From contig CALGJU010000127.1 in the NCBI GenBank assembly GCA_937928685.1, positions 1-38,959 of the forward strand: 38,959 nt of DNA, read 5' to 3'. This document shows positions 1 through 38,959 of this stretch, one piece after another. The position numbers and the translations under genes were made by a program. The stretch is from an uncultured Granulosicoccaceae bacterium. Lineage in GTDB: Bacteria; Pseudomonadota; Gammaproteobacteria; Granulosicoccales; Granulosicoccaceae. Below the pieces are notes generated by a model. That model searched no databases. It saw nothing but the letters and a program-made list of their open reading frames with translations, and had not been told where the DNA came from. Every line of letters starts with the position of its first letter. Within the stretch, counting starts at the first letter, position 1.

Positions 1-192
1 GGTGGACATGAATGAATCGTCACCGGCTGCTATCACAGTGTTTGAGGCGGCGCACACTTGTTTCGATTGAATAAGCCACCATCTTGCACTACACTGGCGG
101 GCTGATTAGTGAATTTCTCACCCGCCACGCCAGCTCGACCGCCGCACCGCGGGCCGGTCAGCTCAACAAGCGGAAAGGCTTAGGACAAGTAA
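1..192. other. Leading intergenic segment upstream of rpmE
   Basis: There is no convincing gene here. The track ORF at 84..308 overlaps rpmE in another frame and looks like nothing known. A minus-strand ATG at 9..7 could be the start of a divergent gene that leaves the window; priA is the usual neighbour of rpmE in gammaproteobacteria, but three codons cannot support a call. The segment carries a candidate rpmE promoter and an inverted repeat TGGCGGG/CCCGCCA (95-101 and 121-127) straddling the predicted transcription start. Confidence 0.5.
67..95 (+). promoter_or_regulatory. Candidate sigma70 promoter of rpmE
   Basis: A -35-like TTGAAT (67-72) and a -10-like TACACT (90-95) are separated by exactly 17 nt, each matching the consensus at four of six positions. 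Transcription would begin near 102, leaving a leader of about 90 nt before the rpmE ATG. The call is by pattern only. Confidence 0.35.
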
Positions 193-396
193 ATGAAAGC
201 AGATACACACCCAAAATACGAAGAGATTGCTGTTGCGTGCAGCTGTGGTCACGCATTCAAGACCCGTTCGACGATCGGCAAAGATCTGAACGTGGAAGTA
301 TGTTCTAACTGCCACCCGTTCTACACCGGCAAGCAGAAAATTCTTGATTCAGCAGGCCAGGTAGACAAATTTAATCGTCGTTTCGGCAAAAAGTAA
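193..396 (+). CDS. rpmE: 50S ribosomal protein L31, zinc-binding type
   Basis: This 67-residue protein is a component of the large ribosomal subunit at the intersubunit bridge. The start (MKADTHPKY) and the end (FNRRFGKK) are typical of bacterial L31. Cysteines at about 16, 18, 37 and 40 (CSC and CSNC) form the zinc ribbon of the C+ type, as opposed to the zinc-free paralogue made under zinc starvation. Length is normal for the family. The ATG follows an AGGACAAGTAA stretch that can act as a ribosome-binding site. It appears monocistronic: a strong GC-rich hairpin follows the stop, and the next gene starts about 100 bp later. Confidence 0.97.
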
Positions 397-405
397 ACCC
401 TTGTT

Positions 406-430
406 CGGGCCAGCCGAAGTGGTTGGCCCG
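406..430 (+). terminator. GC-rich hairpin after rpmE (terminator-like, no U-run)
   Basis: CGGGCCAGCC and GGTTGGCCCG form a 10-bp stem (one G-T wobble) with a 5-nt loop, 10 nt after the rpmE stop. The sequence after it (CTCAAAACACC) has no T-run, so it may be an inefficient or factor-assisted terminator, or an mRNA 3'-end stabiliser. Confidence 0.4.
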
Positions 431-498
431 CTCAAAACACCACCACTTGCTTTGTCAGGTGCCGGACTGTCCAAGCACCGGCAGTCGCTGGCAGGCCT

Positions 499-1428
499 AT
501 GAAGCCATCAATTGCTGCGAAATCCGATCCGAACGCGTTTTATCTGATCGACAGCAGCATCTATATCTTCCGCGGCTGGCACTCCATGCCCGCCAGCATC
601 ACCGACAGTAACGGTCGACCAGCCAACGCCACTTACGGTTTCATTGAATTTCTCTATCAACTGCTGTCACGCCGAAAACCGACGCTTGTCGTCTGCGCGT
701 TTGATGAAAGCTTAAATACCTCTGCCCGCAACGACATCTACCCGCTGTACAAAGCCAACCGAACCAGCGCCCCGGCCGATTTAAAAATACAGTTCCAACA
801 GTGCAAGGCGTTCAGCCAGGCCATCGGCCTCACCTCTCTTTCCAGTGGTACGCTGGAAGCCGATGACATCATCGGCACATTAGCGGAAATCTCCCGCGAA
901 CACGGCACCCATTGCGTTATCGTGTCCGCCGACAAAGACTTATGCCAGTTTATCGGTGAGGGCGATGCGGTTTGGAACTTTGCCCGTGATCAATGGCTCG
1001 ATGCGCGGCTGATTGAAAAACGTTTTGGCGTACGCCCCCAGCAAATTGCAGATTCGCTGGCCATCACCGGCGATAAGGTAGATAACATTCCAGGCGTGCC
1101 GGGCGTCGGCACTGCTACTGCCGCCAGATTATTAGTAAAATGGGGCAACTTAACCGCCCTGCTGGACAATATCGACAAAGTGGCCGCGATGAAATTTCGC
1201 GGCGCCGGCCGGGTTGCAGCGTTATTGCAGGAGCATACCGATACCATCAGGCTTTCCCGACAACTCACTGGCCTGATTCCAGATACAAGCGTGAGCCCCA
1301 CGCTTACCGACTACCGCATTACACCAGACGCCGACGCGATGGAAACCGTCTTTGATCAACTAGGCTTTAATGACAAGCGCCGAACCCGATGGCACGATCT
1401 ACTAAACCAGCACTACGCAAGCGCGTAA
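499..1428 (+). CDS. Stand-alone 5'-3' exonuclease / flap endonuclease (PolA N-terminal domain-like)
   Basis: This 309-residue protein matches the 5'-nuclease domain that forms the N-terminus of DNA polymerase I, here without a polymerase. Expected metal-ligand acidic residues are present: D18 (LIDSS), D69 (AFDE), E120/D122/D123 (EADD), D145 and D147 (SADKD), D192 and D195 (GDKVDN). The helix-hairpin-helix (NIPGVPGVG) follows at about 196-204 and the YKANR arch motif is at 84-88. It probably removes 5' flaps or RNA primers during replication and repair. E. coli Xni is a related stand-alone protein, but Xni lacks some of these acidic residues, so I do not apply that symbol. The last 40 bp overlap rluE in another frame, suggesting co-transcription and coupling. 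Confidence 0.9.
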   Translation: MKPSIAAKSDPNAFYLIDSSIYIFRGWHSMPASITDSNGRPANATYGFIEFLYQLLSRRKPTLVVCAFDESLNTSARNDIYPLYKANRTSAPADLKIQFQQCKAFSQAIGLTSLSSGTLEADDIIGTLAEISREHGTHCVIVSADKDLCQFIGEGDAVWNFARDQWLDARLIEKRFGVRPQQIADSLAITGDKVDNIPGVPGVGTATAARLLVKWGNLTALLDNIDKVAAMKFRGAGRVAALLQEHTDTIRLSRQLTGLIPDTSVSPTLTDYRITPDADAMETVFDQLGFNDKRRTRWHDLLNQHYASA

Positions 1429-2012
1429 CAAGGCAGCCCCGCGCCGGCGGCAGAGTCATTCTGCTCAACAAACCCTTTGGTGTGGTAAGCCAGTTTAGTG
1501 GCGAAGACCATACGCTCGCTGATCTTGTCAAAGTCAAAGGAGTCTATCCGGCGGGCAGATTAGATAAAGACAGTGAAGGCTTGCTACTGCTGACGGATCA
1601 CGGCCCTTTGCAGCACCGAATCAGCCACCCTGGAATGAAATGGGAGAAGCGTTATTGGGTGCAGGTAGAGGGCCGGATCACAGACAAAGCGTTGCAGCAG
1701 CTGCAGCAGGGAGTGGTGTTAAAGGACGGGCCGGCCAAAGCTCTGTCGGCCGAACAAATCGACCCGCCCACACTGTGGCCACGCAATCCACCGATACGTT
1801 ATCGCGCCAGCGTGCCGGACAGCTGGATCAATATTACCCTCGGCGAAGGACGCAACCGACAGGTGAGAAGGATGACGGCAGCCGTTGGCTTCCCGACACT
1901 CAGGCTCGTCAGGCACCAGGTTGGCATGTGGGAAATTACCAACATACCCAGTGGTAAATATCAGACAATTGAGCTGTCGGCAATTCAATTAAGAGACCTG
2001 CTAGCCCAATAA
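1389..2012 (+). CDS. rluE: 23S rRNA pseudouridine synthase, RluE type
   Basis: This 207-residue protein belongs to the RsuA/RluB/RluE family. It has the catalytic motif GRLDKDSEGLLLLTDHG with the nucleophilic aspartate at D59, the family's YWVQVEG strand, and the EGRNRQVRRM motif near 158-167. No S4 RNA-binding domain precedes the catalytic domain; the protein starts with a short basic tail, which together with the length fits RluE (about 217 residues in E. coli) better than RluB or RsuA. E. coli RluE makes pseudouridine 2457 in 23S rRNA; the same site is inferred here. It begins inside the 3' end of the exonuclease gene. Confidence 0.93.
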   Translation: MARSTKPALRKRVTRQPRAGGRVILLNKPFGVVSQFSGEDHTLADLVKVKGVYPAGRLDKDSEGLLLLTDHGPLQHRISHPGMKWEKRYWVQVEGRITDKALQQLQQGVVLKDGPAKALSAEQIDPPTLWPRNPPIRYRASVPDSWINITLGEGRNRQVRRMTAAVGFPTLRLVRHQVGMWEITNIPSGKYQTIELSAIQLRDLLAQ

Positions 2013-2359
2013 TTGCTGCAAAGTATTGGCAGATTTTAATGTAAATCTTACCAATTCAGGCCCTGCTTTCCTTGATTTGTCTGTTCAAACAATACACGAT
2101 ACGTTTGAATTTGCTTGAATTGCATTAACTTAGATCATTTTCCTCATAGTTCACGTGTGTTTTCAGTCGTAAACGGCTCAAAGCGGTAATCTGTAGGAAG
2201 AATGATTGAAGCAGAATGTTGTTTTTTAGCAACGTTCAAATTAATACAAAGCAATTCAGACAAAAAAATTTACTACCCCTGACGCCGAATGCCCCGCCAG
2301 AAAGGCAGCGGCTCTCAATTTACTTACTGGCGAATTGTCCTCCGGAGGGACTTATTCAA
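2013..2359. other. AT-rich intergenic region, rluE to repeat lipoprotein
   Basis: No gene is recognised in this 347-bp stretch. The track extends the next ORF back to 2216, but that extension reads as low-complexity sequence without a signal peptide. The last part holds CGCCAG and CTGGCG arms flanking about 30 nt, and a palindrome CCTCCGGAGG that contains the ribosome-binding site of the next gene. I saw no clear terminator and no promoter better than three or four matches per box. Confidence 0.5.
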
Positions 2360-3526
2360 ATGAAACTAGCAAAAAATATTGGAGCACTCGCGTCAGCAGC
2401 GGTTATCGCTGCTTCAATGTCTGCCTGCTCCACCGCAGGTAAGATGAAGGACGGCGTAACCGGTACTGCTGCGAAAGTAATGGACGGCGGCGATGATGCC
2501 ATGTCCGAAAAAAGCAAAATGCTTGAATCACAGGCTGCCTCACTGGAAGCACGTGCCGCGGAACTCGACAAGCGTGAATCAATGCTTGCAGAGAAATCCA
2601 GTGCCATGGCTGCTGTCAGCGCAACGCCTGCCGGCTCAAACTATGGTGCCGGTGATCTGCTGCCCCCGGGTGCCAAACCTGGTCAGTGCTTCACACGTTT
2701 ATGGGTACCACCTCAGTATCAGACTCTTTCTGAAAGAATGCTGGTTGAAGAAGAAGGCGAGCGAATTGAAATTATTCCTGCCAAATTTAAAACCACTAAA
2801 AAGCGCGTATTGGTAAAAGAAGCTTCTGAAAAGCTCGTGACTGTGCCCGCTACTTTTAAGACTGTGAAAGAGCGAGTACTGGTAAAACAGGCAACCAAGA
2901 AAATTTCGCAAATTAGCTCTGTTTATGAAACTGTCTCTGAGCGTGTGATGGACAAGCCAGCACACACCACTTGGAAGAAAGGCACAGGCCCTATCCAGAA
3001 AATCGATGAAACGACTGGCGAAATCATGTGCCTGGTAGAAGTTCCGGCGACTTTCAAGACTGTTAAGAAGCGTGTACTGAAGAAGCCTGCTTCCACCACC
3101 GTTCAGGATATTCCAGCGGTATATGACACTGTTGAAAAGAGTGTTATCGCAACACCTCCCACCACACGCAAAGTAGCCATTCCAGCGGTTTACAAAACCA
3201 TTACTGTGACTGAAGAAGCATCACCTCCAAAAGAGCGCAGAATCAAGATTCCTGCAAAGTATGCAACCGTCACTAAGCGCAAGCTGGTTAAAGATGGCAT
3301 GATGGATTGGCGTGAGATTCTTTGCGACACCAACATGACTCGTGATCGCATCTCAGCCATCCAGACTGCACTGAAATCTGCCGGCCACAACCCTGGCACA
3401 ATAGACGGCGTTATCGGTGGTGACACCATGAAAGCCGTGAACGCGTTCCAACGTAAGAAAGGATTACCGGTAGATAGATATCTTAATATCGCCACAGTCC
3501 AGGCGCTTGGTGTTTCACCTAAGTAG
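2360..3526 (+). CDS. Repeat-containing lipoprotein with C-terminal peptidoglycan-binding domain
   Basis: From the ATG at 2360 the product is 388 residues. This start is preferred over 2216 because GGAGGG lies 10 nt upstream and a signal peptide follows at once (MKLAKNIGALASAAVIAASMSAC), ending in a lipobox-like MSAC with C23 as the lipidated residue. Residues 50-90 are heptad-like and charged (probable coiled coil). About 120-310 hold eight degenerate units of 22-23 residues, consensus near IPAxYKTVxKRVLVKxA; a DETTG-containing insert separates units four and five. The end (about 325-385) is a PG_binding_1-type domain (IQTALKSAGHNPGTIDG, then FQRKKGLPVD). An outer-membrane protein touching the cell wall is inferred; the repeat function is unknown. 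A strong intrinsic terminator follows. Confidence 0.85.
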   Translation: MKLAKNIGALASAAVIAASMSACSTAGKMKDGVTGTAAKVMDGGDDAMSEKSKMLESQAASLEARAAELDKRESMLAEKSSAMAAVSATPAGSNYGAGDLLPPGAKPGQCFTRLWVPPQYQTLSERMLVEEEGERIEIIPAKFKTTKKRVLVKEASEKLVTVPATFKTVKERVLVKQATKKISQISSVYETVSERVMDKPAHTTWKKGTGPIQKIDETTGEIMCLVEVPATFKTVKKRVLKKPASTTVQDIPAVYDTVEKSVIATPPTTRKVAIPAVYKTITVTEEASPPKERRIKIPAKYATVTKRKLVKDGMMDWREILCDTNMTRDRISAIQTALKSAGHNPGTIDGVIGGDTMKAVNAFQRKKGLPVDRYLNIATVQALGVSPK

Positions 3527-3609
3527 GTGAAACTTAAACGCAGATGTAGTTAGATTGGCGCAATTAGCGTCCAGTTAGCAGCATAAATTCCGGCTGCAAC
3601 GCTGCATAC

Positions 3610-3643
3610 AACCCGCTCCGGTTTTCCGGTGCGGGTTTTTTTT
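3610..3643 (+). terminator. Strong intrinsic terminator of the repeat lipoprotein gene
   Basis: AACCCGC-T-CCGG, a TTTT loop, then CCGG-T-GCGGGTT form an 11-bp stem with one T-T mismatch, followed by six further T residues. It lies about 85 bp after the stop codon and is the clearest rho-independent terminator in the window. Confidence 0.93.
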
Positions 3644-3645
3644 AA

Positions 3646-3674
3646 TTGTTAACCTTCTGAAATGTCATTATATT
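3646..3674 (+). promoter_or_regulatory. Candidate sigma70 promoter of the metalloprotease gene
   Basis: TTGTTA (3646-3651) and TATATT (3669-3674) are 17 nt apart, matching the consensus at four and five of six positions. It begins directly after the preceding terminator, so the metalloprotease is probably its own transcription unit with a leader of about 60 nt. Confidence 0.55.
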
Positions 3675-3742
3675 GATACACTAGACGTAAGCGCCGGCGC
3701 ATGTAAGCTCCGGCTTGTGGTAACCCGGTAATGTAGAAGCTC

Positions 3743-5395
3743 ATGTATCCAGAGAACACCGCGGCAAAAGGAATAGCTGCGCTCGTCTCTTTTCTCCTGC
3801 TGATTTTGCCCCCAGCGATATTTGCGGATGAAACTTACGGCGCAACACTAATGGCTGTCGAGCACATCGACTCCGGCCAACACTCGCATAGAGTTACTGT
3901 GCAAATCAGTAACCGTATTGAGCACTTGCTGCTCAATGCACATCCCCACCTGAACGAACTACTGATCGTCGATACCGACGGCCAAACCCATCAGCAAAGT
4001 GGCATTGCCTACACAGGGATTGTCGAATCTCTGCCGTCTTCGTGGGCCAGGCTCGTGATTGATGGTGACTATATTGCTGGCACCATCAACACTCACGGAC
4101 AAAATCTGCACCTGTCGTCTGATGGATCCGGGTTCAATATATCCGGTGTAGAGCGAAGCCTGAGTCGTGACACCACGGTGTTGCCTCCTCCGCTGCCGCC
4201 AAAGCGGCAAATACAACATACAGAATTATTCGAGCAGATCGCAGTCCCCGTGCTGACACCGTTTATCGACAGAGACGGCGTGGTATCCAGAGTGGCTCAA
4301 ATTGGCGTTGTCGTTGATTCCCTTTACGACGAAGCGATAGGCGGCAGAGGCTTGAGTAAAGCCATCGCCACCATCAATTCAGTGGACGGGATATACCGGG
4401 AAAAATTTGGACTGGCTTTAAAAATTGATGTGATTGTGCTGATCACAGACACTGACACTCTGACGCTGAACGGCAATACGCTGGAAGACAACCTGGGTTT
4501 ATTCCGCGATTACCGTATTCAGTCAGACCTGCTGCCGGCCGACCTTAGCCTGGTTCATCTATTCACTGGCGTCGACACTAGCGATGACTCGATCGGGCTT
4601 GCCTATAGTGGTGCCGCATGTCGAACCGATGGCTACGATGTCAGCATGTCCAGGCCATTTCGTTACCCGGTTATTTTAGCGGCTCATGAGATCGGCCATA
4701 ACCTCGGTGCGATGCACGATGATGAGACCACTGAGTGTCAGACTATCAATGACAACCTGATGTTTTCGGAAATAAATTCTACAACAACGCAAGAGTTTTC
4801 AAGCTGCAGCAGCACCGCAATCACCAACCGCCTGCAACAGAGTGCGTGTTACGAAGCGGCCATCGATATTGGCCTTGCACTGACTCAGCTTGAATCAAAT
4901 CAAATACTCGCGACTATCACCAACCACGATACTGAACGTGCTTTTCCAGCCGCAACATTACAAATAGATTTAAAAAATGCGACTGTCGCCGAAGCTCCGG
5001 CAAGTTGTGAACTGAAAGCACCAACTCAGCTTATCTGCGCCGTTGCTGCAACCTATGCAGGCGACCAGCAAGCGGTGGCGGTAAAACTACGATTAGATCC
5101 AAATGAAAAACGCACAGTCAATATCCGCCTGGAGCCTGTTGGTTTTTTTGATCTCACCGATACGAACAACACCGCTGAACTGATCATTCCCAGTGAGCAA
5201 CCCCAGCCATTAGCGAGCACCGGAGGCGAGATCACCGTCCAGGGGGCTGGCGGGAGCATTGCGGGCAATGGATCAACCGGTACCATAGTGACCGGTGGCA
5301 GCGGTGGTGGCAGCTTCGAACCATGGTTGTGGTGGATGCTTTTATCGGGCGTGCTTTACAGGCATTTCGGTATACGCCGAAAAAAGAGCGATTAG
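3743..5395 (+). CDS. Secreted reprolysin-like (M12B-type) metalloprotease with GlyGly-CTERM-like tail
   Basis: This 550-residue precursor starts with a Sec signal peptide (hydrophobic core AALVSFLLLILPPAIFA, cleavage likely near residue 28). A propeptide-like region reaches about 150. The zinc-metalloprotease domain follows (about 175-375), with the extended motif HEIGHNLGAMHD near 314 and a downstream NLMF that could serve as the Met-turn. Residues 380-490 resemble a DUF11/CARDB-like beta domain. The C-terminus is Gly/Ser-rich (GGSGGGS), then a short hydrophobic segment with aromatic residues, then RRKK. That architecture is the GlyGly-CTERM signal, which rhombosortase cleaves and which marks type II secretion cargo. 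Rhombosortase is not in this window. Substrate unknown. It has its own promoter and converges on ispB. Confidence 0.85.
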   Translation: MYPENTAAKGIAALVSFLLLILPPAIFADETYGATLMAVEHIDSGQHSHRVTVQISNRIEHLLLNAHPHLNELLIVDTDGQTHQQSGIAYTGIVESLPSSWARLVIDGDYIAGTINTHGQNLHLSSDGSGFNISGVERSLSRDTTVLPPPLPPKRQIQHTELFEQIAVPVLTPFIDRDGVVSRVAQIGVVVDSLYDEAIGGRGLSKAIATINSVDGIYREKFGLALKIDVIVLITDTDTLTLNGNTLEDNLGLFRDYRIQSDLLPADLSLVHLFTGVDTSDDSIGLAYSGAACRTDGYDVSMSRPFRYPVILAAHEIGHNLGAMHDDETTECQTINDNLMFSEINSTTTQEFSSCSSTAITNRLQQSACYEAAIDIGLALTQLESNQILATITNHDTERAFPAATLQIDLKNATVAEAPASCELKAPTQLICAVAATYAGDQQAVAVKLRLDPNEKRTVNIRLEPVGFFDLTDTNNTAELIIPSEQPQPLASTGGEITVQGAGGSIAGNGSTGTIVTGGSGGGSFEPWLWWMLLSGVLYRHFGIRRKKSD

Positions 5396-5457
5396 CTCAG
5401 CAAAAGTACTCACCTCTGCCGAGTCATTTGACACCATTGGGAATGAACCTTGTTCTC

Positions 5458-6483
5458 TCAAAAGCGGCGCTGAGCTGAGGCTTCTGCGATTGAAGCCAGC
5501 GCGTCTTTATATTCGCTCTCAGGCAGGCACGACAACGCTTGTATTGCCAGGCTGACCTGTTGTTGAGCCTGCTCCACTGTGCGCTCAATTGCACCCGACT
5601 GACAAACCAACTTCACCACTGAATGCACACGTTCGTCGGATAGCTGACCGCTTTGTTGCGCGGCCAGCAGCGCAGCACGAATCTCGTCAGACTCTGATTG
5701 GCCGACAGATTGAAGGGCATAGATCAGAGGCAAGGTCGGCTTGCCCTCAACCAGATCATCACCGGCATTCTTACCCAACTCATCAGTGTCGGCAGTGTAG
5801 TCGAGCATATCGTCAATCAGTTGAAAGGCGATGCCTAATCGCGCACCGTACTCTGCCATCGCCCGCTCATGCAGCGGGTCTGCCTCGGCCAGTACCGAGC
5901 CCAGTTGAGTCGCTGCTTCAAATAATTTCCCTGTCTTGGCTGCAATCACTTCCATGTAGCGCGCTTCGGTGACTTCAGCTTCGCCAATGTTCATCAATTG
6001 CATGACCTCACCCGCCGCAATGGTATTGGTGGCAGCCGAAAGGATTTCCATCACCCGCATCTGGCCTACTTCGACCATCATTTCAAACGAGCGTGAATAC
6101 AGAAAGTCACCGACCAAGACGGCTGCCTCATTACCCCAGACCGTATTCGCCGTTTCGCGCCCCCGGCGAAGGCTCGATGAGTCGACCACGTCATCATGCA
6201 GCAGTGTTGCGGTGTGAATAAACTCGATAATGGCGGCAATGTTGGTGTGATAATTCCCTTGATAACCCTGCGCCAAAGCAGACAACAACACCAGTTTAGG
6301 TCGCAACCTTTTTCCACCGGCACCGATGATGTAGTGGCCCATCTGACTGATAAGCACAACATCTGATTGCAGGGCAGTTTGGATTCTCTGATTCACCTCG
6401 AGCATTGCCTGCGATACAAGTTCATCTATCGAGCTACTGGCACGCAGATTTTCAGGGTTGAGAGGCGCTTCTAATTGACTCAT
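5458..6483 (-). CDS. ispB: Octaprenyl-type polyprenyl diphosphate synthase
   Basis: This 341-residue trans-polyprenyl synthase elongates farnesyl diphosphate with isopentenyl diphosphate to make the ubiquinone side chain; the exact chain length cannot be read from sequence. The aspartate-rich motifs that bind Mg-diphosphate are present: DDVVD (97-101) and DDMLD (224-228). GGKRLRPKL (56-64) and the AAKTGKLFEAA helix (181-191) are also typical. It is divergent from rpmA, the usual gammaproteobacterial arrangement, and converges with the metalloprotease gene. The ATG start is in the normal family position. Confidence 0.95.
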   Translation of the reverse strand: MSQLEAPLNPENLRASSSIDELVSQAMLEVNQRIQTALQSDVVLISQMGHYIIGAGGKRLRPKLVLLSALAQGYQGNYHTNIAAIIEFIHTATLLHDDVVDSSSLRRGRETANTVWGNEAAVLVGDFLYSRSFEMMVEVGQMRVMEILSAATNTIAAGEVMQLMNIGEAEVTEARYMEVIAAKTGKLFEAATQLGSVLAEADPLHERAMAEYGARLGIAFQLIDDMLDYTADTDELGKNAGDDLVEGKPTLPLIYALQSVGQSESDEIRAALLAAQQSGQLSDERVHSVVKLVCQSGAIERTVEQAQQQVSLAIQALSCLPESEYKDALASIAEASAQRRF

Positions 6484-6551
6484 TGTTTGGGTCGGACTAT
6501 CATTGGAGGGTTTTCTGCGACTTTAAAAGTGCTTTCAGAGTCGCTCCCGGC

Positions 6552-6580
6552 TTGAGATCTTTCAGCATCGCCCTTGTATT
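6552..6580 (+). promoter_or_regulatory. Candidate promoter for rpmA-obgE
   Basis: TTGAGA (6552-6557) and TGTATT (6575-6580) are spaced 17 nt, with five and four consensus matches. A second TTGAGA at 6593 with TATCTT 19 nt downstream is an alternative. Either would leave an unusually long leader (130-170 nt) before rpmA, containing the direct repeat. Confidence 0.35.
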
Positions 6581-6688
6581 GATCAGGTGAGCTTGAGAAA
6601 TCATTTAGCAGAACGGCTATCTTTGTTTAATAGCTGGTGCTTACAGCTAAAGGTTTGGCAGACCAAATTATCGGTCTATCGTCCGTTT

Positions 6689-6728
6689 GACGCTAGTAAA
6701 AGTTTCACGGACGCTAGTAAAAGTTTCA
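6689..6728. repeat. Two-copy direct repeat, 19-bp unit with 21-bp period
   Basis: GACGCTAGTAAAAGTTTCA occurs at 6689-6707 and again, identically, at 6710-6728, separated by CG. The period is 21 bp, two helical turns. The copies lie 34-73 bp before the rpmA start, where rplU would normally end. They could be operator half-sites, a leader element, or the scar of a small duplication; the sequence alone does not choose. Confidence 0.9.
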
Positions 6729-6761
6729 ACGATGGCGAGTAATTCGCCCGAGAGTAGCAAC

Positions 6762-7022
6762 ATGGCACATAAAAAAGCAGGTGGTAGTACACGCAACGGT
6801 CGCGATTCTGAATCCAAAAGACTTGGTGTGAAGAAATATGGTGGCGAAGCAGTGCTGGCCGGTAATATATTGATCCGTCAACGCGGTACTAAAGTACACG
6901 CCGGACTCAACGTCGGTGTCGGCAAAGACCACACGCTATTTGCCAAAGCTCACGGCGTGGTGAAGTTCCACACCGGCGGCCCGAAAAATCGTAAATTCGT
7001 CAGCGTGGTTGATGCGTCGTAA
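6762..7022 (+). CDS. rpmA: 50S ribosomal protein L27
   Basis: From the ATG at 6762 the product is 86 residues, starting [16 protein letters not shown], the standard L27 N-terminus that reaches towards the peptidyl-transferase centre. The track start at 6687 (TTG) adds 25 residues translated from the direct repeat and is not credible; another in-frame ATG at 6732 has no ribosome-binding site, whereas GAGAG precedes 6762 at a usable distance. [10 protein letters not shown] and the C-terminal strand are typical. The gene normally sits second after rplU; here nothing resembling L21 precedes it. A clear terminator follows, partly separating it from obgE. Confidence 0.96.
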
Positions 7023-7046
7023 GACGGCATCGCAACCGCACTGACC

Positions 7047-7073
7047 AAACCCCGTCACTTGGCGGGGTTTTTT
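7047..7073 (+). terminator. Intrinsic terminator after rpmA
   Basis: AAACCCCG, an 8-nt loop, then CGGGGTTT continuing into TTT: an 8-bp stem, five of the pairs G-C, with a six-T run, 25 nt after the rpmA stop. It should set off rpmA transcription from obgE, at least partially. Confidence 0.88.
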
Positions 7074-7118
7074 ATTTGTACCACTGGATTTAGCCTGACC
7101 AAGTCCGAATCCAGCTAA

Positions 7119-8282
<1,164 letters not shown>

Positions 8283-8374
8283 GAACACTGGCTGGTATTG
8301 CTATGCTCCATAACTCAGGCAATATCACCCGACATAGCAGCACTACCTAAACTCATCGGCCTTACACCATCATC

Positions 8375-9529
8375 ATGCAAACCAGGACGGGCTCCACAAC
8401 AGCAGCTCAAAAAAAACCAAAAAAGCGCTGGGTAGTAAAGATAGGCAGCGCGCTCATCACCGCCGAAAACGGGCTGCATCTGGACAATATTCATCAGTGG
8501 TCGCGACAGTTTGCAGCACTAATGAACGACAATGTTGAGCTGGTCCTGGTGTCTTCCGGTTCTATTGCCGAAGGTATGCATCGACTGCAATGGTCTGAGC
8601 GCCCAACCGCGCTGCACGAACTACAAGCCGCAGCCGCTGTCGGGCAGATGGGATTAGTGCGTGCCTATGAATCAGAACTGAAAACACACGGGCTGCATAC
8701 CGCGCAGATACTGTTAACCCATGATGACCTAAGCAACCGCAAGCGCTACCTGAATGCCAAGAGCACGCTGGCCACACTTCTGGCGCTTCATGTGCTGCCT
8801 GTAATCAATGAAAACGACACTGTCACCACGGATGAAATTGGCGTCGGTGACAACGATAATCTTGCCGCGTTGGTGGCCAACCTGATCTCTGCGGATCAAT
8901 TGATTATATTGACCGATCAAGCTGGCTTGTTCGATTCTGACCCAACCAAAAACCCACAAGCCACACTGATAACAGAGGCTACCGCTGGTGATCCACAGTT
9001 ATTTGATATGGCCGGGCCAAGCAACAACCGACTGGCCATTGGCGGTATGCGCACGAAGATCCTTGCCGCAGAGCGCGCTGCACGCTCCGGTACACACACA
9101 GTGATCGCTTCAGGGCGAGAGCCGGATGTACTCATAAGGTTACATAATGATGAGGCGATCGGCACAAAACTACTCGCGACCCACAAAAAGCTAGTCGCCC
9201 ATAAAATGTGGCTTGCCAATCAGCTTAAAGTGCGTGGCACGCTACACATCGACAGTGGCGCTCGAGAGAAAATGAGTGATGGAGTCTGCAGCTTATTACC
9301 GGTCGGTGTCACACAAGTGAGCGGTGAATTTCGGCGCGGCGAACTGGTCTCTATCTGCTCAGCAGACGGTAAGGAAATAGCCCGCGGGCTGGTCAACTAC
9401 AATGCTACAGAAGCGGCTCTGCTAATGGGATGCCAGAGCGAAAACATAGGCGAGCGTCTGGGTTACGTACATGAACCAGAGCTGGTCAACCGGGACAACA
9501 TGGTGGCGGTCAATGCCCGCCACCGGTAA
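8375..9529 (+). CDS. proB: Glutamate 5-kinase
   Basis: This 384-residue protein catalyses ATP-dependent phosphorylation of glutamate, the first step of proline synthesis. The amino-acid-kinase domain (about 18-265) starts with [10 protein letters not shown], has VSSGSIAEG near 60, and carries [19 protein letters not shown] and [16 protein letters not shown] domain occupies about 290-370 ([10 protein letters not shown] to [12 protein letters not shown]), as in the long proteobacterial type. The start at 8375 gives a 19-residue basic extension before the kinase core and no obvious ribosome-binding site, so the true start is slightly uncertain. It converges on rpsT with a 13-bp gap; proA is not adjacent. 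Confidence 0.96.
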
Positions 9530-9542
9530 ACCGTTGAGTTTT

Positions 9543-9803
9543 TTAAAGCGCTTGTATCTGCGCGTTCAAACGGCTTTTGTATCGCGCAGCTTTGTTCTTG
9601 TGAACGTGGCCTTTTCTCGCCATGCTATCGAGCACAGGTACCGCTGCCGTGTAGGCATCAGTTGCTGCTGTTTTATCACCAGCCGCAATAGCGCTAACCA
9701 CTCGCTTCACATGTGTACGCATCATCGAACGCATACCAGCGTTTCGAGCACGTCTTGTTTCCGCCTGACGGGCGCGTTTTTTGGCTTGGAGGGAATTCGC
9801 CAA
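9543..9803 (-). CDS. rpsT: 30S ribosomal protein S20, TTG start
   Basis: This 86-residue small-subunit protein starts [13 protein letters not shown], the conserved S20 N-terminus. The codon at 9803-9801 is TTG, with AGGAG 6 nt upstream; no ATG or GTG fits the conserved N-terminus. E. coli rpsT also starts at UUG, where the weak start contributes to autogenous translational control, so the same control is plausible here. Lys/Arg-rich helices ([21 protein letters not shown]) are as expected. A good sigma70 promoter lies about 40 bp upstream. Divergent from murJ, as in many gammaproteobacteria. Confidence 0.97.
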
Positions 9804-9839
9804 GTCAGTCTCCTAGAAGAATTGCAAATGCAACAAAGC

Positions 9840-9868
9840 AGTATCGTTCGTGCTCATTCTGTTGTCAA
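9840..9868 (-). promoter_or_regulatory. Sigma70 promoter of rpsT
   Basis: Read on the minus strand, a perfect TTGACA (9868-9863) is followed after 17 nt by GATACT (9845-9840), four of six. Transcription would start near 9833, giving a leader of about 30 nt before the rpsT TTG. Confidence 0.65.
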
Positions 9869-9964
9869 CCGTTGGCAGCTAATTTCGCCCGCCAATTTGA
9901 CTTTGATTCGCAGTATTCAGCGTGTTGCTGCAATTGTCAGGCGTACAATGTTGATTCCGGCTTA

Positions 9965-11527
9965 ATGGCAACCGGTAAATTCAGTTTGCTGCGTTCCGGG
10001 TCTGTGGTCAGTGGCATGACGCTGTTGTCACGAATCCTCGGCTTCGTTCGTGACCAGGTGTTCGCCTATACGTTTGGTGCCGGCTCACTTACCGATGCCT
10101 TTTTGGTGGCCTTCAAAATCCCGAACTTTCTGCGCCGACTATTCGCAGAAGGGGCTTTCGCTCAGTCTTTTGTACCGGTTTTTTCAGAATACAAAGAAAC
10201 CCGGTCACCGGATGCACTCCGAGCCCTGGCAGCACAGGTCAGCGGTACCCTTGGCTGGATTGTTTTAGCCCTCAGTATTCTAGGCAGTGTGTTCGCACCC
10301 GCCCTGATTAGCCTGTTCGCTCCGGGCTTTGAAAACGGCGGCGAGCGCGCTGTGACGGCAACTGCTTTGCTGCGCATCACTTTTCCCTATCTGTTCTTCA
10401 TCTCTCTTGTTGCTTACTGCGGCAGCGTGCTAAACACGTTCCAGCGCTTCGCGGTACCGGCTTTTACGCCGGTGCTGCTGAACGTCTGCCTCATTACGGC
10501 CGCGCTGTGGGGCTCACAATTTTTTGCCGTGCCAGTAACAGCACTTGCCTGGGGCGTATTTGCAGCAGGGCTATCCCAGCTGCTGTTTCAGTTGCCATCA
10601 CTCTACCAACTCGGCTTATTGACGATGCCTAAATGGGGCTGGGCAGACAGTGGCGTACAAAAAATATTAAAACTCATGCTGCCGGCGATACTCGGCTCAT
10701 CAGTCGGCCAGATCAATTTGCTGCTAGATACCATTATCGCCTCGTTTCTGGTCGCTGGCAGTTTGAGCTGGCTTTATTTTGCAGACCGACTGGTTGAATT
10801 TCCTTTAGGCATCTTTGGCATCGCCATCGCCACCGTCATTCTTCCGCGATTGTCTGCAGCGCACTCAACTGATAAAGCCAGTGACTTCAATAACACCATG
10901 AGCTGGGGATTCAGGGCCGCCACCCTACTCGCCTTGCCCTCAGCCGCAGCACTTTTAGTCTTGGCAGCCCCGTTGATCGCCACATTGTTCGGCTATGGTG
11001 AGTTCCAACCGGAAGATGTGCGAATGTCCGCCTGGGCCTTACGCGCCTATGCGCTGGCACTGCCCGGCCTGGTATTGGTGAAAATTTTTGCACCCGGCTT
11101 TTTTGCACGCCAGAACACCCGCACTCCAGTTCGAATTGGCATTATCTCCATGATCAGCAATATGGCCTACAACATCATTTTTGTCGGTGCCATGATGCTG
11201 GCTGCCTTGCCGGCAGCTCATGCTGGGCTGGCACTGGCGACGGCGTTGTCTGCCAACCAGAATGCGTTCATGTTGTATCGACGTTTAAAGCAAGACAACA
11301 TTTACCATCTACAGGCATCAGATACAGCGACCCTCAAACGGGTATGCCTTGCAACTGCCGTGATGACCGTGATCATTCTACTGATCAACCCGAATGTCGA
11401 TGCCTGGTTGGCAATGCAGGCAATCGAACGGGCAACCCACTTAGCCGGTATAATCCTCGCTGCAATACTGGCTTACGGCGCGACTCTGCTCGCGACAGGC
11501 TTTAGACCCGCCAGCTACAGGGTGTAG
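9965..11527 (+). CDS. murJ: Lipid II flippase MurJ
   Basis: From the ATG at 9965 the product is 520 residues, typical for MurJ of the MOP superfamily, which moves lipid II across the inner membrane. The track start at 9713 adds 84 residues that run antisense through rpsT and are not part of the protein. The conserved start (SGMTLLSRILGFVRDQVFAYTFGAG) and the loop KIPNFLRRLFAEGAFAQSFVPVF are diagnostic. Many hydrophobic segments follow, consistent with the usual 14 TM helices, and the conserved PGFFARQNTRTPV loop lies near 377-390. It begins a run murJ-ribF-ileS-lspA-ispH on one strand with short gaps. Confidence 0.96.
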   Translation: MATGKFSLLRSGSVVSGMTLLSRILGFVRDQVFAYTFGAGSLTDAFLVAFKIPNFLRRLFAEGAFAQSFVPVFSEYKETRSPDALRALAAQVSGTLGWIVLALSILGSVFAPALISLFAPGFENGGERAVTATALLRITFPYLFFISLVAYCGSVLNTFQRFAVPAFTPVLLNVCLITAALWGSQFFAVPVTALAWGVFAAGLSQLLFQLPSLYQLGLLTMPKWGWADSGVQKILKLMLPAILGSSVGQINLLLDTIIASFLVAGSLSWLYFADRLVEFPLGIFGIAIATVILPRLSAAHSTDKASDFNNTMSWGFRAATLLALPSAAALLVLAAPLIATLFGYGEFQPEDVRMSAWALRAYALALPGLVLVKIFAPGFFARQNTRTPVRIGIISMISNMAYNIIFVGAMMLAALPAAHAGLALATALSANQNAFMLYRRLKQDNIYHLQASDTATLKRVCLATAVMTVIILLINPNVDAWLAMQAIERATHLAGIILAAILAYGATLLATGFRPASYRV

Positions 11528-11578
11528 GTATTGTGTCAGTAAGCACAGGCATCAACTTTCAGGATTTAATCTAAACCA

Positions 11579-12517
11579 GTGGAACTTATACGCGGACTGT
11601 ACAACCTGCGAGAACATCATCGCGCCTGTGCAGTGACTATTGGCAATTTTGATGGAATACACCTCGGCCATCAAAACCTGATTGACACGGTTTGCCAGCA
11701 CGCAAACATGAACAATCTACGTGCTTGTGTGGTCAGCTTTGAGCCTTTACCGGTAGAGTTTTTTGTGGCCAAAGACAAGCGCCCGCACAGGCTGACATCG
11801 CTGCGCGAGAAAATAACGGTACTTGGCACACTCCCGGTTGATCAACTCCTGTTGTTAAAATTTAACCACAGCCTCGCCAATACCACTGCTGCTGATTTTA
11901 TCAGGCAAGTGCTGATAGACGGACTGAACACAAAATACTTACTGGTCGGTGATGACTTTCAATTTGGTAAAGATCGCGAAGGCAATTTCGACACGCTACA
12001 GGCCGCCAGCAAGCACTACGGATTTGAATTACAGCAGGCGAGCACCCTGGTGGCTGCAAATGATCGGATATCAAGCACCAGGGTCCGCGCACTGCTGGCC
12101 GATGGTGATCTCGATTCAGCAGCAGAACTGCTGGGCAGAAGCTATTCTCTACAGGGACGGGTTGAATACGGCGCTCAGCTGGGCCGTACTTTGGGATTTC
12201 CGACAGCAAATATAGCGCTCAATGATCACAACCCTCCGTTGCGCGGTGTCTATGCGGTCGGCGTGACCAACACCGAACATCCACAAAACATCCACAATGG
12301 AATTGCCAATATCGGGGTCAAGCCCACTGTCAACGGAATGCGTCTGAGCCTTGAGGTGCATTTGCTGGATTTTGCTGCTGATTTATACGGACAACGATTG
12401 CGAGTAAATTTTATGCACAAACTCAGAGATGAAAAGAAGTTTTCCGGTTTAGATGAATTGAAGTCCGCTATTGCAACTGATGAGCAAAACGCCCGACAAT
12501 GGTTTACCCGAAAATAA
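11579..12517 (+). CDS. ribF: Bifunctional riboflavin kinase / FAD synthetase
   Basis: This 312-residue enzyme converts riboflavin to FMN and then FAD. The N-terminal adenylyltransferase domain (1-185) has TIGNFDGIHLGHQ (20-32), LLVGDDFQFG near 122 and ISSTRVRALL near 161-170. The C-terminal riboflavin kinase domain (about 185-310) starts GRVEYGAQLGRTLGFPTANI and has GVYAVGV and ANIGVKPTV. The start is a GTG whose next codons give the usual MELIRGLYNL. Its place before ileS is standard. Downstream, arms AAAGCGT/ACGCTTT flank 24 nt in the gap to ileS but have no T-run. Confidence 0.97.
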   Translation: MELIRGLYNLREHHRACAVTIGNFDGIHLGHQNLIDTVCQHANMNNLRACVVSFEPLPVEFFVAKDKRPHRLTSLREKITVLGTLPVDQLLLLKFNHSLANTTAADFIRQVLIDGLNTKYLLVGDDFQFGKDREGNFDTLQAASKHYGFELQQASTLVAANDRISSTRVRALLADGDLDSAAELLGRSYSLQGRVEYGAQLGRTLGFPTANIALNDHNPPLRGVYAVGVTNTEHPQNIHNGIANIGVKPTVNGMRLSLEVHLLDFAADLYGQRLRVNFMHKLRDEKKFSGLDELKSAIATDEQNARQWFTRK

Positions 12518-12608
12518 TTCATCAAAAAGCGTATTAAGAAGAAATCAGTGAGCATCACGCTTTCTATGCAGCTTTGTAAAAAGTGCCTACCCACACAGAG
12601 ACTCCACA

Positions 12609-15434
12609 GTGAGTAATTACAAACACACGTTAAACTTGCCGAAGACCGATTTCCCGATGCGTGGGAACCTGGCAAATCGCGAGCCTGAGACCCTTGCCCG
12701 CTGGCAAGCGCTCGACATTTATAAAAAAATTCGAGAGGCCTCTGTCAATCGGGAAAAGCAATTTGTGCTTCACGATGGCCCTCCTTATGCCAATGGTGAT
12801 ATTCACATTGGTCATGCGGTAAATAAAGTCATTAAAGACATGATCATCAAAAGCAAACAGCTTGATGGTTATAACTCACCTTATATTCCGGGCTGGGACT
12901 GCCATGGATTGCCGATTGAAAACAAAGTGGAATCGGAAATTGGCAGGCCGGGTGAAAAAGTCGATGAGGCGACTTTCAGAGCGCGCTGTCGTGAATACGC
13001 ACAACAGCAGATCAACGGCCAGCGCGAAGACTTCAAACGCCTTGGAATATTTGGTGATTGGGATAATCCCTATCTCACCATGGACTTTGAAAACGAAGCC
13101 GGGATCGTCAGAGCGCTTGGCAGGATGATCGAAAACGGTCACGTCTACAAAGGCACCCGGCCGGTTTACTGGAGTATCGGGGCACGCTCGGCACTGGCAG
13201 AGGCGGAAGTTGAATACCGTGATAAAAAATCCACCTCTGTTGATGTCAGATTCAGCGCTGTAGACAACGAAGCGCTACACCAAGCCTGCAACAGCTCACG
13301 TACTGAGCTGCCATTGTCTGTGGTTATCTGGACCACTACACCATGGACTCTGCCCGGCAATCTCGCTGTTGCACTACACCCTGAGCTTGAGTATTCGGTG
13401 GTCGAATGCGATCTGGGTTCAGGTGAAGAATGCCTGGTATTCGCTACCGAGCTGGTTGAATCCTGCATGAAACGGTACCAATGCGAATCGTATAAAACCG
13501 TTTCCGTATTTACCGGCAGCAGCCTCGAAAAAGTATTACTGCAACATCCCTTTTATCAGCGCACCTCTCTGATTGTGCTTGGCGACTATGTCACTACCGA
13601 GGCGGGCACAGGCGCTGTACACACGGCTCCTGACCATGGTGTGGATGACTTTATTGTCGGCAAGCAATACGACCTTGGCTTACTAAATAATGTCAGCGCT
13701 ACCGGAAGCTATGAACCATGGGTTGAAAAATTCGCCGGTGAACATGTATACAAAGTCGAAGAACATATTCTCGACGAGCTAAAAGCCGCCAGCAAACTCG
13801 TGCTGAGCGAATCATTCGAACACAGTTATCCACACTGCTGGCGCACCAACACGCCGATTATCTTTCGCACCACCCCGCAGTGGTTCGTCAGTATGGAAAA
13901 AGAAAACCTCAGAGCCGATGCACTGGCAGCAATTAAAACCGTTCGATGGGTGCCTGCGTGGGGCGAAGACAGAATCAACGGAATGATCGACAAGCGGCCT
14001 GACTGGTGTATTTCAAGGCAGCGCTATTGGGGCGTCCCCATCACTCTCTTTATTCATAAAGAAACCGGTGAAATGCATCCTGACACGCTGCAACTGCTTG
14101 AACAGGCGGCACAGCATATCGAAAAGGGGGGCATACAAGCCTGGTCTGATCTAGGCATTGACGACTTTATAAAAGAAGATGCCGATCAATACGAAAAATC
14201 AACCGACGTATTAGATGTCTGGTTTGACTCCGGTACGACCTACGCACACGTCCTTCAAAAGCGTGGTCAGCCCTACCCTGCCGATATGTATCTGGAAGGT
14301 TCAGATCAACACCGCGGGTGGTTTCACTCATCACTACTGACCAGTGTCTCAATCAATGGCATTGCACCTTACAAGCAAGTGTTAACGCACGGTTTTACCG
14401 TTGATGCCAAAGGCCGCAAGATGTCAAAGTCTGTCGGCAATGTCATCGCACCACAAAAAGTCATGAAGACACTTGGCGCAGATATCATTCGCCTGTGGGT
14501 GTGTTCTGCAGACTACCGCGGGGAGATGAGTGTTTCTGATGAAATTCTTAATCGCATGTCTGACTCATACCGACGCATCAGAAATACCATCCGTTTTCTT
14601 CTGTCCAACCTCAACGGCTTCGATCCGGATACTGATTTAATCGCCATTGAAGATATGCTGGCTTTGGATCAATGGGCTGTGGACCGCTCACTGGCACTTC
14701 AAGAAGAAATACGCGTCGCTTTTGACGACTATCAGTTTCATACAGTTTATCAGCGGCTACATAATTTCTGCACCACGGAACTAGGTGGTTTTTATCTGGA
14801 TATCGTTAAGGACAGACAGTACACCACCCAGGCTGACAGCCATGCACGGCGCTCGGCACAGTCTGCGATGTATCATATCGCAGAGGCAATGACGCGCTGG
14901 ATAGCACCCGTATTGAGTTTTACCGCTGAAGAAATCTGGACACATCTGCCAGGTGAACACAGTGAAACTATTTTCACTGAAACTTACTATGACAAACTAA
15001 AACCACTGGCTGCCAGCTCGATCTATAGCAAAGAAGAGTGGGACAACATCGTGCAGATTCGTATTGAGGTATCACGTGCACTTGAAAAGCTTCGAGTAGA
15101 AAGTTTGATCGGTGGTTCATTGGATGCAGAAGTGAATCTCTATTGCGACGCTGATACGGTATCTCTGTTAAAGCGAATTGGCGATGAACTCAGATTTATA
15201 CTGATCACCTCTGAAGCAGGTGTTAACAGTTTGGTCGACAAACCGGAAACCGCTGAAAAGGCCGAGCTTGAACAAGGCGAATTATGGATCAGCGCCAGGG
15301 CATCAGAACAGCCTAAGTGTGATCGCTGCTGGCACCACAGAAGTGATGTAGGCACCGTGGACAGTCATCCGGATCTTTGCGCACGTTGTGTGCAAAATGT
15401 TGATGGTGACGGCGAACCCCGACAATTTACCTAA
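12609..15434 (+). CDS. ileS: Isoleucyl-tRNA synthetase
   Basis: This 941-residue class Ia synthetase has the full bacterial architecture. The HIGH signature ([17 protein letters not shown] at 66-69) and KMSKS (604-608) form the Rossmann active site; the editing (CP1) domain lies between them, with [10 protein letters not shown] and [12 protein letters not shown]. The anticodon-binding domain follows, then a C-terminal zinc finger (CDRCW and CARC near 903-925). It is the eubacterial type, not the mupirocin-resistant eukaryote-like type, judged by length and the C-terminal zinc finger. The start is GTG (12609), giving [19 protein letters not shown], the normal family start. Confidence 0.98.
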
Positions 15435-15460
15435 CTTACCCACGACTTACCTGGCAACTC

Positions 15461-15967
15461 ATGAAGAAAATATACTTTGGTCTGACAGCACTGGTTATTC
15501 TGCTTGATCAAATCACCAAATGGATGGCTAACACCCAGCTCACCATGCATGAGCAGAATCCGGTGATGCCGTTTTTTAATTTCACCTTAATGTACAACTA
15601 TGGGGCGGCTTTCAGTTTTTTGAGCAATGCCGGCGGTTGGCAGCGTTGGTTTTTCACTATTGTGGCAGTCGCCATCAGTATTGTGCTGATCGTCTGGCTG
15701 CTACGGTTAAAAACTCACGAAAAATGGTTGGGCTTTGGCCTGGCGCTGGTGCTGGGCGGTGCTATTGGCAACGTGATCGATCGGGTGCGTCTGGGTTACG
15801 TGATAGACTTTATTCAGTGGTTTGCCCATTGGCGTGGTGACACTTTCTACTGGCCGGCTTTTAATATTGCTGATGCCGCCATATTGACCGGTACTGCGCT
15901 AATTCTTCTCAGCTCTTTTTTTATTGCTGATGATCCCCAAGATACCTCTGTGTCAAACAACACCTAA
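15461..15967 (+). CDS. lspA: Lipoprotein signal peptidase (signal peptidase II)
   Basis: This 168-residue inner-membrane aspartyl protease cleaves prolipoproteins before the lipidated cysteine; the two lipoproteins predicted in this window would be substrates. Four hydrophobic segments are visible. Catalytic aspartates are D116 (in GYVIDFI) and D138 (in FNIADAAI); the conserved YNYGAAFSF (45-53) and GNVIDR (103-108) are present. It starts 26 bp after ileS and ends 23 bp before ispH. The fkpB/slpA peptidyl-prolyl isomerase gene that often lies between lspA and ispH is absent. Confidence 0.97.
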
Positions 15968-15990
15968 GAAGTAAAAAAAGCGAGCGCTCA

Positions 15991-16929
15991 ATGGAAATAT
16001 TAATGGCCAACCCGAGAGGGTTTTGCGCAGGCGTTGATCGCGCCATAGAAATCGTTGAGCGGGCGCTGGAACTATTTGGCGCACCTATCTATGTACGTCA
16101 CGAAGTGGTTCACAATAAATATGTGGTTGACGGTCTTCGCGACAAAGGCGCTATTTTTGTTGACGAACTTCACGAAGTGCCCGACGACAGTACTGTGATC
16201 TTCTCCGCTCATGGTGTGTCCAGAGCAGTTGAGCTGGAAGCGCAAACCCGCCAACTCCAGGTCTTTGATGCCACTTGTCCGCTGGTAACCAAAGTTCATA
16301 TCGAAGTGGTTAAATACGCCAAAGAAGGGCGTGAAGTCATTTTAATCGGCCATGCCGGGCACCCGGAAGTTGAGGGCACCATGGGGCGCTACGACACCCA
16401 GTGGGGTGGTCGCATCTTATTGATCGAAACCCCGGAGGATGTCGAGTCATTAAAAGTTGAAGACCCGGCACAGCTTGCATTTGTATCTCAAACAACACTC
16501 TCTGTTGATGACACCCACGACATCATTGCACGCTTAAAAGAACGCTATCCACACATCGCAGCGCCACGCAAAGACGACATCTGCTACGCCACTCAGAATC
16601 GACAAGACGCGGTGAAAATTCTCTGTCGTGATGCCGATATGTTGCTGGTTGTCGGCGCGCAGAACAGCTCTAACTCTAATCGCCTTAGAGAACTGGGGGA
16701 ACGTGCTGGTATTCCGTCTTATTTGATCGCCGACTCAAGTGCTATACAGTCAGAGTGGCTTAAAGAAGATCTGAAAATTGGCGTTACCGCTGGCGCCTCA
16801 GCGCCTGATGAGCTGGTTCAGCAGGTAATTGAGCACCTGAAGTCTTGTGGCGCGAGCGTGGTAAATGAGGTTGCAGGCGTTGTGGAAACCATATCTTTCA
16901 GTATTCCCAGGCAATTGCGAAAAGACTGA
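15991..16929 (+). CDS. ispH: 4-hydroxy-3-methylbut-2-enyl diphosphate reductase
   Basis: This 312-residue iron-sulfur enzyme performs the last step of the MEP pathway, making IPP and DMAPP, the substrates used by IspB in this window. The three cluster-ligand cysteines are C12 (GFCAGV), C95 (DATCPLV) and C197 (ICYATQNRQ). Also seen are [10 protein letters not shown] (37-46), [11 protein letters not shown] and NSSNSNRL. Length and start ([14 protein letters not shown]) match the family. It closes the murJ-ispH run. Confidence 0.98.
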
Positions 16930-16995
16930 CCGCAGGTCATAAAACCAGGTCGTTAATCCGGATTATTCACCAACGACGCACTAAAATCCCGATCA

Positions 16996-17023
16996 CTGCT
17001 ATACAACGCTGCTTGCATAGCAG
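16996..17023 (+). terminator. Hairpin downstream of ispH (possible terminator)
   Basis: CTGCTAT-a-CAA, a CGCTGC loop, then TTG-c-ATAGCAG form a 10-bp stem with one A-C mismatch, about 67 bp after the ispH stop. The following ACCTTTC is a poor T-run, so termination is uncertain. Confidence 0.35.
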
Positions 17024-17148
17024 ACCTTTCAAATCAAAACGTTGCAGCAATGTGCTGTACGACACGTTACGTAACAAACCCCTAAACCTTCAATGACTAT
17101 CGCCGATGCAACCTCATAGCATCACTAAAATAATCATGGGCGTGAAAC

Positions 17149-18432
17149 GTGTTCAATTTCGACTCAAAATCTTCTGCTGCGGCTGACGCCGAATCAAATG
17201 ACATCGGTGAGTTACTGGCGCTCGCTGCCCGTCTAACCCCGATCTCAGATCTGAACGAAGCAAATAGAATTACTATCTGCAAATCTGCCACGCTCGTTAA
17301 CATCAATCGTTCTACCGCACTCGCAGCAAACAAAGAGCACCGGTGGTTCACCTATCTGTTTGAAGGACAGGTAGAAGTTCGCAACGCTAAAGACAAAGAC
17401 GAAACGGATACCGTGAACGCCAACACCGACCGTTCGTTGCAGCCAGTTCTGAAAGAATTCACGCAGCATCACTCTATTGCCACCAAAACAACGGCCACCC
17501 TGGTCCGATTCGGCCGCGAGTTGTTCGAGATCTTGCTAAAAGAACAGCAGAAGAATGCGACGAAGGTTCACGACGTCCGCGTCTCCGAAAATGACAACAT
17601 CATTTTTGACAGTATCGTCGAATCATTTGAACAGCGAACCGTCAATCTCAACTGCCAGGCGGCAGTAGGTGCAAAAATTGGTGAGCTGGTGAAACTCGGC
17701 ACCATGGGAATACCAGAGCTTTCAATGGCACTGGTCGCAGATCCAGCCCTGACTGCTCACACCATGCACGAAGCAAACAAGCTGGCAGGAAAAGGCGAGA
17801 CAACGCAAACCATGCGTGGTGCCATCACCCGACTGGGAGTTGAAAGTGCTAACCAGCTGGCAATAAAAATTCCTACCGAGCAGCCATGGCAAGCAGCCAG
17901 CCCTGTCATCCAGCAGCTCATGACAAACTACCAACGTAGAGCCACCCTTACCGCAGCGATTTGTAAAGTCTTTGCCAAGTCAGTTCCTCACCTTACTGAC
18001 GAGCGCGCGCACCTTATCGGCCTGATGGCAGATATCGGAGAACTGATGGTGATAGGTCACGCCAACAAGCATCCGGAACAATTCACTGATGCAGAAGCGT
18101 TGCAATTCTCGGCTCGAAACCTTCGTGAGCTGGTCGGTACCTGGCTATTGAGCGCCTGGGGGTTCAATGAGAACTTCATTGAGGCAGTCGAGTCTGCACG
18201 TGATTTCTATCGCAATCACACCGGAGACATCACTTACGCCGACCTCGTCACCGCCGCTCTACTGACGATCGAAACGGAATTACCCGAAGGTGAAAACAAG
18301 TCAATTCCAAGTGTTGTGAACCTATTGCTGCCTCGCAAGCTGCAACAAGCCGGTATCGATCTGAAAAACCCACAACCGATCCTGCAGCAGGCAGCGGCTG
18401 AACTAAACGGCCTGCAGAAACTGCTCCAGTAA
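17149..18432 (+). CDS. CNB-like / HDOD-like domain protein
   Basis: This 427-residue soluble protein has two parts. Residues about 20-145 resemble a cyclic-nucleotide-binding fold (YLFEGQVEVRN near 64-74; IATKTTATLVRFGRELFEILL near 110-130), but the phosphate-binding-cassette motif is not visible, so nucleotide binding is doubtful. Residues about 160-370 read as an HDOD domain (IGELVKLGTMGIPELSMALVADPALTAHTMHEAN; LIGLMADIGELMVIGHA); the usual HD pair is replaced by AD, as often happens in HDOD proteins, which are regulatory rather than catalytic. A signalling role is inferred. The start is GTG; no other start in this frame lies close by. It appears to be a single-gene unit followed by a strong hairpin. 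Confidence 0.7.
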   Translation: MFNFDSKSSAAADAESNDIGELLALAARLTPISDLNEANRITICKSATLVNINRSTALAANKEHRWFTYLFEGQVEVRNAKDKDETDTVNANTDRSLQPVLKEFTQHHSIATKTTATLVRFGRELFEILLKEQQKNATKVHDVRVSENDNIIFDSIVESFEQRTVNLNCQAAVGAKIGELVKLGTMGIPELSMALVADPALTAHTMHEANKLAGKGETTQTMRGAITRLGVESANQLAIKIPTEQPWQAASPVIQQLMTNYQRRATLTAAICKVFAKSVPHLTDERAHLIGLMADIGELMVIGHANKHPEQFTDAEALQFSARNLRELVGTWLLSAWGFNENFIEAVESARDFYRNHTGDITYADLVTAALLTIETELPEGENKSIPSVVNLLLPRKLQQAGIDLKNPQPILQQAAAELNGLQKLLQ

Positions 18433-18472
18433 AACGCCCTCACTGCAACAAGCAGTCTCTCGCAACATCAAA

Positions 18473-18496
18473 CCACCCCGCCATTTCGCGGGGTGG
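18473..18496 (+). terminator. GC-rich hairpin after the HDOD-like gene
   Basis: CCACCCCGC, loop CATTTC, GCGGGGTGG: a perfect 9-bp stem 40 nt after the stop codon. No T-run follows (ACCCCGCC), so it may be a rho-assisted terminator or a stability element. Confidence 0.45.
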
Positions 18497-18644
18497 ACCC
18501 CGCCTCGAAACACCCTGCTGCCAGGGTTCATGCTAAGATCTTTCCGATTTATCTTTCAGACCTGAATATGTCGTGCTTGCGCTATTACAACACTCGCAGG
18601 CTGCTTATTCAGCAAACTTGACAGCTATTAAGGAGGGGTATCAG

Positions 18645-19127
18645 GTGCACATTAGACGGTTGAGCTGGCTCAGTGTCATTTTCACGCTCCTGATTGCATC
18701 CGGATTACTTGCTTCCGGCTGTGCAAGCATTGTCTCAAAACCACTTAAACCGACCATTGAGCTGATCAGTGTCAGACCACTTAATATCAGCCTGACGGAT
18801 CAAAAGCTGCGTTTCGAGCTAAAAGTAAGCAATCCCAATACATTTGATATGCCTATCGAGGCGGTCGATTTTATCGCGCGCTTCAACAACACCAATATCG
18901 CCAGCGGTAAAAGTACTCAATCGGTAACTGTCGGCGCAAAGAGTGACGCTATATTGTCTCTTGATGTCACAGCCGGGGTCGATCGATTGGCGAGCACCCT
19001 GTCAACTCTTCTACAGGGGCAATCCCTTAATCTGGAATACGAATTATCCGGTTCAGTTAAAGTATCCACCTGGCCCACACCCATTCCATTTGATGTAATA
19101 GGTGCAATGGACGTGAAAGACACCTAA
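18645..19127 (+). CDS. LEA14-type (LEA_2 / WHy domain) lipoprotein
   Basis: The GTG at 18645 is chosen over the track start (18573) because a perfect AAGGAGG lies 8 nt upstream and a lipoprotein signal begins at once: MHIRRLSWLSVIFTLLIASGLLASGC. The lipobox is LASGC with the cysteine at 26. The 160-residue product then has one LEA_2 domain: KPTIELISVRPLNISLTDQKLRFELKVSNPN, a conserved NPN turn, and a final strand ending IPFDVIGAMDV. Bacterial members are periplasmic lipoproteins of unclear function; the fold is associated with desiccation tolerance in plants. The gene upstream is a separate unit; the methyltransferase gene follows after 109 bp. Confidence 0.82.
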   Translation: MHIRRLSWLSVIFTLLIASGLLASGCASIVSKPLKPTIELISVRPLNISLTDQKLRFELKVSNPNTFDMPIEAVDFIARFNNTNIASGKSTQSVTVGAKSDAILSLDVTAGVDRLASTLSTLLQGQSLNLEYELSGSVKVSTWPTPIPFDVIGAMDVKDT

Positions 19128-19236
19128 CAGGTAAGATTCCGGAGTCCGACTGATCAGAATTCAGTGAGATCCAGCGAACGTGAGCACTCCATAGCGGGAG
19201 CACCGCGGCAATACAAAACAGGTTTACGATAACAAT

Positions 19237-19899
19237 ATGCTCCGTCCCGTAATTAATGAAGCCAATATCAGCCAGCCGGAACGTCCCGTACAGAGAAGCC
19301 GCAGCGACCTCAAAAGCACTAAGTTCAGTTACGCTGATTTCGCCAAACAGCTCGCCCAGGAGCCTATCTCAACAGGCGCTATTGCACCATCATCACAACT
19401 GCTCGCCAGGCAGGTCGTTCAGCAAGCTGCGCTTTCTGATGCCAAAACAGTGGTAGAGCTCGGGCCGGGTACCGGAGTATTTACAGAGCAAATAATCAGC
19501 AGGCTTTCTCACGACGCGACATTTTTTGCCATCGAGCTCAATCCGGCTTTCGTTGCCGCCACTAAAAATCGCTGCCCGACTGCAAAGGTTTATCATGACG
19601 CCGCCACCAGCCTGCCTGAATACCTACAGAAGAATGACCACGTACACGCAGATTGCATTGTTTCAAGCTTGCCCTGGACGATCTTCGATGAAGAAGAACA
19701 AGACCAGATACTCAACGCGATATCTATCTCACTGAAACCCGGTGGCGTATTTATTTCAATCATTTATCTTGGCGCTAAGTTCAGATCACGCGGCAGATAC
19801 TTTATAAACAAGCTGCCTACACATTTCTCATCAGTTGAAAACACACCCACAGTGTGGCGTAACTTGCCACCCAGCCAAGTTTATCGCTGTATTAAATAA
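19237..19899 (+). CDS. SAM-dependent methyltransferase, phospholipid N-methyltransferase (PmtA)-like
   Basis: This 220-residue class I methyltransferase has motif I VVELGPGTGVF (72-82), an acidic residue at E100 closing strand 2, a motif IV-like IVSSLPW (141-147), and KPGGVFISI (167-175). The C-terminal TVWRNLPPSQVYRC closely resembles the ending of bacterial phospholipid N-methyltransferases of the PmtA family, which methylate phosphatidylethanolamine towards phosphatidylcholine. An rRNA adenine dimethylase relative is the main alternative, since the families share motifs. An N-terminal basic region (20-45) could contact membranes. It is followed after 3 bp by a membrane-protein gene, so the two are probably co-translated. 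Confidence 0.7.
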   Translation: MLRPVINEANISQPERPVQRSRSDLKSTKFSYADFAKQLAQEPISTGAIAPSSQLLARQVVQQAALSDAKTVVELGPGTGVFTEQIISRLSHDATFFAIELNPAFVAATKNRCPTAKVYHDAATSLPEYLQKNDHVHADCIVSSLPWTIFDEEEQDQILNAISISLKPGGVFISIIYLGAKFRSRGRYFINKLPTHFSSVENTPTVWRNLPPSQVYRCIK

Positions 19900-19902
19900 A
19901 TC

Positions 19903-20631
19903 ATGCCCTTTAACTTACGTTCTTTCTCCCTCTTTAAAAAGCTATTCAAACAACGGAGTGCAGACGAACCTGCAACCGATAGATCTACAGACATAGAAGC
20001 CATCAAAAACAGAAGAGAACGTTTTTCCGATTGGCTGTCACCCAAACCTGATGCCATTAAGCTCTACCCGGGTGAAAACGAACTATTTCGGAAAGGTTTG
20101 ATACTGGTTACCGACACCCGGCTTGCTTACATCGATCCGTTTGATCGTATGCTAAAAACTTATATGTTTGAACACATGATCAGCATGCATAAGCAATTTT
20201 ACAGAACAACACTGTTTAATCGCAGACTCTGTAAAGGCCTACTTATAATCAGCTTACTGGTACTGTTGATCATTCTCACGATCGATCTTCTCGACAGCAA
20301 CTCAAGTGGCTTCTTTCTTATTTATGTGCCATTGCTTGCGAGTATCGCGCTTGGTGTAAAAGTGTGGAATGACATGAAACCCAGGTATGTTATTCACTGG
20401 AGAATGAGCGACCTGACCTACGAAGAGATCGTACAGGAACCCATACTGCGAGAACGCCTTCTTGGTAGCACCAAGCGCGAAGACTTCATGAACGCGTTGG
20501 CTGACGCGATGAATCAAGCTTTATCGGGTAAATCCTGGTCGCCGGAGCACAATGCACCAGTGTCCCCTTCCCCAGCTGCTGTGATTGACGCAAAACCGGC
20601 GCTAAAGCTTGTGACGGACAATTACGAATAG
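19903..20631 (+). CDS. Unknown membrane protein, two TM segments, possible PH-like region
   Basis: I do not recognise this 242-residue protein. It has a basic N-terminus (FSLFKKLFKQR), a segment at about 50-90 (ELFRKGLILVTDTRLAYIDPFD) that resembles the first strands of bacterial PH-like domains, two adjacent TM helices (about 107-130 and 135-155) forming a hairpin, then IHWRMSDLTYEEIVQEPILRERLLGS and a helical part, ending in a Pro/Ala-rich tail. The resemblance to PH is by eye and weak. It starts 3 bp after the methyltransferase stop, so a shared function at the membrane is inferred. No signal peptide is seen. Confidence 0.6.
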   Translation: MPFNLRSFSLFKKLFKQRSADEPATDRSTDIEAIKNRRERFSDWLSPKPDAIKLYPGENELFRKGLILVTDTRLAYIDPFDRMLKTYMFEHMISMHKQFYRTTLFNRRLCKGLLIISLLVLLIILTIDLLDSNSSGFFLIYVPLLASIALGVKVWNDMKPRYVIHWRMSDLTYEEIVQEPILRERLLGSTKREDFMNALADAMNQALSGKSWSPEHNAPVSPSPAAVIDAKPALKLVTDNYE

Positions 20632-20820
20632 TCAGGCTTACAAACATATGGACACGTTCAAATAAACTGCCAATAGCGGCATTAGCTATAGAACAATCCA
20701 TCCACAGCAAAAGCTCCAACTCACCCTCTCACTGCAATCAAAACAGACTGATAGTGTTACATAAAAAAACGTGTAAACTATTTCTCAATAAGCTATCTAG
20801 ACAACGCGGCGGGGTGCAGA
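20632..20820. other. Intergenic region before the AmpG-like gene
   Basis: No gene is seen in this 189-bp gap. It is AT-rich near its 3' end, with TAAACT (a -10-like hexamer) but no well-spaced -35; GGGG precedes the next ATG by about 7 nt. Confidence 0.4.
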
Positions 20821-22518
20821 ATGAGTGGTGAAGTTGACTGGAGTAAATCGAGTAATAGAATCGCTGGCGTTGTATTGTTTGTCGGTTTCCTGCTCCTGAG
20901 CCTATCGGCATTCAACCCATTGCTTGAAATGCTCGCAGGTACACCATTATGGCTGTTTCGAGGAGCGTGCATTGTTGCCATCATTTATTGCGTGCATGTG
21001 CTTTTCACACCGAACGCACTCGTTATGCTCTTTCTCGGCTTCTCTGCCGGTATACCCATTTTACTTATCTTCGGATCACTTAGTGCCTGGCTGACAGAAG
21101 CCGGATTGAAAAAGTCAGCCGTCACCTATTTTTCATGGGCCGCATTAGGTTACTCGTTCAAATTTGTGTGGGCACCATTGGTAGATAAACTTCCTATACC
21201 ATTGTTAAGCCATTGGCTTGGACGAAGGCGCGCATGGATGCTGATATCTCAATTCGCTGTTATTGGCTCAATACTGATGATGGCAATTACTGACCCGGCA
21301 GCAGGCGATAGTGGTTTAACCATGATGGCCTTTGCCGCCGTAGCGCTCGGTTTTTCTTCAGCGACACAAGATATTGTCATCGATGCCTACCGGATCGAAA
21401 GTGCTCCGGCAGATGAGCAGGCTATGACCTCTTCAACTTATATTGCCGGTTACCGTATCGGTATGATTGTCGCAAGTGCTGGCGCGTTGTTGCTTGCCAC
21501 TCAGCTCGGCTCAACTAAAGAGTCTTATAGCTACACCGCATGGATGTATACCTACGCGGCCATGGCTGCAGTGATGTTGGTCGGTGTGGCTACAACACTC
21601 ATTATTAAAGAGCCGGAAAACCATCAAACGGATAGTAACAAATATAAAACTTCCGACTATCTACGATTTTTAGTTATATTTATTGTGGCTGTTATTGCAT
21701 TCATCGCCACCTTCAAGCTCAGTTCTGAGATTGCCGGCAACTCGAAAGCGTATCTTAAAGAGGCACTCAACAATAGACATCTGGCGGGTTTTATAGTCGC
21801 TACTGTGCGTCTGGCTTTGGCCGCGAGTGTATGTGCGATTGTCGCCTATGGGCTTGTAAAAGCAGGGGCCGGTAACAAACAAATGATTACCGAGGCCTAT
21901 GTTGATCCGGTACGGGATTTTTTCAGCCGTTACGGTATGGGCTTGGCAGTGTTGTTAATTGCGCTTATTGGCTTGTACCGGGTGTCTGATATTGTCATGG
22001 GCGTTATTGCTACTGTGTTTTATCTGGAATTGGGATACACCAAACCGGAAATTGCCGCGGTATCAAAGTTCTTCGGCCTCATCATGACCATTGCTGGAGG
22101 GCTCATGGGTGGCTTCCTGGCCGTACGATTCGGTGTGATGCGAATTCTTTTTCTTGGCGCTGTGCTTTCAGCGATCACTAATCTTTTGTTTATTATTTTG
22201 GCTCAGTCAGAGCCGAGTATTGCCATGTTAGTCGCAGTGATCGGTGCGGATAATCTTTCTGCAGGCTTAGCAAGTGCCGCATTCATTGCATTTTTATCCA
22301 GCCTGACCAATATCTCGTTCACCGCAATGCAATACGCGATATTCAGTTCCGTGATGACGCTATTCCCGAAAATTCTCGGTGGATATTCCGGTTCGATCGC
22401 GGAGTCCATTGGCTACTCAAACTTCTTTACCATGACAGCCCTACTAACACTGCCGGTATTGGTGTTGATTTATATCATGCGAAATAAATTCAATGATACG
22501 GTGACCATGAAAACCTGA
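20821..22518 (+). CDS. AmpG-like major facilitator permease
   Basis: This 565-residue polytopic inner-membrane protein is rich in hydrophobic segments. After a first hydrophobic pair, residues about 65-140 carry the AmpG signature region: LGFSAGIPILLIFGSLSAWLTEAG, then FKFVWAPLVDKLPIP and LGRRRAWMLISQ. Then come SSATQDIVIDAYRIE near 180 and a second half with RFGVMRILFLGA. AmpG imports anhydro-muropeptides for cell-wall recycling and so links wall damage to beta-lactamase induction. At 565 residues it is longer than E. coli AmpG (491), with extra sequence at the N-terminus and in the central loop, so the substrate may differ and no symbol is given. No ampC, ampR or recycling gene is adjacent. 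Confidence 0.82.
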   Translation: MSGEVDWSKSSNRIAGVVLFVGFLLLSLSAFNPLLEMLAGTPLWLFRGACIVAIIYCVHVLFTPNALVMLFLGFSAGIPILLIFGSLSAWLTEAGLKKSAVTYFSWAALGYSFKFVWAPLVDKLPIPLLSHWLGRRRAWMLISQFAVIGSILMMAITDPAAGDSGLTMMAFAAVALGFSSATQDIVIDAYRIESAPADEQAMTSSTYIAGYRIGMIVASAGALLLATQLGSTKESYSYTAWMYTYAAMAAVMLVGVATTLIIKEPENHQTDSNKYKTSDYLRFLVIFIVAVIAFIATFKLSSEIAGNSKAYLKEALNNRHLAGFIVATVRLALAASVCAIVAYGLVKAGAGNKQMITEAYVDPVRDFFSRYGMGLAVLLIALIGLYRVSDIVMGVIATVFYLELGYTKPEIAAVSKFFGLIMTIAGGLMGGFLAVRFGVMRILFLGAVLSAITNLLFIILAQSEPSIAMLVAVIGADNLSAGLASAAFIAFLSSLTNISFTAMQYAIFSSVMTLFPKILGGYSGSIAESIGYSNFFTMTALLTLPVLVLIYIMRNKFNDTVTMKT

Positions 22519-22535
22519 TAACGATCGTAGCTAAG

Positions 22536-23315
22536 CTACACCTCTATCTTGAAATCGTAGTCTATGCAAAGTGGCGCATGATCAGAAAAACGCTGATCCC
22601 GGTACACCGAAGTCTTCTTCACCGCCTCTTTTAAACCGGGTGTGGTAATTTGATAGTCTATCCGCCAACCGGTGTTGTTAGCATACGCCTGCCCCCGGTT
22701 AGACCACCAGGTATATTCGTGTTCTTTTTGCTCAAGCGTTCTAAAAGCATCCACATAGCGATGCTTGTCAAATAACTCTGTGAGCCACTCTCTTTCTTCC
22801 GGAAGAAAGCCTGAGTTTTTCTTGTTGCCACGCCAATTGCGAATATCTTCATTGGTGTGAGCAATGTTCCAGTCGCCACAGATGATGTACTGACGCTTTC
22901 TTTTTTTAAGCTTTAAAAGATGCGGCAACATTATTCCCATCATTCTGATCTTAAATTCCTGTCTCACCTCACCGGATGAGCCCGATGGCATGTACAAAGA
23001 CACCACTGACAGATTTCCAAAACATGCTTCAAGATAGCGGCCTTCTCGATCAATCAATTCATCGTCCAGTCCATGAATGACCCTGCGTGGTTTATGCCTG
23101 CAATATAGCCCGACGCCACTGTAGCCGGGCTTCTCAGCATCGTGCAGGAACCGGTGATATCCGGCAGGATGAAACAGCTCATCATCGAGCTGCGGCTCTT
23201 GCGCTTTGGTCTCCTGCAGGCAGATCACATCTGCGCGCTGCTTCAGCATCCATTCGAAAAAGCCTTTTTTGGCCGCCGATCTTATGCCGTTGCAATTCAG
23301 TGTGATGATTTTCAT
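22536..23315 (-). CDS. xth: Exodeoxyribonuclease III / AP endonuclease, Crc-like subgroup
   Basis: This 259-residue EEP-family nuclease cuts at abasic sites and degrades duplex DNA from 3' ends. Catalytic motifs are intact: LNCNGIRSA (6-14), the Mg-binding QETKAQ glutamate, LYMPSGSSG with the catalytic tyrosine, GDWNIAHTNEDI with the Asp/Asn pair, WRIDYQ, and the terminal SDHAPL histidine. Length and several segments (NWRGNKK, FLPEEREWLTELF, DYDFKIEV) are closer to Pseudomonas Crc than to E. coli ExoIII. Crc, a catabolite-repression regulator, has lost these catalytic residues; because they are kept here, nuclease activity is the safer call. It converges with the AmpG-like gene. Confidence 0.92.
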   Translation of the reverse strand: MKIITLNCNGIRSAAKKGFFEWMLKQRADVICLQETKAQEPQLDDELFHPAGYHRFLHDAEKPGYSGVGLYCRHKPRRVIHGLDDELIDREGRYLEACFGNLSVVSLYMPSGSSGEVRQEFKIRMMGIMLPHLLKLKKRKRQYIICGDWNIAHTNEDIRNWRGNKKNSGFLPEEREWLTELFDKHRYVDAFRTLEQKEHEYTWWSNRGQAYANNTGWRIDYQITTPGLKEAVKKTSVYRDQRFSDHAPLCIDYDFKIEV

Positions 23316-23551
23316 GAAGCAGTTTCGAGCGTGGAAATGTCGATGTTCTCACACTAAGCGATGTTTTTCCCCCGGACACTCTTTCTGAACGTCAGCTACA
23401 GCGCATTACAAAACAAAAACAAACCTCATATTTGGCAGCATCGCTCAATTTATTTCCGGATCACCCGCTATAAACAGAGGACTCCGGATCACAATTGAAT
23501 ATACCAATGTCCGAGCTTTGATCCAGCTCAACGAGGAACCGGGTTTAAGAA
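23316..23551. other. Intergenic region between xth and the DUF4124 gene
   Basis: This 236-bp divergent spacer contains no gene I can support. TCCGGATCAC occurs twice about 30 bp apart (around 23456 and 23484), each holding the palindrome TCCGGA, and TATAAA (23469-23474) lies between them. A regulatory role is possible but no matching -35 is visible. Confidence 0.4.
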
Positions 23552-24223
23552 GTGAAAAAGCCAGACCAAAAATATTCTGCACCACAGGTCGCCAATCATT
23601 GGATGTCTCGTGGCACGGCAGCACTACTGATGGTAGTCGGACTTGCGATGATCACCACCCCTGCGAGTGCGCGTTGGTACAAGTGGGTAGATGAAAGCGG
23701 CAATATCTCCTATCAGGACCAGCCACCACCGTCTGACTCTGAACAAGCTGCCGAGGTACTTAACTATAACGGCGTAACCCTACAGCACATCCCAAGTCGG
23801 GCTGAAGAGCTGGAAAATAACCGTTTGGCCAAGATTGAGGCGGAGCAACGTCAGCGCGATGACGCGTTGATCAAAGCTTTCCCACTCGAGAGTGATCTCA
23901 TCAACACACGCGACAAGCGTATAACCCACATTGATGGCTCTGTATCTCGAATGTATGAGCAGCTGGTGATTCTTAACAGCAGATTGCTATCAATCGAAGA
24001 CCGCGTGAACGTCAGAATAGAGCGAAACCTTTCTCCCAGCCAGGCGTTGGAATCCGATCGAATCGCAGTCACACGCAGCATCGGCAGCACCAATGCACTA
24101 ATTAAGTCGAAACTTCGCGAACGTCGGCTGGTAATGTCCCAGTTCGACAATGACTTGGAACGCTACCGTAACTTGAAATCGGGTACTACAAGAAGCGGAG
24201 CCACTGCCAGCCTCGACGAATAG
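23552..24223 (+). CDS. DUF4124 domain protein with coiled-coil region
   Basis: This 223-residue exported protein begins with an N-terminal hydrophobic segment (AALLMVVGLAMITTPASA, cleavage near residue 40), followed directly by a DUF4124 domain: RWYKWVDESGNISYQDQPP. This short domain is common in gammaproteobacterial periplasmic proteins and its function is unknown. The rest (about 85-215) is charged and helical (RAEELENNRLAKIEAEQRQRD, then RDKRITHIDGSVSRMYEQL), likely a coiled coil. The start is GTG and the signal peptide has a long N-region, so a later start cannot be excluded. It converges on mnmE. Confidence 0.75.
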   Translation: MKKPDQKYSAPQVANHWMSRGTAALLMVVGLAMITTPASARWYKWVDESGNISYQDQPPPSDSEQAAEVLNYNGVTLQHIPSRAEELENNRLAKIEAEQRQRDDALIKAFPLESDLINTRDKRITHIDGSVSRMYEQLVILNSRLLSIEDRVNVRIERNLSPSQALESDRIAVTRSIGSTNALIKSKLRERRLVMSQFDNDLERYRNLKSGTTRSGATASLDE

Positions 24224-24323
24224 AAAGACAGATCAGCGAGTCAGGGCTTTTTTCACTGCACCTGATTACTGTCTGTTGCGGTTTTACATCCAGTTGAAAA
24301 TCGCTCGCCTGCTCACTATAAAA

Positions 24324-24339
24324 GAAAGTAGCTACTTTC
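24324..24339 (-). terminator. Palindrome at the mnmE 3' end (possible weak terminator)
   Basis: GAAAGTAGCTACTTTC is a perfect 16-bp palindrome 10 bp beyond the mnmE stop. Read on the minus strand it is followed by TTTTAT. The stem is AT-rich and must open at its centre to form a loop, so the call is weak. Confidence 0.35.
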
Positions 24340-24348
24340 CCTGGGGGA

Positions 24349-25701
24349 TTACTTCCCGATACAAAACCGGGAAAAAATCTCCCCCAGTAAGTCATCACTG
24401 GTAAATTCACCGGTGATCAAATTGATCTGATCCTGGGCTAATCGCAATTCCTCAGCTGCGATCTCCCCTGCACTTTCATTCATCAAAATTCTATCTGCTG
24501 ATTGAATATGATGTTGTACGTTTTTCAATGCAGTGATATGCCGACGGCGCGCCATTAACGCGCCTTCCGGTGTTTTTTTAAATCCGGCACATTGCTTTAA
24601 ATGCTCCTGCAGTCGTTTGATACCCTGGCCGGTTTTGGCAGACACCAGTATCGAATCCTTATCATTGAATTCTTTTGCGATGTCTGGCACCAAGTCAGCT
24701 TTATTGATCACAATAGTGATCGGAATATGATAAGGCAACCCGGACAGCAACGACTCATCTTCTGCTTTATAGTGGTTTTCTTGAAATTCATCGGCTTGAA
24801 CAATGAACAAGATTCTATCTGCCTGATCTATTTGCACTCGTGCGCGGCGCACCCCTTCCTGTTCTATCGGGTCATCACTGTGTCGCAATCCCGCAGTATC
24901 AATGATATGAATGGGTAAACCATCAATATTGATTTCTTCTTTTAATACATCACGAGTGGTGCCAGCGATATCCGTGACAATGGCAGTGTCTTCACCTGTT
25001 AAGCGGTTTAGCAAGCTCGACTTACCTACATTGGGCAAGCCGGCAATCACAATACTGATGCCGTCTCTGAGTAATATGCCTTCCTGGCTTCTGGCAAGCA
25101 GCTGAGTGACGCTGCTATCAAGGCGTGTAAAACGATCTGCCAGATCACTGTCTTTTAAGAAATCGATCTCTTCCTCTGCAAAGTCGAGGGCAGATTCAAC
25201 GTAAACACGGCAATTTAATAGCTGTTCAAGAATGTCTGTAACTTGTTTCGAAAACTCACCCTGGAGAGATCTTACTGCGGCACTGGCAGCATCAGCAGTA
25301 CTAGCCTCAATTAAATCGCTAACAGCTTCTGCCTGAGCAAGATCCATTTTATCGTTTAAAAAAGCACGCTCTGTGAATTCCCCGGGCCGGGCCGACCGTG
25401 CACCAAGACGGGATGCAACTTCAAGCAATTGATCAAGCAAAACATGATTGCCATGGGACTGCAGCTCAAGCACGTCTTCCCCCGTATAGGAATCGGGGCC
25501 TTTAAAAAACAGTGCTACGCCGTGATCTATCGTACGTCCATCGACATCGTAAAAAGGTGTGTAAGACGCCTGCCTTGCGGACAAAGTTTTACGTGTTATT
25601 TGCTTTGCGATGTCATGTGATGCAGAACCACTGATCTTAACAACGCCAATGGCACCCTTACCGGATGCCGTGGCAATTGCTGCTATCGTGTCGGAAGACA
25701 C
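24349..25701 (-). CDS. mnmE: tRNA modification GTPase MnmE
   Basis: This 450-residue protein works with MnmG to modify U34 of certain tRNAs at the wobble position. The N-terminal folate-binding domain (1-120, TIAAIATASGKGAIGVVKISG), helical domain and inserted G domain are present: G1 GLPNVGKSS near 220, DIAGTTRD near 244, DTAGLR near 264, and NKAD near 331. The C-terminal FCIGK is the conserved ending whose cysteine is needed for function. The start is GTG (25701). It lies 9 bp after yidC in the usual yidC-mnmE order, but mnmG, rsmG and parAB, which often follow, are not in this window. Confidence 0.97.
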   Translation of the reverse strand: MSSDTIAAIATASGKGAIGVVKISGSASHDIAKQITRKTLSARQASYTPFYDVDGRTIDHGVALFFKGPDSYTGEDVLELQSHGNHVLLDQLLEVASRLGARSARPGEFTERAFLNDKMDLAQAEAVSDLIEASTADAASAAVRSLQGEFSKQVTDILEQLLNCRVYVESALDFAEEEIDFLKDSDLADRFTRLDSSVTQLLARSQEGILLRDGISIVIAGLPNVGKSSLLNRLTGEDTAIVTDIAGTTRDVLKEEINIDGLPIHIIDTAGLRHSDDPIEQEGVRRARVQIDQADRILFIVQADEFQENHYKAEDESLLSGLPYHIPITIVINKADLVPDIAKEFNDKDSILVSAKTGQGIKRLQEHLKQCAGFKKTPEGALMARRRHITALKNVQHHIQSADRILMNESAGEIAAEELRLAQDQINLITGEFTSDDLLGEIFSRFCIGK

Positions 25702-25710
25702 AACACGTGG

Positions 25711-27393
25711 CTACTTTTCTGCCAATACGTGGCGGGTAATATAGTACTGCTGCGCGATTGATAAGGTGTTATTCACCACCCAGTAAAGCACCAGACCTGC
25801 TGGAAAGAATGCAAAGAATACGGTGAATACGAACGGCATGGCCATAAAGACTTTGGCTTGAATTGGATCGACCGGAGCCGGATTAAGCCGCTGCTGAATA
25901 AACATGGTAATACCCATTATTAGTGGCAGCACATAGAATTTGTCCATTAATGACAAATCTTTGATCCACAAGATCCACGGCGCCTGACGCAGCTCAACAC
26001 TCTCCAGCAATACCCAATAGAGCGAGATAAAAACCGGTATCTGCACGAGAATAGGCAAACACCCACCGAGAGGATTGACCTTTTCTTTTTTATACAGATC
26101 CATCGTTGCCTGACCCATCTTGGCGCGATCATCACCGTGGCGTTCTTTCAGCGAAGCCAGTTGTGGTTGCAGCTTGCGCATGCGGGCCATAGAGCGATAA
26201 CTCGCTTCGGACAGTTTGTAGAAAATAAGCTTGATGCACATGGTCACACCGACAATGGCCCAGCCCCAGTTGCCGACTATAGAGTGGATTTTCTGCAGCA
26301 ACCAGAAGATCGGTTTTGCGATGACGGACAAAAATCCGTAATCAACTGTCAGATCCAGGTTGGGCGCAACTGCTGCCATTCGTTCCTGAATTTTCGGGCC
26401 GACAAAAAAGCTGCTTTGCATAGTGCCCGAGCCACCATCAGCTACCACAGTCGCTTCAGACTGCAGACCAATAATGTAGCGTTGTGGTGAGCTTAATGAT
26501 TTAGTGTAAATGGTGTTGACTTCATCTTGCTGCGGGATCCAGGCACCTAAGAAATAATGCTCAATGATCGCGGCCCAACCACCGGTGGTTTTTGACTGGT
26601 TGGTGACATCGTCAAAATCTTCAAACTTGATCTTCTCATACGGGTCGAGGTCGGTACTCACCACGCCACCAATAAACGTATAGATAAAGCTCTGGGTTTC
26701 ATCATCAGTGACAGGCTTGCGGCGCAACTGTCTGTACTGATTAAAGCTCATTGACGCACCCGACGCGTTTTGGATTTCATACTCAAGATCAATTAAATAA
26801 CGATCGCGCTTGAAAATATAGGTTTTGGTGACCGTCACACCCTCTGCTGACTGCCACGTCAGAGGTACCCGAATCTCTTGTTCACCATCGCCCAATGTAA
26901 ATTCTGTTTTATCCACACTAAACAAGGCGTGATGGTTTGGTGCTTCGCCGGCAGTTGATTGCAAACCGGATTGGGCAACAAAGTAATCTTCTTCGGTGTT
27001 GTTCATCAACACAAAAGGATCATCGGGCGTTTCAAGTGATGTGGGATATTGCAGCAACCTGACTGAATTGATGTCGCCGCCCTTGCTTCCAATGGTTACT
27101 TTGATGGTGTCTGTTGTCACGGTGATCTGCTCACCGGCGGGACCCGAATCCTGCGCTGCAGTACCTGCAACCACTGCTGATTGGGCGCCGGCAACAGGTG
27201 TCGGCAAATCATCTGATGGGGTAGCACCCAAAGCCGTACGTTCGGTTTGATCAATACCAACCGACGGTTGCACCTCACCAGGCTGGCTTATCGCAACCTG
27301 GGGCCTGGGGCCATAGTCTTGTTGCCATGAAGTCCACACTTGCAGCAATAAAAACCCCAGTGCTGCCCAGAGCAAAACGCGTTGATTATCCAT
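25711..27393 (-). CDS. yidC: Membrane protein insertase YidC
   Basis: This 560-residue inner-membrane insertase acts alone or with Sec to insert proteins. The N-terminal TM helix (6-21, VLLWAALGFLLLQVW) is followed by a Gln/Pro/Ala-rich linker and the large periplasmic domain of Gram-negative YidC (about 75-340). The C-terminal insertase domain (350-555) has EASYRSMARMRKLQPQ with the conserved arginine region, the KEKVNPLGGCLPILVQIPVF loop, SVELRQAPW, and a terminal VLYWVVNNTLSIAQQ helix. Length is close to the E. coli 548. It follows yidD after a 114-bp gap with no gene. Confidence 0.97.
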   Translation of the reverse strand: MDNQRVLLWAALGFLLLQVWTSWQQDYGPRPQVAISQPGEVQPSVGIDQTERTALGATPSDDLPTPVAGAQSAVVAGTAAQDSGPAGEQITVTTDTIKVTIGSKGGDINSVRLLQYPTSLETPDDPFVLMNNTEEDYFVAQSGLQSTAGEAPNHHALFSVDKTEFTLGDGEQEIRVPLTWQSAEGVTVTKTYIFKRDRYLIDLEYEIQNASGASMSFNQYRQLRRKPVTDDETQSFIYTFIGGVVSTDLDPYEKIKFEDFDDVTNQSKTTGGWAAIIEHYFLGAWIPQQDEVNTIYTKSLSSPQRYIIGLQSEATVVADGGSGTMQSSFFVGPKIQERMAAVAPNLDLTVDYGFLSVIAKPIFWLLQKIHSIVGNWGWAIVGVTMCIKLIFYKLSEASYRSMARMRKLQPQLASLKERHGDDRAKMGQATMDLYKKEKVNPLGGCLPILVQIPVFISLYWVLLESVELRQAPWILWIKDLSLMDKFYVLPLIMGITMFIQQRLNPAPVDPIQAKVFMAMPFVFTVFFAFFPAGLVLYWVVNNTLSIAQQYYITRHVLAEK

Positions 27394-27507
27394 GCTGGTA
27401 CTGCCCCGGGGTACTGGTCATTATTATTCTTTCTGGTTTGAAGTTGGCGGAATCGACAATAGTGGATTCGATGCCGACTGGCTTGATTTCACGAAACATA
27501 GATCTAC

Positions 27508-27744
27508 TTACTGTTCTGCTCTGTCTGACCCTACATCTGGTACCGGATCATATCCATGTGATCCAAGTGGATTACAACGACCAATACGTTTAACACCGAG
27601 CCAACTTCCTTTTAAGGCTCCATATCGCTGTATCGCTTCCATAGTGTACTGCGAACAACTGGGTGTGTATCTGCAGTGTGGTGGCAAACACGGACTTATA
27701 AAGCGTTGGTAACCACTTATTAGCGAACACAGCGATTTACGCAT
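27508..27744 (-). CDS. yidD: Membrane protein insertion efficiency factor YidD
   Basis: This 78-residue protein has the family core: [35 protein letters not shown], with three cysteines, then [20 protein letters not shown]. An amphipathic N-terminal helix attaches such proteins to the inner membrane, where they assist YidC. The start overlaps the 3' end of rnpA by 8 bp, which suggests translational coupling, as in other bacteria. Confidence 0.95.
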
Positions 27745-28135
27745 TTTTCGCTATCCGTGACCAGTGCGCCTCTAACCCTTTGTAGAGCTCTTCATTATCG
27801 GCTGACACACTGGCCTGGCGGATCATGAGTACGATATCAAAACCCGCGAGTGATTTCTTGTGTTGCCTGAATGATTCTCTGGCTAAACGCTTAAGTCTGT
27901 TTCTATCCACCGCTCTTTTGGCATTTTTTTTAGCTACCGCCATGCCGAGTCTTGCTGTGCCGTCGTCATTGGCGCGGTAAAGGATCGTCCAATGCTTATC
28001 GGCGGTGCGATGATTTTTTTCGAAGACCCTCCGATACTCGGAGGCGGCAGTTAGCCTGGCTTCTCTGGGAAAGCTTGAATCGGGAGTTTTCAGCACAGTG
28101 GTTGGGCAGATCGTTAGTTGAACCCCGTGGTTCAC
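27737..28135 (-). CDS. rnpA: Ribonuclease P protein component
   Basis: This product of up to 132 residues binds RNase P RNA and helps 5' maturation of tRNAs. The diagnostic RNA-binding segment is present: [25 protein letters not shown], with the RNR motif near 78. The N-terminus is uncertain. The track start is a GTG at 28135; another GTG 14 codons later gives [15 protein letters not shown], nearer to the usual start, where FPRE is close to the N-terminus. It lies between rpmH and yidD in the standard order. Confidence 0.95.
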
Positions 28136-28276
28136 AACTCAGTATTTTCCGGCCGTAACCGCCCGTAGCGCTGAATACACGCTAACTTTCCAACGAACCT
28201 GCACTTAACAAAAGTTCGGTGGTAATACCTTTATCGTGACGTACCCGGCTTTACATCACCAGGACTGAGGTCTGGA

Positions 28277-28411
28277 TTAAGCAGAAAGTCTGCGACGACC
28301 TTTTGCTCGTCTGGCACGAATGACTGCGCGCCCGCCACGAGTGGCCATGCGAGCTCTAAAACCATGAGTTCTCTTGCGACGCAAGTTGCTAGGCTGGAAA
28401 GTCTGTTTCAT
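28277..28411 (-). CDS. rpmH: 50S ribosomal protein L34 (absent from the ORF track)
   Basis: This short ORF was found by reading the minus strand upstream of rnpA. It encodes 44 residues, [20 protein letters not shown] to GRRRLSA and a TAA stop, the canonical L34 length and sequence pattern ([19 protein letters not shown]). L34 is a basic large-subunit protein binding 23S rRNA. It heads the rpmH-rnpA-yidD-yidC-mnmE run pointing away from dnaA. A good promoter lies about 65 bp upstream. The ribosome-binding site is weak. Confidence 0.98.
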
Positions 28412-28476
28412 TATTTGATACCGGGATTTACAAGCGCCGCAGTGGCGCAAGCACTTTGTTTCGGGTTAGCTCTCTG

Positions 28477-28505
28477 ATTATCGCTACAAAACGGGCTGTC
28501 GTCAA
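28477..28505 (-). promoter_or_regulatory. Sigma70 promoter of rpmH
   Basis: On the minus strand TTGACG (28505-28500), a 17-nt spacer, and GATAAT (28482-28477): five of six matches in each box. Transcription would start near 28470, about 60 nt before the rpmH ATG. Confidence 0.65.
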
Positions 28506-28537
28506 TAATTACACGTGGCGACTAACTCGAAATCAAC

Positions 28538-28546
28538 TGTGGATAA
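28538..28546 (-). promoter_or_regulatory. DnaA box, perfect consensus
   Basis: TGTGGATAA is the complement of TTATCCACA, the strongest DnaA-binding 9-mer. It lies 33 bp upstream of the rpmH -35 and about 220 bp upstream of dnaA, so it could serve the origin, dnaA autoregulation or rpmH control. Confidence 0.6.
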
Positions 28547-28768
28547 CTTTCTCAAACAGTAATAGACTAATTTTCGTCGATGTGAAGCACGGGTTGAGCA
28601 ACACGCACTGCCAACCCGCCGCCAAGCTTAGGTTCAACAGATAAGCGCAACGAGGAAAAACAACAACATTCTCGTTTGTCTCACCGGCCACCGTTATTTC
28701 CGCCCAGTAAAAACTGAATATTAATACCTTTAAGGCCTTTGTTGGCCTCAACCGGGGAGTGTCGCTCG

Positions 28769-30142
28769 TTGTCGGTCTGGAATCGCTGTCTCTCGCATTT
28801 GTCAAATGAACTGTCTGTACAAGAAATGACCACCTGGGTTCTATGCCTACAGGCCATGGAAACTGAAGAAGGTATTAAGCTTCTTGCACCAAATGAATAT
28901 GTTCGCGACAAAGTAGAGACCAGTTACGCGGAAAGAATCAGAGAAATCGCCACAAGCCTGGCTGATAAAAAGGGATTTAATGTACTTCTCAGAGTCGGTA
29001 CCGACGAACTGCGGGCACCAGCCACCCCGGTAGCAAAATCCACAGACCTGAATTCCAGTGGCTTCGACAGCAGTCATAACCCTTCCCGGCGTTCATTGGC
29101 AAAAAATGAACCGCTTAAAGAATTTAAGACAGCACTGAACCCGACGTTTAATTTCGATACTTATATCGAAGGTAAGTCGAACCAGTTCGGGCGCGCTGCA
29201 GCCTTGCAGATTGGCGAAAACCCGGGTGGCTCTTATAATCCGTTGTTTATTTATGGTGGTGTCGGTTTAGGGAAAACCCATTTAATGCAAGCAGTTGGCA
29301 ACCATATGGTAAGCCGCGGGGCTCGAAAAGTTCAGTACCTGCATTCAGAGAAGTTTGTTCGTGAAATGGTCAAATCTCTGCAGACTGGCACTCAGGATCA
29401 ATTTAAGAAGCACTACAGAAGCCTTGATGCTCTGCTCATTGACGATATTCAGTTTTTCGCCAACAAAGTACAAACGCAGGAAGAGTTTTTTCATACCTTT
29501 AATGCACTGCTCGAAGATGGTCAGCAGATTATTCTTACCAGCGATCGCTATCCGAAAGAAATAGATGGTGTAGAGGAAAGGCTTAAATCACGCTTTGGCT
29601 GGGGTTTAACAGTGGCAATTGAACCACCAGAGCTTGAAACTCGAGTTGCCATCCTTAACGCCAAAGCAGAACAGTTCGGTTATTCATTAAGTGAAGAAGT
29701 CAGTTTCTTTATAGCGCAGAGAATTGTCTCCAACGTCCGTGAGCTCGAAGGAGCACTGCGCCGGGTGGCTGCTAATTCACAGTTTACCGGAAAGCCAATT
29801 ACCATTGAATTTGTGAAAGACGCACTAAAAGACATGTTAGCCGTCCAGGAACGACTGGTAACCGTGCAGAACATTCAAAAGACGGTGTGTGAGTACTACC
29901 AGGTCCGTAACTCTGAACTATTATCAAAGAAGCGCAATCGATCTATCGCACGACCGAGACAGGTAGCCATGTTTTTGTCGAAGAAGCTGACCAGGCACAG
30001 CCTGCCTGAGATAGGCGAAGCGTTTGGCGGTCGCGACCACACCACTGTTCTACATGCTTTTCGCAAGATCACAGAGCTGTCACTGTCTGATGGAAGAATG
30101 GAAGAGGACATCAAACAGTTGACCAGAACTTTGACCCAATAA
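28769..30142 (+). CDS. dnaA: Chromosomal replication initiator DnaA
   Basis: The TTG at 28769 is proposed as start: GGGGAG lies 9 nt upstream and it gives MSVWNRCLSHLSNELS, aligning with the normal DnaA N-terminus. The track start (28739) adds 10 residues without homology. The 457-residue product has domain I (1-85), a linker, and the AAA+ domain (about 120-335): Walker A GGVGLGKTH, Walker B LLIDDIQFF, and LKSRFGWGLTVAIEPPELETR with the arginine-finger region. Domain IV carries the DNA-binding helix-turn-helix with signature RDHTTVLHAFRKI near 425. DnaA-ATP opens the origin. dnaN follows after about 300 bp. Confidence 0.97.
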   Translation: MSVWNRCLSHLSNELSVQEMTTWVLCLQAMETEEGIKLLAPNEYVRDKVETSYAERIREIATSLADKKGFNVLLRVGTDELRAPATPVAKSTDLNSSGFDSSHNPSRRSLAKNEPLKEFKTALNPTFNFDTYIEGKSNQFGRAAALQIGENPGGSYNPLFIYGGVGLGKTHLMQAVGNHMVSRGARKVQYLHSEKFVREMVKSLQTGTQDQFKKHYRSLDALLIDDIQFFANKVQTQEEFFHTFNALLEDGQQIILTSDRYPKEIDGVEERLKSRFGWGLTVAIEPPELETRVAILNAKAEQFGYSLSEEVSFFIAQRIVSNVRELEGALRRVAANSQFTGKPITIEFVKDALKDMLAVQERLVTVQNIQKTVCEYYQVRNSELLSKKRNRSIARPRQVAMFLSKKLTRHSLPEIGEAFGGRDHTTVLHAFRKITELSLSDGRMEEDIKQLTRTLTQ

Positions 30143-30445
30143 ATGCCATGTATGCTTGTTTTAAATCAGTCTTAGTCGTTGCACACAGCTACTGTATATT
30201 GTGTATGTCTGGTAAGGTCACACCCTGTAGATAAGTTGTGAAAAAGTCTGGAATAAAAACCTAACAACTTTTTGGTGAATAATTGAACCCAAGTTATCCA
30301 CAGCTTAATGAATGGCATTCAAGCACAAAAAAATAGCATTAAGTAGTTGAATTATAAAGAATAAAAATAGTTATATACAGAATTATCCTGCTTAGTAGTT
30401 ATAGCAAGGTAACCCAGGTAAACAAACACAATACTTATATACGCC
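30143..30445. other. dnaA-dnaN intergenic region, best oriC candidate
   Basis: This 303-bp spacer has no gene. It holds a perfect DnaA box TTATCCACA (30294-30302) and four sites that differ at one position from TTATNCACA or its complement: TGTAGATAA (30226-30234), TGTGAAAAA (30237-30245), GGTGAATAA (30274-30282) and TTATATACA (30371-30379). The 80 bp at 30301-30380 contain only 20 G or C, so they could act as an unwinding element. The order (boxes, then AT-rich tract) fits a bacterial origin. dnaN promoter elements probably share this segment. Confidence 0.55.
30294..30302 (+). promoter_or_regulatory. DnaA box, perfect consensus
   Basis: TTATCCACA lies immediately before the AT-rich tract in the dnaA-dnaN spacer. 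With the four near-consensus sites around it, this is the strongest DnaA-binding cluster visible in the window. Confidence 0.65.
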
Positions 30446-31546
30446 ATGAAATTCGCAATTTCCAAACTCGAATTGTTCACTCCACTGCAACAAGTTGTAG
30501 GTGTAGTAGAACGAAAACAAACCCACGAAGTGATGAACAATCTTTTGTTTGTTGCCACAGAAGATAGTCTGCAAATCACCGGTACAGACAACGAAGTGGA
30601 ACTTAAAACCACAATCCCGCTAATTGTCACGGAACCTGGTCGATCAACCATCCCGGCACGCAAGTTATTTGATATCTGTCGTTCACTTGATGACAACGCC
30701 AGGCTCGATTTTGAAGTCGATACAGAAAAAGCCAAAGTTAAAACAGGGAAAAGCCGATTTACCTTAGCTACCCTGCCCGTTGATGAATTTCCGTTAGTAG
30801 ATGAGCTTATTGACGCCACAGCAATATCGCTTCCACAGAAACAACTCGATCTAGCAATCAAACGCACTTCGTTCGCAATGGCACAGCAAGATGTTCGTTA
30901 TTATCTGAACGGATTGTTGTTGCAAATAGGTGAAAATGAATTGTGTTGCGTGAGCACAGACGGACACAGGCTGGCACTGCACAGAACTGCAGTCGACATT
31001 AATGTGACGGAAGCGATTTCAGCCATTATTCCGAGAAAGGCAATAAGCGAGCTATCCCGTTTAATGGATGACACAGATACAGATATCACCTTGAACCTGA
31101 CCGGTAATCACCTGCAGGTTAAACTTGGTGCGCTTCAGCTAACCACAAAGCTTATTGATGGCAAGTTCCCTGACTATGAAAAAGTTATTCCATTAGCAAG
31201 TACCAACATAGCCATAGTTGATAGAGATCTGTTAAAACAGGCATTAAGGCGCAGTGCCATCCTCGCAAATGAGACTTACAAGGGCGTGCGTTTGACTCTT
31301 GCTAAAGATCAGTTAGGTATTCAGACCAATAATCCTAAGCATGAAGAAGCGGAAGATGAATTGCAGATAGACTATGACGGAGAACCTATAGAAATAGGCT
31401 TTAACGTCGTTTACCTGTTAGACGTGCTGAATGCGATTGATTCTGAAACTGCAGAACTTAACGTTAGTGATAACACCAGTAGCATGGTGATTCATCCGAG
31501 TGATGATAAACAGAGCACATACGTAGTTATGCCAATGAGGCTCTAG
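30446..31546 (+). CDS. dnaN: DNA polymerase III beta subunit (sliding clamp)
   Basis: This 366-residue protein forms the dimeric ring that holds polymerase III on DNA. The start MKFAISKLELFTPLQQVVGVVERK is typical, and the three repeated clamp domains are visible in succession (about 1-120, 128-245, 246-366), including YYLNGLLLQI with VSTDGHRLAL (near 152-180) and the C-terminal VVMPMRL, which closes the hydrophobic peptide-binding pocket. Length equals that of E. coli DnaN (366). It lies between the origin candidate and recF. Confidence 0.98.
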   Translation: MKFAISKLELFTPLQQVVGVVERKQTHEVMNNLLFVATEDSLQITGTDNEVELKTTIPLIVTEPGRSTIPARKLFDICRSLDDNARLDFEVDTEKAKVKTGKSRFTLATLPVDEFPLVDELIDATAISLPQKQLDLAIKRTSFAMAQQDVRYYLNGLLLQIGENELCCVSTDGHRLALHRTAVDINVTEAISAIIPRKAISELSRLMDDTDTDITLNLTGNHLQVKLGALQLTTKLIDGKFPDYEKVIPLASTNIAIVDRDLLKQALRRSAILANETYKGVRLTLAKDQLGIQTNNPKHEEAEDELQIDYDGEPIEIGFNVVYLLDVLNAIDSETAELNVSDNTSSMVIHPSDDKQSTYVVMPMRL

Positions 31547-31600
31547 TAGAAACTACCTATTTAAAGCCATGTACACCTCTACAACGAACTCCATTTTTTC

Positions 31601-32683
31601 ATGCATCTGACCCGCCTAGATGTTATGGGGGTTCGAAATCTAGCTTCTGTTCATATTGAACCAGGTGAAGGTATCAACTACTTTTATGGCGAAAATGGAG
31701 CTGGTAAAACCAGCCTATTAGAAGCTATATCATTATTGTCAGTAGGACGAAGCTTTCGTTCCGGAAAAATCACCACAATAATATCCGAAGATAATAACGA
31801 ACTGACCGTGAGTGGATCTGTTTCTGATCGTTTACGGGAAACCAGCAGTTCTGTTGGAATTAGCCGTGGAAAGGACTCAACAATTGCGCGAATTGATGGA
31901 CAAAATATTAATCGTTTGTCTGCGCTGGCCGTTGCTGTACCTAGTGTAGCGATCTCTGCAAAGAATCATGAGCTGGTTGAGGGAGGTCCTGGAGAGAGGA
32001 GAAATTTTCTCGATTGGATACTGTTTCACGTGGAGCACACTTTTGTACATTTATCGAAACGTTACAAAACTGCACTATCCCAAAGGAATGCTGCACTTCG
32101 TTCTAATGCTTCGGACGAATTGGTTTCATTGTGGAATGTGGAACTTTCGGAATCAGGTGAATCGATAGCACAATGCAGAAGATTGGTTTGCGATCAGGTC
32201 CAACAACGATTGGCAAAATTTGCAGAACAGATGGACAACAAAGCCATCTTGCCCCAGTTGCAGTATCGCCAAGGTTGGGCCGAAGGAAATTCACTGAACG
32301 AGACTCTCGAAAGATCATTAGATAACTGTCGCCGATTAGGTACCACATCAACGGGACCTCATAGAGCTGACATCAAATTGAAAGTTGGCAGCAACGAAGC
32401 TCGATATGTTCATTCACGCGGGCAGCAAAAACTGTTGGCAGTTTTGTTGAAACTTGTTCAAGTGGATTTGTACACAGAACATCATCAACAGGCACCCATT
32501 TTATTGTTTGATGATCTACCGTCAGAACTTGATGAGAATGCACGTGACTTCGTGTTTTCGTACCTGGAGACATGTTCCGTACAAGTGTTTTTGACCGGTG
32601 TAGAAGATATTTCAAAAACGATACAAGGTGTAAATAAAACGTTTCACGTGAAACAAGGCAAATTCGAAAACGTGGTATACTAA
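31601..32683 (+). CDS. recF: DNA replication/repair protein RecF
   Basis: This 360-residue SMC-like ATPase helps load RecA at gaps with RecO and RecR. Walker A is GENGAGKTSLLEAI near 30-43, the ABC signature is SRGQQKLLAV near 271-280, and Walker B with D-loop is ILLFDDLPSELDE near 303-316. The N-terminal LTRLDVMGVRNLASV is as expected. Two ParB-site-like sequences are embedded in the reading frame, one near the middle and one at the 3' end, where they encode LFHVEH and TFHVKQ. It starts 54 bp after dnaN and ends 37 bp before gyrB. Confidence 0.97.
   Translation: MHLTRLDVMGVRNLASVHIEPGEGINYFYGENGAGKTSLLEAISLLSVGRSFRSGKITTIISEDNNELTVSGSVSDRLRETSSSVGISRGKDSTIARIDGQNINRLSALAVAVPSVAISAKNHELVEGGPGERRNFLDWILFHVEHTFVHLSKRYKTALSQRNAALRSNASDELVSLWNVELSESGESIAQCRRLVCDQVQQRLAKFAEQMDNKAILPQLQYRQGWAEGNSLNETLERSLDNCRRLGTTSTGPHRADIKLKVGSNEARYVHSRGQQKLLAVLLKLVQVDLYTEHHQQAPILLFDDLPSELDENARDFVFSYLETCSVQVFLTGVEDISKTIQGVNKTFHVKQGKFENVVY
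32022..32037 (+). promoter_or_regulatory. parS-like site within recF (site 1)
   Basis: TGTTTCACGTGGAGCA matches the degenerate ParB-site consensus TGTTNCACGTGNAACA at all defined positions except one (G for A at position 14). It keeps the CACGTG centre and a perfect left arm. Confidence 0.6.
32640..32655 (+). promoter_or_regulatory. parS site within the recF 3' end (site 2)
   Basis: CGTTTCACGTGAAACA matches the classical parS TGTTTCACGTGAAACA at 15 of 16 positions; the inner 14 bp GTTTCACGTGAAAC form a perfect palindrome. Chance occurrence of such a 14-mer in 39 kb is very unlikely, and the location about 2.3 kb from the origin candidate is where ParB sites are expected. Confidence 0.85.
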
Positions 32684-32711
32684 AGAGCTGCCCAGCCTAT
32701 CGCTGAAATAG

Positions 32712-35159
<2,448 letters not shown>

Positions 35160-35206
35160 AGCTGACAAGTAAAAACAGAGCAAATTAAAGCCCCTGTCGT
35201 CTATCG

Positions 35207-35227
35207 CTCGCTTTGTTAGAAAGCGAG
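35207..35227 (+). terminator. Hairpin after gyrB (possible terminator)
   Basis: CTCGCTTT, loop GTTAG, AAAGCGAG: a perfect 8-bp stem about 48 bp after the gyrB stop. The following TACCAGGC has no T-run, so intrinsic termination is uncertain. Confidence 0.4.
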
Positions 35228-35358
35228 TACCAGGCTTAATACGTCGACAATTTAATTGAAGTGCTGAGGCTACCGGCCGACGCCAGCGTCACACCCCATT
35301 TGTCTTTTACGTTGCGGTGTTATTGGCACCGCTGACTAACACAGCGAGCGGATGCGTT

Positions 35359-37386
35359 ATGCATGGATTTCTGGATCTACCCGAATTTTCAAAAATTGAT
35401 CTAAACAAGGTAGAAGCTCAGCTTGATGAGCTTCTGGCCACCAGCGATAAAAAAATAGCGGAGCTGTCTGAGTTATCAAATCCTGATTGGGACAATTTTG
35501 TCTTTGAGCTCGATCAGGCAGTTGACGCGGTACAGCGATTTTACTCGCCAGTTCGGCATTTAAATTCAGTGGCGAGCAGTGATGAAATTCGTGAGGTGCA
35601 CAACGCCTGTCTGCCGAAGCTAACTGCGTGGTACACAGAGTTAGGTCAAAACAAAGCGCTTTACGAGCGAGTGCAAAAAATCGCTCAGGGTGAAGGGTTT
35701 GTGTCTCTTGACCAGGGACAGCGAAAAAGTATTGATGATCAACTGTTGAGCTTTAAATTAGGTGGCGTGGCACTGGAAGGAAAAGAACGGCAACGTTTTA
35801 AAGAGATCGCCGCCGAGCTCAGCAAATTAAGTACACGCTTTAACGAAAATGTACTGGATTCCGGCAATGCCTGGCGGATGAACTTTACTGATGCTGAAGC
35901 GCTGGCCGGATTTCCACAAAATTCTCTGGATCTAGCCCGGCAGTGTGCAGAAGAGAAGGGTGAAGAAGGCTATAGCCTGACGCTCGATTATCCCAACTAT
36001 CACGCTGTGATGACGTTTGCTGAAGATCGTGAGCTGCGAAAAACCATGTATTTTGCCTGGTCTACGCGGGCTACCGGTGGCGCTGATAAAGACTGGGATA
36101 ACTCAAAAATAATTGAACGCACCATCGCGCTGCGTACGGAAAAGTCTGTATTACTAGGGTTTGATAACTATGCAGATTATTCTATTGCCAGCAAAATGGT
36201 AGAGAGTCCGAAGCAGGTGCTCGACTTTCTCAATGATCTGGCCATGCGGGCAAAACCCTCAGCACAGAAAGACTATGATGCGATGCAAAACTTTGCCAGC
36301 ACTGAAGCGGCCACCAAAGTAGATGAACTGCAACCGTGGGATATTGCCTACTACGCTAATCAGTTAAAGAAGAAGCTATACGACTTTTCTGAACAAGATC
36401 TAAAGCCTTATTTTCCTGCAAGTATTGCGGTCCCCGGAATGTTTGAGGTCACTGGCAGATTGTTCGGTATCGAAATCGATAGAGTTGATGATGCTGATGT
36501 ATGGCATGAAGATGTCGCGCTTTATCAGATTAAAGACAAAGACAGTGGCGAGCTGCGTGGCGCATTTTATATGGACAATTACGCCCGCAATGGAAAAAGG
36601 GCAGGTGCCTGGATGGACGTCTGTGTCGGGCGAATGCGTAAAGCCCGCGGCATACAATTGCCGGTCGCCTACCTTACTTGCAATCTGACACCGCCGGTTG
36701 GTGATAAGCCGGCGTTGCTGACGCACAATGAACTGACCACTTTGTTCCACGAGTTTGGTCATGGTTTGCACCACATGCTAACCCGTGTAGAGCACGCATC
36801 GGTTGCTGGTATCAGTGGAGTGGAATGGGATGCGGTTGAGCTGCCGAGTCAGTTTCTTGAAAATTGGTGTTGGGAGCGTGAGTCTATTGATCTGGTCAGT
36901 GGCCATTTTGAAACCGGTGAAAAACTTCCACAATCACTTTTAGAAAAGGCAAAGGCTGCAAAGAATTTTCAATCAGGGATGATGACCGTCAGACAGCTGG
37001 AGTTTGGATTGTTTGATATGCACACCCATTTACGTACTGATTCACCAGATGCAGAAGCAATACAAGGCATCCTTGATTCGGTTCGATCTGATGTCGCGAT
37101 TTATGACATACCCGATGAAGTGAAATTCCAAAATAGTTTTTCTCACGTATTTGCCGGTGGTTACGCCGCTGGATACTTCAGCTACAAGTGGGCCGAAGTG
37201 TTGTCCTCTGATGCGTTTTCAAAGTTTGAAGAAGAGGGTATCTTCAATCAGCAGACCGGCCGCCATTTTATGCAATCTATTCTTGAGAAAGGCGGCACTG
37301 AAAAAGCCCTTGATCTGTTTATCAGCTTTCGTGGTCGAGAGCCTAAGATTGATGCCTTGCTGCGCCACACCGGCTTAGCAGCATAG
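35359..37386 (+). CDS. prlC: Oligopeptidase A-like M3 metallopeptidase
   Basis: From the ATG at 35359 the product is 675 residues (E. coli PrlC has 680). The track start (GTG, 35317) adds 14 residues without family resemblance, while MHGFLDLPEFSKIDL looks like the normal start. The zinc site is HEFGHGLHHML with HEFGH at 464-468 and the third ligand in the downstream GVEWDAVELPSQFLENW region. GGYAAGYFSYKWAEVLSSDAF near the C-terminus is typical of the family. The cytosolic enzyme degrades short peptides and cleaved signal peptides. It follows gyrB after a 200-bp gap with no gene and precedes ubiD. Confidence 0.93.
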   Translation: MHGFLDLPEFSKIDLNKVEAQLDELLATSDKKIAELSELSNPDWDNFVFELDQAVDAVQRFYSPVRHLNSVASSDEIREVHNACLPKLTAWYTELGQNKALYERVQKIAQGEGFVSLDQGQRKSIDDQLLSFKLGGVALEGKERQRFKEIAAELSKLSTRFNENVLDSGNAWRMNFTDAEALAGFPQNSLDLARQCAEEKGEEGYSLTLDYPNYHAVMTFAEDRELRKTMYFAWSTRATGGADKDWDNSKIIERTIALRTEKSVLLGFDNYADYSIASKMVESPKQVLDFLNDLAMRAKPSAQKDYDAMQNFASTEAATKVDELQPWDIAYYANQLKKKLYDFSEQDLKPYFPASIAVPGMFEVTGRLFGIEIDRVDDADVWHEDVALYQIKDKDSGELRGAFYMDNYARNGKRAGAWMDVCVGRMRKARGIQLPVAYLTCNLTPPVGDKPALLTHNELTTLFHEFGHGLHHMLTRVEHASVAGISGVEWDAVELPSQFLENWCWERESIDLVSGHFETGEKLPQSLLEKAKAAKNFQSGMMTVRQLEFGLFDMHTHLRTDSPDAEAIQGILDSVRSDVAIYDIPDEVKFQNSFSHVFAGGYAAGYFSYKWAEVLSSDAFSKFEEEGIFNQQTGRHFMQSILEKGGTEKALDLFISFRGREPKIDALLRHTGLAA

Positions 37387-37441
37387 ATAGCACTGATAAA
37401 ACAGAGCCGAACCAACACGATAACCAGAGACAGAACAGCAT

Positions 37442-38905
37442 TTGAAATATCGTGACCTGAGGGAATTCATACAAAGCCTTGAGCAGAGGGGCGAGCTTAA
37501 GCGGGTGAGCCAGGCCGTCGATCCGCACCTTGAAATGACCGAGATAAGTGATCGCGTACTGCGTGCTGAAGGCCCGGCACTGTTGTTTGAAAACCCTGTC
37601 GGCAGCGATATTCCGGCGCTGTGTAATCTGTTTGGTACCCCCGCACGGGTGGCTTATGGCATGGGTGAAGATGATGTCACCGCACTGCGAGAGGTCGGTA
37701 AGTTACTCGCGTTTCTTAAAGAGCCAGACCCGCCCAAGGGTATTAAAGACGCATGGAACTCGTTGCCGATCTTCAAAAAAGTACTCGATATGGCACCTAA
37801 AACGGTATCTAACGCGCCTTGTCAGCAGCGGATTCTACAGGGCGACGAAGTGGATTTGTCACGCTATCCGATTCAGCACTGCTGGCCCGGCGATGCCGGG
37901 CCACTCATCACCTGGGGTTTGGTGGTGACCAAGGGGCCGAATAAGAAACGCCAGAATATGGGCATCTATCGCCAGCAGGTAATTGGCCGCAACCGGGTCA
38001 TCATGCGGTGGTTATCGCATCGTGGCGGTGCGCTGGATTTACTGGAGTGGCAGCAGAAGTACCCTGATGAGCCTTTTCCCGTCTCTGTGGTGTTGGGCTG
38101 TGATCCTGCAACCATTCTGGCGGCTGTTACCCCGATTCCAGATACGTTGTCCGAGCATGCATTTGCGGGGTTGCTGCGTGGCAGTCGAACTGAATTGGTT
38201 AAATGTAAAACCAATGATCTGATGGTGCCTGCCAGTGCCGAGATCGTTCTGGAGGGCACCATTTCACCCGCTGATGTAGCAGATGAAGGCCCGTTTGGTG
38301 ATCACACTGGTTACTACAACGAGGTGGATAGCTTTCCGTGCTTTGCGATCAATACCATCACTGAGCGTGAATCACCGATTTACCACACCACTTATACTGG
38401 TCGTCCACCCGACGAACCCGCTGTGCTGGGTGTGGCATTAAACGAAGTCTTCGTACCGATACTGCAAAAGCAGTTTCCGGAGATCGTCGATTTTTACCTG
38501 CCTCCGGAAGGGTGTTCTTACCGCGTGGCAGTGGTCACTATGAAGAAGCAATATCCAGGTCATGCCAAACGGGTGATGATGGGGGTATGGTCTTTTTTAC
38601 GCCAGTTTATGTACACCAAAATGGTCATTGTTGCCGACGACGATATCAATGCACGTGATTGGAAGGATGTGATTTGGGCGATGACGACCAGAATGGATCC
38701 GGCGCGGGATTGCACCGTGATTGAAAATACCCCTATCGACTATCTGGATTTTGCATCGCCGGTCTCGGGGCTTGGTTCAAAGATCGGTTTTGATGCCACC
38801 AACAAATGGCCTGGTGAGACCCAGAGAGAGTGGGGCGAACCTATTGTGATGTCAGACAGTACAAAAAAGCGTGTCGATGAAATATGGGATTCGCTTGGTA
38901 TTTAG
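37442..38905 (+). CDS. ubiD: 3-octaprenyl-4-hydroxybenzoate decarboxylase UbiD
   Basis: This 487-residue enzyme decarboxylates the prenylated hydroxybenzoate intermediate of ubiquinone synthesis using prenylated FMN made by UbiX; IspB in this window supplies the isoprenoid tail. Very conserved segments include [72 protein letters not shown] and [14 protein letters not shown]. The start is TTG at 37442, whose MKYRDL matches the E. coli MKYNDL start. The prFMN-binding RxxQ-type and catalytic E/R/E residues appear to lie in conserved context. ubiX is not in the window. Confidence 0.97.
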
Positions 38906-38959
38906 TGCACTGCATCCTTCCAACTCTGATGCTGATAAAAGTGGTAGTCGTGTATCGGC
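38906..38959. other. Trailing segment after ubiD
   Basis: These last 54 bp hold no recognisable gene or terminator. Confidence 0.4.

Follow-up and report, generated by a model that had tools for sequence, protein, structure and literature searches.

A family of putative wall-anchored lipoproteins with a predicted mirror-paired beta-hairpin arm

Tethers between the outer membrane and the cell wall set the geometry of the envelope. What else spans the periplasm, and how length is controlled, are questions on which a gene from an uncultured Granulosicoccaceae bacterium may bear. The window, i.e., the whole stretch of DNA analysed (38,959 nucleotides), carries on its forward strand at positions 2360-3526 a frame of 388 codons for a predicted outer-membrane lipoprotein of 388 amino acids, with an arm of repeats and a peptidoglycan-binding domain. 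A first, sequence-only reading of this gene took the repeats for a linear tether between outer membrane and wall. In its place we propose a wall-anchored outer-membrane lipoprotein with a long antiparallel beta-hairpin arm, an arrangement that we consider probable. The window protein has orthologues at ten loci (L009-L018) with 69-97% identity.

The listed open reading frame begins earlier, at 2216. The ATG at 2360 was preferred because an RBS-like GGAGGG, read from the sequence, lies about 10 nt 5' of it (2344..2349) and because a signal peptide starts there. The signal peptide, MKLAKNIGALASAAVIAASMSAC-S, and the lipobox MSA-C together occupy 2360..2428, with the codon of the lipid-bearing Cys23 at 2426-2428 and a serine at position +2 (MSAC-S, residues 20-24). 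Under the usual +2 rule, serine at this position directs a lipoprotein to the outer membrane. Cys23 is kept in at least 90% of 70 homologues, and a crude rule finds a lipobox in 72 of 97 two-module proteins, so the lipid anchor that had been read from the letters holds up; judged by the lipobox and the serine, the window protein is predicted to be lipidated and located in the outer membrane. Between the lipid and the repeats lies a helical stalk with leucine heptads (2492..2617, residues 45-86). AlphaFold2 predicts it as a helix of 42 residues, with pLDDT above 90 over most of its length and block pLDDT of 92-96 for residues 51-80, and coiled coil, as it had been called, is a fair name for it. 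Beyond the 3' end of the gene, an imperfect GC-rich stem-loop (3610-3637) is followed by a U tract (whole element, 3610..3645 on the forward strand). It folds 3.5 standard deviations better than shuffled sequences (z=-3.5), and the intrinsic terminator claimed for this gene is credible although a pattern scanner missed it.

The C-terminus of the protein contains a PG_binding_1 domain (3341..3508, residues 328-383; Pfam PF01471, E=2.5e-13), which scores 50.5 bits against a gathering score of 23 and is matched in 70 of 70 homologues. This agrees with the peptidoglycan-binding end suggested earlier, and from the match the domain is predicted to hold peptidoglycan. It is also the only part of the protein that Pfam, NCBIfam and the PDB recognise; none of them holds a family for the repeats. 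When residues 110-322 were scanned alone, there was no Pfam match above the cut-off and no NCBIfam match, and a profile search of the PDB gave no credible sequence match outside the PG_binding_1 domain. Two NCBIfam families, HxsA (TIGR03979; 41.4 vs 121.65 bits) and SleB (TIGR02869; 39.4 vs 236.5 bits), appeared below their cut-offs with the best-matching stretch at the C-terminus, and both vanished when only residues 110-322 were scanned. The sequence-only reading had not recognised the repeat as a named domain, and the Pfam, NCBIfam and PDB profile and sequence searches likewise leave it without a family. No description of the repeat or the arm was found in the literature searched; the repeat design is described by no database searched.

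Eight repeats of about 22 residues had been counted at first. The eight copies are real (BLOSUM autocorrelation of 1.09 at lag 23, with a maximum of 0.11 in 5,000 shuffles), while the period is 23 rather than 22, and the copies are arranged in two blocks of four, residues 110-201 and 222-313, with a 20-residue loop between them. Autocorrelation at lag 112, 1.00, is nearly equal to that at lag 23. On the forward strand, the predicted first strand of the arm with its four 23-residue repeats runs from base Cys110 to tip Trp205 (2687..2974, residues 110-205), and the second, again with four repeats, runs from tip Cys224 to base Trp317 (3023..3319, residues 222-320). In the repeats AlphaFold2 predicts strands whose lengths alternate between 7 and 12 residues, in line with the beta-rich character first proposed for them. 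There are no tandem repeats at the DNA level in the window gene, which suggests that the repeats are old.

How the two blocks are related was examined by covariation, i.e., mutual information with average-product correction, over 85 distinct domains (Neff 50). The dominant feature is the antidiagonal i+j=430, the best of all antidiagonals, with a mean z of 1.0 over 104 pairs. It lies 7.5 standard deviations above 288 other antidiagonals, and each of the four quarters of the arm shows it. Half of the 20 top covarying pairs are at most one residue from it (10 observed, 0.28 expected), and the same register is the best in near and in distant homologues of the window protein when each set is taken separately. 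Exchanging the second halves among sequences removes the signal (maximum 0.07 in 100 exchanges), and when halves were swapped between nearest relatives 0.40±0.06 was obtained, against 1.01 observed. Charge complementarity also peaks at 430/431 among 21 registers.

The structure prediction called for as a check gives a compatible picture. With 70 aligned family members, AlphaFold2 gives 7-residue and 12-residue strands with breaks of two residues between them, in a pattern mirrored about 430 (e.g., E110-116 with E314-320 and E119-130 with E300-311); the mirroring is partly a product of the alternating 7/12 layout, and the AlphaFold alignment and the covariation were drawn from one and the same family. 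For the repeat domain alone, pLDDT is 87 and pTM is 0.32, values that suggest sure local geometry and an unsure global shape, as would be expected of a long slender ribbon. The geometry of the arm was deduced from strand boundaries, confidence and fold matches. That repeats 1-4 are antiparallel to repeats 5-8 in the single register i+j=430 is a prediction well supported by computation.

In the proposed hairpin-arm protein, the PG_binding_1 domain would hold the wall and the lipid would hold the outer membrane. The chain would run outwards through repeats 1-4 and back through repeats 5-8, with residue i opposite residue 430-i and with kinks after 7 and 12 paired residues, at positions where Pro-Ala usually meets Ala-Pro. 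The base would be closed by Cys110 and Cys322, probably through a disulfide. With about 100 rungs of 0.33 nm each, the contour of the arm would be about 33 nm at most, and a nearly invariant loop bearing the unpaired Cys224 would form its end. With both ends of the repeat domain at the base, the lipid stalk and the wall domain would meet there as neighbours, and the shaft would project away and carry the tip away from the anchor. We infer the disulfide, the elongated shape and the periplasmic location of the arm from these predictions.

Several conserved details can be placed on this ribbon. At nearly every break in the rung table, the Pro-Ala (or Glu-Ala) of one strand is opposite the Ala-Pro of the other; in the family consensus, for example, P140-A141 faces A290-P289 and P163-A164 faces A267-P266. 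These breaks look like reciprocal kinks with an alternating spacing of 9 and 14 residues, and the ribbon, whose pTM is low, could curl at them. At the base, Cys110 (2687..2689) faces residue 320 in the pairing register, two residues from Cys322 (3323..3325). Both cysteines are invariant in an alignment of 77 domains, and Cys322 follows the base Trp by five residues in 95 of 97 proteins. The distant relatives L206 and L207 lack the tip Cys and keep the pair at the base. A disulfide clamp between Cys110 and Cys322 is therefore likely, as far as the sequences tell. The tip of the arm (2966..3043, residues 203-228), with the motif TTWKKGTGPIQKIDETTGEIMCLVEV and Cys224, is the most conserved part, with a mean entropy of 0.62 bits as against 1.41 bits in the shaft, and the loop from W to C is 18 residues long in most proteins of either class (two-module, 86 of 97; four-module, 72 of 81). 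Because the tip is the most conserved part and its loop is mostly constant in length, a binding function would be expected there. The function that we infer is that of an arm in the envelope whose tip makes contact with a partner. Such an arm might span the periplasm, run alongside the wall or join others in a bundle. More speculatively, the tip may dock on a partner in the inner membrane or the periplasm, or arms may bundle, as a mechanical or spacing element. Conserved residues are found on both faces of the ribbon and so are charged residues; an arm with charge on both faces does not look like a membrane stem.

Covariation is blind to the difference between intramolecular and domain-swapped pairing. 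The strands might be swapped between chains, or arms might be bundled, to give an oligomeric beta rod or tube held by the coiled coil at the N-terminus. A bare ribbon of two strands is poorly stabilised; at the length of the arm it is unusual and probably needs partners, and the leucine heptads of the stalk look like an oligomerising coiled coil. The conservation on both faces and the tip Cys224, which has no partner within the monomer, speak for the same reading, and so do the fold matches of the arm, which are weak and mostly to long-hairpin proteins (phage phi29 collar/tail, lysenin and aerolysin) that assemble into oligomers. On the other hand, the constant 18-residue tip loop makes pairing within one chain easy, and no second antidiagonal for contacts between arms was found; at sums 407 and 453, where the contacts of a wound ribbon would also fall, no clear covariation signal was seen. 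Pairing between chains is possible, in our judgement, though doubtful.

The longer members of the family indicate how a hairpin arm may be extended. The source genome has four family members, two of them two-module lipoproteins and two of them four-module exported proteins. Those other than the window protein are the second lipoprotein and the two four-module proteins, which lack a lipobox (L002, L003 and L004; G000:C56, C136 and C255). In the four-module class (66 proteins, effective number 49), the outer modules 1 and 4 pair with each other at a sum of 434-436, and the inner modules 2 and 3 do so at a sum of 454. Pairing of adjacent modules was rejected, as the other antiparallel pairings reach at most 0.36 and nested pairing is preferred. 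The nesting implies that a four-module protein is one hairpin lengthened between base and tip. The register shift of about 19 is in rough agreement with the unequal linkers of 33 and 18 residues. A lipobox was found in 20 of 81 four-module proteins.

Repeat numbers follow a simple rule. The spacing from Cys to Trp is 3+23n on the outgoing side and 1+23n on the returning side, with the same n in nearly all of about 190 proteins: 4+4 in about 100, 3+3 in about 88 and 2+2 in two. Most of the n=3 proteins (81 of about 88) are four-module proteins in which all four segments have n=3 (3+3+3+3). Equal repeat numbers support pairing without proving it, and simple block duplication could produce the equality too. 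The only clear breach of the rule is a 10+6 protein whose tandem copies look recent; it adjoins a 4+4 protein (both at L204, G297:C2:242100-245000), and neither has a PG_binding_1 domain. Another relative, whose start is off the contig (L352:2-4900, G013:C220), has at least 1,632 amino acids and more than 40 repeats in a module-4-like array, in which a higher-order period of 138 bp can be seen; it also has a D-rich linker. The 10+6 protein and L352, as unmatched relatives, speak against the hairpin reading. Other exported relatives (L199-L201 and L210-L212) are short, at about 190-240 amino acids, with 2+2 or 3+3 repeats and no PG_binding_1 domain; some of them have an extra Cys immediately N-terminal to the base Cys and none after the base Trp.

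Of 48 genomes of the order, 47 have the repeat domain; for the class Gammaproteobacteria the figure is 47 of 369, or about one in eight of those sampled. A scan of GTDB contigs gave 375 relatives, the best named one being 97% identical and from an uncultured Granulosicoccaceae bacterium. The 80 that were kept come from Gammaproteobacteria, Alphaproteobacteria, Desulfobacterota, Acidobacteria, Gemmatimonadota, Krumholzibacteria and Campylobacterales. One alphaproteobacterial genome has two arm-lipoprotein genes in tandem (L104:4761-7158). A viral origin was considered and rejected, as a scan of IMG/VR gave essentially only PG_binding_1 domains and no repeats. The scan of a plasmid collection gave only two partial matches; an unannotated partial match is found on a Methylobacterium megaplasmid.

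The neighbours of the window gene are genes for an Xni-like exonuclease, an RluE-like enzyme and an M12B metalloprotease, together with housekeeping genes, a neighbourhood that is kept in about 15 close relatives. The secreted, reprolysin-like M12B protease (3743-5395) shares synteny with the arm gene at 15 loci, and its glycine-rich, hydrophobic and basic C-terminus resembles GlyGly-CTERM sorting. In some other lineages the gene mscL is close by. In Pelagibius (L093), in a Desulfobacteraceae genome (L100) and at 9 loci of one gammaproteobacterial lineage, it follows the arm gene directly and has the same orientation; in Ectothiorhodospiraceae the two genes are on opposite strands, 1.2-1.6 kb apart. 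The loci with mscL within about 1.6 kb (L059, L060, L067, L069, L070, L074, L088, L245 and L250; L093; L100; L095, L096, L099 and L103) represent three or four separate lineages. A rough estimate that assumes one mscL per about 4,000 genes and about 30 lineages predicts some 0.03 lineages with mscL adjacent by chance; since the observed adjacency is above this, the arm gene has a plausible, if indirect, connection with osmotic or mechanical stress.

Carried further, the arm would be an osmotic or mechanical device that links the inner membrane, for example at MscL, with the wall and the outer membrane and reports or limits the spacing of the envelope under osmotic shock. In addition to the proximity of mscL, a BON+LysM gene (Kbp/YgaU type) flanks the pair in several loci. 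By tomography the two membranes of E. coli are 30-32 nm apart, with a simulated distance of about 8 nm from outer membrane to wall, and the contour of the arm is close to the former value (PMC8824477). However, mscL is not near the window copy or at most other loci, stress genes often cluster without physical contact, and a single span would be out of reach for the 2+2 forms and exceeded by the 3+3+3+3 forms. If straight and perpendicular, the four-module forms exceed 30-32 nm, which argues against a universal role as a ruler of the periplasm. We consider a device of this kind unlikely. Slightly less likely still is the broader proposal of a new class of repeat protein, in which tandem repeats pair with their mirror images across one giant hairpin and are lengthened only in matched steps. 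The wall-anchored periplasmic arm so formed would match the width of the periplasm in length, and its tip would contact the inner membrane, in some lineages near MscL, and so couple wall, outer membrane and turgor control.

The linear outer-membrane-to-wall linker or fibre of the sequence-only reading, with a span that grows with repeat number, would fit the placement of the lipid anchor and the PG_binding_1 domain at opposite ends of the chain, and some relatives (L204 and L352) are expanded in length. But covariation (i+j=430) and AlphaFold place the two terminal residues of the repeat region next to each other, and with these ends paired the lipid-to-wall span would be set by the N-terminal stalk and not by the repeats. 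The comparison of repeat counts gave a fixed number: 77 domains from several phyla, picked for a C-114-C-98-C spacing that nearly all two-module proteins keep, align over 222 columns with zero indels, and it is the stalk, from lipid Cys to base Cys, that varies (26 to 102 residues). A repeat tether of variable span would show the opposite. What remains of the idea that the repeats set a length is the quantised length of the arm, with matched repeats in the relatives; as an account of the lipid-to-wall span it is not supported, and a linear linker is very improbable. A compact local fold, in which each 23-residue repeat is its own beta-hairpin (a meander) or a solenoid coil stacking i on i+23, is hardly credible: strands of 7 and 12 with two-residue breaks would permit a meander and covariation on diagonal 23 is slightly raised, but the meander registers give -0.24 and -0.21, the diagonal reaches only 0.35 and follows sequence similarity between repeats, and the equal repeat numbers of the two halves would be left unexplained.

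Gram-positive surface rods (G5-E type, SasG) have a single-layer extended beta architecture with periodic prolines. The hairpin arm would share these features with them; unlike them, it has no match to G5 or a related family, and its repeats are predicted to pair with their mirror image across the hairpin and not to follow one another in a string. Pal and OmpA-like lipoproteins occupy the same site, with the lipid in the outer membrane and a C-terminal domain on peptidoglycan. In the window protein PF00691 is absent (among Pfam hits with E<=1 and the families listed for 70 homologues), contact would be made through PG_binding_1, and there is a long arm in addition. Braun lipoprotein (Lpp) has lipidation, a coiled-coil stalk and wall attachment in common with the window protein, which by contrast has no match to the Lpp family in Pfam or NCBIfam, has a binding domain in place of the C-terminal lysine, and has repeats that would form an arm. 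The N-terminal domain of SleB (6tci) and Pseudomonas SltB3 (5anz) share PG_binding_1, which accounts for the C-terminal 56 residues; the window protein has no hydrolase or transglycosylase domain, and its remaining residues are unmatched. The best matches in shape to the predicted arm, themselves weak, are phage tail/collar hairpins (6qz9) and pore stems (lysenin, 5ec5, and aerolysin), where identity of about 10% and TM-scores of at most about 0.2 indicate likeness of shape only.

The family is thus found in nearly every genome of its order and in several phyla, yet no library that was searched contains its main domain, and the repeat domain merits a Pfam entry and a structure. With a repeat number that is quantised and matched on two strands, the length of the arm would be readable from sequence and alterable two units at a time.

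Follow-up and report, generated by a model that had tools for sequence, protein, structure and literature searches.

In Pseudomonas aeruginosa, two centromere sites of the chromosomal ParABS system, parS1 and parS2, both lie within recF (PMC5521831, PMC3909081, PMC4368675). They belong to the class with the highest ParB affinity, and any single oriC-proximal site is enough for segregation (PMC5521831, PMC4368675). parS1 carries a deviation of the outer-base type, and ParB binds it almost as strongly as it does a perfect sequence (PMC4368675). The reading frame across these sites was inferred here from published silent mutations, so that the comparison rests on the papers: F-H-V-E is the sole frame in which the mutations TaTTtCAtGTaGAgCC and TGTTtCAtGTaGAgCA stay silent (PMC4368675). 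A parS pair in recF is therefore an already known arrangement. In total, P. aeruginosa possesses 10 parS sites, among them the intergenic parS3 and parS4, and its parAB lies ~7 kb from oriC. In canonical ParABS systems (Spo0J/ParB-parS, TGTTNCACGTGNAACA), the sites are spread across the ori domain.

Here, we analysed a window of 38,959 nucleotides, the entire contig C127 of a metagenome-assembled genome (MAG) in 332 contigs that is 77% complete and whose nearest named relatives are uncultured Granulosicoccaceae MAGs. The original prediction placed two parS sites within recF, and both 16-mers were indeed found at these coordinates on the + strand, each a near-palindrome with one mismatch to TGTTNCACGTGNAACA (Table 1). 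The description of one as a 15-of-16 match and the other as a one-mismatch site is right in its counts for both, but the two are not equivalent, as the mismatch falls on the tolerant outermost base in site 2 and inside an arm in site 1. Site 2 retains the exact 14-bp core GTTTCACGTGAAAC, with T1 to C as its sole deviation, and changes at the outermost base (position 1 or 16) are common among sites. Within RecF, site 2 is read as (x)CG TTT CAC GTG AAA CA (TFHVKQ, x = a) and site 1 as (x)TG TTT CAC GTG GAG CA (LFHVEH), in identical phase.

Table 1. Features of the recF locus and origin region in the window.
Feature	Position	Strand	Remarks
dnaA	28739..30142	+	TIGR00362 567 bits
candidate oriC, dnaA/dnaN gap	30143..30445	.	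position inferred from gene order and DnaA boxes
dnaN	30446..31546	+	TIGR00663 349 bits
recF, host CDS of both sites	31601..32683	+	TIGR00611 337.5 bits, cut-off 172
parS-like site 1	32022..32037	+	TGTTTCACGTGGAGCA; half-site GTTTCAC kept on the left; A14 to G in the right arm
parS site 2, recF C-terminal codons	32640..32655	+	CGTTTCACGTGAAACA; orthologous codons are parS in most parB-positive Gammaproteobacteria
gyrB	32721..35159	+	NF011501 1312 bits, TIGR01059 1012 bits

The candidate origin contains DnaA boxes at 30226-30234 (-) and 30294-30302 (+). Since it sits between dnaA and dnaN, the proposed distances of ~1.7 and ~2.3 kb between the origin and the two sites stand, and both 16-mers lie in the ori domain, as expected of chromosomal parS. 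As in P. aeruginosa, the pair is located in recF just clockwise of oriC and in the F-H-V-E frame; in P. aeruginosa, site 1 is followed by P and the TG (as in ATG) at site 2 is unchanged, as in many relatives. In contrast to P. aeruginosa, site 1 is degenerate here, parAB is found on a separate contig and no other convincing site was found.

Cognate parA and parB, which the original prediction had found missing from the window and proposed to look for, are both present in the genome, on contig C53, in an operon of canonical order (gidA-gidB-parA-parB-atpI-atpB-atpE, the atp names being read from translations). The ParB encoded there scores 191 bits against TIGR00180 (cut-off 58.45). It falls below the cut-off of the Noc model TIGR04285 (223 versus 315), and the sites match parS rather than NBS. 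The SR...GH recognition region of this protein is, by our residue assignments, presumably ParB-like rather than Noc-like. The system thus resembles canonical ParABS in its oriC-near parS, the parS-type HTH of ParB and the gid-par order, while it differs in that all detected sites are intragenic and in one gene only. In the two same-genus relatives examined (G005 and G009), parB lies ~12 kb from recF. With the gid-par block on another contig here (C53, L016), the separation of parAB and oriC in this genome is attributed to either a rearrangement or an assembly join. Positions 1-24350 of the window contain mnmE without gidA-gidB-parA-parB after it, unlike in these two relatives.

A search of the whole genome with 0-1 mismatch gave three matches, where chance would yield ~0.006 per window and ~0.7 per genome: both recF sites, plus TGTACCACGTGCAACA on another contig (C287:11354). 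The latter was rejected as a third genomic parS, as it lies in a long unrelated ORF reading as a glycogen-phosphorylase-like protein and is probably due to chance. With up to 2 mismatches, no enrichment was seen genome-wide (14 matches versus 24 for the reversed pattern), and it is therefore the clustering and conservation of the sites that count. No further convincing parS was found in this MAG, although more could be missing, since it is only 77% complete. Across 36 same-family and same-genus genomes, all matches to GTTYCACRTGRAAC (exact core) lie in recF or within ~3 kb of it, with none further away.

To place the two sites in a wider context, recF from the window and 186 further Gammaproteobacteria (187 in all) was aligned on the basis of the protein. 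Both sites occupy orthologous codons that are parS in most genomes, and in most parB-carrying genomes the same codons encode xFHV[EK]x at both sites; together with the published silent mutations, this identifies the pair as being of the P. aeruginosa type. At least one of the two sites was found within 1 mismatch in 148 of 164 parB-positive genomes, and both in 94 of 164. Among 15 parB-lacking genomes, which belong to 9 families with several in one order, three have one site within 1 mismatch and none has both. The association between parB and a recF site is strong (Fisher p ~7e-9, kinship ignored). A parS core lies somewhere in recF in 162 of 172 genomes, a count that includes untested genomes.

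Eight genomes without recF sites were examined for parS elsewhere. In two (G315 and G337), perfect parS lies some 4-18 kb from recF on its own contig, and in two others (G086 and G168) perfect sites lie at greater distance. Another (G097) possesses two one-mismatch sites on a different contig, while G032 and G208 show one weak match apiece. The eighth, G204, has no parS within 1 mismatch anywhere in the genome. Its ParB is divergent, as are those of G082 and G292 (E about 1e-34 to 1e-36), the search for parS covering G204 among these three. Combined, the divergent ParB and the missing parS suggest that G204 uses a different centromere. Conversely, parB was undetected in three genomes (G151, G284 and G319), yet these carry parS or near-parS at recF site 2 (L095, L097 and L181, respectively), which may reflect recent parB loss, a missed parB or an assembly gap.

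The original prediction also expected synonymous conservation over the two 16-mers, and across the class this conservation is the strongest in recF by both codon bias and tree-based counts. Ranks 1-7 of codon bias among 188 conserved degenerate recF columns are all taken by parS-specified codons, six of them the GTG, CAC and GAA of the two sites and one the GTG that precedes site 1. For the tree-based counts, the site columns were left out when the RecF tree was built, and parsimony was used to count synonymous changes on it. At the sites, the codons for H, V and E show only 3-9 changes per column (119-155 taxa; 0.02-0.06 per taxon), compared with tens of changes per column elsewhere in recF (median per taxon of 0.26 for two-fold and 0.48 for four-fold positions). 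The Phe wobble base, which is N in parS, underwent 46 and 50 changes at the two sites, which is ordinary. Set against the frozen H, V and E codons, it serves as an internal control that behaves as a ParB site predicts. Both sites are conserved as DNA beyond coding need. When only the family was considered (32 recF), the trend had the same direction but was weaker, with the V and H codons of the sites ranking 1, 4, 5 and 10 of 248; the bias of the site 1 GAA was not significant in this test because the family varies at that codon.

As the best explanation, we regard it as very probable that both 16-mers are parS, centromere sites for chromosomal ParABS that are written into the recF frame ~2 kb from oriC, with ParB binding and segregation themselves extrapolated from P. 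aeruginosa. Could they instead be by-products of a conserved FHVE motif in RecF and ordinary codon use, with no role for ParB? Even in the parB-lacking genomes, F and H of site 1 are kept in 13 and 12 of 15, respectively, so that part of site 1 does rest on protein constraint. In contrast, V of site 1 is found in 131 of 171 other genomes and is absent in the 15, E of site 1 drops from 132/171 to 4/15, and H of site 2 from 148/171 to 5/15. The DNA site therefore leans partly on the protein motif and partly shapes it. The idea that the DNA signal constrains codon choice is borne out by the frozen wobble bases, and the constraint extends to some amino acids (V and E of site 1, H of site 2). Intact sites are mostly gone where parB is absent, the most conserved wobble bases in recF are those of the two sites, apart from the one falling on the N of parS, and the same sequence was gained at a third, non-homologous recF position in a sister genus, all of which renders the protein-motif explanation scarcely credible. 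As an origin of the sites, chance or a pure protein motif was ruled out by the codon and phylogeny tests. It is likewise very improbable that the main role of the sites is to let spreading ParB repress the dnaA-dnaN-recF-gyrB operon rather than to mark the centromere. An excess of ParB in P. aeruginosa does reduce expression near parS1-4, for which interference via the recF sites was suggested, but at native ParB levels mutation of parB or parS causes no derepression of the neighbours of the intragenic parS1 and parS2 (PMC5521831), and loss of all four ori-proximal sites impairs segregation (PMC4368675).

A narrower version of the ParABS reading, compatible with it, holds that site 2 alone is functional here, with site 1 a remnant in decay or at most a half-site; we rate this slightly better than an even bet. 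A14 is present in 128 of 136 site-1 sequences, and its replacement by G, which disrupts the right arm, was one of the changes by which parS1 and parS2 were inactivated in P. aeruginosa (PMC4368675 Table 1). The change is rare elsewhere and common in this genus, in which several genomes have G, C or T at this position. In every same-genus genome with a recovered recF, the gene retains one or more intact 14-bp cores. On the other hand, the left half-site of site 1 is intact, P. aeruginosa ParB binds the half-parS GTTTCAC (PMC10419367), and good binding is possible at one-mismatch sites. Judged from its sequence, site 1 is probably a weakened parS or half-site owing to the A14 to G substitution, and it may no longer be bound by ParB, while site 2 is likely the main ParB loading site in this genome.

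In the preferred ParABS reading, the steps of which follow established ParABS biology, ParB from the gid-par operon would load on parS, close on CTP and slide over the flanking dnaN-recF-gyrB DNA, and ParA would then draw the duplicated origins apart. The stretch (x)TG TTY CAC GTG RAA CA would double as the F-H-V-[E/K] codons of RecF and as the ParB-binding palindrome, and this dual use would let selection fix the wobble bases and some residues. What this work establishes is the sequence of the sites, the presence of parAB, the class-wide conservation, the synonymous constraint and the decay in parB-lacking lineages. It provides a clean, quantifiable case of a chromosome-segregation signal sharing its letters with a protein-coding gene, in which the free Phe wobble base is an in-gene control and the parB-loss lineages are a natural experiment. 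It also calls for caution, as selection on DNA rather than protein may account for part of the FHVE motifs in RecF. In uncultured genomes, parS sites and their turnover can be read from recF alone.

Three details appear to be new: dual coding across the class, an additional recF parS gained in a sister genus, and a parS variant with a CACATG core. Our literature search, outside the scope of which lay the main parS survey (Livny 2007), returned no paper on the first two. The third in-frame parS, at window RecF residue 215, occurs in 11 genomes of the sister genus g4 (L060, G016:C14:147794; L063, G029:C23:44794; and 9 others). Its position is homologous to neither site 1 nor site 2, but it shares the FHV[EK] frame, reading mostly xFHV[EK]L, with FHM in two g4 genomes, compared with, for instance, FTVEL in near relatives. 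Site 2 is gone in most g4 genomes with the third site. It seems rather probable that recF is a standing centromere gene across Gammaproteobacteria, in which parS, in frame at two ancestral positions, sets codons and some RecF residues and erodes once parB has been lost, with a replacement arising nearby; the sister genus would have gained the site at residue 215, usually lost site 2 and drifted to a CACATG core.

CACATG replaces the CACGTG core in the recF sites of G020, G028, G034, G035, G031 and G059, giving FHM in RecF or CAT for His, and in some genomes affects both recF sites. With FHM, it is found at sites 1 or 2 in several g4 genomes and in the unrelated G059, and it recurs in unrelated families. 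A change in the ParB recognition helix was rejected as its general cause, as no residue divides the two groups. In G016 and G029, no new repeated palindrome acting as parS was found; CGTTCCACATGGAACT is located in recF. The ParB proteins of these two genomes (L226 and L227, respectively) read GNARALL instead of GHARALL in the recognition region (His to Asn). In both, sites 1 and 2 of recF are missing and the third site, of CACATG type, is the only one left, which suggests that ParB and parS co-evolved there.
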